64,000 nt of DNA from Sorangium aterium. Its GTDB lineage: Bacteria > Myxococcota_A > Polyangia > Polyangiales > Polyangiaceae. Positions 1 through 64,000 of the stretch are shown here, piece by piece. The notes below the pieces were generated by a model. It was not told where the DNA came from. It did no database searches and worked only from the letters and a program-made list of their open reading frames with translations. Each line of letters opens with the position of its first letter. Position 1 is the first letter of the stretch. The position numbers and the translations under genes were made by a program. The stretch spans positions 992,001 to 1,056,000 of the forward strand of contig NZ_JAQNDK010000003.1 of the NCBI RefSeq assembly GCF_028368935.1. The letters are read 5' to 3'.

Positions 1-932
1 TCCGGGTCGATCCCGACGTTCCGGAGCACCGTCGGGTGGACCATGCCGCACCCGAGGACCTCCAGCCAGCCGGTCCCCTTGCACTGCGGACAGGCGCGGT
101 TCTCGCCGAAACAGACGAGGCAGGACACGTCGAGCTCGGCGCTGGGCTCGGTGAAGGGGAAATAGCTCGGCCGGAAGCGCGTCCTCGTGGCCTCGCCGAA
201 CATCCGGCGGCTGTAGACCTCGAGCAGGCCCTTCAGATCGGCGAGGGACACGTCGCGGTCGACCACGAGCCCCTCGATCTGCACGAACATGGGGCTGTGG
301 CTCGCGTCGTCGTCGCGGCGATACACGACCCCGGGCGCGACGATCATCACCGGCGGAGGGTGGGAGAGCATCTCGCGCACCTGGACCGGGCTCGTGTGCG
401 TGCGGAGGAGCACGTTCTGGCCGGGATCGCCGGCCATGTAGAACGTGTCGTGCATGTCCATGGCCGGGTGATCCGCCGGGAACCCGAGGAGATCGAAGTT
501 GTAGCGCGCGAGCTCGATCTGCGGCCCTTCGGCCACGTCGAACCCGAGCCCGACGAAGATATCGACGATCTCGTCGAGGGTCCTCATGATCGGGTGCGAC
601 CGCCCGGGCGCGCGCCAGCGGCCGGGCAGGGTGATATCGAGGGGCGGCGCGGAGAGCTCGCGATCGCGCGCAGCGCGCTTGATCCTCGCCGTCGCCTCCT
701 CGCGGGCGCGCTCCACGCGGCCCTTGACGGCGTTGAGGCGCTGGCCGAGCGCCTTGCGCTCCTCGGGCGCCGCGCCGGGCAGCTGCTTCATCAGCGCATT
801 GAGCGACCCGCGGCGCCCGAGCAAGCTGGCATACAGGCGGTTCAGCTCATCGAGATCGCCGGCTGCGGCGAACTGGACGTCCACCGTGCGATCGACCTCG
901 TCGATGAGGCGGCCGAGTTCGGGACCACTCAT
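1..932 (-). CDS. pheS: Phenylalanyl-tRNA synthetase alpha subunit, 3' end outside the window
   Basis: Catalytic alpha subunit of the cytoplasmic alpha2beta2 PheRS, which charges tRNA-Phe. Translation from the ATG at 932-930 begins MSGPELGRLIDEV and shows the N-terminal helical region, then the class II core with HPAMDMHDTFY, LLRTHTSPVQ and the motif-2 strand FRPSYFPFTEPSAE. The stretch near positions 60-140 has two CxxC pairs (CLVC and CPQC), a zinc-ribbon-like insert found in a subset of PheS proteins. About 310 residues are visible and the C-terminal motif 3 lies beyond the left edge. pheT would be expected downstream, outside the window. Confidence 0.95.
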   Translation of the reverse strand, partial: MSGPELGRLIDEVDRTVDVQFAAAGDLDELNRLYASLLGRRGSLNALMKQLPGAAPEERKALGQRLNAVKGRVERAREEATARIKRAARDRELSAPPLDITLPGRWRAPGRSHPIMRTLDEIVDIFVGLGFDVAEGPQIELARYNFDLLGFPADHPAMDMHDTFYMAGDPGQNVLLRTHTSPVQVREMLSHPPPVMIVAPGVVYRRDDDASHSPMFVQIEGLVVDRDVSLADLKGLLEVYSRRMFGEATRTRFRPSYFPFTEPSAELDVSCLVCFGENRACPQCKGTGWLEVLGCGMVHPTVLRNVGIDP

Positions 933-1150
933 TGCCGCCCCCTTACCGCGAAGGCCATGGCAACGCAAGACGTTGACCTCCCGCGCCGCCCCCAGCTGCT
1001 CGCGCCAGCCAGCGCGCGGCCCGCACGCATGATCCGGAGGCTCGACGACCACGACCGCGGCGGACGCGCCTCGCCGCTCCCGCTGCGCGGCCCCGCCCTG
1101 CGCGCGGCGCGCGCAACAGCGCCGTGCGCGCAACAGCCGATGTCCACGCG

Positions 1151-1167
1151 GTCAACGTCGGGTTGAC
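1151..1167. repeat. GTCAAC-N5-GTTGAC palindrome, copy 1
   Basis: Perfect 6-bp arms around a 5-bp spacer (gtcgg). It belongs to a set of like palindromes, all in intergenic DNA of this window (about 1435, 11723, 19021, 21299, 21343). Confidence 0.6.
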
Positions 1168-1253
1168 AGCCTCCGCTCGCGACGGCGCGATCCGCCCGGA
1201 GACGACGTCCGCGCCCGGGTGGCGGGGTACTTTGGCCGAACGCGGGAGCTTTT

Positions 1254-1324
1254 GAACCGCCAAGCGCGCCAAGGACGCCAAGAAAACCACAAAATCTTGG
1301 CGTCTTATGGCGACTTGGCGGTTC
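1254..1324. repeat. 71-bp imperfect inverted repeat (GAACCGCCAAG type)
   Basis: The left arm starts GAACCGCCAAG and the right arm ends CTTGGCGGTTC. Each arm also carries an internal CGCCA and ACGCCAAG block, so about 30-bp arms pair with a few mismatches around an A-rich loop. It resembles mobile REP/MITE-like palindromes. No transposase gene is adjacent. Confidence 0.6.
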
Positions 1325-1371
1325 CATCATTCCGGCAGGGTGGGGGGACCCAGCTCGCGCGAGCGCCGCGC

Positions 1372-1392
1372 GGGACACGGGACACGGGACAC
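1372..1392. repeat. 7-bp tandem repeat (GGGACAC x3)
   Basis: Three perfect head-to-tail copies of GGGACAC in non-coding DNA between the large inverted repeat and the next palindrome. Candidate variable-number tandem repeat. Confidence 0.6.
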
Positions 1393-1434
1393 GGGAGTTG
1401 CGCGTCCACCGCCGGTGTCGGTCGCGTCAACCGT

Positions 1435-1451
1435 GTCAACCCGAGGTTTAC
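1435..1451. repeat. GTCAAC-N5-GTTTAC palindrome, copy 2 (one mismatch)
   Basis: GTCAAC, spacer ccgag, then GTTTAC, one base off the perfect arm. An extra direct GTCAAC half-site lies at 1426-1431. Confidence 0.5.
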
Positions 1452-1570
1452 GGGCTCTCCACGGCGGCTGCCCATCTGAATCGGGATTCGCATTCTGGCC
1501 GCGGCGAGGACGCCTGGATCGTGGCGCTGCGACCGAGCCGGTCGCCTCTGGCCCATCGCTTGCTTTGAAC

Positions 1571-1620
1571 GTTGAGGAACGTTGAGGAACGTTGAGGAAC
1601 GTTGAGGAACGTTGAGGAAC
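1571..1620. repeat. 10-bp tandem repeat (GTTGAGGAAC x5)
   Basis: Five perfect copies of GTTGAGGAAC, flanked by degraded copies (TTTGAAC before; GTTGACGAGC and GTTGTGAAC after). Non-coding, about 180 bp upstream of the porin gene. A likely length-variable locus. Confidence 0.75.
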
Positions 1621-1797
1621 GTTGACGAGCGTTGTGAACGTTGACGGACGCGGGCGAGCGCGCCTGAGCGTCACCGCTGCGAGCATTCCAATCGATGAGC
1701 GAGCCACGCGAAGCGTGCTCGTCGGGGCCTTTTCGCCTGACGACAACCCCGCCGCTTGCGCTGCTGCCGCTCCAACACACCACGAGATCGGCACACC

Positions 1798-3354
1798 TTG
1801 AATCCCATCCTCCATCTCTCTTGCGACCCTGCGCACGACGCCCGCTGCGCTCCGCGGCGCGGCACAGTCTCCGCCCTGCTCGGCGCGGCGCTCTGGGTGT
1901 CTCCAGCGGTCGTGAACGGGCAGCCGACGACGACTCCGACTCCGGCGCCCGAGGCGCCTCCAGCGGTCGTGAACGCGCAGCCGCCGCCCCCTCCGACTCC
2001 CAGTCCTGCGCCGGTGCCGGAGAGCGGCTTCTTCTTCGGCGGCGTCGGCCGCGTCGTCGCGGCCACGGACGCCGAGATGGGGCCGGGGCGGGACGCCGAT
2101 ATCGTCTGGAGAGGCTCGCGCCTCGACGAGTCCACGTACATCCAGATGGACCTGGAGCGGCAGGATCACTGGGAGTCCACAGGCGCCACCACGCGCGTCG
2201 CCGTCCGCCTGGTCGTGGACGCCCCCGTCCTCCACTACAACAACGCGCGGCCGTGGAACATCAACATGTCGGTGCGCAACGCCTTCGTCGAGGAGCGAGA
2301 CCTCGGCGTCAAGGGCCTGTCCGTGTGGGTCGGCTCGCGCCTCTACCGCGGTGACAACGCCGAGCTGCTCGATTTCTGGCCGCTCGATTGGCTGAACACG
2401 CTGGGCGGAGGCGTCCGCTACGACCTGCCCTCGAAGCGCACGTACTTCGCGGCGCACGCAGGCGTCAACCGGCCGCTCTCGCCCTATTACCTCCAGACGG
2501 TGGAGCGCCCGCCGGCGCTCAACCAGCCTGGCGCGGCGAACGTCAACCTCCTCGATCGCCAGCGGCTCATCTCGAGCGTCAAGGCGAGCCACACCGTCCC
2601 GGTCGGGGAGAAGGGCGGCGTCAAGGGCGTCCTGTACGGCGAGCTGCACCAGCTGCCGTCGGGCACGCGCGAGACGGCGGAGGCCGGCGTGGTCGAGCGC
2701 CTGCCGCGCGACTCCGGGTACGTCGTCGGCGCGCAGATCAGCCCGTTCACCGGCGTGAACAACGGGCACCTGCACCTGTTCCTCCGCTATGCGGGCGACC
2801 TCGCGGCCTACGGCGAGTTCGGCGCGCCCACCCAGCCCGCGCCGGACGGCACCGCGACCGGCGCGCACGAGCTCCTCTTCACCTTGAGCGGCAACTACGA
2901 GACGGGGCCGCTCGGCCTCATGGCCGCGGGATACGTGCGCTCCTTCCGCAACGCCAGCGAGCCGTTCGACTTCGCCGACCTCGACGAGGGCATCTTGCTC
3001 GTGCGGCCGCACCTCTACCTGCGCGACTGGGGAGGCGTCGCCGTCGAGGCCTCGTATCAGGCGCAGCGGAGGGGGAGGGTCCCTCCTCCGGCCGACCCCG
3101 CGGCGGCGGGCGCGCACCCCGCGGCGAGCCACCACAGCGCGAGCCTCGTGCGCCTCGGGCTCGTGCCGTTCCTGAACGCGGCGGGCAAGGGTGATTTCAA
3201 GCGCCCTCAATTCCGGTTCATCTGGCTCGTGACCCGGCGCGACGACGGCGCGAAGGCGCTCTATCCGCAGGACGACGTCTTCAGCCAGCGCACGTGGGAG
3301 CATTTCATCGGCCTGAACGTCGAGTGGAACATCAAGGCCAGCCCGGCGTTCTGA
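1798..3354 (+). CDS. LamB-like carbohydrate-selective outer-membrane porin
   Basis: Probable maltoporin-type beta-barrel of about 518 residues. After a signal-like segment (SALLGAALWVSPAVV) and a Pro/Thr/Ala-rich linker, the barrel starts near GFFFGGVGRVVAATD. It contains WVGSRLYRGDNAELLDFWPLD, which resembles the LamB segment where strands precede the DFYYWD-like motif, then many alternating aromatic strands. It ends in phenylalanine, as outer-membrane barrels do. Only TTG starts are available (1756 or 1798), so the start is uncertain. It lies immediately upstream of the uronate genes, which suggests uptake of oligogalacturonides. The family assignment rests on motif resemblance; another porin family is possible. 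Confidence 0.65.
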   Translation: MNPILHLSCDPAHDARCAPRRGTVSALLGAALWVSPAVVNGQPTTTPTPAPEAPPAVVNAQPPPPPTPSPAPVPESGFFFGGVGRVVAATDAEMGPGRDADIVWRGSRLDESTYIQMDLERQDHWESTGATTRVAVRLVVDAPVLHYNNARPWNINMSVRNAFVEERDLGVKGLSVWVGSRLYRGDNAELLDFWPLDWLNTLGGGVRYDLPSKRTYFAAHAGVNRPLSPYYLQTVERPPALNQPGAANVNLLDRQRLISSVKASHTVPVGEKGGVKGVLYGELHQLPSGTRETAEAGVVERLPRDSGYVVGAQISPFTGVNNGHLHLFLRYAGDLAAYGEFGAPTQPAPDGTATGAHELLFTLSGNYETGPLGLMAAGYVRSFRNASEPFDFADLDEGILLVRPHLYLRDWGGVAVEASYQAQRRGRVPPPADPAAAGAHPAASHHSASLVRLGLVPFLNAAGKGDFKRPQFRFIWLVTRRDDGAKALYPQDDVFSQRTWEHFIGLNVEWNIKASPAF

Positions 3355-3387
3355 CGCAGCCGCGGGGCTCCGGGGGTTCACCGCGTC

Positions 3388-3407
3388 GATTTGTAAATCA
3401 CGTTAAC
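3388..3407. promoter_or_regulatory. AT-rich palindromes before the uronate operon
   Basis: GATTT-gt-AAATC (3388-3399) is a perfect 5-bp-arm palindrome, followed three bases later by the palindrome GTTAAC (3402-3407). This AT-rich island lies about 25-40 bp before the isomerase start in otherwise GC-rich DNA, so it is a candidate promoter/operator. No regulator gene is adjacent and no bound factor can be named. Confidence 0.35.
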
Positions 3408-3430
3408 TAAGCGAGGGAAGGGTTCTATCC

Positions 3431-4249
3431 ATGAAGCCAGTGAACGCTGGGCAGGTCGTGGTCCGCGCGACGGCGTCGCACAGGGGGCGAAAGCTCTCCG
3501 TGACGCCGGCGGACAGCCCCATGAAGCGCCTCCATTACGGTCGGATCCTGCTCGACGGGACCACGCCGGAGGCGCGGTTCGAGACCTCCGGACGCGAGGT
3601 AGGGCTCCTCTGCATGGCCGGCGAGTGCGCCGTGAAGGTGAACGGCGGGGAGGTGATCGCGCTCGGGCAGTACGACGCCCTCTACGTGCCTCGCGGCTCG
3701 GCCGTCGAGGTGCGCACGAGCTCGGCGGTCGATCTCGTCGAGTGCGGCGCCGAGGTGGAGGGCGACTATCCCCTCCAGGTCGTCCGCTACAAGGACGTCG
3801 AGCAGAACCCGTCGCTCAAGTTCAAGGCGGGCGGCGACGCCACGACGCGCGAGCTCAGCATCCTGCTCGGCAAGAACGTGCAGGCCGGCCGCATCGTCGC
3901 GGGCTTCACGCGCTCCGCGCCGGGGCACTGGACCAGCTGGCCCCCGCACGAGCACACGGACCTGCTCGAGGAGATGTACGTCTATTTCGATATGCCGCCG
4001 CCGGCGTTCGGCGTGCAGCTCGTCTACACGGCTCCCGAGGCGCCCGAGGTCGTCACGGTGGTGCGGGACGGCGACGCCGTGCTGATGCCGGCGGGGTATC
4101 ACCCGAACGTCGCCGCGCCGGGGCACTCCATCAACTTCGTCTGGCTGATGGCCGCGCACCGCGAGCGCGAAGATCGGGTGTTCGGGGTGGTCAACGTCCA
4201 GCCGGAGTTCGCCCAGCGCGGCTCCGGGCTCGAGGCGAGCCTCAAGTAG
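3431..4249 (+). CDS. KduI/IolB-family sugar isomerase (5-keto-4-deoxyuronate or 5-deoxyglucuronate isomerase)
   Basis: 272-residue bicupin of the IolB/KduI family. The second cupin carries WTSWPPHEHTD followed by LEEMYVYFDMP, the metal-binding signature typical of IolB (SSYPPHKHD). A conserved YHPNVAAPGH lies near the C-terminus. In this operon, with kduD, kdgK and kdgF, the expected role is isomerising 5-keto-4-deoxyuronate to 2,5-diketo-3-deoxygluconate in the cytoplasm. The sequence itself looks more IolB- than KduI-like, and no other inositol-catabolic gene is nearby. A purine-rich GAGGGAAGGG precedes the ATG. First gene of the cluster after the AT-rich palindrome. Confidence 0.8.
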   Translation: MKPVNAGQVVVRATASHRGRKLSVTPADSPMKRLHYGRILLDGTTPEARFETSGREVGLLCMAGECAVKVNGGEVIALGQYDALYVPRGSAVEVRTSSAVDLVECGAEVEGDYPLQVVRYKDVEQNPSLKFKAGGDATTRELSILLGKNVQAGRIVAGFTRSAPGHWTSWPPHEHTDLLEEMYVYFDMPPPAFGVQLVYTAPEAPEVVTVVRDGDAVLMPAGYHPNVAAPGHSINFVWLMAAHREREDRVFGVVNVQPEFAQRGSGLEASLK

Positions 4250-4302
4250 CGAGCAGGGGAGCGGGCCAGCGTCAGGCGGCTCGAACTCAGGAGGATAGCT
4301 TC

Positions 4303-5640
4303 ATGGTGATGAACACGGAGTCCACGACGGCCATCGCCGACGCGCCCGCGGAGGTGCCGCGCGACGCGGGCGCCGCGCCGCTCTCGGCCGGCATCGGGCG
4401 TTATCGGTGGGTGATCTGCGCCCTCTTGTTCACGGCCGCGACGATCAACTACGTCGATCGACAGGTCCTCGGCGTCCTCAAGACGACGCTGCAGAAGGAC
4501 CTCGGCTACAACGATATCGATTACGGCAACATCGTCACGTCGTTCCAGGCCGCTTACGCCATCGGCATGCTGACGATGGGCCGCCTCATGGATCGCATCG
4601 GGACGCGGCGCGGGTTCTCGTTCGCCGTCGGGTTCTGGAGCCTCGCGGCGGCGGCGCACGCGCTCGTCGGCAGCGCCGGGGGGCTCTCCGCGGCGCGGTT
4701 CGCCCTCGGCATCGGCGAGGCGGGTATGTTCCCGGGCGCCCTCAAGACGATCGCGGAGTGGTTCCCGAAGAAGGAGCGCGCGCTCGCGACCGGCCTGTTC
4801 AACTCCGGCACGAACATCGGCGCGATCGTGTGCCCCCTCGCCGTCCCGTGGATCGCGGTGGCCTGGGGGTGGCGCGCGGCGTTCGCGCTGACCGGCGCGA
4901 TCGGCGCGCTGTGGATCGTCGCCTGGATGATCCTGTATCGCCCCCTCGCGGAGAACCCGCGCGTCACGCCGGAGGAGCGCGCCTACATCACGAGCGAGCC
5001 GTCGCCGGCGCCCAGCAAGGTCGGCTGGCTCAGCCTGATCCCGCACCGCCAGACGTGGGCGTTCGCGATCGGCAAGTTCATGACCGATCCGTTCTGGTGG
5101 CTTTACCTGTTCTGGGTCCCCGACTTCCTGAACCGCAAGCATGGTTTGAACCTCCTCCAGATCGGCCCGCCGCTCGTCACGATCTACCTGCTCTCCGACG
5201 TGGGCAGCATCGCCGGCGGCTGGTTCTCCTCGATGCTGATGCGCCGCGGCTGGACGGCGAACGCGGCGCGCAAGACAGCGATGCTCGTCTGCGCGCTCGG
5301 CGTGGCGCCCGTCTTCCTCGCGACGCGCACCGACTCGCTGTGGGTCGCCGTGCTGCTCCTGGGCCTCGCCACGGCCGCGCACCAGGGCTTCTCGGCGAAC
5401 CTGTTCACGCTCACAACGGACATGTTCCCGTCGCAAGCGGTGGGGTCGGCCGTCGGGTTCGGGGGCATGGCCGGGGCCATCGGCGGGATGCTCATCGCGC
5501 AGATCGCGGGCCGCGTCCTCCAGCTCACCGGGAGCTACTCGACGCTGTTCATCATGGCGGCGTCCGCCTACGTGCTCGCGCTCGCCATCATTCACGCGCT
5601 CGTGCCGCGGCTCGAGGCCGCGCGGCTGAAGCAGGGATAA
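4303..5640 (+). CDS. MFS uronate transporter, ExuT-like (ACS family)
   Basis: 445-residue major facilitator with about 12 membrane segments, of the anion:cation symporter group. The first helix reads WVICALLFTAATINYVDRQVLGVL, typical of ExuT/GudP-like hexuronate carriers. The loop GRLMDRIGTRRGF matches the MFS signature between helices 2 and 3, and PGALKTIAEWFPKKERA is characteristic of the family. The ATG at 4303 follows a clear AGGAGG about 7 bp upstream, although the frame is open further 5'. It lies between the isomerase and kduD genes, so import of galacturonate or unsaturated uronates into the cytoplasm is likely. Confidence 0.88.
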   Translation: MVMNTESTTAIADAPAEVPRDAGAAPLSAGIGRYRWVICALLFTAATINYVDRQVLGVLKTTLQKDLGYNDIDYGNIVTSFQAAYAIGMLTMGRLMDRIGTRRGFSFAVGFWSLAAAAHALVGSAGGLSAARFALGIGEAGMFPGALKTIAEWFPKKERALATGLFNSGTNIGAIVCPLAVPWIAVAWGWRAAFALTGAIGALWIVAWMILYRPLAENPRVTPEERAYITSEPSPAPSKVGWLSLIPHRQTWAFAIGKFMTDPFWWLYLFWVPDFLNRKHGLNLLQIGPPLVTIYLLSDVGSIAGGWFSSMLMRRGWTANAARKTAMLVCALGVAPVFLATRTDSLWVAVLLLGLATAAHQGFSANLFTLTTDMFPSQAVGSAVGFGGMAGAIGGMLIAQIAGRVLQLTGSYSTLFIMAASAYVLALAIIHALVPRLEAARLKQG

Positions 5641-5644
5641 GACA

Positions 5645-6394
5645 ATGACGAATGATCCGTTTCGTTTGGACGGCAAGGTCGCGCTCGTGACGGGCTCGGC
5701 CACCGGGATCGGCGCCGCGATCGCGACGGCGCTCGCGGCGGCGGGCGCGGACATCGCCTGTCACGGCAAGGACGAGCCGGGCGAGGCCACCATGGCGGCG
5801 GTGCAAAAGCTCGGGCGGCGCGCCGCCGGCATGGCCGCGGATCTCGCGGATCGCGCCGCGCACGCGGAGCTCGTCCGGAGGACGAAGGCCGAGCTCGGGC
5901 GCATTGACATCCTCGTGAACAACGCAGGTCTCATCCGGAGATCGCCGGCCGTCGAGTACTCCGAGGAGGACTGGGATCTCCTGATCGAGGTCAACCTGAC
6001 GTCCGCGTTCCGCCTCTCGCAGCTCGCCGGGAAGCAGATGCTGGAGCAAGGGTCGGGCAGGATCGTCAACATCGCGTCGCTGCTCTCGTTCCAGGGCGGG
6101 ATCCTGGTGCCGGCCTACGCGGCGTCCAAGGGCGGGATCGCGCAGCTGACCAAGGCGCTCGCGAACGAGTGGGCCGGGAGGGGCGTCAACGTGAACGCGA
6201 TCGCCCCGGGCTACATCACGACGGACAACACGGCGGCGCTCAGGTCCGACGAGGCGCGCAGCCGACAGATCCTCGATCGTATCCCGGCGGGGCGCTGGGG
6301 GGAGCCGAGCGACATCGCCGGAGCGGCGCTGTTCCTGTGCTCGGAGGCGAGCAGGTACGTCCACGGCCACGTGCTGGTCGTGGACGGCGGATGA
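5645..6394 (+). CDS. kduD: 2-deoxy-D-gluconate 3-dehydrogenase (KduD)
   Basis: 249-residue classical short-chain dehydrogenase that reduces 2,5-diketo-3-deoxygluconate to 2-keto-3-deoxygluconate. It shows the cofactor motif TGSATGIG, the NNAG motif, IASLLSFQGGILVPAYAASK with the Tyr-x3-Lys catalytic pair, and the KduD-like NVNAIAPGYITTDNTAALR. The length equals typical KduD. It starts 4 bp after the transporter stop, consistent with one transcript. Orthology to KduD rather than a generic SDR is supported by the TDNT segment and by the surrounding kdg genes. Confidence 0.92.
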   Translation: MTNDPFRLDGKVALVTGSATGIGAAIATALAAAGADIACHGKDEPGEATMAAVQKLGRRAAGMAADLADRAAHAELVRRTKAELGRIDILVNNAGLIRRSPAVEYSEEDWDLLIEVNLTSAFRLSQLAGKQMLEQGSGRIVNIASLLSFQGGILVPAYAASKGGIAQLTKALANEWAGRGVNVNAIAPGYITTDNTAALRSDEARSRQILDRIPAGRWGEPSDIAGAALFLCSEASRYVHGHVLVVDGG

Positions 6395-6413
6395 GCCGTT
6401 GAGGAGCGCGAAG

Positions 6414-7502
6414 ATGAAGATCCGAAGTGCAAAGAGCTGTGCGTGGGACCAGGTGAGCCTCGGGGAGGTCATGCTGCGCCTCGACCCGGGAGAGCGGCGG
6501 ATTCACACCGCGCGGGCGTTCGACATCGGGGAGGGCGGGGGAGAGTACAACGTGGCGCGGGGGCTCCGGCGCTGCTTCGGGCTCCGGACATCCATCGTCA
6601 CGGCGCTCGCGGACAACCCGGTCGGGCGGCTGATCGAGGACCTGATGCTCCAGGGCGGGGTCGACACCTCCCACGTGCGCTGGGTCGATTACGACGGCGT
6701 GGGCCGCGAGGCGCGCAATGGCCTCAACTTCACCGAGCGCGGCTTCGGGCCGCGCGCCGCCGTGGGGTGCTCGGATCGCGGCCACAGCGCGGCCTCCAGG
6801 CTGAAGACCGGCGACCTCCCGTGGAAGGCCCTCTTCGGGGAGCGCGGCGCCCGCTGGTTCCACACGGGCGGCATCTTCTGCGCGCTCTCGGAGACCACGG
6901 CCGGCGTGGCGCGCGAGGCCATGGAGGCCGCGCGCGAGCACGACGTGCGGATCTCCTACGATCTCAACTACCGGCCCTCGCTCTGGAAGAACTTCGGCGG
7001 CCAGGCGAGGGCGCGCGAGGTCAACCGCGCCCTCATGCCGTACGTCGACTGCCTCTTCGGCAACGAGGAGGACTTCGTCGCGGCGCTCGGCTTCGAGGTG
7101 CCCGGCGTCGATGAGGGCTATCGCGATCTCGACACGGCCGGGTTCCGCCGGATGATCTCGGAGGTCGTCGCGACGTACCCCAACATCTCGGTCGTGGCCA
7201 CGAGCCTCAGGACGGCCAGGAGCGCGAGCGTCAACGGCTGGGGCGGCATCCTGTACTGCAAGGGTGAGTTCCACGAGGTCGCCCAGCGGGACATCGAGAT
7301 CCTCGACCGCGTCGGAGGGGGCGACTCGTTCGCCTCGGGGATCATCTACGGGCTCCTCTCGGAGCAGAGCCCGGAGTGGGCGCTCCAGTGCGGCGTCGCG
7401 CACGGAGCGCTCGCGATGTCGACCCCAGGCGACACGTCGATGGCGTCGCTCGCCGAGGTGCGGCGGGCGATGAGCGGGGCCAGCGCGAGGATCGAGCGAT
7501 GA
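6414..7502 (+). CDS. kdgK: 2-keto-3-deoxygluconate kinase (PfkB family)
   Basis: 362-residue ribokinase-like enzyme that phosphorylates KDG to KDPG. The N-terminal SLGEVMLRLDPGERRI and GEGGGEYNVARGL match sugar-kinase substrate strands. The C-terminal DRVGGGDSFASG is the PfkB signature with the catalytic Asp. The open frame could start at a TTG at 6399, but the ATG at 6414 has GAGGAG at an ideal distance, so 6414 is preferred. The stop overlaps the aldolase start by four bases (ATGA), implying translational coupling. Confidence 0.88.
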   Translation: MKIRSAKSCAWDQVSLGEVMLRLDPGERRIHTARAFDIGEGGGEYNVARGLRRCFGLRTSIVTALADNPVGRLIEDLMLQGGVDTSHVRWVDYDGVGREARNGLNFTERGFGPRAAVGCSDRGHSAASRLKTGDLPWKALFGERGARWFHTGGIFCALSETTAGVAREAMEAAREHDVRISYDLNYRPSLWKNFGGQARAREVNRALMPYVDCLFGNEEDFVAALGFEVPGVDEGYRDLDTAGFRRMISEVVATYPNISVVATSLRTARSASVNGWGGILYCKGEFHEVAQRDIEILDRVGGGDSFASGIIYGLLSEQSPEWALQCGVAHGALAMSTPGDTSMASLAEVRRAMSGASARIER

Positions 7503-8209
7503 ATCATGCGATGGACCGCGAGCACGTCGTCCGCCGCATCGAGGAGATCGGCGTCGTCCCCGTGGTGCGCGCGTCGAGCGGCGCGCTCGCCGTGCGGGCC
7601 GGTCGCGCGCTGTGCGCCGGAGGGATCGAGGTCCTCGAGATCACGATGACGGTCCCGGACGCCCTCGCCGTCATGCACGAGATCACCTCGCGGATGGGGA
7701 GCCGCGTCCTCGTCGGCGCGGGCACGGTGCTCACCGCGGACGCAGCCCGCGGGTGCATCGAGGCCGGCGCGCAGTTCATCGTGAGCCCGGGGCTCAACCT
7801 CGAGGTCATCCATGCGGCGCGCGAGCTCGGGAAGGCGGTCTTCCCCGGGGCGCTCACCCCGACCGAGGTGATCGCCGCGTGGAGCGCCGGCGCCGACGCG
7901 GTGAAGGTGTTCCCGTGCTCCGCGATGGGCGGCGCGAAGTACCTGCGCGCGCTGCGCGGACCGCTCCCGCACGTGAAGCTGCTGCCGACCGGCGGGGTCA
8001 ACCTCGCGACCGCGCGCGAGTTCATCGAGGCCGGCGCGGTGGCGCTCGGCGTCGGCGGCGAGCTCGTCGACGCCGCGGCGCTCGAGGCCGGCTGCGACGA
8101 GGTCCTCACGGAGCGCGCGCGGGAGTTCCTGGCTGTGGTCCGGTCCGCGCGGGCCGGGATGGAGAAGCGCGCTGAGCGGAGCCGCCGCGAGGCGCCGGAG
8201 GAAGCATGA
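7499..8209 (+). CDS. eda: KDPG/KHG aldolase
   Basis: 236-residue class I aldolase splitting 2-keto-3-deoxy-6-phosphogluconate into pyruvate and glyceraldehyde-3-phosphate. The Schiff-base lysine sits in DAVKVFPCS and the catalytic glutamate in IEVLEITMTVPDA; VGAGTVLT and PTGGVNL are further family hallmarks. The ATG overlaps the kdgK stop (ATGA) and its own stop overlaps kdgF the same way, so kdgK-eda-kdgF are coupled. The C-terminal 20 residues are charged and probably dispensable. Last step of the cytoplasmic uronate route. Confidence 0.92.
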   Translation: MNHAMDREHVVRRIEEIGVVPVVRASSGALAVRAGRALCAGGIEVLEITMTVPDALAVMHEITSRMGSRVLVGAGTVLTADAARGCIEAGAQFIVSPGLNLEVIHAARELGKAVFPGALTPTEVIAAWSAGADAVKVFPCSAMGGAKYLRALRGPLPHVKLLPTGGVNLATAREFIEAGAVALGVGGELVDAAALEAGCDEVLTERAREFLAVVRSARAGMEKRAERSRREAPEEA

Positions 8210-8565
8210 TTCATCTGAAGAGAAGCGATGTCCCGAGCCTGGCCCGCGTGTCGGGCGATGCGGTGGAGTTCTTCACGCCCGAGCCGGGGCTCAAGCGCCG
8301 GGTGCTGGCCCACAACCCCAACATGATGCTCGTCGAGCACCACATGGAGGTCGGCTGGACCGGAGCGCGCCACAGCCACCCGCACGATCAGCTTGTCTAT
8401 GTCATCTCCGGACACCTCAAGTTCTCGTGCGGAGACGAGGAGTTCGAGGCGCGGGCCGGGGACAGCTTCGTGGTCCGCGGGGGCGTCGAGCACCAGGCCT
8501 GGGCGTTCGAGCCGTCCGTCGTGCTCGACGTGTTTACCCCCGCGCGTGAAGAGTACATGCCCTGA
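8206..8565 (+). CDS. kdgF: KdgF-type cupin, unsaturated uronate linearisation
   Basis: 119-residue single-domain cupin. Residues HSHPHDQLVYVISG and GDSFVVRGGVEHQAWAFEPS form the two cupin motifs with the usual metal-binding histidines and glutamine. Family members convert 4,5-unsaturated galacturonate to its linear ketouronate, feeding the isomerase encoded at the operon start. The length is standard for KdgF. The ATG overlaps the aldolase stop by four bases. It completes a pathway from unsaturated monomer to KDPG within this operon. Confidence 0.88.
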   Translation: MIHLKRSDVPSLARVSGDAVEFFTPEPGLKRRVLAHNPNMMLVEHHMEVGWTGARHSHPHDQLVYVISGHLKFSCGDEEFEARAGDSFVVRGGVEHQAWAFEPSVVLDVFTPAREEYMP

Positions 8566-8664
8566 GCGCGGGGATCCGGTCAGCCACTCCAGATCACCAA
8601 GATCATCATGTCGTTTCGACGGGCCCTGCGACCGACGCAGCGGCCCTGTGCGATTGAGGAGCCT

Positions 8665-10329
8665 ATGAAACGCAGAACGTTCGCGATGTCGATCCTCTTG
8701 CCCTTCGCGCTGGCCGCCTGCGGGGGGGACAGCGAGCCGGGGCCTGGTCCCGGCCAGGAAGTGCCGCCCGAGATGGTCCCGTATCTGGACGCGATGAAGC
8801 GCGCGGCCACCTTCATGAGCGAGGAGGTCGCGTACAAGGGCGGTTACGTGTGGAGCTACCTCCCGGATCTCTCGAGGAGCTGGGGCGAGATGGAGGCGAA
8901 GCGCACCATGCTGTGGGTGCAGCCGCCCGGCACGCCGTCGATGGGACACCTCTACCTGGACGCCTACCACGCCACCGGCGACGAGCTCTACTACAAGGCC
9001 GCCGAGCAGGTCGCGCTCGCCCTGATCGAGGCGCAGCACGAGGCCGGCGGCTGGAACTACATCTATGACTTCGCGGGCGAGGAGTCGCTCAAGGACTGGT
9101 ACGACACCATCGGCAAGAACGGCTGGCGGCTCGAGGAGTTCCAGCATTACTACGGCAACGCGACGTTCGACGACGCGGGCACCGCCGTGGCCTCGCAGCT
9201 CCTCCTGCGCATGTACCTCGAGAAGAAGGACGAGCGGTTCCGCGGGCCCCTCTACAAGGCGATCGGCTTCGTCACCGAGAGCCAGTACGAGGGGGGCGGC
9301 TGGCCGCAGCGCTTCCCGCTGATGGGCAAGGGCGGCGAGCCCGACTACACGAGCCACATCACCTTCAACGACGACGTGGCCGGAGAGAACATCAAGTTCC
9401 TGATCATGTGCCACCTCGCGCTGGGCGAGTCGCAGCTGCTCGGGAACATCGAGCGCGCCATGGACAACTTCGTCGCGTTGCAGCAGCCCGCGCCGCAGCC
9501 CGCGTGGGGCCTTCAATTCACGCAGGACGGCAAGCCGGCCGGGGCGCGCACCTACGAGCCGGAGGCGCTGACCACACACACGACGGCCAACAACATCCAG
9601 CAGCTCCTCAATTTCTACAACATGACCGGGGACGAGAAGTACATCGCCCGCGTGCCCGAGGCGCTGGACTGGCTGGACAAGGTCAGGCTGCCCTCGGAGC
9701 TGCTGGAGATCTTCCCCGACCGGACGCATCCCACGTACATCGAGATCGGGACCGACATTCCGCTCTACGTCCACCGGCGCGGCTCGAACGTCGTCAACGG
9801 CGAGTATTACTTCGACAAGGACCCTGCGAAGCCCATCGGCCACTACGGGCAGGCGCGTAAGCTCGACGTCGACGCCATGCGCGCCCGCTACGAGGAGCTC
9901 GCGGCGATGTCGCCCGAGGCGCTGACGGCGGGCTCGCCCCTCAAGATCACGGGGCCGGCGGCGCTGCCGCGGTACTTCTCGCTGCGCGAGGTGAAGCTCG
10001 AGGACCTGTACGCCGGCGCCACGATGACGACAGCGCCGGTGACGGCGGAGGACGCGCAGAGGCTCGTCGGCGAGCTCAACGCGGAGGGCTACTGGTCGAC
10101 CAAGATCACGATGATCACGAACCCTTACAAAGGTCCTGGCGCCGCCGAGCCGTTCGTGGAGGACACCTACGCCACCACGCACGTGGGCGATCGCAACGAT
10201 ACCTCGCCCTACGACCCGGCCAAGGCGCCGGCGACGTACCCGGCCGAGGAGTCGCCGATGGGCATCTCGGTGGAGTCGTTCATCAAGAACATGGGCGTGC
10301 TGATCTCCTACGTTGCGCCCGTGCAGTGA
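8665..10329 (+). CDS. pelA: Secreted pectate lyase, polysaccharide lyase family 10
   Basis: 554-residue lipoprotein-like enzyme. MKRRTFAMSILLPFALAAC is a signal peptide ending in a lipobox Cys, followed by a short Gly/Pro linker. The body has the alpha-toroid repeats of PL10 and the hallmark EGGGWPQRFPL; AGGWNYIYDF, HTTANNIQ and ARTYEPEA also fit. PL10 enzymes cleave polygalacturonate by calcium-dependent beta-elimination, producing the 4,5-unsaturated ends that the upstream genes consume. The ATG at 8665 has GAGGAG just upstream; an in-frame ATG at 8608 would put 19 residues before the signal peptide. Last gene of the pectin block. Confidence 0.9.
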   Translation: MKRRTFAMSILLPFALAACGGDSEPGPGPGQEVPPEMVPYLDAMKRAATFMSEEVAYKGGYVWSYLPDLSRSWGEMEAKRTMLWVQPPGTPSMGHLYLDAYHATGDELYYKAAEQVALALIEAQHEAGGWNYIYDFAGEESLKDWYDTIGKNGWRLEEFQHYYGNATFDDAGTAVASQLLLRMYLEKKDERFRGPLYKAIGFVTESQYEGGGWPQRFPLMGKGGEPDYTSHITFNDDVAGENIKFLIMCHLALGESQLLGNIERAMDNFVALQQPAPQPAWGLQFTQDGKPAGARTYEPEALTTHTTANNIQQLLNFYNMTGDEKYIARVPEALDWLDKVRLPSELLEIFPDRTHPTYIEIGTDIPLYVHRRGSNVVNGEYYFDKDPAKPIGHYGQARKLDVDAMRARYEELAAMSPEALTAGSPLKITGPAALPRYFSLREVKLEDLYAGATMTTAPVTAEDAQRLVGELNAEGYWSTKITMITNPYKGPGAAEPFVEDTYATTHVGDRNDTSPYDPAKAPATYPAEESPMGISVESFIKNMGVLISYVAPVQ

Positions 10330-10459
10330 GCGGCCTCCGAGCCCCCGCGCCCTGGCATCTCGTGTGCTTGGAGAGCCGACGCCTGGGGGCCACACGCAAT
10401 CCAGGTGGCTTGATGCCGGCGGCGCGGTGCCGGCGCGCGGTGGTGCAAGGAGTCGAGGC

Positions 10460-11647
10460 ATGAGATTGCTTAGAGTTGCCATGGCGGTGCTGACCGTGGC
10501 TGCGGTCGGGCTCGGGTGCGGCAGCAGCCCGAGCGACGGGGGAGAAGGAGAAGGTGAAGGGGCGAGCTCCGGCGGAAGCGTCGGCTCCGGCTCCGGCGAG
10601 GGGGGCTCGCTCGATATTGGCGGCGAGATCGGGCCCGGATCGAGCGGTGTGGGAGGCGCCAGCCCCACGGGCGGAGGCGGAGCGTGCGCCACCCAGACGG
10701 CGGCGGCATCCCTTCAGCCGGTGTACCTGGCGTTCGCGTTCGACGTGTCGGGCAGCATGGGCAAGGGCGACAAGGACTGGCACGACAAGTCGCTCAAGTG
10801 GGATCCTGTCGTCGCTGCGACAAAGCAGTTCTTCTCGGATCCCGGGTCCGAAGGGCTGACGGCCTCGCTCTCGTTCTTCCCGGCCGACGACGACAAGTGT
10901 TCGGCCGAGATCTACGCGACGCCGGACGTGCCGCTGACGCCGCTCCCGTCGGGGGCCTTCACCGAGGCGATCGACGCGATCGAGCCGGCGAGCTCGGATG
11001 ACTGGCGCGGCGGTACGCCGACCGCGTGGGTGATGCGGGGCACGAGCGCGTTCATCGGGGCGCAGCGGCAGAAGAACCCCGGGAAATACGCGATCGTGCT
11101 CGTGACGGACGGCTACCCGCAGGGCTGCGACGAGGCCTCCGACACGATCGACGCTGTCGTGGCCGACGCCCAGGCGGCGCTGGCGGAGGGCATCCCGACC
11201 TACGTCATCGGGGTCGAGAACCCGCGGATCGAGGGCGCGCCGGACACCCTCGACGACCTGCACGAGATCGCCGCGGCCGGCGGTACGGAGCGCGCCGTGC
11301 TCATCGACACCGGCGATCCCTCGCAGACCACGGCCGCTTTCAAGGCGGCGGTCGACCGGATCCGCGGCGCCTCGGTCTCGTGCACCATGGCGATCCCGCT
11401 CCCGCCGGACGGGAGCACCTTCGACAAGGAGAAGGTCCGCGTGCTCTACGCGAGCGGATCGAGCGCGACGACGGAGCTCGTGTACGACCAGAGCTGCTCG
11501 ACCGAGGGCGCCTGGCGCTACGACGACCCCGCGAGTCCGACGCAGATCGTGCTGTGTGTCGACGCTTGCACCACGGTCCAGGCGGACGTGGTGGCGAAGC
11601 TGAGCGTCGATTTCACCTGCGAGAGCGTGATCGAGGTTCCCCTGTAG
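10460..11647 (+). CDS. VWA-domain lipoprotein
   Basis: 395 residues. A signal peptide ends at lipobox Cys20 (TVAAVGLGC), followed by a Gly/Ser/Glu-rich linker to about residue 75. The von Willebrand A domain has the MIDAS motif DVSGSM at residues 95-100, a later GGTPT threonine and VTDGYPQGC. The C-terminal part (GAWRYDDPASPTQIVLC...) is a Cys-containing domain seen in myxobacterial surface proteins, and its decayed relative is found at 19177-19410. An AAGGAG precedes the ATG. Probably a surface adhesion or protein-binding lipoprotein; the specific role is unknown. Confidence 0.85.
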   Translation: MRLLRVAMAVLTVAAVGLGCGSSPSDGGEGEGEGASSGGSVGSGSGEGGSLDIGGEIGPGSSGVGGASPTGGGGACATQTAAASLQPVYLAFAFDVSGSMGKGDKDWHDKSLKWDPVVAATKQFFSDPGSEGLTASLSFFPADDDKCSAEIYATPDVPLTPLPSGAFTEAIDAIEPASSDDWRGGTPTAWVMRGTSAFIGAQRQKNPGKYAIVLVTDGYPQGCDEASDTIDAVVADAQAALAEGIPTYVIGVENPRIEGAPDTLDDLHEIAAAGGTERAVLIDTGDPSQTTAAFKAAVDRIRGASVSCTMAIPLPPDGSTFDKEKVRVLYASGSSATTELVYDQSCSTEGAWRYDDPASPTQIVLCVDACTTVQADVVAKLSVDFTCESVIEVPL

Positions 11648-11721
11648 CCGCAGGCCCCCGCGCCCCGCCGCGCGGCGCGCTCGGCCTCGCCTACCGGCGC
11701 GCGCGCCGCCTGGCTGATCCA

Positions 11722-11740
11722 TGTCAACCGTGAGTTGACA
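11722..11740. repeat. TGTCAAC-N5-GTTGACA palindrome, copy 3
   Basis: Perfect 7-bp arms around the spacer cgtga, in the 267-bp gap between the VWA gene and the kinase gene. It is the most extended copy of the dispersed palindrome family and lies about 180 bp upstream of the kinase start. Confidence 0.65.
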
Positions 11741-11914
11741 CTGTGGACACACGCAGTTGCATCTCCACCGGTCCCACCTCGGCAGGGGCGGTCAGACACC
11801 CATCTGCCGCGTCGAGCGCCCTCCGCTGCCCGGCGTCATTGGCCGCCTGACGCAAGCGCGGCGCGCAGGTTACCGTCCAGCAACGCTGCCGAGATGTTGT
11901 AGAACAGAGCCACC

Positions 11915-13567
11915 ATGGCACCTGCTCAGGAGCGCGAGCGGCGGACCCTCGATCGGTACACGCTCCATGGCGTGATCGCCTCCGGGGGGATGGCCTCCGT
12001 CCATTTCGGGCGGCTCGTGGGCGCGCATGGCTTTGCCCGCACCGTCGCGATCAAGCGCCTGCACCCGCAGTTCGCCAGGGACCCCGAGTTCTCGTCGATG
12101 CTCCTCGACGAGGCGCGGCTCGCCGTGCGCATCCGCCACCCGAACGTCGTCACCACGCTCGACAGCGTGCAGGCCGACGACGAGCTCTTCGTGGTCATGG
12201 AGTACATCGCGGGTGAATCGCTCTCGAGCCTGCTGCGCGAGGCCGGCCGGCGAGGGGCTCAGGTGCCGCAGCCGATCGGCTCGGCCATCATCGCCGGCGC
12301 GCTCGCGGGCCTGCACGCGGCGCACGAGGCGACCGACGAGGAGGGCGCCGCGCTCCAGATCGTCCACCGCGACGTGTCGCCGCAGAACATCCTCGTCGGC
12401 GAGGACGGCATCGCGCGCGTGCTCGATTTCGGTATCGCGCGGGCGGCGGTGCGGAGCCAGGTGAGCCGCGTTGGGCAGCTCAAGGGCAAGCTCAGCTACA
12501 TGGCGCCGGAGCAGCTGCGCGGGGCCCCGTTGACCCGCCGCGCCGACATCTACGCCGCTTCCGTGGTCCTCTGGGAGGTGCTCACCGGACGGCGGCTGTT
12601 CACGGGGGAGTGCGACGCGGAGATCTTCGGGCGGATCCTCGAGGGCGTCGTCCAGCCGCCGAGCGTGTACGGCGACGTGCCGAAGGCGCTCGACGAGGTG
12701 GTGCTCCGCGGCCTCGACAGGGATCCATCCCGGCGTTACGCGACCGCGCTGGAGATGGCCGCTGCGCTGGAGGAGGCGCTGCCGCCGGCGAGCCCGCGCG
12801 CGGTCGGGGCGTGGGTCGAGGCGACGGCGGGCACGCTCCTCGAGGCGCGGGCGAAGAGCCTCGCCGCGATCGAGACGTCGCAGCGGAGCGCGGCCCCGAC
12901 GCCGCCGACGCCGAGACCCGCCGTGGACGACGCGCCGTCGCGGGACGTCGAGGCGCGCCTCGCGCAGCCGTCCGGCAGCCGCGGGCGCGCGCTGCGGACC
13001 TCGGTGACGGTTCCGACCATGACGAGGACGGTCGAGGACATGGCGCGGCCCGCGGCGTCGGCGCTCGCGACGCCGGTCGCCGCTGCGGCGCCGCCGCGGC
13101 TGGCGAGCGCGCAGCTCGTCCGCGCCTCCACGCTCGCGCTCGGGGCCAGCGCGCTGGTGCTCGCGGTCGCCCTCGGCAGGAGCTGTAGCGTGCGTCCAGG
13201 GCCCGATGCGCCGCAGGACGCGCGCGCCGGCGAGTCCTCGCTGCCCGCCGCCTCGCCGCCGGCGGTGGCGGCGCCCGCCGCGAGCGTCGGGGCGCCGGAG
13301 GTCCTTGCGGAGGCGCCAGCGGCGTTGTCGGCGGCGCCCGAGGCATCGGCGGCCTCGCCAGCGCCGGCGCCGGACGCGACCGCGCCGGGGGCCTCCGCGA
13401 GCGCCGCCGCGGCGCCGGAGCCGGCCGCGCGCGCCGCCGCGCCGGATCGCGCCGCGGGCGTGCGCGCCGCGTCCCCTGCGCGCAGCGCGCGGCCGCGGTC
13501 GCGCTGCGTGCCGCCCTACTATCTCGACGCCAACGGCATCCGGCGGATCAAGCGAGAGTGCCTGTGA
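11915..13567 (+). CDS. Transmembrane Ser/Thr protein kinase (Pkn2/PknB type)
   Basis: 550-residue eukaryote-like kinase. The N-terminal kinase domain (about 15-285) has the Gly-rich ASGGMASV, catalytic Lys in VAIKRLH, HRDVSPQNIL, DFGIAR and MAPEQLRG. HRDVSPQN instead of HRDLKPxN is common in myxobacterial kinases. A juxtamembrane region is followed by one membrane helix (ALGASALVLAVAL) and a long Ala/Pro-rich periplasmic tail ending RCVPPYYLDANGIRRIKRECL. The next gene follows within 30 bp and encodes a PEGA-like exported protein, a frequent kinase partner in this group. The ligand is unknown. Confidence 0.92.
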   Translation: MAPAQERERRTLDRYTLHGVIASGGMASVHFGRLVGAHGFARTVAIKRLHPQFARDPEFSSMLLDEARLAVRIRHPNVVTTLDSVQADDELFVVMEYIAGESLSSLLREAGRRGAQVPQPIGSAIIAGALAGLHAAHEATDEEGAALQIVHRDVSPQNILVGEDGIARVLDFGIARAAVRSQVSRVGQLKGKLSYMAPEQLRGAPLTRRADIYAASVVLWEVLTGRRLFTGECDAEIFGRILEGVVQPPSVYGDVPKALDEVVLRGLDRDPSRRYATALEMAAALEEALPPASPRAVGAWVEATAGTLLEARAKSLAAIETSQRSAAPTPPTPRPAVDDAPSRDVEARLAQPSGSRGRALRTSVTVPTMTRTVEDMARPAASALATPVAAAAPPRLASAQLVRASTLALGASALVLAVALGRSCSVRPGPDAPQDARAGESSLPAASPPAVAAPAASVGAPEVLAEAPAALSAAPEASAASPAPAPDATAPGASASAAAAPEPAARAAAPDRAAGVRAASPARSARPRSRCVPPYYLDANGIRRIKRECL

Positions 13568-13595
13568 ACGACGGATGCGTGTAGCCTGCGCCGCG

Positions 13596-14420
13596 ATGAA
13601 CGGGCGCCTCCTCGCGGCCTTCGCCGCGGCCGTCACGCTCCTCGCGGGCTCACGCGCCCGCGCTCAGGGCGTGGGAGAGACGTGCGCGGCCTCGTACGAG
13701 CAGGCGCAGCAGCTCCTCCGCGACAGGGCGCTGCTGCGCGCCCGCGCCGAGCTCCGCGTCTGCGTGAGCTCGTGCCCGGCGACGCTCGCCCGCGACTGCC
13801 AGAGCTGGAGCGAGCAGGTCGAGCGCGACATGCCCAGCGTCGCGCTGTCGGCCACGTCCGCGGACGGCCACGCTCCGGGCCGGGTCCGGGTGCTCCTCGA
13901 CGGCGCGCCGCTCGTCGACGCGCTCCCGAACGACCCGATAGAGCTCGATCCCGGGCGCCATACGCTGACCTTCGAGGACGCGGCGGGGACGCGGGTCGTC
14001 ACCGTGGTCACGGTGCCGCCGGGCGACAAGGCGCTGCCGATCGCGGTGCGCTTCCCTGCGCCGGCGCCGTCGCGCCCCGCGGCCAGCGCCGACGCGCCGC
14101 CGGTGCGGCAGCGCTGGCCGCTCGTGCTCGTCGGCGTCGGCGCGGCGGGGCTCGGCGTGGGCGCGGTCCTCGGCGTCAAGGGGCACCTCGACCGGAGCGA
14201 GCTCCGCACGCGGTGCGCGCCCGGATGCCCGGCGGAGGACGTCGAGGCGATCGATCTCACGTGGAAGGCCGGCGCGATCTCCGCGGGCGTGGGGTTCCTC
14301 GCGGCCGGCCTGGGCGCGGTGCTCTATCTCCAGCTCGATCCCGTCGCGCCCGCGGCGCCGGTCGCGAGCTTCTCCTTCTCGCCGGGCGGCCCCGGGCTCT
14401 CGCTCCGCGGCGCGTTCTGA
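13596..14420 (+). CDS. PEGA-like exported membrane protein
   Basis: 274 residues. A signal peptide (MNGRLLAAFAAAVTLLAGSRARA) is followed by a Cys-containing helical section (ASYEQAQQLLRDRALLRARAELRVC, CPATLARDCQSW) seen in many myxobacterial kinase-associated proteins. A PEGA-like beta domain follows (VRVLLDGAPL, PNDPIELDPGRHTLTFED), then two hydrophobic helices with a short loop containing RTRCAPGCP. An in-frame ATG at 13575 is also possible; 13596 gives the cleaner signal peptide. It lies directly downstream of the kinase and is likely co-transcribed. The function is inferred only as envelope-associated. Confidence 0.75.
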   Translation: MNGRLLAAFAAAVTLLAGSRARAQGVGETCAASYEQAQQLLRDRALLRARAELRVCVSSCPATLARDCQSWSEQVERDMPSVALSATSADGHAPGRVRVLLDGAPLVDALPNDPIELDPGRHTLTFEDAAGTRVVTVVTVPPGDKALPIAVRFPAPAPSRPAASADAPPVRQRWPLVLVGVGAAGLGVGAVLGVKGHLDRSELRTRCAPGCPAEDVEAIDLTWKAGAISAGVGFLAAGLGAVLYLQLDPVAPAAPVASFSFSPGGPGLSLRGAF

Positions 14421-14466
14421 GCGTCGCGCCGCGCGTCCCGAGCACCGCGCAGCGCCGCGCGGCCCG

Positions 14467-15792
14467 TCAGCCCTTGCTGCGGATCCCGTAGCGCTCCATC
14501 AGCCGGTGGACGAGCTGCCGGGAGACGCCCATCGACGCGGCGGCCCGCGCCACGTTGCCGCCGCTCTCCCGGAGCTTCATCGCGATGTACGTGCGCTCGA
14601 ACTGCTCGACGACCATGTCGCGCGCCTCGCGGAGCGGCAGCGCCGCGAACTGGCCGACGCTCATGTCGGCGGGCCGCGGCGCCACCTTGACGATCGCCTC
14701 CTCGGCGAGGTGCGGGAACAGCATGAGCCGCGCGACGGTGTTGCGGAGCTCGCGCACGTTGCCCGGCCAGTGGTGCCCGCGGAGCAGCTCCAGCGCGTTC
14801 GGCGGCAGGTCGGCGAGCGAGCGCGGCGGCACCTGCGCCGCGAGGAAGCGCTCGACGAGCAGCGGGATGTCCTCCTTGCGCTCGCGCAGCGGCGGCACGA
14901 CGGTCTCGACGACGGCGAGCCGGTAGTAGAGGTCCTCGCGGAACGAGCCCGACGCCACGCGGCCCTGGAGATCGCGGTGCGTGGCGGCGATGACGCGGGC
15001 GTCGAAGGACGTGTACGCGGCGGCGCCGATGCGGCGCACCTGGCGGGCCTCGAGCGCGCGCAGGAGCTTCGGCTGGAGATCGAGCGGGAGCTCGCCGATC
15101 TCGTCGAGGAAGAGCGTGCCGCCGCTCGCCTCCTCGAGCAGGCCGGCGCGCGCGCTCTGGGCGCCCGTGAACGCGCCCTTCGTGTAGCCGAAGAGCTCGG
15201 CCTCGATGAGGTTCGGGGCGACGGCGCTGCAGTCGAACACGACGAAGGGGCCGCCGCTGCGCGGGCTCGCCTCGTGGATGGCGCGGGCGAGGACCTCCTT
15301 GCCGGTGCCGGACTCGCCGAGCAGCAGGATCGTCTCCGAGGTGGCCGCGGCGCGCTCGAGGCGGGCGAAGAGCGCGCGCATGGGGACGCTGCTGCCGAGG
15401 GCCTCGCCGAAGCTGGCCGATGTGGAGAGCGGGACGACGACCGGGGCGCCGCCGACGCGCATGGTGAGGGGCACGCCGCCCAGGGAGGCCACGGCGCTCG
15501 GGGTGAGGAAGCCCTCGACGATGAGGACGTCGTTGATGAACGTGCCGTTCTTGCTGCCGAGGTCGGTGAGGACGACCCCGCGCGGCGAGAACCGGAGCTG
15601 GCAGTGGCGGCGCGAGACGCGGGAGTCGGGGATGATGACGTCGCACTCGCCGCTCGTGCCGAGCACGAGCGGCGCGACGCCGAGGGTGGCCTCGATCGGC
15701 GGGCTCTTCTGCGGGGTGACGAGGATGCGCAGGTCCGGGAGCTCGACCGCGTCGCTTCGGAGGGTCGTGATCGTCCGGGTGGGGTCGTGCAT
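14467..15792 (-). CDS. FHA-domain sigma-54-dependent transcriptional activator
   Basis: 441-residue enhancer-binding protein. An N-terminal FHA domain (about 20-110; [21 protein letters not shown]) recognises phosphothreonine. The central AAA+ domain has LGESGTGKE (Walker A), the sigma54-contact loop [18 protein letters not shown] (Walker B) and an arginine finger region. The C-terminal Fis-type helix-turn-helix reads [26 protein letters not shown]. The chosen ATG at 15792 gives [10 protein letters not shown]; upstream in-frame starts lack FHA-related sequence. Proximity to a Ser/Thr kinase gene fits kinase-controlled sigma54 transcription, known for myxobacteria. It is divergent from the GGDEF-like gene. 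Confidence 0.92.
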
Positions 15793-15899
15793 TGATCGCG
15801 CGGGAGGGAGACGTGGCAGCATCTCCGAATTTCCGGCGGATTTCCAGCGCGCGGTGCGCCCGGGGCGCTGGACGCACACCGCCGGGTTATCCTCGTGAG

Positions 15900-16889
15900 G
15901 TGCTCGAGTTCACGCAGTCCGAGGCCAAGGTCCTGTTCCAGTGCGTCACCCGCTTCACGGACGCGTTCCGCCGCGACGTGGCGGACGTGATCCGGCAGGA
16001 GTTCCGCGGCTACGAGCCGCCGGAGGTGACGGAGCTGATCGGACAGCTGAGCCTCCTCGGGCGGCAGCTCGATCTGCGCCCGCCGCACGCGCAGATCCAC
16101 GACACGCAGGGCCCGCTGCTCAAGCGCATCCTGATCGACCTCCGGCGCGACAGCGCCACGGCGATCGAGGAGCCGCTGCAGAAGGCCGTGAACGCCGAGA
16201 CGATCCGGCACCTCCGGCGCGAGGTCCACGGGCTGGAGCAGCTGATGGCCGCGCCCTGGTTCGCGGCCACGCGCGCGCTCAAGGTGCCGCAGCTCACCGA
16301 CTACATGTCGATCCGGCACGCCGAGGCCGTGACGCCGGAGGCGCCGCCGCTCCGGCCGCGCGAGTACGACGAGAAGTTCCACATCCTCGAGGCGCCCGGG
16401 CTCTTCCTCCCCGATCTGGCGCACTACCGGGCGCGCTGCGCGCTGCGCGGCGCCTCGATCGCCGTGGCGTTCATCGACATCGACGACTTCAAGGCGTTCA
16501 ACGTCCAGCACACCGAGACCGCTGTCGATCTCCACGTGCTCCCGCCGTTCATGGAGAGCATCGAGGCGCACGTCTTCGCGCACGGGCACGCGTACCGGTT
16601 CGGAGGCGACGAGTACATGATCACGCTGCCCAACGCGACGCGCGCGTGGGCGGTGGACTTCCTGCGCGCGCTCCAGGAGCGGCTCGCCCGCCGCCGCTAC
16701 CGCCGCGTCGAGCGGTCGCCGACGATCTCGGCCGGGCTGTGCGTCGCCGACGTCGACTGCTTCCTGACCGATCGCGAGATCCAGGGGCGCGCCAACCTCG
16801 CGAAGAACCACGCGAAGGCCACGGAGAAGGGCCGCGTCGCCACGTACGACGGGGAGCTGTTCCGCCCCGAGGATCTGGTGCTCGCGTGA
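15900..16889 (+). CDS. Atypical GGDEF-domain protein
   Basis: About 329 residues. The N-terminal half is predicted mostly helical with no recognised sensor. The C-terminal half has a nucleotide-cyclase-like core: [14 protein letters not shown] matches the metal-binding strand of GGDEF domains and [13 protein letters not shown] is the signature loop (GGDEY). The usual GxxxGD helix between them is replaced by [24 protein letters not shown], so substrate recognition may differ from diguanylate cyclases. The preferred start is GTG at 15900; the frame is open from a TTG at 15792. The stop overlaps the HD gene by four bases. Confidence 0.7.
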
Positions 16890-17551
16890 GGCCGGACGGC
16901 GGGATCGCGGCGGGCGAGGCGCGCGCGGGCGGCGACGCGCCGCCGGAGGCCCCGGACGGCCTGGTTTTGCCCGAGCCGCTGTGGGGCGCGGTGCGCGCGG
17001 CCTACGGCGAGCCTGGGCGCGCGTACCACGACCTGGCGCACGTGAGCGAGGTGCTCCGCCGGGTGGGCGAGGTCGCCCGCGACCTGGGCTGGCAGAGGCC
17101 GCGGGAGGTGTTCCTGGCCGCGCTCTTCCACGACGCCGTGTACGTGCCCGGCCGCCACGACAACGAGGCGCGCAGCGCGGAGCTCGCGCGCGAGGCGGTG
17201 GCGCGCTGGCTGCCCGGCGAAGGGCTCGACGAGGGCTTCATCGAGCGGCTCATCCTGCTCACGGCGCGCCACGGGGCCCTCGGGCCGGGGGACGTCGGCG
17301 ACGAGGAGGCCCTCTTCCTCGATTGCGACATGGCCATCCTGGGCAGCGACGCGGCGGCGTTCGACGCGTACGACCGGGCGATCGCCGCGGAGTACAGCGC
17401 CGTGCCGCCCGAGCTCTACGCTGCAGGCCGGCGGCGCTTCTTCGAGAAGCTGCTCGCGGCGGAGCGGATCTTCCTCTCGCCGTACTTCCACGCCCGCCTC
17501 GAGGCGAGCGCGCGCGACAACCTGCGCCGGAAGCTCGACGCGGGCGCGTAG
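16886..17551 (+). CDS. HD-superfamily metal-dependent phosphohydrolase (predicted)
   Basis: 221 residues beginning at GTG 16886, which overlaps the preceding stop (GTGA). It contains [13 protein letters not shown], the [20 protein letters not shown] segment with the HD metal pair, and [10 protein letters not shown], all matching the small stand-alone HD family (COG4339 type). Such proteins are predicted phosphohydrolases acting on nucleotides or phosphoesters; few have been tested. The tight coupling to a GGDEF-like gene suggests a joint role in a nucleotide signal, which is inference. About 20 N-terminal residues are Gly/Ala-rich and the true start could be later. Confidence 0.75.
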
Positions 17552-17687
17552 CGGCGCTGCGCGGGGGTCGTCAGCGGCGGGGGTCGTCGGTGGACGGCGC
17601 GGTCGTCACGGGCGCGGCGGTCCGCGCCGGCGGGTTGCGCCGGGGGGCCCGGGGCAGCGACGCCGGCGCGCGCTGCCCCTCGCACGA

Positions 17688-18794
17688 TCACCAGCTCTTC
17701 ACGTCGCTCTTGCTCACGCGGCACGTTGCGGTGCCCCACTGGCTCGCGCCGCCGTGGAGCTTCTCGGACTCACCCATGTGATCGGTGACGGCCTTGTACT
17801 CCTGGCAGATCTTCGGCTTGTCGTCGCCCGCGTCGTAGCCCCCCTTGACGTAGAGGTTCGTGATCGTGACCGTGTCGCCGTAGTTCTGGTTCGCGCCCGC
17901 GACCGTCGTCTTCACGCGGTCCACCCTGACGTTGTCGAGGATCAGGTGCCGCGGGCCGCCGTTCGCGGTGCAGTCGCCGCACGAGCGCCAGAGCTTCCCG
18001 AAGTCGGCGATGTACGAGTTCGTGACGATGGTCGTGGAGCCGCCCTTGGCGTTGTGCTGGAAGATCTTGTCGGCCGAGTGCAGCGCGATGGAGCTGTTGA
18101 TGCGCATCGTCGCCCCGTCGGCGCTGTTGGTCGCGGCGTCCTCGCAGACATCCTCCCAGTAGACGTGATCGAGCGTGCAGTCACCCTTGCAGACGATGCC
18201 GTTGCCGCCGGGGAGGCCGCCGGCGATGATGAGGTTCTTCACGGTGACGCCGTCCTCGACCTCGAACACGGTCTTCTGGCCCTCGCCGTCGTCGCAGTCC
18301 TCCGTGTTGTTCACGCCGATCTTCTGGTTGTTGAAGTCGTAGACGTCCTGCCCGCCGTGGGCGGCGTTCTTGAGCACCGTCGTCTGCGTCCTGATCTCGC
18401 CGTTGCCGTTCGTGGGCGTCGGGATCTCCATCGGGAGCTCGTCGCCGAGCGGCTCCTCTCCACCCGCGCCGCTGCTCGTGGTGCTCGCGGCCGTGGTGCT
18501 GGAGCTCGTGGTCGCGCCGCTCGTGGTGCTGGAGCTGCTCGTGGTGCTGGAGCTGCTCGTGGTCGCGCCGCTCGTGGTGCTGGAGCTGCTCGTGGTCGCG
18601 GCGGTGCTGCTGCCGCCGCCGACGCCCGTGCTGCTGGTGCTCCCGCCGGTCGCGGCGGCGCTGCTGCTGCTCGAGCTGCTGCCTCCCTGGCCGTCGTCCG
18701 GCGTCGCGGCGTCGTCTGAACAGCCGAGCTGCATGGCTCCGACGGTGCCGAGCACGAACAGCAAAGTGAAAGCTGACTTCATTCCAGATCTCAT
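17688..18794 (-). CDS. Secreted pectate lyase, polysaccharide lyase family 3
   Basis: 368-residue lipoprotein. The signal [20 protein letters not shown] ends at a lipobox Cys. A long Ser/Thr/Gly linker with near-perfect [11 protein letters not shown] repeats fills about residues 30-120. The catalytic beta-helix follows with PL3 hallmarks: [57 protein letters not shown] and [13 protein letters not shown]3 enzymes act on low-esterified pectate with calcium. The ATG at 18794 has a purine-rich GAGAGG upstream. It complements the PL10 and PL1-like enzymes in this window. Confidence 0.9.
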
Positions 18795-19176
18795 CTCGTT
18801 ACCTCTCGTTCCGGCATCATGATGGGCGACCCGCGGCCCGGGAGCGCTTGTACGGCGCTGTCGACTCCTCGACGCAACCCGTCGAGGTGGCAACCAGGAA
18901 CTCGCGCTTCGCGCCGCTCAGCTGGCTTCTGCGTCGAGCTCGTCGAGGTGAATGCAAGCGGCGATCCAGGGTGCGCGGCAGGACATCGAGCATCGCGCGG
19001 AGGCGCGCTGGGGTGGGCGTGTCAACAGGCGGTCGACACCGGTTGACGATTGGGTTGACGCGCGGGTGCTCCGCGCCGCTGAGCTCCGGGGGAGGGCGCG
19101 CATTGGGCGGGGGCGAGCCCACGATCGGCGTCCAGAGCCCGCCGAGCGCAGCGCCCGGCAGGCTGCGCCCTCCAGC
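18795..19176. other. Intergenic region upstream of the PL3 gene
   Basis: About 380 bases between the PL3 start and the VWA-type gene remnant. It holds the GTCAAC/GTTGAC cluster at 19021-19059 and the presumed PL3 promoter. No convincing open frame is present on either strand. Confidence 0.5.
19021..19059. repeat. GTCAAC/GTTGAC cluster, copy 4
   Basis: GTCAAC-aggcg-GTCGAC (19021-19037, one mismatch in the second arm) is followed by two direct GTTGAC half-sites at 19042-19047 and 19054-19059. The cluster lies about 230-265 bp upstream of the PL3 start. Confidence 0.5.
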
Positions 19177-19410
19177 TCAGAAGATCGGGTCGTCCTTGCA
19201 GCCGAAGATGACCTTGACCGAGCCGGCGCCGCTGCTCGCCACCTGCTCCCCACGCGGCGCCGTACAGCTTGATCGTCATCGTGTCTGGCCCCGTGTAGTT
19301 CCATCCACCCGTGCCTGTTGTGTCTTGCATGATCGATTGTTCCCCGACGAACACCCTGATGCTCTCAACATGATGCCTCCTGTAATCTGAATCCTGGCGA
19401 CGTCATCGCG
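19177..19410 (-). pseudogene. Decayed C-terminal remnant of a VWA-type lipoprotein gene
   Basis: Three minus-strand frame segments join into one plausible protein end: ARIQITGGI, then VESIRVFVGEQSIMQDTTG...GGWNYTGPDTMTIKLYGAA, then EQVASSGAGSVKVIFGCKDDPIF and a stop at 19179-19177. Deleting one G from the run near 19264 restores the last junction; a second shift lies near 19370. The pattern G-W-x-Y...P...T-x-I-x-L...AC parallels the C-terminus of the VWA lipoprotein encoded at 10460-11647. No N-terminal part is visible. Sequencing error could explain one shift but not the missing front. Confidence 0.5.
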
Positions 19411-19491
19411 AGCCCCGCTCCCGGACCTGCGCTCGATCCACGAACGGCGGCCACGAGCTGCGGGGCTCGGCGACGGCGCGGGCGACGGTTG

Positions 19492-20967
19492 CTATTCGAG
19501 CGCGTCGGCGAGGCGATCGAGCCAGCCCTCGATGTCCTCGGTCGGCGCGTCGAGCGGTCGCGAGGTCGGCGCTGCCGCCGGGTAGCCCCCTACCTCGTCT
19601 TGGCTGTTCACGAACATTCCGTCGCCGGACAGGACGTCTTCGACGATGCGCAGATCGACCTCGTCGCGGTCTCTGGGCCTCGCGCCCGCGTGCGCGAGCA
19701 CCGCGTCGAGGACCGACGCTGCGGGGAGCGCCACGAGGCCGTCGGGCCACGCGGGCTTCTCGGTGAGGACGATGATGTCCGGGGAGGCGATGGGCGCCGC
19801 TGCGCCGAGGGCGTCCACGGCGATGTTGTCCTCGAGGTAGGCGGATCCCAGCGAGTTGGTGCCGATCATGGGGAGGCCCGGCAAGGTGTTGGCGCCGTGC
19901 CGCATGTAGTTGCCGACGATGCTGACGCTCGGCGGCTCCGGCGTGACGCCCGAGCTCTCCCACTCCTTGAGGACGGGGCCGAGGCGCATCGCCCATTTGC
20001 CGGGGTTGTAGACGACGTTGTTCACGATCGCCCCGGTCGCGAACCCCTTGTACCAGGGGTTTCGTTCGTTGTTGTTGGCGTAGAGGTTGCCGACGACGGT
20101 GACGTCGGTGCAGTGGTCGTGCACGAGGGTGCCCATGGAATGAGAGCCCTTCTCGTGGATGGATTCGAGGAGCCCTTCGGCGATGATGTTGTTGCTGAGG
20201 GTGACGCGGCGCGAAGTGCCGTCGGGACCGTCGAAGCGGGGGCCCGAGACGGACAGGTTCTCGTCGACGCCCCACGCCACGGAGCAATGGTCGATCACGA
20301 TGTTGTACGCCGAGGCGCCGTCCGTCGTGACGTCGGGCTCGAACCCCGACGCAGGCGCAGCCCCGGCGTCGCCCATCCGGAAGCGGAGGTGCTGGATCCG
20401 CACGTCGTGCGTGCGGATCTTCATCCCGCCGCGGATCAGCGTGACGCCCGGCGAGGGCGCTGTCTGGCCGGCGATCGTGACGAACGGCTCGGTGATGTCG
20501 AGGCGCGTCTTGTTCAGGTCGATGATCCCGCCGACCTCGAACACGATCGTGCGCGGCCCCCGCGTCTCGATCGCCTCGCGCAACGATCCCGGGCCGTCGG
20601 CGTCGAGGTTCGTCACCTTGAGGATCGTACCCACGCCATCGACGGGTCCCGAGCCGCCGGCGCCGCCCGCCGAGCCGGTGGTGGCGGAGCCGCTGGTGCC
20701 GCCCGCGGAGCCGGTGGTGGCGGAGCCGCCGGTGCCGCCCGCGGAGCCGGTGGTGGCGGAGCCGCCTCCCGGCGCGCCGCCGGCTCCGGTCTGGGCGCCT
20801 GCAGTCGCGCCGCCGTGGCCGCCCGCGCCCGGAGTGTTACCTCCGGCGCCGCCCTGTCCGGCCGCTTCATCGCCTGGGCCAGGCGAGCTCGCTGCGCGGG
20901 AGCAACCGGCCAGGAACGTGCAACCCGTGCAACCGAGGAGGACGAACGAGAGGACGGCGGCCTTCAT
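19492..20967 (-). CDS. Secreted pectate lyase-like beta-helix protein (PL1-like)
   Basis: 491-residue lipoprotein. The signal (AAVLSFVLLGCTGC or later Cys) is followed by a Gly/Ala/Thr linker (about 30-135) containing three near-identical GSATTGSAGG repeats. The catalytic parallel beta-helix starts near VTNLDADGPGSLREAIE and shows PL1-like features: IVFEVGGIIDL, ITEPFVTIAGQTAPSPGVTL, NIVIDHCSVAWGVDENLS, NNIIAEGLLESIHEKGSHSMG and NPWYKG. The set is characteristic of bacterial PL1 pectate lyases resembling fungal and streptomycete enzymes. It is likely anchored at the cell surface, with the linker extending the domain. The exact substrate is inferred from the neighbouring pectinolytic genes. 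Confidence 0.85.
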   Translation of the reverse strand: MKAAVLSFVLLGCTGCTFLAGCSRAASSPGPGDEAAGQGGAGGNTPGAGGHGGATAGAQTGAGGAPGGGSATTGSAGGTGGSATTGSAGGTSGSATTGSAGGAGGSGPVDGVGTILKVTNLDADGPGSLREAIETRGPRTIVFEVGGIIDLNKTRLDITEPFVTIAGQTAPSPGVTLIRGGMKIRTHDVRIQHLRFRMGDAGAAPASGFEPDVTTDGASAYNIVIDHCSVAWGVDENLSVSGPRFDGPDGTSRRVTLSNNIIAEGLLESIHEKGSHSMGTLVHDHCTDVTVVGNLYANNNERNPWYKGFATGAIVNNVVYNPGKWAMRLGPVLKEWESSGVTPEPPSVSIVGNYMRHGANTLPGLPMIGTNSLGSAYLEDNIAVDALGAAAPIASPDIIVLTEKPAWPDGLVALPAASVLDAVLAHAGARPRDRDEVDLRIVEDVLSGDGMFVNSQDEVGGYPAAAPTSRPLDAPTEDIEGWLDRLADALE

Positions 20968-21298
20968 GAGATGATTCCTTTCGAATCGAGAGAACTCGCG
21001 TGGGCGCTGAAGGCGCCGCGCTCCCGCGGGCGACAACGGCGCATGGCGCGGCTCACCGTCGTTGCGCTGGATGCACGCACGAGGCGACTCGAGCCCAGCC
21101 CGTCGCGCAGTCCGGGTCGCGCGTGAGGTGGCGGCCGCCGAACCAGGCCGGCGCCGCGCCTCCTCCGCGCGCCGCGAGACCAGCAACGACAATGCCATTT
21201 GCCCGGACCCGCCTGCCGACGGCTCACGTGTGTGGCTGGGGGCTGCGCAGCGCTCGTGGCGTGGACATCCTCATCGCGGCGCGTCGTGGCGCCGCGAC

Positions 21299-21315
21299 GT
21301 CAACCCCGGGTTGAC
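21299..21315. repeat. GTCAAC-N5-GTTGAC palindrome, copy 5
   Basis: Perfect arms with spacer cccgg, immediately followed by a CTTGAC half-site. The next copy starts 44 bp further on (centre to centre), about four helical turns, so the two sites may lie on the same DNA face. Confidence 0.6.
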
Positions 21316-21342
21316 GTGCTTGACAGCAAGGACGGCTCCCGT

Positions 21343-21359
21343 GTCAACCGCGTGTTGAC
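21343..21359. repeat. GTCAAC-N5-GTTGAC palindrome, copy 6
   Basis: Perfect arms with spacer cgcgt, 33 bp beyond the 3' end of the Pro-rich protein gene, whose stop is at 21392. Forms a pair with the copy at 21299. Confidence 0.6.
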
Positions 21360-21391
21360 CGGCAGCCGTCTGCCGCGAGCTTCGCCGGCGC

Positions 21392-22186
21392 TCAGCCCTT
21401 CCAGCCGGGCGGCGGCTTGGCGAAGCCGGTCTCGGCGGGGAAGGGGCTGGCGGTCTCGCGCTGGTGCAGCCCGTCCACGTCGATGCCGAGCGCCCTCAGC
21501 CCGTCGCGCTGCTCGTAGCGGATCACCAGCACGGCGGCGGGCTTGGGTGTCGCCCGGGTGAACTGCGTCGACGTGATGCGCGACTCGCGCCGCTCGCCGA
21601 ACGTCGTGCCGAGTCCCTTCGGCGCCGCGGGGGCCGGCGCGGCGCCCGGCGCGGGGGCTGGCGGCGGAGCAGCAGGCGCGGGCGCGGGCGGTCCAAACCC
21701 CGGAGCCGGCGGCGGCAGTCCACCGCCCTGCGGCCCGCCGAACGCCGGCGGGGGCGGCGCGAAGGGCGGCGGGGGTGGCGGCGGCGGGGGCGCGAATTCC
21801 TCGAACACCGCCAGGCCGATGACACCCACGTTGCGGGGCTTGCCGATCTGCGCGGCGTACGACTGCTCGATGCTCCCGAACCGGAACGTCGCGACCTCGG
21901 TGTGGCTGATGCGAAACCCGGTGAAATCGAACGACTCGTGCGCCCTGATCACCAGGCCGCGGGCGTCGAATGACGCGTCCTTGCCGCTCTGCACGTCGAG
22001 GCCGTCGACCGTGGGCACCACCTCGACGCGCGCGCCCGTCAGGTTCCGCACGCGCAGCGCATAGCGCTGGCCCGACCGCCCCTCGACATAGGTCGTCTCT
22101 CGATGGACAAACTCCCGCGTCGGCGTGAGCGCGCCGCCCTCCTCGACGAGCAGCTCCACCTCGACGATCCCCTTCAGGTCTCGCAT
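21392..22186 (-). CDS. Pro-rich protein of unknown function
   Basis: 264 residues. The N-terminal about 145 residues form a compact domain with RYALRVRNLTGARVEVVPTVDGLDV, ISHTEVATFRFG and SYAAQIGKPRNVGVIGLAVFEE. I recall similar segments in uncharacterised bacterial proteins but cannot name a family. A poly-Pro/Gly/Ala stretch follows (nine prolines in a row), then a C-terminal section with TTFGERRESRITSTQFTRA and YEQRDGLRALGIDV. No signal peptide or membrane helix is seen. The ATG at 22186 is preferred over an upstream one because a GAAGAGG stretch precedes it. Divergent from the TopB-RecQ gene. Confidence 0.7.
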   Translation of the reverse strand: MRDLKGIVEVELLVEEGGALTPTREFVHRETTYVEGRSGQRYALRVRNLTGARVEVVPTVDGLDVQSGKDASFDARGLVIRAHESFDFTGFRISHTEVATFRFGSIEQSYAAQIGKPRNVGVIGLAVFEEFAPPPPPPPPPFAPPPPAFGGPQGGGLPPPAPGFGPPAPAPAAPPPAPAPGAAPAPAAPKGLGTTFGERRESRITSTQFTRATPKPAAVLVIRYEQRDGLRALGIDVDGLHQRETASPFPAETGFAKPPPGWKG

Positions 22187-22416
22187 CTCGATGCCCCTCT
22201 TCCTGAGCCGTCGCGCGCCCTCGCGCGGCGGCGAGCGTCCAGACACTACGTGAACCCGCTGGGCGCCAGCGTGTCAAGGCGCCGGGCGGGCGCGGGCCTC
22301 GCTGCCCGCTCGCTTCCCCATACCGCCCGCCCGCGGCTCGCGCTATCAACGCACCTGCGCGAGGCGCGGACGACGCCCGCCGCTCGCAGTCCTCGCATGT
22401 TTCGCATGGTCGCCGC

Positions 22417-26832
<4,416 letters not shown>

Positions 26833-26850
26833 GTGGCGCGCGGGCGGCGC

Positions 26851-26979
26851 TCAGCGGAAGACGCCGAAGTGGCCGAGCACCCACCAGAGCAGGACGAAGA
26901 TGAGGATGGTGCTGAAGCACCCGCCGCCGAGCTTCTTCGCGCCGTAGCCTGCCGCGATCCCACGCAGAATCTTGCTCAT
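26851..26979 (-). CDS. Small single-pass membrane protein
   Basis: 42 residues: a basic, Gly-rich N-terminus (RGIAAGYGAKKLGGG) followed by one strong membrane helix (FSTILIFVLLWWVLGHFGVF) ending in a single Arg. A perfect GGAGG lies 6 bp before the ATG, which supports translation. I recall similar short proteins (KILRGIAAGYGAKK-like) in other Proteobacteria, but no function is established. It is convergent with the TopB-RecQ gene, 18 bp apart. Confidence 0.7.
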   Translation of the reverse strand: MSKILRGIAAGYGAKKLGGGCFSTILIFVLLWWVLGHFGVFR

Positions 26980-27224
26980 CGAATGACCTCCGGCCCCGTG
27001 TCGGGGTGCTCGATGAGCGAAGCAACGTGGGTGCCACACCCTGCGGGCTCCGGCGGGGCGAGATGTTCCCGTGGAGAGGCGATGACTTGGCTTGCAGGGC
27101 GGCAAGCACAGCGGCGTACGCGCCACAGTGGGGCGTTTCGCGACGACCTAACCGCGCGAGCTGCGCGAAGCGTTACGGTTGCTGCGGCGCGAGGTACCGA
27201 GCGCTGCCCGTTCCCGGAGCAACA

Positions 27225-28910
27225 TCACCGGCCCAGCTTCGCGATGACGAGGCGCGTCCGGTCCCCGTCGCTGGTGCCGGGTAGCGGTCCCGTGCCGAAG
27301 TCGGCGTGCGGAGCGGTGGTCGTGCCCGCGATGAGCGTCTCGCCGTCCGGTGAGGTGGCGACCACGCGCAGCATGTCTTCGCCCGTGTTCTCCGTGAGGT
27401 GATTCCATAGGAGCTCTGCATCGGGCGTGAACTTGGCGACGAAGGCGTTCTGACGTCCCTGTGCTTTCAATGGGCCGTTGCCGAAGTCGATCTCGCCCTC
27501 GGCAGTGCCGACAACAACGAGATTACCATAAGGATCCCGAGTGACTCCAAATGCGTGCTGTTCGCTGGCAGCCTCTCCGAACCCGCGCAACCATCGGGGC
27601 ATCCCGGTCGCCTCTAGCTGCAGCACGAAGACGTTGCTGTCGGTTCCGGCTCCTCCGGTTACTGTGTGCTCGCCAATCTGCATCTTCTGAGAAAACGAGC
27701 CCACTATCACAGGACGGCTTGACAGATCCACCGTGATGCCCATCGGATGTGCGGGGCCTGAGCCAGGCCCGTTGAACGCTCTGGCCCACACGGGCTTCCC
27801 GGCCGATGTCAGCTTGACGACAAATTGGGTGCCATTGACTCGGAGCGGCACATTGTCAGTGCCGAAATTGATCGTCTCCTCCGACCAGCCGAGGAAGAAG
27901 ATGTTCTTCGAGCTATCGACCGCAACAGCAGTGGCAGCTTCATACCATGACGAGCCATTGAACGTGCGCACCCAGTAGCCCGGTCCGCTCACGCGCCCGT
28001 TGGCACCGTCGAGCTTCGCCACGAGGATGTCCTCGCCGTCGGGCGTGATCGGTCCCTCACCAAGATCGATGGGCAGGCTGAATCTCCCCGTGACGATGAT
28101 GTCGTCGCTCGAGTCAATGGCGATTCCGGTGAGTGTGCCGCGGCCTCCCAAGCCTTTGCTCCAAACATGCTCGCCCGATGCGTCAAGTCGGACGATGAAC
28201 GGACCCTCCGGAAGCGGTCCACCGCCGAAGTCAACTCCCCCCTGAGGGCTCTCGCCGATCAGAACTGGGTTTCCCTTGGAGTCGATGGCAAGGTCCGTGA
28301 CACCGTCCACGCCGAAATCGCCGAACTTCTTCGCCCAGAGAGGGACGCCGGCCGGGCTCAGCTTGAGGATCAGCACATCGCTCACCTCACTCGCAGAGGA
28401 GAAGGATTCCTCTGCGATCGTGATCGTCCCTGAAAGGCCTGCGCTGACGAACACGTTTCCCTCAGCGTCACTCTCAACGGCCAAAGGCCAGGCGCTGCCA
28501 TGTTGCTCGAACCCGGTTGCCCAGACGATGCATTCGAATCCATCGCAGTTCTCGTCGTCCGCGGCATCGCAGCGCTCCACCGCGGGGACGACCTCGCCCT
28601 CACAGGCGGCCCAGGTCCCGTCGGCGCCGCAGGTACGCGTTCCCTCCCGGCACGCGCCCCTGTTCCTGGTGCCCAGTGGGCCGGCGTAGCACACCTCCGA
28701 AGCGTCCGGCGTGCACGTGGGCGCCTCCTCCTCAGCGCCTCCCGCGCCGCCGGCGCCCATGGGGTGAGCACCCCCCAGACCGCCGGCACCCGTGCCGCCC
28801 GGCGCCTGGTCGGAGAACTCGTCGAGACCGAGGAACTGCGCGCACCCGCTGGCGCACAGGCCCAGACCGAGGAGGGAAGCGAGCGCGGAAGGTCGTACTT
28901 GTCGTTGCAT
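27225..28910 (-). CDS. Beta-propeller-like repeat lipoprotein (SBBP/delta-60 type)
   Basis: 561 residues. The signal ends at a lipobox (LGLGLCASGC). A Gly/Ala linker precedes a Cys-rich segment (CTPDASEVCYAGPLGTRNRGACREGTRTC...CDAADDENCDG), a motif common in myxobacterial surface proteins. The rest is a series of about 50-residue repeats of the type F..G.VDFG.G.L...G....FV.KLDASG...W...G, with internal G-x-x-x-D-x-x-G-N-x-x-V/I motifs, typical of SBBP-like beta-propellers. Likely on the outer surface; the ligand is unknown. GC content and codon use are slightly lower than in its neighbours in the repeat part. Confidence 0.8.
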   Translation of the reverse strand: MQRQVRPSALASLLGLGLCASGCAQFLGLDEFSDQAPGGTGAGGLGGAHPMGAGGAGGAEEEAPTCTPDASEVCYAGPLGTRNRGACREGTRTCGADGTWAACEGEVVPAVERCDAADDENCDGFECIVWATGFEQHGSAWPLAVESDAEGNVFVSAGLSGTITIAEESFSSASEVSDVLILKLSPAGVPLWAKKFGDFGVDGVTDLAIDSKGNPVLIGESPQGGVDFGGGPLPEGPFIVRLDASGEHVWSKGLGGRGTLTGIAIDSSDDIIVTGRFSLPIDLGEGPITPDGEDILVAKLDGANGRVSGPGYWVRTFNGSSWYEAATAVAVDSSKNIFFLGWSEETINFGTDNVPLRVNGTQFVVKLTSAGKPVWARAFNGPGSGPAHPMGITVDLSSRPVIVGSFSQKMQIGEHTVTGGAGTDSNVFVLQLEATGMPRWLRGFGEAASEQHAFGVTRDPYGNLVVVGTAEGEIDFGNGPLKAQGRQNAFVAKFTPDAELLWNHLTENTGEDMLRVVATSPDGETLIAGTTTAPHADFGTGPLPGTSDGDRTRLVIAKLGR

Positions 28911-29032
28911 GGGCTTGTGCGCGCCCGGAAGCCGCAAGGCGAGGTTCCCGACGCTAGCGCGGAGGATATCACACTGACGGAGCGCGCAGGAGCCTGGTTT
29001 CGATCATCGCCGGGACGAGCCGGGCTCTCGTC

Positions 29033-29851
29033 CTAGCCTCGGACGCCTCGCGCCCGAGCGCCATAGCCGAGGACCGAGAGCCCTATTCGTGCCGAGAGCC
29101 GGCGTAGCGCCGCGCGAGGGAGGATGCGCGAGAGCTGGGCCGTGGCCTTGCTCAATGCGGTCGGGATGGCGACCACGTTGCCGCGCTCGGCCGCCGCGAT
29201 GGCGTAGGCCGCGCAGCCCTCGGCCGTGAGCTCGAACGGCAGCTTTCTGCGCGGCACGCCGGGCGCGCCTACGTCGAAGATCTCCGTGGTCACCGGCCCT
29301 GGGCACAGCGCTGTCACCGTGACGCCGGTTCCCTCGAGCTCCACGGCCAGGCTCTCCGAGAGCGAAAGTACGAACGCCTTGGTCGCTCCATACACCGCAT
29401 GTCCCGGGGTCGGTTGGAACGCGGCGAGCGACGCGACGTTGAGCACGCGCCCTCCGCCGCGGGCCACCAGGTCGGGGACGATCGCCGCGCAGAGCGCGAC
29501 GACGCTCTCGCAGTTGAGTCGCACCAGCATCGCCAGCGCCGCCGGGTCGCCCTCCAGAAAGGGTCCGAGCCGCGTCGTTCCCGCGTTGTTGACCAGCCAG
29601 GCCGCGCCGCCCAGCTCGCGCGCCCGATCCCGCACGCGGAGGGCTGCGCCCTCGGTGGTGACGTCGAGCTCGAGCGGGTGAATGGGCGCGTGCCCGGCGG
29701 CGCCCGCCTGCGCGGAGAGCTCCTCCAGCCGGTGCGCCCGCCGGCCGATGGCGAGCACCGGCTGCCCGCGCGCCGAGAGCTGCCGTGCGATCTCCGCGCC
29801 GATGCCGGACGAGGCGCCTGTGACGATGGCGAGGCCCGAGGTCATGATCAT
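29033..29851 (-). CDS. Short-chain dehydrogenase/reductase
   Basis: 272 residues. N-terminal Rossmann motif VTGASSGIG, NNAG, then NVASLAAFQPTPGHAVYGATKAF with the catalytic Ser-Tyr-Lys set, and LCPGPVTTEIFDVG. It resembles the DltE/YqjQ-like reductase group (SDR_c) with a C-terminal extension rich in Arg/Leu (SRILPRAALRRLSARIGL) that may contact membranes. Two candidate ATGs, six bases apart, lie at the start (29851 and 29845). The substrate cannot be inferred from context; the neighbours are unrelated. Confidence 0.85.
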   Translation of the reverse strand: MIMTSGLAIVTGASSGIGAEIARQLSARGQPVLAIGRRAHRLEELSAQAGAAGHAPIHPLELDVTTEGAALRVRDRARELGGAAWLVNNAGTTRLGPFLEGDPAALAMLVRLNCESVVALCAAIVPDLVARGGGRVLNVASLAAFQPTPGHAVYGATKAFVLSLSESLAVELEGTGVTVTALCPGPVTTEIFDVGAPGVPRRKLPFELTAEGCAAYAIAAAERGNVVAIPTALSKATAQLSRILPRAALRRLSARIGLSVLGYGARARGVRG

Positions 29852-30282
29852 GGACGCTATCCTTTACGCCGCGCCGCCCTTGATCGCGAGCGGGCTGTTG
29901 GCCCTGGCGTACGGGCGCGCCACGGCCGTTACCGCCGGACTGCTCGCCGCACCGCGCCACGACGATCAGAACGCCATGGGTGCGTCATCCAGCACGGGCG
30001 GCCCCCCGACGCCGCGCGAGAGGTCGATTTCGTGGCGTTCTTGTCACAGTGGCTCATGCCGCCCACCGCGGCGCGGTCGATCGCCCGCGCGGTTCGCCGG
30101 CCGTCCCACACGCAGGGGACGTCGGAGCATCGGGTGGTAGAGGACCGTCCCCTACATCAGGAGCGGGCGTTTTGCCGCCTTCTTCTTGCAGAACGCTGCG
30201 CGCAGCGGCTAGCCTGTGAAGCGTGCTTTCGACTTCGGGTGCTGAGGACCCGCGGGCAGCGCAGCGGACCCGCGAGCGAGTC
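29852..30282. other. Intergenic region before traA
   Basis: About 430 bases between the SDR start and the traA ATG. A weak plus-strand open frame near 29843-30140 begins with a hydrophobic stretch (AILYAAPPLIASGLLALAYG) but then turns Arg/Ser-rich and overlaps the SDR start, so it is not called. The traA promoter should lie here; no clear motif is seen. Confidence 0.5.
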
Positions 30283-32373
30283 ATGCGCATTCGATGCGTC
30301 GAGCTGGCCACGGCCGCCCTGTGTGCGCTGTTGCCGTTGCCCGTGCATGCGCAGGTGGAGAAGCCGACGCCGCAGCCGGTCGTCGTTTCGGCGCCCGCTC
30401 TTGAGGAGCTGCCGGAGGTCGAGGGCACCGGGCTCTGCGCCGCGTCGGTCATCCCGAGCGGGCCGCAAGAGACGCCGGCAAACCTCTTTATGAACGACTT
30501 CATAGGAGGAACCAATAAACTCATCGACGATCACAAGGAAGATCGCCTCGAGTACACCATTCGAACGCTCCTTGATCTGAGCAACAACAACGCCGCCGAC
30601 GAGGACCCCGGCGACGAGGACGCCCCGCGGAGTTTCGGCGACTTCAGGCCGATGTCGCCGGATTGCGGGATCGGCGGCTGCAGCTTCCCGTGGGACGATC
30701 GCCCTGACCGTACGAAAATCGTCTATGGCTCCCGTATTCGCGGGTTTCTGGCCGTCACGGAGGAGCTCGTCCGCAAGCCGGTCCATTTCGGCCTGTACGC
30801 CGACGATGCCGTGAGCCTCGCGTTTTACGATGCCGTCACGAGCGAGAAGGTGGTCCTTCTCCAGCCGGCGGAGCTCGGCCTGCCGGTCTGGCGCCTCACG
30901 AACACCGTCACCTTCGACAAGCCAGGCCTGTACCCGCTCGAGATCAACTACGCGGAGATCGCCGAGCACGCGGCGCTCGAGATGTCCTATCTCGTCGGGG
31001 AGTTCGATGACTTCCACCGCGCTGCTGAAGTGGATCCCGTGAAGCTGAACGAGAACGGCTTCACCGTCTTCCGGCCGGCGCAGTTCTTCCAGACGCTGGC
31101 CGGCTCGCCGTCGTTCCCGGATCTGGACCAGTGCCAGCAGTGCGAGCGCAGGTTCGTCGGCCTGCCCAACAACAACGGCTGTCCTGGGAGCTACTACTGC
31201 AACGAGGCCGCCCTCTGCGCCCCGTGCGACACGGCGCTCCACTGCGGCGAGTCGTGCTCGCGCTGCCTGAACGACACGCCGTTCTGCATCGATCTCAACG
31301 GCAGCCGCGCGTGCGCCGAGTGCCGCACCAGCGAGGACTGCCGCGACGGCTTCGTCTGCGACCCCGAGTCGCACGAATGCAAGGAGGAGTACGAGTGCAA
31401 CATCGACCCGGACTGCCCGCGGGGCGAGATCTGCGTCGAGCACTCCTGCGTCCCGTGCGACACGGCCGATCGGTGCGCCGGCAACTCCTGCAACTGCTGT
31501 CCGAACGGCATCAGCGGCGCCCAGATGAACTGCGCCGCGGTCGAGCCGGGCGGCGTCGCGATGTGCGTCGAGTGCCTCGTCGACGACGAGTGCCCCGACG
31601 GCAAGAAGTGCCACACCCCGACGGGCCACTGCGTCGACGAGATTCCGAGCAACGCGCAGCCGAACTGCTGCGGTGAGGGCTGCGTCGACTGCATGCACCC
31701 CGAGGACCCGAACGACCCGCAGTCGCCCCCGGTGCCGTTCTGCCTCCCCGGGCCCGTCGGGACGGCGTGCGCCGCGTGCCGCAACGACATGGATTGCGCC
31801 GACGGCCAGTACTGCCTGAGCGGCGAGTGCAAGGAGTGCGTCAAGGATCGGCGCTGCGGGCCGCGCTGCGAGAGCTGCGGCGGCGACACGCCGTTCTGCT
31901 TCGGACAGTTCTCCGAGGTCGCGGTCTGCGTGCGCTGCACGTCGGACGAGCAGTGCGCCGGCACGACCTGCAACCGCGAGACCCACGAGTGCGACCCGGG
32001 GTGCATGGCGACCTGCGCCGAGGACACGCCGCACTGCGACGGCGAAAAGTGCGTCGAGTGCTACGCCGACACGCAGTGTCCGTGCGGCAACACCTGCGAC
32101 CTCGCGACGAACACCTGCGACGTCTCCTGCAAGTCGAACCTGGACTGCCTCGGCAACGAGCACTGCCGCTGGACCGACGAGGCGGACGCCAAGGAGTGCG
32201 CGCTCGGCCCGATGCCCGACAACGTCGCGTGCGGCGGCACCCTCGCCGAGATCTGCAGCGTATCGGTCGTCGGCCAGAAGGGCGCCGATCCGCGGGCCGC
32301 CGGGCTCGTCGCCCTCGCAGCGCTGGCGCTGCTCGAGCGAAAGCGCCGCCGGCGCAGCGGAGGTGCCTCGTGA
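30283..32373 (+). CDS. traA: TraA-like outer-membrane exchange receptor
   Basis: 696 residues. A signal peptide ([23 protein letters not shown]) is followed by a PA14-like domain (about 140-265; [42 protein letters not shown]). A long Cys-rich region of repeated knots follows ([44 protein letters not shown]), up to about residue 650. The end has a Cys, a hydrophobic stretch ([12 protein letters not shown]) and KRKRRRR, a MYXO-CTERM-like anchoring tail. This PA14/Cys-rich/MYXO-CTERM order is that of TraA, the polymorphic kin-recognition receptor of Myxococcus. The next gene overlaps by four bases and encodes a TraB-like partner. Assignment is by architecture, not alignment. Confidence 0.8.
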
Positions 32374-34262
32374 GAACGCGTCCGCTGCTCGCCCCGCTCC
32401 TCGCGCTGTCGGCGCTCCTCGCCGGGGGCCCCGCGCTCGCCGAGGAGGGGCGCTTCGATGCCCAGGTCTTCCGCCCGGCTGCGGCCCCGCGCGATCTCGT
32501 GATGGTCCAGAAGTCCGAGGTCATCGGGAACCTCTCGCCGACCGTCGGCCTCTACAGCGACATCGCGGCCGACCCGCTCGTGCTGCTCGTCGCGGGCGAC
32601 GACACGAGGCAGGCCGTCGACGCCATCTCGGGGCGGCTCGAGCTCGCCTTGCTCGCGGGCATCGGCTTCTTCGACGTGTTCGACGTCACGATGACCATGC
32701 CGCTCGTCCTCTTCCAGGAGGGCGGCAACCTCCGCCGCTTCGGCACCGAGGGGTCGGTCAAGAGCTCCTCGGTCGGCGATCTCCGCCTGTCCACGAAGAT
32801 CTCGCTCCCGTACCTGAACCGGAAGGAGCAGGTCAAGGAGGGGTTCGGGATGGCCATCGCGGGCAACCTCAACTTCCCCACGGGCGACCAGAACGCGTTC
32901 ACCAGCGACGGCGCGCTGAGCGGCGGCGCGACGCTCATCGGCGACTACCGGTTCAACTTCGGGCTGCTCCTCGCCGCGAACGCTGGCATCTGGCTGCGGC
33001 CCGACAACCAGTTCGCGGGCGTGCGCGTCGGCGACATGGCGCAGTTCGGCGTGGCGGCCGAGCAGTACGTCGTTCAGAGCTGGGGCCTGTCGGTCATCGG
33101 CGAGGTGTACGGCTACCCCTCGCTCACGAGCTACCCCGACGACCCGGGGCAGATCCCCGCGGAGGCGCTCCTCGGGCTGCGCTGGCAGACCAAGCACGGC
33201 ATCACGATCACCTTCGGCGGGAGCTTCGGCGCGGCGTGCGGCTTCGGCGCGCCCTCCATCCGCTTCTTCAACGTCATCACGTGGCAGCCGAAGACGTCCC
33301 AGGAGCAGGAGGAGATCAACCGCCTGCAGCAGCGCGACAACGACGATCCGGATCGCGACGGCCTCATCGGCGCCGCGGACCGCTGCCCCGACGTGCCCGG
33401 GAGCCCCGAGAATTTCGGCTGTCCGGACCTGGACACCGACGGCGACGGCATCTTCGATCGCGACGACAAGTGCCCCGACAAGCCCGCCGGTCCGCACGGG
33501 AAGGACGGCTGTCCGCTCGCCTTCATCCGGGGCGACGAGATCGTGATCACCGAGCAGGTCCACTTCGCGACCGACAAGGACATCATCCTCGAGGACTCGA
33601 ACTCGACCCTCGAAGCGGTCGCGCAGGTGCTGATCGACAACCCCGACATCCGCGAGGTGCGGATCGAGGGCCACACCGACGTGCGCGCGACCGACCTGTA
33701 CAACATGGCCCTGTCCCAGCGCCGCGTGGCGAGCGTCATGGCGTACCTGATCGCGAAGGGCGTCGATCCCTCGCGGCTCCAGGCGGTCGGCTACGGGCAC
33801 ACGCAGCCGATCTACGACGACACCGGCTGCCAGGGGCACGACGATCAGCTGTCGCCCGATTGCCAGTTCATGACGTCGAAGAACCGGCGCGTCGTCTTCC
33901 GCATCCTGCGCTACGGCGCCGCGGGGGCGAAGCCGCTCACCGGCGCGCCCGAGGGGGGCGAGCAGCTCCTGCCGTCCGGCGGGGTGCTGCCGCAGAAGAC
34001 CCAGGGCACGCTGCCGAACCAGGGCACGCTGCCAGGGCAGGGGGTCCTCAAGTCGAACGTGCTGCCGAGCGGCGGATCCGCTCTTCCGCCTGCAGGCGGG
34101 GCGCCCGGCGGTGCGGCGCCGCTGCCGAACCGCGGCAACGCGGGCGGTCTTCCGAGCAATACGGGCGTGCTGCCGCGATCCGGTACCCCTGCGCCGGCAC
34201 CCGCGCCCGCGCCGTCCTCGTCGAGCCAGCCGCCTGCTCCTGGAGGCGGGGGGAGTCGCTAG
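32370..34262 (+). CDS. traB: TraB-like outer-membrane protein with OmpA domain
   Basis: 630 residues starting at GTG 32370, overlapping the traA stop (GTGA). A signal peptide ([19 protein letters not shown]) is followed by an outer-membrane beta-barrel (about 60-310), thrombospondin-3-like calcium repeats ([40 protein letters not shown]), and an OmpA-like peptidoglycan-binding domain ([34 protein letters not shown]). The C-terminal about 120 residues are Gly/Pro/Leu-rich with LP-type repeats ([12 protein letters not shown]). Barrel, TSP3 and OmpA in this order match TraB, which works with TraA in outer-membrane fusion and exchange. Confidence 0.8.
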
Positions 34263-34430
34263 GAGGCGTCGATCCTCGGGCCTACGGAGATTGATGGAAG
34301 GGGGCTCGATGGCGGTCGAGCGCGCATGCGAGAAGAGCAGGCGTAGCTCGATCCCGAGCGCCTCGGGGAGGAGAGGGGAGCTGGACGTCAGGTAGGAGGC
34401 CGCGCGCGGCGCTGACGTCTTCTGGTGCGC

Positions 34431-35081
34431 TTACTTCTTCGGCGCGGGCTTCACGGGCGCCGATGACGTGGCGGGCTTGGCCGACGACGGCGGGGCGGGC
34501 GTCGGCAGCGCGGCAGAGGAGGCAGGCTTGGCCGATGACGGCGGGGTGGACGACAGGGGCTTCGCCCCCGGCTTGCCGGGCTTGGCCGAGGTCGCAGGCG
34601 CGGGCGCGTCATCGTACGGCTCGTCGGATGCAGCAGGAGGAGCAGCAGGCTGCTCTGCCGGCGGCGCCTCCGGCTCGGCAGGCGCGGCCGAGTCGGCGGG
34701 CGGCGTCGCCGGGTGCAACGTCAACGGCTTCGCCTCTCCCTCGGTGCGGCGGACCCAGATCACCGCCGTCCCGCTCGCGACGCTGGCATAGCGGCCGTCC
34801 TCGGTGCGGATCTCCTCGTTGACCGCCTCGATGACCGCGTCGCCGCCGACGCCGCACGCGGCCTTGCGGAGCGACTCGAGGCGCTCCGCCTCCGTGCGGG
34901 CCGTCGGATCGCTCGCGATCGGCTGAAGGCGATGGTATTCGCGATCGGGCAGCTGGCCCGCCGGCACGACGTGCATGTCGCTGCAGAACTCGCCGGAAGG
35001 CGTGCGTTTGTCTCGGAAAGCGGTGCTGCAACCGGCGATGAGCGCGGCACCCAGGGCCGCCGAGAGGAGGAGGCGCTGCAT
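34431..35081 (-). CDS. Lipoprotein with Ala/Pro/Ser-rich tail
   Basis: 216 residues. Lipobox signal (LLLSAALGAALIAGC). A compact domain of about 100 residues contains FCSDMHVVPAGQLPDREYHRL, a LRKAACGVGGDAVIEAV segment and YASVASGTAVIWVR, which loosely resembles small Cys-containing heavy-metal-binding-like or YbjQ-type folds; no firm family match. The C-terminal half is an Ala/Pro/Ser/Lys low-complexity tail with SSAKPA repeats, probably reaching through the periplasm or along the surface. No clear operon partner. Confidence 0.7.
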   Translation of the reverse strand: MQRLLLSAALGAALIAGCSTAFRDKRTPSGEFCSDMHVVPAGQLPDREYHRLQPIASDPTARTEAERLESLRKAACGVGGDAVIEAVNEEIRTEDGRYASVASGTAVIWVRRTEGEAKPLTLHPATPPADSAAPAEPEAPPAEQPAAPPAASDEPYDDAPAPATSAKPGKPGAKPLSSTPPSSAKPASSAALPTPAPPSSAKPATSSAPVKPAPKK

Positions 35082-35305
35082 GCTGCCTTCTTACCAGCGA
35101 TGCGACGCGCGATGCAAACCCCGTGCATCATGGACGCAGCCGACGTGCGCCGGGGACGCCAGCCGACCCGGCGGCACGCCGCCTTTCGCAGGTTGCTCGG
35201 GGGGTGCATCCGCGCCTGACGCCGTGCGCGTCACCGGGCCGCCACGCCACGTCGCCGCCGCCGCCATCGCCCCATCCAAGGTTCCGATCTCGTGAACGCC
35301 TGGCT

Positions 35306-35839
35306 ATGCTTCGCGGCGCGATGCGCCAGCTCGAGCGATCCGCTCCTCTCGGCTTCCTCACCTTCCTCGGCGCGGCGCTCGCCGCCGCGTGCGGCGCCCC
35401 TCAGGCGGCGACGCACGCCGCTCCGGACAGCGCCGCCCGTGCCGAGGAGAGCGCCTCGAGCGCCGCAGCGTGCCTCGCAGCCGCCAGCGCGCCGCGGCAG
35501 GCCCGCCCCGGCGAGCCGCCGCGGATCGGCGTGAAGCACATCCTCGTCCGCTATGCCGGCGCCGATCGCGCCGAGGGCACGACGCGCACACGCGAGGAGG
35601 CGTGCCTGCGCGCGATGGAGGCGCGCGACAGGATCCGTGGGGGCGCCGACTTCGGCGAGGTGGTGGCGCAGTACAGCGACGAGGCCGGCGCAGCGTCGCG
35701 CGGCGGCTCGCTCGGCACCGTGGAGCGCGCCGACGTCCTGCCGCCGTTCGCCGACGCGGCGTTCGAGCTCGACATCCAGCAGCTCAGCGACGTCGTGGAG
35801 ACCCGCTATGGCTTCCACGTGATCTTCAGGACGGAATAG
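35306..35839 (+). CDS. Parvulin-type peptidyl-prolyl isomerase lipoprotein
   Basis: 177 residues with signal and lipobox (FLTFLGAALAAAC), so likely periplasmic and lipid-anchored. After an Ala-rich linker the parvulin (rotamase, PpiC) domain reads VKHILVRYAG, ACLRAMEARDRIRGGADFGEVVAQYSDEAGAASRGGSLG and YGFHVIFRTE, covering the standard core. ATGs at 35306 and 35321 are both in frame; neither has a strong ribosome site. Likely assists folding of exported proteins. The first residues of the hydrophobic core fit the 35321 start about equally well. Confidence 0.85.
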   Translation: MLRGAMRQLERSAPLGFLTFLGAALAAACGAPQAATHAAPDSAARAEESASSAAACLAAASAPRQARPGEPPRIGVKHILVRYAGADRAEGTTRTREEACLRAMEARDRIRGGADFGEVVAQYSDEAGAASRGGSLGTVERADVLPPFADAAFELDIQQLSDVVETRYGFHVIFRTE

Positions 35840-35887
35840 CCCTCCTGCCGAGAGCGAGCCTCCCGCCGGAGACCTCGCTGCCTGCCC

Positions 35888-35972
35888 GCGCGAGGCCTCG
35901 CCTCGCGGGCCACGCCTCGCCACGGCGCCTCGCGAGACGGCGCCTCGCGAGCCACGCCTCGCGGGCCGAGCG
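35888..35972. repeat. Cluster of CCTCGCGAG / CCTCGCGGGCC repeats
   Basis: Non-coding DNA between the parvulin and lipoprotein genes. It holds two copies of GCCTCGCGGGCC and two of GCGCCTCGCGAG, mixed with ACGCCTCGC. The CTCGCGAG cores are self-complementary, so several alternative hairpins are possible. Confidence 0.5.
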
Positions 35973-36015
35973 CGCAAGGGTTGCGTTCCCGGCGGAGGCG
36001 CAGCATGAAGCACCC

Positions 36016-36498
36016 ATGCGCGCTCACAAGCTCCTCGCCGCCTTCGCCGTGATGATCGCCTCGCCAGCGCTGCTGATCGCGGCGTGCAAGTCCAGCGACG
36101 AGCCGGAGGAGGTCACCCCGGCGCCAGGCGCCGTCACGGCGCCGACCGCGACGGCGCCGCCGCCCGCAGCGACCGGGACCGCGCCGGCCGCGACGCCGAC
36201 CCCGGCCGCGCCTCCAGCGACCACGACGGCCGCCCCGACCCCTGCCGCCCCGGCGGCCCCGAAGCCTGACGCGGGCGCGCCGAAGGACGCGGGCGCGCCG
36301 ACGGACGGCGGCACCGCCACCACGGCCGACGCGGGGGCGCTCTCGGCCAAGCTCGCGGCGTGCGCCGCGAAGTGCCAGTCGATCCTCCAGACCTGCCTCA
36401 CGCCGAAGTTCCCCGCGGACGGCGGCCTGCCCGCGCTCGCCGATCCGGCGGCGTGCCAGAGCTCGTTCGACTCCTGCCGCACCGCCTGCGCGCCGTAG
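36016..36498 (+). CDS. Small Cys-containing lipoprotein
   Basis: 160 residues. Signal peptide with lipobox (MIASPALLIAAC). The middle, about residues 30-105, is a Thr/Ala/Pro low-complexity linker with PKDAGAPTDGG. The C-terminal about 45 residues hold a small helical domain with four cysteines (CAAKCQSILQTC, ACQSSFDSCRTAC) that may form disulfides. This Cys pattern recurs in short myxobacterial lipoproteins, but I know of no assigned function. The ATG at 36016 lies 11 bp after another out-of-frame ATG. Confidence 0.7.
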   Translation: MRAHKLLAAFAVMIASPALLIAACKSSDEPEEVTPAPGAVTAPTATAPPPAATGTAPAATPTPAAPPATTTAAPTPAAPAAPKPDAGAPKDAGAPTDGGTATTADAGALSAKLAACAAKCQSILQTCLTPKFPADGGLPALADPAACQSSFDSCRTACAP

Positions 36499-36543
36499 CT
36501 CCCGCCCCGCCTCGACGAGGCCGGCTCCAGCGCCGCCGCCGGC

Positions 36544-38349
36544 CTACTTCTTCTGGGCGGCGCCAGCTGACGCGCTCGGCAGCGTCATCCGGAAGAGCGC
36601 CCCGCCGGCCGCGCCGGTGGTCACCGTGATGTCGCCGCTCATCGCCTCGACGAGGTGCTTCGCGATGGACAGGCCGAGCCCGGTGCCGCCCGACGCGCGA
36701 GAGCGGCCCGGATCCACCCGGTAGAACCGATCGAAGACGCGGGCCTGGTGCACCGGGGGGATGCCCGGACCGTCGTCCTCGACCTCCAGGACGACGCGCC
36801 CGTTCGCGGCCCGCGCGCGCACCACCACGTGCGAGCCGTTCGGCGTGTGGTGGATCGCGTTGTCGACGAGGTTGGTCAAGATCTGGTCGAGCGCGCGCGG
36901 ATCCGCCGCGACGAGCGTGCCGGGCGCCACGTCGATCTTCACGTCGGTGTCCCTCTCCATGGCGCGCCCGCGCAGGAGCGCCACCGCCGCCTCCGCCTGC
37001 ACCGAGAGGTCGAGGGTGCCCGGCGAGAGCGGCCGCTCGCCGCCCTCGATGCGCGACAGGTCGAGCAGATCGTCCACCAGCCGGTGCAGCCGGGTCGCGT
37101 TCCGCTCGATCACCTCGACGAAATCGCGCGCGGCCTCCGGGTCGTCGAGCGCGCCGCCGAGCAGCGTCTCGCTGCTCGCGCGGATCGACGCGACCGGCGT
37201 GCGGAGCTCGTGCGACGCGTTGGCGATGAAGTTGCGCTGCAGGCCCTCGATGCGCCGCAGCTCCGTCACGTCGAAGAAGACGGCGACGACCCCCGCCGCC
37301 CCGCGGCTCTGCGCCGGCAGCGCGAGCGGCGCGGCGTTCACGAGCAGGATCCTGCGCCCAGGGGGCCCGGCCGCGCCTGGCGCCGCGGGCGCGATCTCGA
37401 TCTCGCGCGTCGCCGCCGCGCGCGCGAGCGCGACCTCCTCAAGGAGCTCGTGCAGGCTCGACGAGCGCAGCACCTCGAGCGGCGGGCGGCCGACCGGGTC
37501 CCTGCGGATGCCGAGCAGCTGCGAGAGCGCCGGGTTGACCAGCGTGATGTCGCCCTTCTCGTCCGTGACGAGCACGCCCTCGCGCATCGACTCGAGCACC
37601 GCGCCGAAGCGCTCGCCCTCGCCCCCGAGCTCGCGCCGCGACAGCTCCAGGCTCTCGGCGAGGTCGTCGAGCGCGCCGCCGAGCGTGGCGATCTCGTCGC
37701 GCCCCTGCATGCGCGCGCGCCGGCCCAGGTCGGCCCGCATCTCCCGCGCGACGCCCGTCAGGTAGACGAGCCGCCCGGAGAGGGCGCGCGCCCCCGCGAG
37801 CGCCGCGGCGACGGCGAGCGCCAGGGCCAGGATCGTGCCCTCCACCACGCGCGTGCGGGCGGCGGACAGGCTGCGATCGATCGCGACCGGCTCGAACGCG
37901 ACCCGCACCACCCACGGCCCGTCCGGGCGATCGAGCCGCTGCGCGGCGTAGAGCATCCGCATCTGCGTCGTCTTGCTCACGCGCTCGCTGCGCCCCGTGC
38001 CCAGGTGCCGCGCCTCGGCGACCTCGTCGCGCGTCGCGTGCGTCTCGAGCTGGCCGAGCCCCTCCGGCGCGACCGACGAGTCGCCCCGCACCGCGCCTCG
38101 CGGATCGATCAACGTGACGCGCGCTCCGGCGACCTTCGACAGCGCCGCCGCGAGGGCGGGCGCCTCGGCCGCGAGATCGCCTGATCTCGCGGCGACCTCG
38201 GTGACGAGCGCCGTCCGCGTCGTCAGGTTGGCCTCCGTGTGCGCCGAGAGCTCTGCTCCGAGCGTCTTCAGGACATAGCCGTCGAACACCAACGCCGCGA
38301 GGATCGCGATCCCCACCGCGAACGCGATGAGCTTGCTTCTTATACCCAT
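36544..38349 (-). CDS. PhoR-like sensor histidine kinase
   Basis: 601 residues. N-terminal membrane helix, a periplasmic sensor of about 130 residues, a second helix (GTILALALAVAAALAGARAL), HAMP, PAS (LESMREGVLVTDEKGDITLVNPA), then HisKA with the phosphoacceptor in NASHELRTPVASI and the HATPase_c domain (NLVDNAIHHTPNG, DDGPGIPP, GGTGLGLSI). The order matches PhoR. No response-regulator gene is adjacent in this window. The divergent neighbours encode a DUF47 protein and a Pit phosphate transporter, so a phosphate signal is plausible. The ATG at 38349 is about 120 bp from the divergent start. Confidence 0.88.
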   Translation of the reverse strand: MGIRSKLIAFAVGIAILAALVFDGYVLKTLGAELSAHTEANLTTRTALVTEVAARSGDLAAEAPALAAALSKVAGARVTLIDPRGAVRGDSSVAPEGLGQLETHATRDEVAEARHLGTGRSERVSKTTQMRMLYAAQRLDRPDGPWVVRVAFEPVAIDRSLSAARTRVVEGTILALALAVAAALAGARALSGRLVYLTGVAREMRADLGRRARMQGRDEIATLGGALDDLAESLELSRRELGGEGERFGAVLESMREGVLVTDEKGDITLVNPALSQLLGIRRDPVGRPPLEVLRSSSLHELLEEVALARAAATREIEIAPAAPGAAGPPGRRILLVNAAPLALPAQSRGAAGVVAVFFDVTELRRIEGLQRNFIANASHELRTPVASIRASSETLLGGALDDPEAARDFVEVIERNATRLHRLVDDLLDLSRIEGGERPLSPGTLDLSVQAEAAVALLRGRAMERDTDVKIDVAPGTLVAADPRALDQILTNLVDNAIHHTPNGSHVVVRARAANGRVVLEVEDDGPGIPPVHQARVFDRFYRVDPGRSRASGGTGLGLSIAKHLVEAMSGDITVTTGAAGGALFRMTLPSASAGAAQKK

Positions 38350-38472
38350 GTCACCCGCGCGCCGGACCCACGCCGCGCGCGACGTGGGCGAAGATCCTTA
38401 GGTTACCTGCTTTTGTCCGTTCCATGACGACTCGTTGACGTGATGCGGGGAGACGGGTAAACGCCCGGCCCC

Positions 38473-39090
38473 ATGGGATTAACCCGTGACGCCGTCTTCT
38501 TCGACGCGCTGGCCAACCACGCACGGCAGAGCGTCGCAGCGAGCGAGCTCCTCCTGGAGATGCTCGACAGGCTCGACGAAGCCCCGGCCCTGGTGCAGCG
38601 GATCTCCGACCTCGAGGACGAGGCCGACAAGATCACCCACGAGTGTCTGGCCGCCCTCCACCAGACGTGGATCACGCCGCTCGATCGCGAGGAGATCCAC
38701 GCGCTCATCACCCGCCTCGACGACGTGCTCGACTGCATCGAGGCGGCGAGCGTGAGGCTCGTGCTCTTCGAGATCACGAGCGCCCTGCCGGACGCGCGGC
38801 TGCTCGCGCAGGATGTCGTCGACGCGTGCACCGTCATGAGCTCCGCCATCCAGTCCCTCAGGGATCTGAAGAAACAGCCGACCCTCCTCGAGCTCTGCGT
38901 CGAGATCAACAAGATCGAGAACGCAGCGGATAGGCACTACCGCAACGGGTTGGCGGCGCTCTTCAAGAAGGGGAACGACCCGCTCTTCGTGATGAAGTGG
39001 CGCGACATCTATGACCTCTTGGAGCACGCGACCGACCGCTGCGAGGACGTCGCGAACATCATCGAGGGCATCGTGCTCGAGCACGCATGA
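38473..39090 (+). CDS. DUF47 (PhoU-like) Pit-accessory protein
   Basis: 205-residue all-helical protein of the DUF47/YkaA family, which resembles PhoU. Conserved acidic helices include LEDEADKITHECLAALHQTWITPLDREEI and EINKIENAADRHYRNGLAALF. Family members are normally encoded next to Pit transporters and help regulate phosphate uptake. Here the stop overlaps the pit start by four bases (ATGA), so translation is coupled. The length is typical. It lies divergent from the PhoR-like kinase, sharing a 123-bp intergenic region. Confidence 0.9.
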   Translation: MGLTRDAVFFDALANHARQSVAASELLLEMLDRLDEAPALVQRISDLEDEADKITHECLAALHQTWITPLDREEIHALITRLDDVLDCIEAASVRLVLFEITSALPDARLLAQDVVDACTVMSSAIQSLRDLKKQPTLLELCVEINKIENAADRHYRNGLAALFKKGNDPLFVMKWRDIYDLLEHATDRCEDVANIIEGIVLEHA

Positions 39091-40094
39091 CGACCTACAT
39101 CCTCGCCATCCTCATCATCGCGCTGGTGTTTGATTACATCAACGGCTTTCACGACGCCGCGAACTCGATCGCCACGGTCGTCTCGACGCGCGTCCTGTCG
39201 CCGCGCACCGCGGTGCTCTGGGCAGCCGCCTTCAACTTCATCGCGTTCGCGCTGTTCGAGCCCACGGTGGCGCGGAACATCGCGAAGGGCGTCGAGCCGG
39301 GGTTCATCACGCCGAACGTCATCCTCGGCGGCCTGCTCGGCGCGATCATCTGGAACCTGCTCACGTGGTGGTGGGGGCTGCCGTCGTCGTCGTCGCACGC
39401 GCTCATGGGCGCGTTCGCCGGGGCGGCGGTGAAGAGCGCGGGGCGGCTGTCGGTGCTCGACGCGACGGTCTTCGGCAAAACCGCGGCGTTCATCCTCGTC
39501 TCGCCCTTGCTCGGCGCTGTCATCGGGTTCTCGCTCATGCACGCCATCCGGCGGCTCGCGCGGGGCTGGACCGCCGGCAAAGTGAGCTCCCGGTTCCGGC
39601 GGCTACAGCTGCTCTCCGCCGCCGCTTACTCGCTCGGGCACGGCGGCAACGACGCCCAGAAGACGATGGGCATCATCACGGCGCTCCTCATCTCCGCGGG
39701 CCTCCAGGAGGGCGGCAAGGACCCGAAGCCGATGCTCTGGGTCGTGCTCGTCTGCCACGCGGCCATGGGCCTCGGCACGCTCTCCGGCGGCTGGCGCATC
39801 GTGAAGACCATGGGGATGAAGATCACGAAGCTGAAGCCGGTGGGCGGCTTCGCGGCCGAGACGGCCGGCGCGGCGACGCTGTTCAGCGCCACCGCGCTCG
39901 GCATCCCCGTGAGCACGACCCACACGATCACGGGCGCGATCGTCGGGGTCGGCGCCACGAGCGGGCGCATCTCCGCGGTCCGCTGGGGCGTCGCCGGGCG
40001 CATCGTCTGGGCCTGGATCTTCACGATCCCCGCCTCGGCCGCCCTCGCCGCGGTCGCCTACACCGTCGCGAACGTCATCAGCGGCCAGCCCTGA
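39087..40094 (+). CDS. pit: Low-affinity inorganic phosphate transporter (Pit)
   Basis: 335-residue member of the PiT family with about 10 membrane segments. The duplicated signature motifs are clear: FDYINGFHDAANSIATVVSTRVL near the N-terminus and YSLGHGGNDAQKTMGIITALL in the middle, together with PVSTTHTITGAIVGVG in the C-terminal half. The family imports phosphate (often as metal phosphate) with protons or sodium. Its length is shorter than E. coli PitA, as usual for DUF47-linked Pit proteins. Confidence 0.93.
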   Translation: MTTYILAILIIALVFDYINGFHDAANSIATVVSTRVLSPRTAVLWAAAFNFIAFALFEPTVARNIAKGVEPGFITPNVILGGLLGAIIWNLLTWWWGLPSSSSHALMGAFAGAAVKSAGRLSVLDATVFGKTAAFILVSPLLGAVIGFSLMHAIRRLARGWTAGKVSSRFRRLQLLSAAAYSLGHGGNDAQKTMGIITALLISAGLQEGGKDPKPMLWVVLVCHAAMGLGTLSGGWRIVKTMGMKITKLKPVGGFAAETAGAATLFSATALGIPVSTTHTITGAIVGVGATSGRISAVRWGVAGRIVWAWIFTIPASAALAAVAYTVANVISGQP

Positions 40095-40229
40095 CCGCGC
40101 AGGCGAGCGCGGCGCCGCGCGGCGTGACGCCACGCAGGCGAGCCGGCGCCTCGCTCGCGCTCCAGACGGCGGCGCTCGCGGCGCGCCCCGGGACTTACGA
40201 AGCGCGCCGCGGATCTCCATAGCGCGACC

Positions 40230-41108
40230 ATGCGGGCGCTCGTGATGGGGGCGACGGGGGCGCCGGGAGGGGCGGTCGCGCGGGCGCTGCTCGCCCGCGG
40301 GCACCGCGTCCGCGCGTTCTCCGCCAGGCCTGGCGATCCGACAGCGGCGCGGCTCATCGAGCTCGGCGTCGAGATCGTTCAGGGCAGCGCAGACGAGCCC
40401 CGCTCGATCGCGCGCGCGGCGGCCGGCGTCGACGCGGTCTTCGCCATGGGCTCGCCGCTCGAGGGCGGGCTCGCGGCCGCCGAGGCGGAGCTGCGGCTCG
40501 GCCTCGCCGCCGCCGAGGCCGCGAGGGCGGCGGGCGGCGCGCACCTCGTCTACACGTCGGTCGCGAGCGCCGACCGGGGCACGGGCGTCCCCCACTTCGA
40601 GGGCAAGGCGACCGTCGAGCGGTACATCACGGCGCTCGGCGTGCCCTGCACGATCCTCGCCCCGGTCTGCCTGATGGAGAGCCTGCTCGCGCCCGCGGCG
40701 CTCCTCGGCCTCCGGCGCGGCGTGTACGCGGCCCCGCTCCCGGCGGGCTGCCCGCTGCAGCAGATCGCGGCGGACGATGTGGGTCGGTTCGCGGCGCTCG
40801 TGCTCGAGCGCCGGGGCGATTTCCTCGGGCGCCGCATCGAGCTCGCGTCCGACGAGCTCACCGGCGCCGAGGCCGTCTCGGTGCTGTCCCGCGTGGCCGG
40901 CCGCGAGATCCGCTACGCCGAGGTGCCGCTCGCCGAGGTGCGCGCGCGCAGCGAGGACCTCACGGCCATGCTCCGCTGGCTCACGCGCGTCGGCCACGGC
41001 GTGGACCTCGGGGCGCTCCACGCCGCCTACCCGGAGGTCGGGTGGCGGCGGTTCGAGGACTGGGCGCGCGAGCACCTCGCCGGCGCGCTGACCCGAGCGG
41101 TCGCGTGA
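40230..41108 (+). CDS. NAD(P)-binding NmrA-like protein
   Basis: 292 residues. The Rossmann motif MRALVMGATGAPGGAVARALLARGH opens the protein, followed by GVEIVQGSADEP and LVYTSVASADRGTGVPHFEGKATVERYI, the NmrA/HSCARG pattern of atypical SDR proteins. The classical Tyr-x3-Lys is not in its usual position; F-x-x-K is present instead (HFEGK), typical of NmrA-like redox sensors and some reductases. It stands alone between the pit gene and a convergent phosphofructokinase gene. The role may be NADPH sensing or a reductase reaction; neither can be settled. Confidence 0.85.
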   Translation: MRALVMGATGAPGGAVARALLARGHRVRAFSARPGDPTAARLIELGVEIVQGSADEPRSIARAAAGVDAVFAMGSPLEGGLAAAEAELRLGLAAAEAARAAGGAHLVYTSVASADRGTGVPHFEGKATVERYITALGVPCTILAPVCLMESLLAPAALLGLRRGVYAAPLPAGCPLQQIAADDVGRFAALVLERRGDFLGRRIELASDELTGAEAVSVLSRVAGREIRYAEVPLAEVRARSEDLTAMLRWLTRVGHGVDLGALHAAYPEVGWRRFEDWAREHLAGALTRAVA

Positions 41109-41189
41109 AGCTGCGAGGGCGTCGCGTCGGTCCGGCGCGTGGTCCACCCGGCCCGCGCGGGGCTCACCCGGCCCGCGCGGGCGCGGAGC

Positions 41190-42389
41190 TCATCCGACGT
41201 GCGACGGAGCGCGGCTCGGTCGGGCCGCCCCGAGGCTGATGAAGTGGTCGAGGATCCAGGTCTTGAAGCGGTTCAGGTCGAGCCGGTCGAGCAGCGGCAG
41301 GAACGCCCGCTCCACCCCGTCCTCGCGACGTATGGAGGCGAAGTCGAGCACGCCGACGTCGTTCGCGGCGAGCACGTACGGCATCACCTCGGTGCGCCCC
41401 TCGTCGAAGGCCGCGAGCAGCAGCGACCCCTTGAGGAAGGCGGCCGAGACGTCGAGGAAGGCGGGGCGGATGCCGCGGATGTACCGGCTGAACGGCTCCG
41501 CGATCACGCGTTTGTCCGGCGAGTCGCGGAGGCCCGCGCCCTCGAGCTGCATCTTCAGGTAGTCGCTCGCCGACACGCCGGGGTGCTCCTTGCGGCGGCG
41601 CTCGGCCTCGTAGCCCTCGGCGACGATCACGAGCGCGTAGTCGGCGCGCTTGAGGCCGTCGGCGAGCTCGCTCAGCACGTCCTGGGGGAAGCGGAAGAAG
41701 GGGAGCACGATGAGGTGCGCCCGGGCAGCCACCGCGCAGTGCAGCGCGTGCCGCCCGCTGCGGTTGCCCATCATCTCGAGGATGTAGATGCGCTTGTGCG
41801 TGTAGGCGTCCTCGTAGAGCCCGCGCGCGATGGTCGCGCCCGTCTCCACGCCGGACAGGAAGCCGATCGCGCGATCGCCCTCCAGATCGTTGTCGATGGA
41901 GACGTTCACGAAGCCGGCCTGCGGGCGCACCTCGAACTCGTCGAGCCACGCCTTGATGCCCTCGAACGTGCCGTTGCCGCCGACGCAGATGAGGTGCGTG
42001 AACCCCTGCGCCTTGAAGGTCGCGGCGGCCTGCTTGCGCTTCTCGCGATCGAGGAAGCCGGAGTAGCGCTCGCTGCGGAAATCGCTGCCCGCGTCGAGCA
42101 CGCGCCGCCCCATCGAGCGCGCGGGGATGCCCTGCGCGAGCAGGTCGTAGCGCTGGCGGCGGCTCATGATGAGGCGCTCGAACTGGGGCTGGGCGCGCGC
42201 GTCCGCGGTCAGGGAGCGGAAGCCCTCGGTCGCGGCCCACACCTCGTAACCTCGCCGCGCCGCCTCTTCCGTCAGCGCGACGGCGACCGAGGAGTAGCCA
42301 GGGGCGTTGCCGCCGTCGAAGACGAGCAGCAGGCGCTTGTCCGATGCCGGGAGGGTGTCGGGACGTCCGAACTCGACGATGCTGGTCAT
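41190..42389 (-). CDS. 6-phosphofructokinase family protein, divergent
   Basis: 399 residues with the PFK fold. FDGGNAPGYS (residues 25-33) stands where canonical enzymes have GGDxPGxN, and CVGGNGTFEG (135-144) replaces the GGDGS loop. The catalytic SIDNDLEGD (164-172) is kept, as is EMMGNRSGRHAL for the sugar-phosphate loop. Two Asp-to-Asn changes affect residues near the phosphate donor and magnesium, so the donor or activity may differ from ATP-PFK. The length fits the longer PFK groups. It could also be a PPi-dependent or regulatory PFK-like protein. It is convergent with the NmrA-like gene. Confidence 0.8.
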   Translation of the reverse strand: MTSIVEFGRPDTLPASDKRLLLVFDGGNAPGYSSVAVALTEEAARRGYEVWAATEGFRSLTADARAQPQFERLIMSRRQRYDLLAQGIPARSMGRRVLDAGSDFRSERYSGFLDREKRKQAAATFKAQGFTHLICVGGNGTFEGIKAWLDEFEVRPQAGFVNVSIDNDLEGDRAIGFLSGVETGATIARGLYEDAYTHKRIYILEMMGNRSGRHALHCAVAARAHLIVLPFFRFPQDVLSELADGLKRADYALVIVAEGYEAERRRKEHPGVSASDYLKMQLEGAGLRDSPDKRVIAEPFSRYIRGIRPAFLDVSAAFLKGSLLLAAFDEGRTEVMPYVLAANDVGVLDFASIRREDGVERAFLPLLDRLDLNRFKTWILDHFISLGAARPSRAPSHVG

Positions 42390-42540
42390 GGCGCCGGCCT
42401 TCTACCACGCGACGACGAGGTTGGCTGAGCGATTGTCACGCGATCGAACTCGTTGTTTGACGACGCCGGGCGTTGGACGACAGCGCCGCGCGGCGTCGAG
42501 CGAGCGCGCCGCGCCGCGTGGCGCTCCGCGCGTGCGCCGT

Positions 42541-45282
42541 TCACCCCGTGTTGCGCATGCCGGCGGCGATGCCGTTCAGCGTGAGCAGGAGCGAGCGATC
42601 GCGCCCCGAGTCCCCGCCGCGGCTCGCCCGCAGGAGCTCGACTTGCAGGAATGAAAGGGGGTCGACGTAAGGATTGCGCAGCGAGATGGATCGCTGGAGC
42701 GTCGGGTTGCCCTCGAGCAGCCGCCGGTTGCCCGTGAGCCGCTTGAGCCACGACCGCGTCCGCTTGTATTCCGCGATGATCCTCGGCGCGACCGCCTTGC
42801 GCGCGGCGGCCGGCGCGAGCTCCGCGTAGCCCGCGAAGATCGTCATGTCGGCCTTCGCGAGCACCATCTCGACGTTGTCGATGACCGCCCGGAAGAACGG
42901 CCACGACGCCATCATCTCCTTCAGCAGCTCCGCGCCCTCGGGGCGCTGCCCCATCGCCTCCAGGCCGCTGCCGACGCCGTACCACCCCGGGAGGATGGCC
43001 CGGTTCTGCGTCCACGCGAAGACCCACGGGATCGCGCGCAGCGACTCCAGGCCGCCCGCGCGCCGCTTGCTCGGGCGCGAGCCGAGCGGCAGGCGCGCGA
43101 TCTCGTCGATCGGGGTCACGGCCGTGAAGAACTCCACGAACTTGGGCTCCTCCCAGACGAGCCCGCGGTAGGCGCGCCGGCCCGTCTCGGCGAGCTCGTC
43201 GAACGCCGCGGCGTAGCGCAGCTCGGACGCCGTGGGCGGCCGCGGCTGCGCGCCCAGCGTGTGCAGGAGGACGCCGCTCAGCATGATCTCCAGCGTGCGC
43301 ATCGCGAGCTCGGGGCGGGCGTACTTGTGGTCGAGCGCCTCTCCCTGCTCGGTCGCCTTGTAGCGGCCGCCGACGCTGCCGGCCGGCAGGGCGAGCAGCG
43401 CCTGGTGGGCCGGTCCGCCGCCGCGCGCCACCGACTCGCCGCGGCCGTGGAAGACGCGGAGCGGCAGCTCCGCCTCCGCGGCGATCTTCGGCAGCGTCTC
43501 CTGCACGCGCCGCAGCGCCGCGCTCGCCGCGAGCAGGCCGACCTCCTTGCCCGAGTCGCTGTAGCCGATCATCACCTCCTGCACGCCGCGCGCGAGGACG
43601 TGCGGCCGGTACTCCGGGTGCGCGAGCAGCGCCCGCAGGATCCTCGCGCTGTCGTTCAACGCGGCGAGCGACTCGAACAGCGGGACGACGTCGATCCGCG
43701 CGCACGAGCGCGCCTCGTCCCACAGCCCGGCGGCCTTCGCGGACGCGAGGGCGGCGAGGACGTCGTCCTCGCTGTGGGTCATCGACAGCACGAGCGTGCG
43801 GCAGGACGACTCGCCGCCGTCGCGCTGCGCCGCGGCGATGCGCTGCAGCGCCTCGAACACGCGGCGCGCCTCGGGCGTCATCTGCGCCGGCTCGACGCGG
43901 CCCTCCGCGATGCTGGCCGCCGCGGCGCGCGCGTCCTCGGCCGGCGCGCGCATCTCGAGCTCCGCGAGCGCGAACCCGAGCGCGTGCACCTGCGTGAGCA
44001 GCGCCCGCGCGCGCCGCTCGCCCGAGCTCGCGCAGCGCGCTGCGCGCAGGCTGTCGGCGACGACCGTGAGGTCGCGCTCGAGCTCCGCGGGCTCGCGGTA
44101 GGGGGCCCCGACCGTCGGCTCCTCGGGCCGCACGAACGCGCGCCCCTCGCGCGCGGGGCCCTGCCCGGAGCGCGCGCGCGCCTCGGCGCGGCCGTGCTCC
44201 GCGTGCTCGAGCGTGGCGGTGAGTCGCGCCTCGATGAAGTGCAGCTTGCGGCGCCACGGCTCGCCCTCGGTGCGCGGGCCGAAGTGCGCGGCCACCTCGG
44301 GCATCGCGGCGGCGTCCTCCTCGATCGACGCGAGCAGCCAGGGCGGCGGCGTGACGTGCCGGACCGACTGCGACAGCGCGCCGCCGAGGTCGCGCACCGC
44401 CCGGATGAGCCGGCGCAGCCCGCGGATGCGGTAGGCGAACAGCGCGTCCTCGAGCACGGCGGGCACGACGAGCGGGTTGCCGTCCATGTCGGCGCCGACC
44501 CACGAGTGGATCCGGAGCGGCGCGATCTCCGCGTCGAGCGGCTCGCCGTAAGCGGCCTCGAACGCGCGCCCGATCACGGTGGGCAGATCGGGGATCAGAT
44601 CCCAGAGGATCTCCTCGATGTACCAGGCGACGTTCTTCACCTCGTCGCCGACGGTGGGGCGATCGCGGCGCACCTCGTCGGTCTGCCAGAGCGCGGTGAT
44701 CTCCTCGCGGATCTCGGCGAGCTTGCGCGCAGACTCGTCGGGCGTCAGCTGGCAGCGGTCGCGCTCCTCGAGGTTCTTCGCGATGCGGTAGAGCTTCTCG
44801 AGCACCGTGCGCCGCGCGGCCTCGGTCGGGTGCGCGGTGAGCGTGAGCGTCACGTCGAGCGTCCTGAGCGCGGCGCGCACGCGCTCCGCGGGCACGCCGG
44901 CCTTCTTGAGCGTGTGCATCGCGGCCTCGATCGAGCCGCGCTGCGGCCGCGCGCCGGGATCCGTCGCGTACGCGCGCGCGCGGCGGATGCGGTGGTGCTG
45001 CTCCGCGAGGTTCACGAGCCGGAAGTAGACGGTGAACGCGCGGATGACGGGCTCGAGGCGATCGTGGGGCAGCTCTGCGAGCAGCTTGCTGAGCTCCGCG
45101 GCCGCGTGCGCGCGGCCGTCGCTGGGGCCGCGGCGCCGACGGATGGCGAGCGTGCGAATGCGCTCCTCGATGGCGAAGAGCTCTTCTCCCTCCTGCTCGA
45201 TCAACACTTCCCCGAGCAGGCGTCCAAGCAGGCGAACTTCTTTGCGAAGAGGTCGATCGACCTCACGACGGCGGGGCGGCAT
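42541..45282 (-). CDS. ppc: Phosphoenolpyruvate carboxylase
   Basis: 913-residue cytoplasmic enzyme converting PEP and bicarbonate to oxaloacetate, an anaplerotic step. Catalytic His lies in LTLTAHPTEAARRT. VMIGYSDSGKEVGLLAASAAL and FHGRGESVARGGGP are the second active-site block, and YGVGSGLEAMG with the terminal RNTG match the allosteric and C-terminal ends. The length is near the usual 880-950. Start ATG 45282 (MPPRRREVDRPL) is chosen because upstream sequence is shared by the promoter of the divergent kinase; the frame is open further 5'. It is separated by about 150 bp from the phosphofructokinase gene, with the same direction, so co-regulation is possible. Confidence 0.95.
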   Translation of the reverse strand: MPPRRREVDRPLRKEVRLLGRLLGEVLIEQEGEELFAIEERIRTLAIRRRRGPSDGRAHAAAELSKLLAELPHDRLEPVIRAFTVYFRLVNLAEQHHRIRRARAYATDPGARPQRGSIEAAMHTLKKAGVPAERVRAALRTLDVTLTLTAHPTEAARRTVLEKLYRIAKNLEERDRCQLTPDESARKLAEIREEITALWQTDEVRRDRPTVGDEVKNVAWYIEEILWDLIPDLPTVIGRAFEAAYGEPLDAEIAPLRIHSWVGADMDGNPLVVPAVLEDALFAYRIRGLRRLIRAVRDLGGALSQSVRHVTPPPWLLASIEEDAAAMPEVAAHFGPRTEGEPWRRKLHFIEARLTATLEHAEHGRAEARARSGQGPAREGRAFVRPEEPTVGAPYREPAELERDLTVVADSLRAARCASSGERRARALLTQVHALGFALAELEMRAPAEDARAAAASIAEGRVEPAQMTPEARRVFEALQRIAAAQRDGGESSCRTLVLSMTHSEDDVLAALASAKAAGLWDEARSCARIDVVPLFESLAALNDSARILRALLAHPEYRPHVLARGVQEVMIGYSDSGKEVGLLAASAALRRVQETLPKIAAEAELPLRVFHGRGESVARGGGPAHQALLALPAGSVGGRYKATEQGEALDHKYARPELAMRTLEIMLSGVLLHTLGAQPRPPTASELRYAAAFDELAETGRRAYRGLVWEEPKFVEFFTAVTPIDEIARLPLGSRPSKRRAGGLESLRAIPWVFAWTQNRAILPGWYGVGSGLEAMGQRPEGAELLKEMMASWPFFRAVIDNVEMVLAKADMTIFAGYAELAPAAARKAVAPRIIAEYKRTRSWLKRLTGNRRLLEGNPTLQRSISLRNPYVDPLSFLQVELLRASRGGDSGRDRSLLLTLNGIAAGMRNTG

Positions 45283-45490
45283 GGCGGCCAGCCTAGCGCG
45301 ATGCGGCGTAAAACGGACCACCGAGTGTGGTCTGGGCGGATGGTCCGTGGCCTCGAGGGGGTGGGCCCCCCGGGGCGGGGGGGCGCTCCTCGGGGCCGGC
45401 CCGGGTGGGCCGGGGTGCGAGCACGGTCCGTGCATCATCCGTTCATCCGCGCCCTTTCGAAGCCTCGTCGAGCTCGTGTACCCTCGGCGG

Positions 45491-47005
45491 ATGGCCGATG
45501 ATGTGTTCGGGATCGTCGGCACGACCCAGGGGGCGTTCAAGGTAGAGCGGGTCGTCGCCGAAGGTGGGTTCGGCGTCGTCTATCGGGCGTACCACGAGGC
45601 TTTTCGAGCGCCGGTCGCGCTGAAGTGCCTCAAGGTTCCGGCGACGCTGCCCGAGCAGCTGCGCGTGCAGTTTCTTGAAAAATTTCGTGAGGAAGCGGAA
45701 CTGCTGTTCCGCCTGTCGGCCGCGATCCCTGCCGTCGTCAGGCCGCTGCACCACGACGTGATCTCGGCCGCGACCGGCGCCTTCGTGCCGTTCATCGCGC
45801 TGGAGTGGCTCGAGGGCCGCACGCTCGCGAGCCACATCGCCTCCCGCGCGGCGATCGGAGCGCCGCAGCTCTCGCCGGCGGAGGTGATCCGGCTGCTCGC
45901 GCCCGTCGCGCGGGCGCTCGAGGCGGCGCACCACTTCCCCGGGCCGAGCGGCCCCACGTGCGTCGTGCACCGCGATCTCAAGCCGGCGAACATCTTCCTC
46001 GCCCAGATCCACGGCGCGGAGGTCGTCAAGATCCTCGACTTCGGGATCGCCCGCGCCCGCGACGCCGCGACGGTCATGGCCGGCCAGACCGCCACCACGT
46101 CGGGCGGCCTCTCGACGGCGTTCACGCCGGCCTACGGGGCGCCCGAGCAGTGGGCGCCGAAGCGCTTCGGCAAGACGGGCCCCTGGACCGACGTCTGGGG
46201 GCTCGCCGTGACGGTCGTCGAGGCGCTCGCCGGCCGCGAGATCATCGGCGGGGATCACGTGGCGATGATGGGCACGGTGCTCGACGAGAAGCGCCGCCCC
46301 ACGCCGAGGAGCGAGGGCATCTTCGTGCCCGACGCGCTGGAGGCCGCCTTCCGGCGGGCGCTGGCGGTGGACCCGCGCGAGCGCTTCCGGGACATCGGGG
46401 CGTTCTGGGACGACGTCGAGCAGGCGCTCGGGCTGCCGCGGAGCGCTCCGCCGATCGCGGTGCCCAGCCGGAGCCACGCGCCGCCCGCCGCCCGCGCCCG
46501 CTCCTCGGTGCTGCCCGCGTCGCCCTCGTCGCCGGGGTCGACGCGGTCGCAGGATCTCCTCCAGAGCACCGGCCTCGCGGCGCCGGCGGCGTTCACGGAG
46601 GCGGCCCGGGAGCTCCACCTGCCGGAGCGCGGCGGCGGCCGCTTGCCGCCGCACAGCCTCCCCACCGAGCCGGTGGTGCCGCTCGCGCTCGACTGGTCTC
46701 CTCCCGCGCCCTCGCCCTTCGCGAGGCCGTCCTACTCGCCGTCGAGGATGCCGCCCCCGATGATGGAGCGCGCGCCCGCCCGGCCCAGCCCGAGCACCGC
46801 GGAGCTCATGGCGATGTTCGCGTTGCCGGTGCGGCTCGCCGGCGCGGGCGTCGTCATCACCCTCCTCGACCTCGCGGCCGCGTCGCTGCTCTTCGACGGC
46901 CAGCGCATCGGCGTGGGCCCGATCGGGCTCTTCCACGTCGCGGTGGGCCTCGTGGTCCTGGGCATCGGGGTCGCGGTGTTCCGGCTGTTCTCGTCGGACC
47001 GCTAG
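45491..47005 (+). CDS. Ser/Thr protein kinase with C-terminal membrane helices
   Basis: 504 residues. Kinase domain about 15-305: AEGGFGVVYRA, catalytic Lys in VALKCLK, VVHRDLKPANIFL, KILDFGIARARD, and YGAPEQWAPKRFG for the activation segment. A Pro/Ser-rich linker of about 120 residues follows, then two membrane helices at the C-terminus (LAGAGVVITLLDLAAASLLF and GLFHVAVGLVVLGIGVAVF). So the kinase is tethered to the membrane from its C-terminal side and has no large extracytoplasmic sensor. It is divergent from ppc and followed 9 bp later by the LysR-type regulator, possibly in one operon. Confidence 0.92.
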   Translation: MADDVFGIVGTTQGAFKVERVVAEGGFGVVYRAYHEAFRAPVALKCLKVPATLPEQLRVQFLEKFREEAELLFRLSAAIPAVVRPLHHDVISAATGAFVPFIALEWLEGRTLASHIASRAAIGAPQLSPAEVIRLLAPVARALEAAHHFPGPSGPTCVVHRDLKPANIFLAQIHGAEVVKILDFGIARARDAATVMAGQTATTSGGLSTAFTPAYGAPEQWAPKRFGKTGPWTDVWGLAVTVVEALAGREIIGGDHVAMMGTVLDEKRRPTPRSEGIFVPDALEAAFRRALAVDPRERFRDIGAFWDDVEQALGLPRSAPPIAVPSRSHAPPAARARSSVLPASPSSPGSTRSQDLLQSTGLAAPAAFTEAARELHLPERGGGRLPPHSLPTEPVVPLALDWSPPAPSPFARPSYSPSRMPPPMMERAPARPSPSTAELMAMFALPVRLAGAGVVITLLDLAAASLLFDGQRIGVGPIGLFHVAVGLVVLGIGVAVFRLFSSDR

Positions 47006-47013
47006 CGCAGCCC

Positions 47014-47922
47014 ATGCCCGCGAAGCCGCAGGACCTGGGCGACACGCGGTGGGACGACGTCCGCGTCTTCCTCGCCGTCCACCGGCACGGGAGCTTGGGC
47101 CAGGCGGGCGCGCGCCTCGGTCTCGACACGTCCACCGTCAGCCGCCGCTTGACGGCGCTCGAGGCGTCGCTCGGAGCGCGCCTCTTCGACCGCACCCGCG
47201 ACGGCCTTGTCCCCACGCGCGTCGCCGAGCTCGTCCTGCCCGCCGCCGAGGCGATGGAGGCCGCGCACCGGCGCCTCGCGCGCGACGCCTCGGGCGCCGA
47301 GGCCGACGCCGAGGGCGTCGTCCGCCTCAGCGTCGCGCCGGGCTTCGCCGACTCGTTCGTGACCCGGAGGCTCCCGCGCCTCCGCGCCCTCCACCCCAGG
47401 ATCCGCATCGAGCTCGACGCGTCCGTCCGGGTGCTCGATCTCACCCGGCACGAGGCGGACCTCGCCCTCCGCTCGATCCGGCCGGAGGGCGCCGATCTCG
47501 TCGTGACGAAGCTCGCGTCGGCCCGCTGGATCGCCGCCGCCTCGGAGCAGCTCGTGAAGGACGCCGGGCCCGTGGCGGCGTGGGACGCCGTGCCGTGGAT
47601 CGCCTGGGATCGCGACCTCACCAGCTTCCCGGCGGCGCGCTGGCTCGCGCGCCACGCCCCCGGGGCGGAGATCGCCCTGCGCACGAGCTTCTTCGTCTCG
47701 CAGCTCACCGCGGCGGAGATCGGGCTCGGCGCCCTGCTGGTCCCCGAGCCGTACCTGCAGGTGCACGCCCTCGTGCCGCTCCGGTTCGCGAGCGCGCTCG
47801 AGGCGAGCGCGGCGGAGTGGCCCACGGACGATCTCTGGCTCGTCGGCCACCGCGCCCTGCGCGACGTCCCCCGCGTCGCCGCTGTGTGGAGCTTCCTGAT
47901 CGACGAGCTCAGGTCGCCGTGA
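47014..47922 (+). CDS. LysR-family transcriptional regulator
   Basis: 302 residues. N-terminal winged helix-turn-helix: WDDVRVFLAVHRHGSLGQAGARLGLDTSTVSRRLTALEASLGARLFDRTRDGLVPT. The C-terminal substrate-binding domain has VRLSVAPGFADSFV and a conserved LGALLVPEPYL. The effector is unknown. Starts 8 bp after the kinase stop, in the same orientation. Convergent with dut, with a likely shared hairpin between their 3' ends. Confidence 0.92.
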   Translation: MPAKPQDLGDTRWDDVRVFLAVHRHGSLGQAGARLGLDTSTVSRRLTALEASLGARLFDRTRDGLVPTRVAELVLPAAEAMEAAHRRLARDASGAEADAEGVVRLSVAPGFADSFVTRRLPRLRALHPRIRIELDASVRVLDLTRHEADLALRSIRPEGADLVVTKLASARWIAAASEQLVKDAGPVAAWDAVPWIAWDRDLTSFPAARWLARHAPGAEIALRTSFFVSQLTAAEIGLGALLVPEPYLQVHALVPLRFASALEASAAEWPTDDLWLVGHRALRDVPRVAAVWSFLIDELRSP

Positions 47923-47932
47923 GCTCTGTCGC

Positions 47933-47965
47933 CCCTAGCGCCCCTCGCGAGCGGCGGAGCTAGGG
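47933..47965. terminator. Hairpin between convergent LysR and dut genes
   Basis: CCCTAGC (47933-47939) pairs with GCTAGGG (47959-47965), with the self-complementary CTCGCGAG inside the loop. It spans the dut stop codon and lies 11 bp after the LysR stop. It has no U-run, so a bidirectional terminator role is a guess. Confidence 0.35.
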
Positions 47966-48418
47966 CTCCTCGCGCCGCACGCCCGTCGAACCGTAGCCGC
48001 CCGCGCCGCGCGCCGTCGGCGCGAGCGCGGGGACCAGGACCACGTCGGCGAGGGCGACCGGGCAGATCACGAGCTGGGCGATCCGATCGCCGCGGTGCAC
48101 CGTGAACGGCGCCGCGCCCAGGTTGATCAGGACGACCTTGATCTCCCCGCGGTAGTCCGGATCGATCGTCCCGGGGCTGTTCAGCACGGTGACGCCGTGG
48201 TGCAGCGCGAGCCCCGAGCGCGGCCGCACCTGCCCCTCGTGGCCGTCGGGGAGGGCGACCGCGTAGCCCGTGGGCACGAGCTTCCGCTCCCCGGGCGCGA
48301 GCGTCACCGGCGCGTCGATGGCCGCGCAGAGATCGAGCCCGACGGCTCCCTCGGACTGGTAGGCGGGGGGAGGGACCTCGATCGGCCCCACGCGAAGGAA
48401 AGGCACCTGGATGCGCAC
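47960..48418 (-). CDS. dut: dUTP diphosphatase
   Basis: 152-residue trimeric dUTPase that hydrolyses dUTP to dUMP and PPi, keeping uracil out of DNA. All five family motifs are visible: [48 protein letters not shown] and the C-terminal [10 protein letters not shown] that closes over the site. ATG start at 48418. The M50 protease gene ends 18 bp upstream of its start, in the same direction, so the two may be co-transcribed. Confidence 0.96.
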
Positions 48419-48436
48419 GCGGCGGAGCCTAGCCGG

Positions 48437-49822
48437 TCACGGGCGCGGCAGCACCGCCTCGAGCGCCGAGCCCCGGAGCGCCTCGAGCGCCGAGTCCGAC
48501 CACGCCCGCGCCCGATCCGAGAACCCGGCCTCCACCGCGCGCCGGAGCAGCTCGATCGCCCCCTCGAGGTTCCCGTCCTTAGCGCTCGCGCGTGCCGCGC
48601 CGTACGCGTCCTCGCCGAGGCCCACGCGGCGGAAGATCGCCTCGTAGAGCCGCGCCGACCAGTCGAACGCGCCGCGCTCGAACGCGATCTCCGCCATCCG
48701 CCGCGCGTCTTCCTCCGAGAGCTGCTCCACGATGTCCAGCGCCACGGCCGCGGCCCGCGCCACCTCGCCCTGCTCCACGAGCACCCGGATCAGCGGGCCC
48801 GCGACCTCCTTCCGGTCGTCGCCGGCCTCCCGGGCCGCCTCGAGCGCCTTCCGCGCCTGCTTCAGGTCCCCGAGCGCGAGGTGCACCGCGCCGACCAGCG
48901 CCGGGTCCGGCTCGCCGTGCTTGCGCGCCTGCGCGACCGCTTCCCCCGCGCGCTTCGCGTCGCCGAGGAGCAGGTGCGACCAGCCGATGAGCTCGTGCGC
49001 CTCCCGGAGCGCGCGCTTCGGCGGCGCCGGCGACTGCGCGAGCACCTCGGCGGCGAGCGCCATCGCCTCGCCCGTCCGCTCGTCCTCCAAGGCCCGGCGC
49101 GCCCGCTCGAGCAGCACGGTCGTCTCGGGCGGCATCGGCTCCTCCTGGAACTCCGCGCGCCGGCGGTTCACGGAGGGCGACGGCGCCGCCGGCTCGGCGC
49201 GGAACCGCTGAAGGCTCTGGAACGCGGACATGACGAGGATGAAGGAGAAGAAGAAGAACCCCGCCCTCAGGAAGAGGATGGCGAGGAGCACGGCGGCGAC
49301 GCCCGAGATGGCCGCCGTCAGCCGGGCCCGCTTCGGGCCGAGCGCGTGCTCGAGGACGTGGCCGCCGTCGAACGGGAGCACGGGGATCAGGTTGAGGAGG
49401 CCCCACCACACGTTGACCGTGATGAGCATTTCCATCCCGCTCAGCAGCATGGCCGGGAGGGCGTAGAGCGCCGGGGTGTAGCTGAGCACCAGGTGCAGGA
49501 GCCCGGCGACGAGGAAGCCGGCGAAGGGGCCTGCCAGGCTGATCAGCACGTGCTGGAGCCGCCCGACGGGCAGGAGCGAGCGCCAGGTCGTGGTCCCGCC
49601 CATGAAATGCAGCGTGATCTCCGGCTCGATCCGGTGCCGCTTGATGGCGAGCGCGTGCCCGAACTCGTGCATCAGGACCGACAGGAAGACGACCAGGATC
49701 CAGACGAGGAACGTCTGGTACTGCTGCCTGGCCAGGATTCCGTACCCGAGCAGGGCGGCGGAGAGCCAGAACCCGAGCTGGACGTCGACCGAGACTCCAA
49801 ACAGACGGAAGCTCATGCGCAT
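48437..49822 (-). CDS. M50 (site-2 protease-like) membrane protease with TPR-like tail
   Basis: 461 residues. The N-terminal about 230 residues form the membrane protease: HEFGH at 52-56 supplies the zinc ligands, and NLIPVLPFDGGHVL the third ligand region, with several membrane helices between. The C-terminal half (about 235-461) is soluble and helical, with repeated A-x-x-L-x-x-x-G-x-x-x-x-A patterns (LLGDAKRAGEAVAQARKHG, LALGDLKQARKALEAAREAG), typical of TPR repeats. Possible starts are ATG 49822 and 49816. Likely cleaves membrane proteins; the TPR tail may select substrates. It sits directly upstream of dut. Confidence 0.88.
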   Translation of the reverse strand: MRMSFRLFGVSVDVQLGFWLSAALLGYGILARQQYQTFLVWILVVFLSVLMHEFGHALAIKRHRIEPEITLHFMGGTTTWRSLLPVGRLQHVLISLAGPFAGFLVAGLLHLVLSYTPALYALPAMLLSGMEMLITVNVWWGLLNLIPVLPFDGGHVLEHALGPKRARLTAAISGVAAVLLAILFLRAGFFFFSFILVMSAFQSLQRFRAEPAAPSPSVNRRRAEFQEEPMPPETTVLLERARRALEDERTGEAMALAAEVLAQSPAPPKRALREAHELIGWSHLLLGDAKRAGEAVAQARKHGEPDPALVGAVHLALGDLKQARKALEAAREAGDDRKEVAGPLIRVLVEQGEVARAAAVALDIVEQLSEEDARRMAEIAFERGAFDWSARLYEAIFRRVGLGEDAYGAARASAKDGNLEGAIELLRRAVEAGFSDRARAWSDSALEALRGSALEAVLPRP

Positions 49823-49976
49823 GTAATAAGCCGTGCGGGCCGTTCGCTCAATGATTGCCGTGCGGACGCGGCCGGCCGTAGAGTGCGCCGCGATCTTCCG
49901 CGCAGCCGCGCGCGCGTGCCCATCGGGGCGCGCCGTGCCCCTCTCTGGCCGCGCGGAAGCGGCGTCGGGAGCGAGC

Positions 49977-50840
49977 ATGGGCAGGGAGATCCGGGTCAGT
50001 AGTTGGGCGCTCGCCGGGGTTGCCGCGGCGGGCATCGCGTGTGGGGCCGCACCGGCGCCCGCGCCGTCCCCCGGGGCCGCGGCGGCGCCCGCGCCGCCGT
50101 CCGAGGCCTCCGCGCCGGCCGCCGCCCGTCCGCCCGCGGCCTCCGCGCCGGTCGAGGCCGCTGCCGCGCCAACGGCCGCACTGCCGCCCGAGTTCGAGGT
50201 CCCGCCCAACACGGCGGTCCTCCACGTCGGCGACTCGTTCGCGGTGGCGGGCTTCGCGCAGGCGCTCCGCCCGCGGATGCAGGAGCACCACGTGCGCTAC
50301 GCGGTGAAGGCGGAGACGAGCTCGTACACGGTGACGTGGGCCTCGAGGATGGAGCTCCTTGTCGCGAACTACCAGCCGGACCTCGTGATCATCAGCCTCG
50401 GCGCCAACGAGGTGGAGAACGTCAACCCGCCGGCCCACGCCGGCGCGATCCGCCGCATCGTCAAGGCGATCGGCGGCCGCCCGTGCGTGTGGGTCTCGCC
50501 GCCGCTCTGGCGCAAGGACACCGGCATCATCGACGTGATCCGGACGAACTCGGCCCCGTGCCGCTTCTTCGACTCCGACGCGCTCGTGCCGGGCCCCCTC
50601 CCGCGCCAGAAGGACAAGATCCACCCGAACGAGGTGGGCGGCGCGCGCTGGGCCGAGGCCTTCTGGGGCTGGCTCACGGCGGAGCACCTTCCGGCCGGCG
50701 GGGAAGAAGGCGCAGCGGCGCCGCAGCGCAGCCCCTGGGCGCTCCGGCCGTCTCCGCCGGAGGAGCACCGCTCCCGCGCGGACGCCCCGGAGAGCGCGGC
50801 CCATCGGGGCGAGCAGGTGTCGGAGCGGCGGGCGGAGTGA
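49977..50840 (+). CDS. SGNH-hydrolase-like lipoprotein
   Basis: 287 residues. A signal ending at a lipobox (VAAAGIACG) is followed by an Ala/Pro linker to about residue 75. The SGNH fold shows VLHVGDSFAVAG (block I with the catalytic Ser), IISLGANEVE (block III, Glu replacing the usual Asp of GxND) and DKIHPNEVGGARWAE (block V with Asp and His). The C-terminal about 50 residues are low complexity. It could be an esterase acting on envelope glycans; the GANE change makes activity uncertain. Divergent from the M50 gene and convergent with plsC. Confidence 0.75.
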   Translation: MGREIRVSSWALAGVAAAGIACGAAPAPAPSPGAAAAPAPPSEASAPAAARPPAASAPVEAAAAPTAALPPEFEVPPNTAVLHVGDSFAVAGFAQALRPRMQEHHVRYAVKAETSSYTVTWASRMELLVANYQPDLVIISLGANEVENVNPPAHAGAIRRIVKAIGGRPCVWVSPPLWRKDTGIIDVIRTNSAPCRFFDSDALVPGPLPRQKDKIHPNEVGGARWAEAFWGWLTAEHLPAGGEEGAAAPQRSPWALRPSPPEEHRSRADAPESAAHRGEQVSERRAE

Positions 50841-50863
50841 CTCCGCGCTGACCGGCCGGCGCC

Positions 50864-51613
50864 CTACGCCGGCGACGTCGCGACGCCCGCGCCGCGGTGG
50901 ATCAGCCCGGGATCGTGGCCGAGCGCCCCTGCGATCGCCGCCCTCACGTCCCGCATCAACCGGTTGCGGCCCCCGGCGCCATAGGGTGCCGGATCGATCG
51001 GCGGCATGATCGTGACAACCACCCGGTGGTGCTCCTGGACCACGAAATTCTTCGCCCGGAGCACGTGCCGCGTGCCGTCGATCGCCACCGGGAGGATGGG
51101 CGTGTTGGTCTCGATCGCCATCCGGAACCCGCCGCTCTTGAACGGGAGGAGCGCGCCGGTCTTGCTCCGCGTCCCCTCCGGCGCGATCCAGACCCGGGTC
51201 CCGTCCTGCAGCATCGACGCGCCGACCTGCAGGCTCGCGCTGGCCTGGACGTGATTGCTCCGGTTGATCCGGATGAACCCGGCCGCCTTCATCGCCTGGC
51301 CGAAGATCGGCACGTTGAACAGCTCTTTCTTGGCGATCATCCGGAGCCGCCCGGGGATCGCGCGGAACACCACCGGGATGTCGAAGAGGCTCTGGTGGTT
51401 CGACATCACAACGAACGGCCGCGCGCCCGAGGCGTTCTCGCGCCCGCGCACCACCAGATCCACGTCCGCGTCCTCGAGCACCTTGCGCGCCCACCAGTCC
51501 AGCCGCTCATCGCAGCGCTCGAGGGTCACACGCCCGATCATCGCGTCCACCACGGTCGGAAAGCAGATCCGGGCAGTGTCGAAGATTCCCATGAACGTCG
51601 TCTGAAGGCTCAT
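50864..51613 (-). CDS. plsC: 1-acyl-sn-glycerol-3-phosphate acyltransferase
   Basis: 249-residue PlsC-family acyltransferase. Motif I NHQSLFD is the catalytic NHxxxxD; IAPEGTRSKTG is the EGTR phosphate-binding motif, and a hydrophobic N-terminal stretch plus VPIFGQAMKAAGFIRINR support membrane association and the family. It acylates lysophosphatidic acid to phosphatidic acid in phospholipid synthesis. ATG at 51613. No partner genes are visible; convergent with the SGNH gene. The length fits the family. Confidence 0.92.
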   Translation of the reverse strand: MSLQTTFMGIFDTARICFPTVVDAMIGRVTLERCDERLDWWARKVLEDADVDLVVRGRENASGARPFVVMSNHQSLFDIPVVFRAIPGRLRMIAKKELFNVPIFGQAMKAAGFIRINRSNHVQASASLQVGASMLQDGTRVWIAPEGTRSKTGALLPFKSGGFRMAIETNTPILPVAIDGTRHVLRAKNFVVQEHHRVVVTIMPPIDPAPYGAGGRNRLMRDVRAAIAGALGHDPGLIHRGAGVATSPA

Positions 51614-51790
51614 CGCTCTCTTCCCGCTGATTCCGCTGAAAGGTGAGGGGATCGCGTGGCGCGCCGACGACCGAGCAGGCCCTGCCTTACGCGGCGGGCA
51701 AGCAGCCCCCGAGGGGCGCCGAGCTCATCCGGTGCTCATGCAGCGCTCATCCAGCACTCGTCCGTATGCGAACGCCGCAAAGTATACCAC

Positions 51791-52222
51791 TCAACCCCCG
51801 GCTGTGGTGCCGGTCACGGTCACTACCACGCGGCGCCCGTGGGGAGAACTACGGTGCTCCCAGACATACAGGGCTTGCCAGGTCCCGAGCGCGAGGCGGC
51901 CGCCGGAGATCGGGATCACCTCGCTCGAGCGGGTGACGGCGCTCCTCAGGTGGCCCGGCATGTCGTCGGGGCCCTCGTCGTCGTGCTCGTAGTCGCGGCC
52001 CTCCGGGGCCAGGCGCGACATCCAGCGCTCCAGGTCGCGGAGGACGGCCGGATCCGCGTTTTCCTGGATGATGAGGCTCGCCGACGTGTGCTGCAGGAAC
52101 ACGGCGCAGAGCCCGACGTCGACGCCCGCGCCGGCGACGACGCGCGCGACCTCGCGCGTGATATCGACGAAACCCCGGCCGTTCGTGCGGATCTCGAGCG
52201 TGCGCTGGACGATGGTGGTCAC
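51791..52222 (-). CDS. YjbQ (UPF0047) family protein
   Basis: 143 residues starting with GTG at 52222. The family core VGLCAVFLQHTSASLIIQENADPAVLRDLERWMSRLAPE and a conserved YEHDDEGPDDMPGHLRSAV are complete, followed by ISGGRLALGTWQALYVWEHR. Metal-binding histidine in QHTSAS is kept. Some members complement thiamine-phosphate synthase loss, but the physiological role is not settled. It lies 9 bp downstream of bufC in the same direction and may be co-transcribed with it. Confidence 0.92.
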   Translation of the reverse strand: MTTIVQRTLEIRTNGRGFVDITREVARVVAGAGVDVGLCAVFLQHTSASLIIQENADPAVLRDLERWMSRLAPEGRDYEHDDEGPDDMPGHLRSAVTRSSEVIPISGGRLALGTWQALYVWEHRSSPHGRRVVVTVTGTTAGG

Positions 52223-52231
52223 CGCGCCATC

Positions 52232-53131
52232 TTAGCCGCCTTCAGCGCGCGCGCCCGGCACGACGTCGACGATGAGCCCCCAGCTCGTCCAGCGCTGGAA
52301 CCACGCGCCCACGCGCTCGGCCAGCGCCGCGCCCGCCCCCTCTCCGGCGCCCTCTTCCTCGGTGCCGGCCGGCTCCCGAGCTCTGCTCGCCACCTCCTCA
52401 CACGCCGGGACGAGCGGCACGCCCCGCCCGAGCGCCTCGAGGAGCGCGAACGCCTGAGGATCGAGCTCCTCGAAGCGGATCGTGAGGTCGGCGCCGCGGA
52501 ACACGGCGAGGTGGACCGGGCGGGGCGCGGGCAGCGCGGGCGACAGGCCTTGCTTGAGCTCGCTCCGGAGGACGTGCGCCGGGTGGCCGAGCCGCACCAG
52601 CGCGAGCAGCGGGTGCAGGACGATCCTGGCGGTGGACCAGCCGTCCGCCGGCATGTCCGTCACCTTCGCCGGATCGAGCGGAGGGGGCGAGGCGCCGTCG
52701 AACAGATCGACGAGGGTGTGCTCGTACCGCGCCACGTCGCGCGCGAGATCCCGCAGGGCAGGGGGGAACCCGTCGTGGGCGCCCGCGAAACCGGCGACGT
52801 CTCGCCCGAGGTCGCGCAGCGTGAAGCTCGCGGGCGGGTGCGCCGCGAGGTAGGCCCGCGCGAACGCGTCGAAGCCGTCGTCGCCGAGGACGTGCGCCAG
52901 CGCGGGGTAGTCCTCGCGGAGCGCGTCCCTGTGCCGCAGCCAGAACTGCCGCCGGTAGATGTCGGCCTGCTCGGCGGGCGCGAGCCGCTCGCTCCCGGCG
53001 ACGTGCTCGCGGCACAGGCCGGCGAGCACGGCGTCGTCCGCGAGCGGCGCGCCGGCCGTGAACATGCGGGTGAGCTGCCGCATCAGGGCGGCGAGGCCGG
53101 CCGGGGGCGCGGGGTCAGGCGGCGCGCGCAC
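52232..53131 (-). CDS. bufC: BufC-type bufferin maturation partner (DUF2063)
   Basis: 299 residues. The N-terminal DUF2063 domain includes ADIYRRQFWLRHRDALREDYPALAHVLGDDGFDAFARAYLAAHPPASFTLRDLG-type sequence, with the conserved Y-R-x-x-F and DYP elements, and FPPALRDLARDVARYE. The C-terminal part contains LHPLLALVRLGHPAH and a W-rich end. DUF2063 proteins partner DUF692 enzymes to install thiooxazole or oxazolone groups on Cys in RiPP metallophores. The start overlaps the bufB 3' end by 17 bp, so it is translationally coupled. Confidence 0.88.
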   Translation of the reverse strand: MRAPPDPAPPAGLAALMRQLTRMFTAGAPLADDAVLAGLCREHVAGSERLAPAEQADIYRRQFWLRHRDALREDYPALAHVLGDDGFDAFARAYLAAHPPASFTLRDLGRDVAGFAGAHDGFPPALRDLARDVARYEHTLVDLFDGASPPPLDPAKVTDMPADGWSTARIVLHPLLALVRLGHPAHVLRSELKQGLSPALPAPRPVHLAVFRGADLTIRFEELDPQAFALLEALGRGVPLVPACEEVASRAREPAGTEEEGAGEGAGAALAERVGAWFQRWTSWGLIVDVVPGARAEGG

Positions 53132-53972
53132 GCGCCACCTCCTCGCGGATCGCCCGCGCCTTCTCCGCCTCGGCGGCGAGGACCTCGAACGAGGGGATGT
53201 CGTCGTCCCACTCGATCAGCGTCGAGACGTCGCCGGCGCGGGCGACCGCGCGCCGGTAGAGCGCCCACACGGCGTCGACCACGTGATCGCTGTGGGTGTC
53301 GAGGATGTACGCGCCCTGGTGCGTGTGGCCGGCGAGGTGGAACTGCACGATCCGGTGGTGCGGCACGCCGTCGATGTAGGCCTCCGGATCGAAGCCGTGG
53401 TTGTACGAGGAGACGTAGACGTTGTTGACGTCGAGCAGGATGCCGCAGTCGGCCTCCTCCGCGACCGCCGAGAGGAACTCCCACTCGCTCATCCGGCTCG
53501 CCGTGAAGGTCAGGTAGCTCGACACGTTCTCGAGCGCGAGCCGGACCTCGAGGAAGTCCTGCACCACCCGCGCCCGCGCCGCGACGTGCCGCACGGCCTC
53601 GTCGGTGTACGGCAACGGGAGCAGATCGTGCAGGTTGATCCCGTGCGCGCCCGTCCAGCACAGGTGATCGCTCACCCAGGGCGAGCCCACCCTGGCCAGC
53701 AGCGCCTTCAGCCGGCGCAGGTAGTCGAAATCGAGCGGATCCGTGCTGCCGATCGACAGCGAGACGCCGTGCTGGACGAGGCGGTAGCTCGAGAGGAAGC
53801 GCTCGAGGTTGGCGATCGGCATGCCGCCGTCCACCATGAAGTTCTCGCTGATGATCTCGAACCAGTCGACCCGGGGCTGGTGCTCGAAGATGTGGCGGTA
53901 GTGCGGGATGCGCAGCCCGACGCCGACGCCGAGGTCGGGGAGTCCCAGCCGCATCCGTTCGAGGTTCACCAT
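53115..53972 (-). CDS. bufB: BufB/MbnB-like multinuclear iron enzyme (DUF692)
   Basis: 285-residue TIM-barrel-like DUF692 enzyme. Family motifs: VGVGLRIPHYRHIFEH, VDWFEIISENFM, HGVSLSIGSTDPLD, SDHLCWTG, LENVSSYLTF, DVNNVYVSSYNHG and QFHLAGHTHQG, with the His/Asp/Glu residues that bind the iron cluster in MbnB and BufB. Such enzymes use oxygen to modify cysteines of a precursor peptide. It sits between the Cys-rich precursor gene (171 bp upstream) and bufC (overlapping). ATG at 53972. Confidence 0.93.
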   Translation of the reverse strand: MVNLERMRLGLPDLGVGVGLRIPHYRHIFEHQPRVDWFEIISENFMVDGGMPIANLERFLSSYRLVQHGVSLSIGSTDPLDFDYLRRLKALLARVGSPWVSDHLCWTGAHGINLHDLLPLPYTDEAVRHVAARARVVQDFLEVRLALENVSSYLTFTASRMSEWEFLSAVAEEADCGILLDVNNVYVSSYNHGFDPEAYIDGVPHHRIVQFHLAGHTHQGAYILDTHSDHVVDAVWALYRRAVARAGDVSTLIEWDDDIPSFEVLAAEAEKARAIREEVARARAA

Positions 53973-54091
53973 GGTTCACCGCGAGCCTGGATCAGGGGTG
54001 GAGGGATGCGCCGCGGCGCCTCACGGCCCAGCGGATCCGCACAGCTCGGCCCAAGGGCCCTGGCGGATCCGTGCAGATCGGCCCGACGGGT

Positions 54092-54117
54092 CCGGCGGAT
54101 CCGCGTGGATCCGCCGG
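54092..54117. promoter_or_regulatory. Perfect hairpin between bufA and bufB
   Basis: CCGGCGGATCC (54092-54102), loop GCGT, GGATCCGCCGG (54107-54117): an 11-bp perfect stem in the transcript. It lies about 27 bp after the precursor stop and 120 bp before the bufB start. Suited to stabilise or attenuate transcript so that precursor exceeds enzymes; this is inference. Confidence 0.5.
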
Positions 54118-54143
54118 ATTCCGCCGGGCCGGGCGCGCCGAAC

Positions 54144-54431
54144 CTACGACGAGCAGTCGGCCGGCTTGCAGCCGCCCTTGCCCTTGCACTCGTTCTTGCC
54201 CGAGCACTCGTGGCCGGCGCCCTTGCAGCCGCCCTTGCCCTTGCACTCGTTCTTGCCGGCACAGCACTCCTTGGCGGCGGCCGCAGGCGCCTCGGTCGCC
54301 GCCGGCTCGGCCGCGGGGGCGGCGCCGCCCGTCTCAGGCGCGGGCGGAGGCGACGAGGCGCAGCCCGCGAGGCCCGCCACCATGCCCGACACCGCCGTCA
54401 ACGCCAACGTCTTGCCCATGTCGATCGTCAT
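54144..54431 (-). CDS. bufA2: Bufferin-type RiPP metallophore precursor (BufA2-like)
   Basis: 95 residues. Signal peptide MTIDMGKTLALTAVSGMVAGLAG, with Cys24 in a position that could also be a lipobox. An Ala/Pro/Thr/Glu spacer runs to about residue 53. The core is Cys-rich: Cys at 56, 57, 63, 69, 76, 82, 88 and 93, with two exact GKNECKGKGGCK repeats (59-70 and 78-89). NxCKGxGxC is the motif I associate with BufA2-type precursors. A GGAGG lies 6 bp before the ATG. bufB and bufC follow. Expected role: copper or other metal binding in the periplasm after Cys modification and export. Confidence 0.85.
   Translation of the reverse strand: MTIDMGKTLALTAVSGMVAGLAGCASSPPPAPETGGAAPAAEPAATEAPAAAAKECCAGKNECKGKGGCKGAGHECSGKNECKGKGGCKPADCSS
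54165..54257 (-). repeat. Exact 36-bp direct repeat in the bufA core
   Basis: Two identical 36-bp copies (54165-54200 and 54222-54257), 57 bp apart, encode the duplicated GKNECKGKGGCK metal-binding unit. Zero synonymous differences indicate a recent duplication or gene conversion. Confidence 0.85.
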
Positions 54432-54639
54432 CTGATCCTCCACGCTCGTCTTCGTCGCGATCACCGGGCCCACCGCGCGACTCGCCAGAATGGCGCGCCC
54501 GCACGCTGGAGCCCGTCGGGTCTCGCCGGCCTCTCGACCGCGCTGAGCCCATCGGCTACGCGTCACTACGCCCGACCGGTTCCACGGTTTCACTCCGGAC
54601 GCGTTGATTCTTCATTCAACTCCCCGTAAGTGAGCGGGG

Positions 54640-55857
54640 TTGACCTCCACGCCCACGCGAGCCCCCCCTGCGTGCACGGCGTCCGGCGGCGTAGCCTCGG
54701 TGGCTGGGGCGCGCGGCCAGCGTGCAGCGTTCCATGCACGACGTAACTCGCTTCGGACGGGAGGCGCAAGACAAAGCGTCCAGCGCGGCGCGCCGGCGCC
54801 GTGGCGGGTCCTCGTCCACCCGCGTCGCGGGGCGCTCCCGGTGCTCGCGGCGCTCTCGCTGGGGGCGGCCGGCTGCGGGGGGGGCCCGAGTGGAGGGGCT
54901 CCACGTGGGGGGGCCGGCACGCCGGGCAGCGCGGCGGGTGATGCGGCCTCCGGGCGCGAGCTCCCTGTCGAGGCGATCGCCGCCGAGCTCGAGGCGCTGA
55001 GCGGCGCGATCCTCGAAGGGCGGGAAGCGACGTTCCGGGACATCCTGGCCGACGCGCTCGCGAAGGACGCGTACCTGTGCCAGCCGGCGCCGCGCCGCGT
55101 CTTTTCCGGAGCGCGCGGCGACGTGCCGGAGGGGGAGCGGCGGATCGCCGGGGTGATGCCGCACTACGGCCTCTTCTTCGGTCCGATGAGCTACCTCGTG
55201 CGGCGGCGCGGCGGCGCCTGGGAGGTCGGCGTGCGCATCGCGGTCGACCCGCCGGAGGGCGCGGGCTGGCTCGAGCTGCCCGACTGCGGGCTGGCCGCCC
55301 GGCTCGGGGGCGCCATCGCGTGCCGCGGTACGCCGTACGCGCGCTCGGGATCGACGGACGCTTGCCCGGGGTCCGGCGTGTTCACGGCGAGGGCGACGCC
55401 GGCCGCGATCCGCGCCCTGCTCGCGCGCTGGTCGGACGAGGCCGAGGGGTACTGGAACCGCGACGCGCGCGCCTTCGGGCTGCCGGTGCGCTACGACTTC
55501 GACTTCGTTCTCGCGGACGAGGCGCGCGCGCGGGCGCTCCGGGTCGATCTCGCGGTGCCGCTCTCGCCGACGTGCGGCAGGACGCCGTACTTCAGCGCGA
55601 TGCGGGCCGGCTGGTCGCTGCCCGTGCTGGCCCACGAGGTGGGGCACGTGCTCGGGCTGCTCGACGAGTACGAGGCGCTCTCCGGGATCGTCCGCTGCTA
55701 TCCGAAGACGCCGTTCCCGGGCGCCGAGATCAGCCGGATGGGGCTGTCGATGAAGGAGGAGACGCGGCTCCTGCCGATCCATCACTACCTCGTGCTCCGC
55801 CGCTTCTTCTGCCGCGAGCCCGCGTCCATCGACCCGTATGCCGGCGCGATCCGCTGA
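54640..55857 (+). CDS. Metzincin-like zinc metalloprotease lipoprotein
   Basis: Up to 405 residues, but the start is uncertain: only TTG/GTG starts (54640, 54700) exist before the lipobox region ALPVLAALSLGAAGC. The C-terminal part has AHEVGHVLGLLDEYEAL, an extended HExxHxxGxxDE metzincin-type zinc site, followed by a Met-turn-like segment (ISRMGLSMKEET). Preceding segments (YWNRDARAFGLPVRYDFDFVL, SPTCGRTPYF) may form the substrate cleft. Cysteines in CQPAPRR, DCGLAA and CRGTPY probably pair. It overlaps the next gene's first ATG by 20 bp through a 24-bp tandem repeat. Likely secreted or surface-anchored. Confidence 0.75.
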   Translation: MTSTPTRAPPACTASGGVASVAGARGQRAAFHARRNSLRTGGARQSVQRGAPAPWRVLVHPRRGALPVLAALSLGAAGCGGGPSGGAPRGGAGTPGSAAGDAASGRELPVEAIAAELEALSGAILEGREATFRDILADALAKDAYLCQPAPRRVFSGARGDVPEGERRIAGVMPHYGLFFGPMSYLVRRRGGAWEVGVRIAVDPPEGAGWLELPDCGLAARLGGAIACRGTPYARSGSTDACPGSGVFTARATPAAIRALLARWSDEAEGYWNRDARAFGLPVRYDFDFVLADEARARALRVDLAVPLSPTCGRTPYFSAMRAGWSLPVLAHEVGHVLGLLDEYEALSGIVRCYPKTPFPGAEISRMGLSMKEETRLLPIHHYLVLRRFFCREPASIDPYAGAIR

Positions 55858-55933
55858 CCTGATGCCAGCGCGATCCGCTGACCCGATGCCGGCGCGATCC
55901 GCTGACCTGATGCCGGCGCGATCCGCCGAGCGC
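55838..55933 (+). repeat. 24-bp tandem repeat carrying four ATG codons
   Basis: Four units (55838, 55862, 55886, 55910), the last diverging at its end. In the downstream frame each encodes MPARSAD-plus-one residue; in the upstream frame the first unit contains the protease stop codon (55855-55857). Its repeats therefore multiply the gene junction, giving four in-frame start codons. Confidence 0.85.
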
Positions 55934-56941
55934 CCCACGTGCCCCCGCGCCGGCCGCCGCCTCGCGGTAGCGGCGCTCGCCTACGTCAGCGCAGCGGCGC
56001 TCGCGTGGACGGGGCTCGCGGGCTGCCGCTCGGAGCGAGAGCGCGGCGGGGCGGACGCGGGGCCGAGCGCGGCGGACACGGGAGCCAGCGCGGCGGACAC
56101 CGGGGCCGGGGCGCCGGACGTGGCGCCGCCGCTCGTGGGGGCGCCTCCGAGGCCGAGGCCGATTGCGCCGCCGGCGGAGCCGCGCTGTCCGCCGGAGATG
56201 GTGCGGGTCGCACGCCGGTTCTGCGTCGATCGCTACGAGGCGGTGCTGCTCGACAAGGAGACCGGGCTCGAGATCTCCGCGTTCTATCCTCCGTCGCGCC
56301 AGGCGGCCGCGTCCGTCGAGCGGGTGTGGTCGAAGATGCGGCTGCAGCTCGGGGACGACGAGGCGCGCCGCATGGATCTGCCGCTGCTGCCCGGCTGGCA
56401 GAAGCAGCGCGAGTTCGAGCCGCGCGCGGTGTCGCGCAGGGGCGTGCTCCCGCAGGGCTACACGACCGGCGCGCAGGCGGAGCTCGCGTGCCGGAACGCG
56501 GGCAAGCGGCTCTGCTCGCTCGAGGAGTGGCGGACGGCGTGCCGCGGCGAGCGGGACGAGCAGTTCCCGTACGGACCGACCTACGCGGACGGGCGGTGCA
56601 ACGTGTTCCGCGAGGCTCACCCGGCCGGCGTGCTCCACCGCGACGTGACGCTCGGGCACAGCGATCCGCGGCTCAACCTGGTGCGCGTCGCCGGGGCGCC
56701 GCTCCTGCGGCGGACGGGCGAGACCGCGACGTGCGCGAGCGCGTGGGAGGACGACGCGGTCGCCGACATGGTCGGCAACCTCGACGAGTGGATCGACGAT
56801 CCGGAGGGGACGTTCGTCGGCGGGTTCTACGCGCGCGCGACCCGGGAGGGGTGCATGGCGCGCGTCGCGTCGCACGACTTCACCTATTTCGACTACTCGA
56901 CCGGCGTCCGCTGCTGCGCGGATCTCCGCGCGCCGCCGTGA
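55910..56941 (+). CDS. FGE-sulfatase-like (formylglycine-generating enzyme fold) lipoprotein
   Basis: About 343 residues from ATG 55910; three earlier in-frame ATGs add 24 residues of tandem MPARSADx. The signal (RRLAVAALAYVSAAALAWTGLAGC) ends at a lipobox. The body has FGE-type signatures: MVRVARRFCVDRYEA, GKRLCSLEEWRTACRG, FPYG, ADMVGNLDEW, GGFYARATREGC and STGVRCC. The active cysteine pair of true FGEs cannot be confirmed; many bacterial FGE-fold proteins are not sulfatase modifiers. Linked to the protease gene by overlap, so possibly co-expressed. The start choice rests on signal-peptide length. Confidence 0.8.
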   Translation: MPARSAERPTCPRAGRRLAVAALAYVSAAALAWTGLAGCRSERERGGADAGPSAADTGASAADTGAGAPDVAPPLVGAPPRPRPIAPPAEPRCPPEMVRVARRFCVDRYEAVLLDKETGLEISAFYPPSRQAAASVERVWSKMRLQLGDDEARRMDLPLLPGWQKQREFEPRAVSRRGVLPQGYTTGAQAELACRNAGKRLCSLEEWRTACRGERDEQFPYGPTYADGRCNVFREAHPAGVLHRDVTLGHSDPRLNLVRVAGAPLLRRTGETATCASAWEDDAVADMVGNLDEWIDDPEGTFVGGFYARATREGCMARVASHDFTYFDYSTGVRCCADLRAPP

Positions 56942-57037
56942 CGGGCGCGCGGTCGCGGCGGAGCGGGGCGATCTGGTAGCATCGGCCGCTGCGCGGAAGG
57001 ACGTCGCGCTCGCGCGACACCGCGGGGAGGACCATCG

Positions 57038-57514
57038 ATGCTCGCAGCCCGATATCACGTCTACGATTCAGCGGTGCTCGACGCGCCCATCGAGGAGGCA
57101 TGGAGAGAGCTCCGCGATGTCGTCGCGCTCCTGCCGATCGTCTTCGGTGACGGCGTCAAGGACTACCGTTACGTGGACGGCGGCTCGGCGGAGAAGATCC
57201 CGTCGCGCTTCGAGTTCACGCTCCACCCGTCGGGAGACAAGGCCGTGGAGGAGGTGGTCGCGCGATCCGAGACCGAGCACTCCGTCACGTACCGGCTGCT
57301 CGGGCAGGTCCTGGGCATCGAGGGGTACATCGCGACGTACCGGCTCCGCCGCATCACGACCGAGCCGGGCAAGACGTTCCTCGAGTGGCCCCGGGAGTTC
57401 GGCGTCGCGCCGGGCCAGGAGCCTGAGAAGGTCGTCCCGTCGGTCGCGGCCCTCACCGCGAACGAGGTCCTCGCCATCAAGGAGCACTTCGCGAAGCGCC
57501 GCCGCTCGGTGTGA
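57038..57514 (+). CDS. SRPBCC (polyketide cyclase/Bet v1-like) family protein
   Basis: 158 residues. It opens with YDSAVLDAPIEEAWRELRDV, the typical first strand and helix of START/SRPBCC hydrophobic-pocket proteins, continues with IPSRFEFTLHPSGD and TYRLLGQVLGIEGYIATYRL, and ends in a helical VLAIKEHFAKRRRS. About the usual size of the family. Possible role: binding or transforming a small hydrophobic ligand. AGGACC precedes the ATG. No partner is evident; the next gene is convergent. Confidence 0.8.
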   Translation: MLAARYHVYDSAVLDAPIEEAWRELRDVVALLPIVFGDGVKDYRYVDGGSAEKIPSRFEFTLHPSGDKAVEEVVARSETEHSVTYRLLGQVLGIEGYIATYRLRRITTEPGKTFLEWPREFGVAPGQEPEKVVPSVAALTANEVLAIKEHFAKRRRSV

Positions 57515-57673
57515 TGCACAGCGGCCTCGGCCGAGCGGACGGGGCCGAGGTGGAGCCTCCGCCGGGGGTCTTCAACGGATCGCAACCGTTGGGAGGGGCC
57601 CGGCGCCGGGGGTCTCCAACGGATCGAGTGAGCGCGAGGGGCCCGCCGCCGGGGGCTGAAGCGGAGCCACCCG

Positions 57674-60600
57674 CTACGGCGACAGGACCCGGCTCACCTC
57701 GGTGACCTGGTGGTCGAGCGGGTACTCCAGGGCCGGTATCCAGCTATAGACCCGTGTCTGGATCACGCTGCCGGGGGGCGCCGTGAAGCCGAGCTCGAAC
57801 TTCTGCCACCCGCCGTTGGAGTTGACCTCGGTGAACTGTGACGGCGCGAAGCGGCGGCGCGCCAGCACCTTGTTCGTCGTCGTGTCGAACACGTCGACCC
57901 ACCCGAGGATGTGGCGGTCGTTCGGCATCAGCACGCCGTCGCGGTACTTGAAGTAGAAGCGCGCCACGTAGTTGCCGGGGTCGACCGACGTCGACGCGGA
58001 GGTGTCCACGTTCACCACCTGGTTCGGGCCGCCATTGGGCTGGCGGACGGTGCGGAGGGCGCCCTTGGCCGGGTCGTAAACCGTGTTGCTCGTTCCCGGG
58101 GTGAGGTCACACGCGCCCTGCGCGCACGCCCCGGCCCACCACTGGCTGAAATGCCCCGACGGCGTCGTGAAGTTGCCGGCGATCCACGGCAGACGCGGCC
58201 CGCTGGCCATCAGGCGGCTGCCGAACCTCGACGGCGCCGCGGCGCTGTATTCCTGGCCGAACTGGGCCAGGATCTCATCCACCGGGACCGTCCACAGGCC
58301 CTTGGAGTTCTGCGCCAACGGCTTCGTCACGGTGCTCCCGTTCAGGGTGGCCTGTACGTACGGACTGCCGCTGCCGTAGAAGGCCTGCAATACCAGGCCG
58401 TCCGTGAGGGCCGCCGAGTTGCTCCCGTGCGGGTCGAAGCAGCCGGGGGTGGCGTTGCAGGCCGCCGCGTTCGCCTTGCGCACGTGCAGGGTATAGGCCG
58501 TGGAGCTGGGCGTCGTCGCGTCGAGGGCCACCACCACGCTCAAGCTGTTGGGGTTGAACGCGTCGCGCGCCTCCCGCCCGCTCGGATCCATCGCGTTCCC
58601 GATGACGAGGATCTCGCCGAACTTGAGGAAGACGGGGTAATCCACCCGCTGGGTGGTGGACAGGGCGAAGGCCCGCATGCCCGCGTCGTACACGGTCGAC
58701 GCATGCCCGCTGATGAACTCCATGTAGCGACCAGGCGGGAAGTACACGTTCATGGATAGCCCGGCCTGCTGCTGGGCGAGGGTGTCCGTCGCCCGCAGCA
58801 GCGGGCGCACAAGCAGGGCATTGCCGAAGAAGAACTCGTCGATGGGGTCTGACGTGTTTGCGGCAGACGGCGCTGCGTAGATCGTGTGCGCCGTGTCGGA
58901 GGCGTCGTCCAGCCACAAGGGGCGCATCAGGTGAGGCTGACCATCATCGAAGGTCCGGACGGCCTGATCGTAGGCGTACTGCTGCAGCCGCATGCGGAGC
59001 TGGTACGCCCACGTGACGATGTCCGCCCCGGAGCCGAGGTGCCAGAAGCCGAGCGAGCCGACAGCGCCGGGCATGAAGGCGTGGAGCTGCGCCTCGCGGA
59101 CGAAGGAGGAGACCTCTCCATCGCCGATGCGGCAGCACTGATCGAAGCGCGAGGGCACCTCGTTTCCCTCCATGGGCTGGAGGACCCCATGGCTGTCCGC
59201 CGAGCACCACTTGCCGTCCACCGGTAGCAGGGTGCCATTCGCGTCTTTCTCCCCGGGGCAGACCAGGTTGGCGCAATCCGGCGAGCTGTCGCGTACCGAG
59301 GGCGACTTGACGCCCGCCTGCTCCAGCTTCGGGTGGAAGTAGCCGGAGGCCACGTGGGTGAGCATCTGATCCAGCCCGAACTTGAAAGGCCAGTAGCTCA
59401 GCAGCGATCCTGCCGTCGTGCTGAGCGTCTCCACGGAGCCCGGGCCATTCTGGAGATCCGTCGCGGTGCTGAACCAGTCGTTGCGGCCGAGGATGACGCT
59501 GTCGTCGATGTTCTTCCGGTAGTAATCGTACATGAGGCGGAACGAGCCGTCCGGAAGGTAGCGGTCGATCGGAGCGTTGGGGGGGCTGCCGGCCCCGCAC
59601 TGGGTGATGGACTTGTCCTCTTTGTTGCGATCTGCAAGATTTTGATAGGACTCACGGTTCGTCGGAACGTAGCCGCTCGGCAGCATCCGCGTGTGCACGC
59701 CGATGAACATCTCGTCTTCCTTGATCGCGCGGAAGTTGCCGTAGCCCAGGTGCCCGTTCGACAACCCGGGCACCTGGTGCGCCGTCTGCACGAATTTCGT
59801 CATGGCGGCCGCGTTGAGCTGATCGAACGGGATGATGGCGCCGACCACGGTGTCCGTGGGCGCCATCCGCATGAACGCGAATACGCTATGTTCCGCCCGC
59901 TCCGGGAAGCGCAGGAACGGGTCCATGCCGAGCGTCTTGAGGACCCACTCGTAACCCTTGTATCTCGAGAGCGGTCTCCCGTCGATCACGGGGCTCTGGC
60001 ACGGCGAGGCGGACCATGTCACGTCCGGCGGGCAGGCATTGACGTCGATGTCACCGTTCAGGTGCTCCATGAATTCCGACGAGCAGGCATTGGCGTCGAA
60101 TTCACCGTTCAGGTACATCATGGCCAGCTGCGCCGCCCCGTGGTGGCGCATCCCGATACCGGGAGCGATGCGATAGCTATCCTCTAGCTCCTGCTCCCAG
60201 TCCGAGTACGAGGTGCCTTCCCGGAGCACGAGCGACTCCGTCGACGGGTGCGTCCAGATGCCGCCGAAGAACTTGGTCCAGGCGTTCGGGTGACACATGT
60301 TCGGCTTGGCCCAGTACCCGGAGCCCTGGATGAAGACGGATGGCGCGACGTGCGCGTCGGAGAGGCGCTGGCGGGTCTCCCGGAGCGCGGCCGAGGTCGC
60401 TCCACCGGCGAGCGGGATCTGCGTGTCGAACTCGCCGTAGGTCTCCCAATCGAGGCCGAAGGCCGCCTTCGACGGGAACTTGAAATCGAAGGCGTGCGGG
60501 TGCGTGCTCTCGACGTCGAGCAGGACCTTCTTCAACGCCTGACGATACAAGGAGTACGCGCTCGCCATGTCGTTGCCGCGGACGATGAGCAGCGGCGCGG

Positions 60601-61441
60601 GGGCGGCGTCCAGCAGCGGGTGCTGCCCGCCGTCCTTGTCCGTCAGGAAGGGCGCCTGCTTGAGCACGAACGACGTGTAGACGTTCATCCCGTTCAGCGG
60701 ATCCGTGCCCTGCGGCGTGGGGTTGTTCGCGTCCTTCGAGCGCCTGATGCGCACCATCTTGGGGTTCGGCTGCAGGTACGCGATGATGAGGTTCTTCTCG
60801 GGCACCACGAACACCGGCGTGCGCAGCCGGCCGTAGTCCTGGTGATACTGGAAGTCCGCGCGAGCCCCGCTCGTGCAATTCGGGAGCATGGCGCAGTCGG
60901 CGTCGAGCTCGGCGTCGGTGCGCATGCGCCCCACGGCGAACTCGCTGTCCCAGAACTCTTCCTGGGTGCCCGGAGCGTCGGTCGCAGGAAAGAAGCGGAC
61001 CCCCACCTGGTTGGCGAGCCCCTGCATCCCCAGGCCGTAAAGGCGCTTGACCCTGGTGTTCAGGTTGATCTGCCAGCGGTCGGTCTCGGACGGGCAGGAA
61101 GCGCCGCTGCAGGCCTGCGCGGTGAGAAAGTACGCGGCCCCCAGGCCCGAGCCCTGCGTGAAGTACCCGGTGACCGCGCTCCCCGGATTCTCGCCCTGGT
61201 GGGCGACGGTCATCCCCCAGAAGTTGAAGGTGCCATTGAGGTTGCCGAGGACGTCGTTGCCGCTGAAGAAGAGCGTGTCCGGCGTGCGAGGCGTCGCGCT
61301 GGAGGAGGTGACGAGCGGCGCCTTCACCTCGGCGACGTTCTCGTTCGCCTCTGTCGTCTCGGCCTGCCCACAGGCAGGCAGCGGCACCACGGCTGCCAGG
61401 AGCGCCGCACGGCTCCATGCGCTCGACGGGAAACGTCTCAT
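57674..61441 (-). CDS. Large secreted GH31-like glycoside hydrolase
   Basis: 1255 residues. Signal peptide with lipobox-like LLAAVVPLPAC. An N-terminal beta region is followed by a TIM-barrel-like section (KAAFGLDWETYGEFDTQIPL, SVFIQGSGYWAKP, GRNDWFSTATD, SLGFWHLGSGADIVTWAYQLRMRLQQYAYDQA). A C-terminal beta-domain carries HLMRPLWLDD and DEFFFGNALLVRPLL, which match GH31 after the barrel, and a final jelly-roll-like domain (about 1080-1255). It contains a short internal duplication (NGEFDANACSSEF...NGDIDVNACPPD). The catalytic nucleophile cannot be fixed by eye. Likely acts on alpha-linked glycans outside the cell. GGAAAGG precedes the ATG. Confidence 0.65.
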   Translation of the reverse strand: MRRFPSSAWSRAALLAAVVPLPACGQAETTEANENVAEVKAPLVTSSSATPRTPDTLFFSGNDVLGNLNGTFNFWGMTVAHQGENPGSAVTGYFTQGSGLGAAYFLTAQACSGASCPSETDRWQINLNTRVKRLYGLGMQGLANQVGVRFFPATDAPGTQEEFWDSEFAVGRMRTDAELDADCAMLPNCTSGARADFQYHQDYGRLRTPVFVVPEKNLIIAYLQPNPKMVRIRRSKDANNPTPQGTDPLNGMNVYTSFVLKQAPFLTDKDGGQHPLLDAAPAPLLIVRGNDMASAYSLYRQALKKVLLDVESTHPHAFDFKFPSKAAFGLDWETYGEFDTQIPLAGGATSAALRETRQRLSDAHVAPSVFIQGSGYWAKPNMCHPNAWTKFFGGIWTHPSTESLVLREGTSYSDWEQELEDSYRIAPGIGMRHHGAAQLAMMYLNGEFDANACSSEFMEHLNGDIDVNACPPDVTWSASPCQSPVIDGRPLSRYKGYEWVLKTLGMDPFLRFPERAEHSVFAFMRMAPTDTVVGAIIPFDQLNAAAMTKFVQTAHQVPGLSNGHLGYGNFRAIKEDEMFIGVHTRMLPSGYVPTNRESYQNLADRNKEDKSITQCGAGSPPNAPIDRYLPDGSFRLMYDYYRKNIDDSVILGRNDWFSTATDLQNGPGSVETLSTTAGSLLSYWPFKFGLDQMLTHVASGYFHPKLEQAGVKSPSVRDSSPDCANLVCPGEKDANGTLLPVDGKWCSADSHGVLQPMEGNEVPSRFDQCCRIGDGEVSSFVREAQLHAFMPGAVGSLGFWHLGSGADIVTWAYQLRMRLQQYAYDQAVRTFDDGQPHLMRPLWLDDASDTAHTIYAAPSAANTSDPIDEFFFGNALLVRPLLRATDTLAQQQAGLSMNVYFPPGRYMEFISGHASTVYDAGMRAFALSTTQRVDYPVFLKFGEILVIGNAMDPSGREARDAFNPNSLSVVVALDATTPSSTAYTLHVRKANAAACNATPGCFDPHGSNSAALTDGLVLQAFYGSGSPYVQATLNGSTVTKPLAQNSKGLWTVPVDEILAQFGQEYSAAAPSRFGSRLMASGPRLPWIAGNFTTPSGHFSQWWAGACAQGACDLTPGTSNTVYDPAKGALRTVRQPNGGPNQVVNVDTSASTSVDPGNYVARFYFKYRDGVLMPNDRHILGWVDVFDTTTNKVLARRRFAPSQFTEVNSNGGWQKFELGFTAPPGSVIQTRVYSWIPALEYPLDHQVTEVSRVLSP

Positions 61442-61752
61442 GATCGCGTACCTTTCCGGCCCCGGTCCATCGCCAGCCGGGGAGCCCCGGGACCCTAGCG
61501 CCAGCGAGCGAGCGTCCCCCTTAAAGGTCAATTAAACCCCGTTTAATGTTCAGCCCCTGCCCGCCCTCGGCGCCTCGAACCTGGTCCGCTCTCACACCAT
61601 TGCACCGTGACATCTCGTCACGGCCGGCGGCCGTGCCGGATGGGGCCTGCCCCTGGGATGGCGCGTGGTAACCTGCACGGTGATGCACGCCCATCCGTGG
61701 TCGCCGCGCCGATCGACGCGGCTGTCGTGGCTGTGGCAAGGGATGACGTCGA
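61442..61752. other. Divergent intergenic region
   Basis: About 310 bases between the GH31-like gene and the ATPase gene, containing the AT-rich palindrome at 61531-61547. No gene is supported; small frames on both strands look random. Confidence 0.5.
61531..61547. promoter_or_regulatory. Perfect palindrome ATTAAAC-ccc-GTTTAAT
   Basis: Seven-base perfect arms around ccc, an unusually AT-rich stretch in high-GC DNA. It lies 90 bp upstream of the GH31-like start and about 206 bp upstream of the divergent ATPase start. It looks like an operator, as for LacI/GntR-type repressors, but no regulator can be named. Confidence 0.5.
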
Positions 61753-64000
61753 ATGGTCGGCACGGACTCGCGTAGGCCGCGAGCGAGCGGCGCGGGCGGC
61801 GGGGACCCCGATCTCGCCCAGGTGCCATCGCCCGAGTCCTCGCGCGTGCTGCGGCGCGCGCCGGCGCCCCCCGCGCCGCTCGTCGATGCGTCGCGTTTCT
61901 TCGGCCGCGCGCAGGCGCTGGAAGAGCTCCAGGGCTACCTCGACGACGGGGCCAAGCTCGTCACCATCCTCGGCGGACCGGGCCTCGGAAAGACGCGGCT
62001 CATGCGCCACTTCGGGGCCTTGAAGCAGCAGGCCGGCGAGGCGGTGACGTTCTGCGACCTCACCGCCGTGACCAGCCTCGACGACATCTTCGTCGACGTG
62101 GCGCGCGCCCTCGACGTGCCGCTCACGGACGGCGCCACCGCCGAGGACGCAACGGCGCAGCTGGGCCGCGCGATCGCCGCGCGGAGTCGCTCGTTCCTCC
62201 TGCTCGACAACCTGGAGCAGGTCGTCGCGCACGCGCACGCGCCCCTGTCGAAGTGGCTCCGGGCCGCGCCGCAGACCACATTCCTCACGACCTCACGGGA
62301 GGTGCTCGGTCTGGAGGAGGAGGTGCTGCTGGAGCTGCCTCCTCTCGCGCCCGAGGAAGCCGTGGAGCTGTTCCTCGATCGAGCCCGCCGCGCAGCGCCT
62401 CGCGTGGCGGAGACCGAGCGCGATCTGGTCGCGCAGCTCGTCGGTCAGCTGGACTGTATCCCGCTGGCCGTGGAGCTCTCGGCGGGGCGCGCGGGCATCC
62501 TGTCGGTCGCCGATATGCTGGCGCGCATCCAGGACCGCTTCGCGCTGCTGCGGTCCACACGCCGCGGAGCTCCGGCGCGCCACTCCACGCTGGAGAGCGC
62601 CATCGACTGGTCCTGGAACGCGTTGACCGCGGCCGAGCGCTCGGCGCTCGCGCAGTGCGCGGTGTTCCGCGGCGGCTTCACCGTGGACGCCGCGGAGGCC
62701 GTCATCGACCTCTCGGGTGCGCCGGACGCGCCGCCCCACCTCGACCTCATCCAGGCCTTGCACCAGAAGTCGCTCCTCGTCAGCTACGTCGATCCCTCCT
62801 CGCGGACCTCGCGCCTCGGGCTCTACGAGATCATCCGCGCGTACGCGTCCCGCAAGCTCTCGGCCGCGGCCTTCACCCGGGCCGCGGCGTCGCACGCGCG
62901 CCATCACGTCCTTGAGGCCGAGCGCCAGGCTGCGCGCGTCGACCTCGACGGGGGGAATGACGCGCTCGAATGGCTCGCGCGCGAGACCGAGAACCTGCTC
63001 GCCGTCGTCCACCGGAACGAGGTCGAGCCATCGCTGCGCGTACGTGCCGCCCTCGCGCTCGACGCGCTGTTCGAGGTGCGCGGCCCGTCGCTGACGCGGC
63101 TTTCCTTGCTGCGCGCCGTGGCTCCGGCGGTGGAAGAGGACGGCGACGCCGAGCGCACCGTTCGCCATCTGCGCGCGCAGGGCGACGCGCATCGGCAGCG
63201 CGGTCACCTCGCGGACGCGCGGCTCGACCTCGATCGGGCCATCGCCACGGCGCGGGCCGCGGGCTGCGGCGCGCTCGAGCGCAGAGCGCTCGTCACCATG
63301 GCGCTCCTCGACTACGACCTGTCGCGCTTCGACCTCATCAAGGAGAGGTACGAAGAGCTCTACGACCTCGCCCTGCGCGCGGGGGACGACGAGGCGCGGA
63401 GGATCGCCATTTGCAGCCCGGTGGGGATCGCCCGGACGGACCCCGAGGATCCGGAGACGGCGGCGCTCGGGATCCGAAACCTGCGCATTCGGGCACAGAC
63501 GCTGCTCCATCTCTGCGGCCAGCACATCTTCTTGCTGGGTGACGTCGAAGCCGGGCTCCGCTTCTCCTGGCGGGCCCTCGAGCTCGCGCGGCGCATCGGA
63601 GACCGCTTGTTCGAGCACGTGGTGCTGGGCTCGATCGGGGGGCTGGAGCTTTCGCTCGGCCGATTCGAGGCTGCGAGCGAGCATCTGGCGCTCGCCGTGC
63701 AGTCGCACCGCGAAACAGGCTCACGCCACCAGCTCGCCGACGCGCTCGTGCTGCTGGGCGGCGTCGAGAGCGCGATGGGGCGCTTCGACGAGGCTCGCGC
63801 GCTCCTCGACGAAGGCCTTCCGATCCTCGCCGAGCTCGGCGAGGAGGGGTGGGGGCGCGCTTGTGGTCTGGGGCAACGCGGCGTGCTCCACGCCATGCTC
63901 GGGCTGTTCGCGCAGGCCGAGGCGTGCGTGCGCCTGGCCCGGCGCGTGGTCGCCACGGCGCAGCCGGGCGCCCATGCGTTCGTGGATCTCTGCGCGGACC
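61753..64000 (+). CDS. NB-ARC/LuxR-like AAA ATPase with helical repeats, 3' end outside the window
   Basis: At least 749 residues visible, running off the right edge. After a disordered about 45-residue start comes FFGRAQALEELQGYL, Walker A LGGPGLGKTRL, SFLLLDNLEQV (Walker B), TTSREVLGLEEEVLLELPPL and IPLAVELSAGRAG, the NB-ARC/AAA_16-like pattern of STAND ATPases (AfsR, LuxR/MalT types). A winged-helix-like part (STLESAIDWSWNALTAAERSALAQCAVFRGGFTVDAAE) and TPR-like helices follow (GDRLFEHVVLGSIGGLELSLGRFEAASEHLALAV). No N-terminal DNA-binding domain is present, so any output domain would be at the unseen C-terminus. ATG 61753. Confidence 0.85.
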   Translation, partial: MVGTDSRRPRASGAGGGDPDLAQVPSPESSRVLRRAPAPPAPLVDASRFFGRAQALEELQGYLDDGAKLVTILGGPGLGKTRLMRHFGALKQQAGEAVTFCDLTAVTSLDDIFVDVARALDVPLTDGATAEDATAQLGRAIAARSRSFLLLDNLEQVVAHAHAPLSKWLRAAPQTTFLTTSREVLGLEEEVLLELPPLAPEEAVELFLDRARRAAPRVAETERDLVAQLVGQLDCIPLAVELSAGRAGILSVADMLARIQDRFALLRSTRRGAPARHSTLESAIDWSWNALTAAERSALAQCAVFRGGFTVDAAEAVIDLSGAPDAPPHLDLIQALHQKSLLVSYVDPSSRTSRLGLYEIIRAYASRKLSAAAFTRAAASHARHHVLEAERQAARVDLDGGNDALEWLARETENLLAVVHRNEVEPSLRVRAALALDALFEVRGPSLTRLSLLRAVAPAVEEDGDAERTVRHLRAQGDAHRQRGHLADARLDLDRAIATARAAGCGALERRALVTMALLDYDLSRFDLIKERYEELYDLALRAGDDEARRIAICSPVGIARTDPEDPETAALGIRNLRIRAQTLLHLCGQHIFLLGDVEAGLRFSWRALELARRIGDRLFEHVVLGSIGGLELSLGRFEAASEHLALAVQSHRETGSRHQLADALVLLGGVESAMGRFDEARALLDEGLPILAELGEEGWGRACGLGQRGVLHAMLGLFAQAEACVRLARRVVATAQPGAHAFVDLCAD

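Follow-up and report, generated by a model that had tools for sequence, protein, structure and literature searches.

The window, a stretch of 64,000 nucleotides within the 13.47-Mb genome of a Sorangium, encodes a Buf2-like bufferin-type operon, bufABC; this assignment is well supported. Its precursor has an eight-Cys core that opens with Cys-Cys (hereafter CC-type) and bears a further Cys in its tail, and comparison with related sequences indicates that this layout is a conserved lineage trait of the window's family. Taken as a whole, we consider it likely that this operon of the Cys-Lys group of bufferins or captophorins produces an exported, lipid-anchored, thiooxazole-bearing metal buffer with an outer Cys pair. 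The case is built on the identity, order and conservation of the genes, the grouping of BufB by precursor type, the predicted fold of BufC and a predicted RNA hairpin between bufA and bufB.

Gene layout and protein families of the operon

The three open reading frames lie where the original prediction had placed them; they are all on the minus strand, a point on which it was silent, in the order bufA-bufB-bufC (Table 1). Its assignment of the host to the myxobacteria is likewise borne out by the genus. A further in-frame ATG of bufA is found at 54419, and the first GTG start of bufC results in a 17-nt overlap with bufB, a later bufC start being possible.

Table 1. Features of the bufABC locus and its surroundings (positions within the window)
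Feature	Coordinates	Strand	Description
bufA	54431-54144	(-)	95-aa precursor; ATG start; lipobox LAGC, Ala/Pro linker, 8-Cys core; ECCAGKNECKGKGGCKGAGHECSGKNECKGKGGCKPADCSS
bufA-bufB intercistronic region	53973..54143	(-)	171 nt; 23-bp hairpin and second hairpin; no T-run
bufB	53972-53115	(-)	285 aa; MNIO (DUF692) bufferin maturase
bufC	53131-52232	(-)	299 aa; DUF2063 + NGO1945_C partner protein
YjbQ/UPF0047 gene	51791..52222	(-)	TIGR00149, 147 bits, above cut-off
PlsC-type acyltransferase	50864..51613	(-)	PF01553; syntenic neighbour
FGE/sulfatase-modifying-factor-like gene	55838..56941	(+)	PF03781, 22.6 bits, slightly below cut-off 23.3; divergent neighbour

The yjbQ gene starts about 9-10 bp downstream of the bufC stop and is possibly cotranscribed with it. 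It is syntenic in only 4 of the 23 CC-type loci among the best 80 of 383 named matches (L138, L139, L142 and L145: two Sorangium, one Byssovorax and one Minicystis); hence, we dropped YjbQ as a functional partner and class it as a neighbour. A PlsC-type acyltransferase occurs near the operon in five other loci (L138, L139, L142, L144 and L163) and is probably outside the bufABC system. The FGE-like gene is also found near bufA in five loci (L138, L140, L141, L147 and L160), and its link to the operon is uncertain. Scans of four neighbouring proteins against NCBIfam and Pfam recovered no known copper gene or regulator. A candidate ECF-type promoter (GGAACC-N16-CGT) upstream of bufA was rejected, as it was seen in 0/57 other rows (L091, the first L106 and the minus-strand L056 among them being non-precursors) and in 102/4360 background stretches of 300 nt (2.3%).

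BufA carries two of the NECKGKGGCK units described in the original prediction, along with eight Cys residues past the lipobox Cys (LAG-C); the mature lipoprotein would have nine if cleavage occurs at the lipobox. The lipoprotein-type signal was recognized from just a regular-expression match to the lipobox and a hydrophobic stretch. The BufA2 model NF050166 matches BufA with 29.8 bits (E 5e-7), below its curated cut-off of 60, while Pfam searches at E <= 0.001 returned no match, DUF2282 included, and the precursor profile had none among PDB sequences. An AlphaFold model of mature BufA (pLDDT 54, pTM 0.22) was uninformative and left uninterpreted, and the pairing of the Cys residues accordingly cannot be read from it. 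In an alignment of 11 precursors from the family, the Cys residues through the fifth motif position never vary, nor do Gly and Asn positions, and the final two Cys residues are nearly invariant. Because genomes of the same genus and family encode such alignable precursors with invariant positions, the pattern in BufA exceeds chance. According to the main text of PMC12452194, Buf2 precursors have 6 Cys in 90% of cases and 12 in the rest, with about 16% being predicted lipoproteins. BufA is thus set apart from standard Buf2 by its score (29.8 vs 60) and its Cys number (8 vs 6 or 12), in keeping with the earlier suggestion that its layout differs from that of characterised bufferins. The alternative of an unrelated Cys-rich lipoprotein family does not describe BufA: lipoprotein-like as it is, it aligns with the BufA2 model. 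It also aligns with six-Cys relatives that adjoin bufB and bufC in records of four phyla (Acidobacteriota, Verrucomicrobiota, Planctomycetota and Myxococcota) among the best 80 of 383 named matches.

BufB passes the cut-off of the NCBIfam bufferin maturase model NF050167 (362 bits against 310), matches PF05114 at 3e-111 and recovers the solved MNIOs 3BWW (3e-55), TglH (8hci; 1.9e-22) and MbnB (3.6e-11). The alignments with these three share H68, H103, E148, D181, H212, D225, H227 and E254, which we take to be metal sites, while D256 is common to 3BWW and MbnB but not TglH. The Asp aligned with D256 is described in PMC13097082 as the catalytic base; the same text reports that MNIOs of the Cys-Lys type typically have an Asp adjoining it, at the FonB-Phe250 site, where the window's BufB has Asp257 (IEWDDDIP). 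In BufC both PF09836 (DUF2063; 2.3e-16) and PF22106 (NGO1945_C; 4.3e-7) score above their cut-offs, and the NCBIfam HvfC model falls below its own (45.9 bits against 142). The structure model of BufC (pLDDT 92.4) has its best PDB fold matches in TglI and NGO1945 (8hi7 at 3.6e-7, 8hci at 4.9e-7 and 3dee at 1.1e-5), the sole matches below E 0.001. The BufC sequence alone had no match among PDB sequences; its profile had a single one there, to an RNase H (7.6e-4), which we took as chance. Together with the gene order, these matches uphold the original identification of a bufferin-type operon with a DUF692 BufB and a DUF2063 BufC.

Precursor types and the BufB phylogeny

A BufA2-like match (E <= 0.001) was found in 103/377 genomes drawn from across the phylum, and one above cut-off in 43/377. 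A profile built from 11 precursors of the window's GTDB family (A1) matched at E <= 0.001 in 72/108 genomes of that family and in 5/6 of the genus, the window's own included, counts that hold partly by construction, family members having supplied the profile. Named records matching this profile include those of Sorangium, Minicystis, Byssovorax, Labilithrix and "Polyangiaceae bacterium", titles that identify the family as Polyangiaceae. Wherever bufA was found in the genus (five genomes), it lies immediately upstream of bufBC.

The loci surveyed for their cores comprise many of the matches listed and are a part of the whole. From 85 family loci, repeats included, we obtained 73 distinct cores, with two loci lacking a parsed core (L250 and L257, the former being CC-type in a looser census). 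The predominant form, with 48 of the 73, is the CC-type with eight Cys residues spaced C0C5C5CxC5C5CyC. Ten more are CC-type with seven Cys; by our own reading of the gap, they have lost the "GGC" of the last unit and kept the Cys near the end. Two are longer CC-type cores with 16 and 18 Cys, and the 13 non-CC cores include 10 symmetrical six-Cys cores, two with 12 Cys and one with eight. The tail Cys is present in 58/58 single-domain CC cores vs 0/10 symmetrical six-Cys family cores; two apparent instances among the six-Cys cores (L231 and L238) were false pattern matches, and a stricter spacing rule was applied afterwards. The looser census (71 distinct family cores, 58 of them CC-type) found a permissive lipobox pattern in 57 of the 58. 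Of 15 Tat-like matches, two (L126 and L159, one sequence) were discarded, falling outside the gene on its upstream side. In the same census, BufB occurs within the surveyed stretch for 37/58 CC cores and for 21/58 it does not; some of these precursors may therefore function without modification or have it carried out in trans.

Beyond the family, the best 80 of 383 named loci include 23 of the CC-type, 20 in Myxococcota records and three from one bin titled "uncultured delta proteobacterium". Since the pooled named and family sets keep 60 distinct CC cores, all 23 repeat family cores. Among the same best 80 of 383, no CC-type appears among the 44 loci whose records belong to Acidobacteriota (27), Verrucomicrobiota (10) or Planctomycetota (7) (42 parsed as distinct, two being repeats or unparsed), nor among the six titled Pseudomonadota; five of these six, of which one is titled Klebsiella pneumoniae, repeat cores from genomes of the window's own phylum. 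The query being itself CC-type, such precursors elsewhere should have been favoured by the search. Two precursors from a different family of Myxococcota (L101 and L102) have two other extra Cys residues, both C-terminal, and thus again in twos.

A tree of 139 BufB rows, computed by a quick method with SH-aLRT support only, tracks these precursor types. Its 37 CC-type rows require 5 changes, compared with a mean of 33.0 when labels are shuffled, and 0/500 shuffles were as low; four of the rows that break the CC group, labelled "none" (L136, L223, L225 and L256), proved CC-type on reading. The CC rows form two clusters, one of 29 eight-Cys and one of 8 seven-Cys systems, which are unjoined in the drawn tree. 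The eight-Cys cluster lies next to one made up of six-Cys systems from acidobacterial, verrucomicrobial and planctomycete records, whereas seven six-Cys systems from the window's own family fall in another, starred cluster. At modest support (83-90), the CC-type BufB proteins stand apart from the six-Cys BufB proteins of the same family. One or two origins of the CC-type are possible, and the linkage of Cys-Cys with the tail Cys may rest on no more than one or two evolutionary events. The Asp at the Cys-Lys site is found in 32/37 CC, 29/46 symmetrical six-Cys, 3/16 twelve-Cys and 18/32 classic Buf2 rows; being also common in the classic Buf2 and six-Cys enzymes, it is a weak marker.

These distributions bear on whether BufA is a substrate of BufB at all. 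It could instead be an unmodified metallothionein-like lipoprotein, with bufB and bufC serving some other substrate and the gene order being ancestral; the CC-type precursors without a nearby BufB and the low BufA2 score would suit such a protein. Against it, the adjacency of bufA to bufBC holds throughout the genus genomes that have bufA, and the BufB type follows the precursor type inside the family, and we regard it as quite improbable.

The predicted hairpin between bufA and bufB

The intercistronic region folds with -109.1 kcal/mol (z -4.53), and none of 200 shuffles is equally stable. The main hairpin lies at about 54131-54079 and the second at about 54071-54032; we found no terminator pattern in this gap and no Rfam family for the hairpin region. 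Searched against its own genome, the hairpin's 104 bases match themselves, their own inverted half and one partial stretch of 28 bases.

In predicted folds, a strong hairpin at this position recurs across Buf2-like operons. Counting distinct cores with gaps of 40-220 nt and 30 shuffles each, with the bufC start estimated from alignment and 39 further gaps being outside this length range or unplaceable, 67/88 bufA-bufB gaps have z <= -2 (24/32 CC and 43/56 non-CC), as against 7/88 random stretches from the same loci and 4/46 bufB-bufC gaps. An earlier run, which may count some loci twice because the named and family sets overlap, gave 26/32 CC and 47/58 non-CC vs 5/64 and 6/116 random stretches and 5/49 bufB-bufC gaps. 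A T-rich stretch follows the stem in 29/88 bufA-bufB gaps, and is absent from the window's. Within Sorangium itself, z is uneven: -4.90 for the window in the genus comparison, -3.71 for L122, -1.51 for L113, -0.79 for L115 and -0.21 for L120. Hairpins of this kind in other RiPP operons are expected to result in more precursor than enzyme message, and by analogy the one described here probably raises the precursor relative to the enzyme. The main texts of PMC12452194 and PMC13097082 do not mention a hairpin, stem-loop, terminator or attenuation, and a literature search linking MNIO, stem-loop and precursor peptide found nothing.

Proposed function and relation to known systems

Characterised products of the class form 5-thiooxazoles with the loss of 4 H per Cys, are exported and bind copper, as described in PMC12452194, PMC13097082, PMC12636315 and the preprint PMC12668002. 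From these parallels we infer that the product of the window's operon is probably a membrane-anchored, Cys-modified, metal-binding peptide. BufC would hand the BufA precursor to BufB within the cytoplasm, where this multi-iron oxidase would turn some core Cys residues into 5-thiooxazoles, each losing 4 H. The modified residues would most likely be the four Cys that precede Lys, among the eight of the core. Sec would then export the modified peptide, and lipidation of its lipobox Cys would anchor it in the envelope as a buffer of copper or another thiophilic metal. Lipidation of a modified precursor has an experimental precedent in the lipoprotein NedA, which PMC12636315 reports to be both modified by NedBC and triacylated.

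Of the two extra Cys residues, one belongs to the N-terminal Cys-Cys and the other lies in the tail; together they most likely make up an outer pair of their own, either as a disulphide clamp such as that reported in PMC12452194 between the first and last Cys of Buf1, around its modified inner Cys residues, or as a second set of metal ligands. The seven-Cys form, which lost a motif Cys and kept both ends, fits such a pair. The original prediction had suggested that the eight Cys could bind several metal ions; consistent with this, both extra residues might also be modified, yielding up to eight thiooxazoles that bind more metal ions and no structural disulphide, and Buf_EGKCG precursors can indeed have many Cys (PMC12452194, main text). 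However, the second Cys of the Cys-Cys precedes Ala and the tail Cys precedes Ser, neither being followed by Lys, and the retention of both ends in the seven-Cys form is what a separate pair predicts; full modification is therefore improbable in our view.

The metal itself could be other than copper: the same operon might mainly buffer, e.g., zinc, mercury, cadmium or silver, or oxidative stress, with the Cys-Cys and tail Cys forming a thiolate site. The two extra thiols lie apart from the Cys-Lys sites, and PMC12452194 mentions MerC fusions and suggested roles beyond copper; however, products of the class generally bind Cu according to PMC13097082, and nothing seen in the locus indicates another metal. 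We hold this variant to be fairly unlikely. Returning to a copper buffer with an outer pair, a more speculative extension, to which we give only tentative credence, is that the Polyangiaceae evolved an anchored bufferin in which thiooxazole copper sites are combined with a redox-switchable outer clamp or second metal site, allowing one peptide to link its metal load with the redox state, while the general Buf2-like intercistronic hairpin would set the dose.

The eight-Cys lipoprotein type represents a distinct version of a known peptide family that is common to many relatives. Within one family, precursors with six, seven and eight Cys occur with BufB groups to match, a natural comparison set for establishing the sites of modification, the role of the outer pair and the effect of lipid anchoring on metal buffering. 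The hairpin in the bufA-bufB gap is a simple putative regulatory feature that lends itself to testing. A search of the literature on bufferins and DUF692 proteins in myxobacteria, supplementary tables apart, found no description of an eight-Cys CC-type. The eight-Cys type could be among the additional small precursors, of 1-18 Cys, that PMC12452194 notes briefly as part of a supplementary table. Myxococcota are not named in the main text of PMC13097082, and those members that the texts at hand name as studied by experiment (Caulobacter, Fontimonas, Haemophilus, Neisseria and Microbulbifer) are Pseudomonadota.

Among known systems, the operon is closest in plan to Buf2 (BufA2, Buf_6/12Cys, NF050166), with which it shares the bufABC order, an MNIO with a DUF2063 partner, a putative export signal and C-x5-C-x5-C Cys-Lys units. 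It differs in the eight Cys of the core, with an extra one at both ends, in scoring below the model cut-off and in having symmetrical halves (C5C5C..C5C5C), whereas the rows best passing the BufA2 model have C5C5C..C5C12C. Like the Cys-Lys captophorins of PMC13097082, it has an MNIO-PME1 pair, several Cys-Lys motifs and an Asp in the BufB selectivity site, but no characterised product from the window's lineage is seen in that text. With the RiPP-lipoprotein hybrids lipo-NedABC of PMC12636315 it has in common a precursor that combines a lipobox with MNIO modification, here a predicted one; however, NedA is described there as an EGKCG (Lys-Cys) oxazolin from Neisseria, whereas the window's core is Cys-Lys. 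Finally, although Buf1 has only four conserved Cys and is defined by DUF2282, for which BufA has no match, the outer Cys pair that PMC12452194 describes for Buf1, flanking its modified inner residues, provides a possible analogy for the architecture that we propose for BufA.

Twin-arginine-like and repeat-rich precursors

A twin-arginine-like motif (RRDFNK, RRDFTK and similar) is found at the start of 13 of the 179 distinct Buf2-like bufferin precursors, namely those of loci L079, L083, L084, L086, L100, L154, L164, L168, L171, L172, L174, L192 and L217, and in some of these the motif is followed by a lipobox. Export of such precursors via the Tat pathway would fit with their being modified ahead of export; the terms “Tat” and “twin-arginine” are absent from the main text of PMC12452194. 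The long precursors of L083, L084 and L201, which contain 21, 21 and 18 cysteines respectively, consist mostly of repeated C-x5-C-x5-C units.

CC-type precursors and their neighbors

In 21 of the 58 CC-type precursors (those with an N-terminal Cys-Cys start; e.g., L051, L052, L053, L056, L126 and L127), BufB is absent from the fetched stretch. In three of these genomes (G102, G115 and G249), BufB is encoded at another CC-type locus (L136, L247 and L218); hence, modification in trans is possible. The divergent FGE-like gene near the window bufA recurs near bufA at L138, L140, L141, L147 and L160 (5 of 23 CC loci); formylglycine-generating enzymes are termed cuproenzymes in PMC12452194.

Further MNIO loci and MNIO gene number

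Three further loci hold an MNIO or BufB-like gene. The BufB-like protein of L088 scores 288 bits, under the cut-off of 310, and the candidate precursor beside it displays the bufferin-like stretch CSGNNSCRGM...CRAVNGCEGWSC, along with EF-hand-like and MopE-like stretches and a CxxCH heme site (domain names by reading of the sequence). At L092, the radical SAM protein is TIGR03975-like (199 bits, under the cut-off of 282), and a short ORF ahead of the MNIO, with two PKPAASAHVCRHDPTP repeats, is a candidate precursor. The lipobox-bearing protein preceding the L089 MNIO ends in HAGCGQGTCG; of the two genes that follow the MNIO and DUF2063, one was read as encoding a sigma factor of the ECF type and the other an NrsF-like protein with several helices.

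Features of the further MNIO loci and the FGE-like neighbor
Locus	Position	Strand	Feature
L088	9563-8562	-	candidate large precursor, 333 aa, lipobox-bearing; beside BufB-like and DUF2063 genes
L092	2083-8206	-	MNIO with 217-aa partner, radical SAM protein, glycosyltransferase-like gene
L089	5505-9188	+	lipobox-bearing protein, then MNIO with DUF2063, then two further genes
window	55838-56941	+	FGE-like gene, divergent, near bufA

A search of the window genome itself recovered seven MNIO genes (loci L001-L007), three of which adjoin a DUF2063 gene; the Legionella genome named as the most extreme case in PMC12452194 has the same number of MNIO genes.
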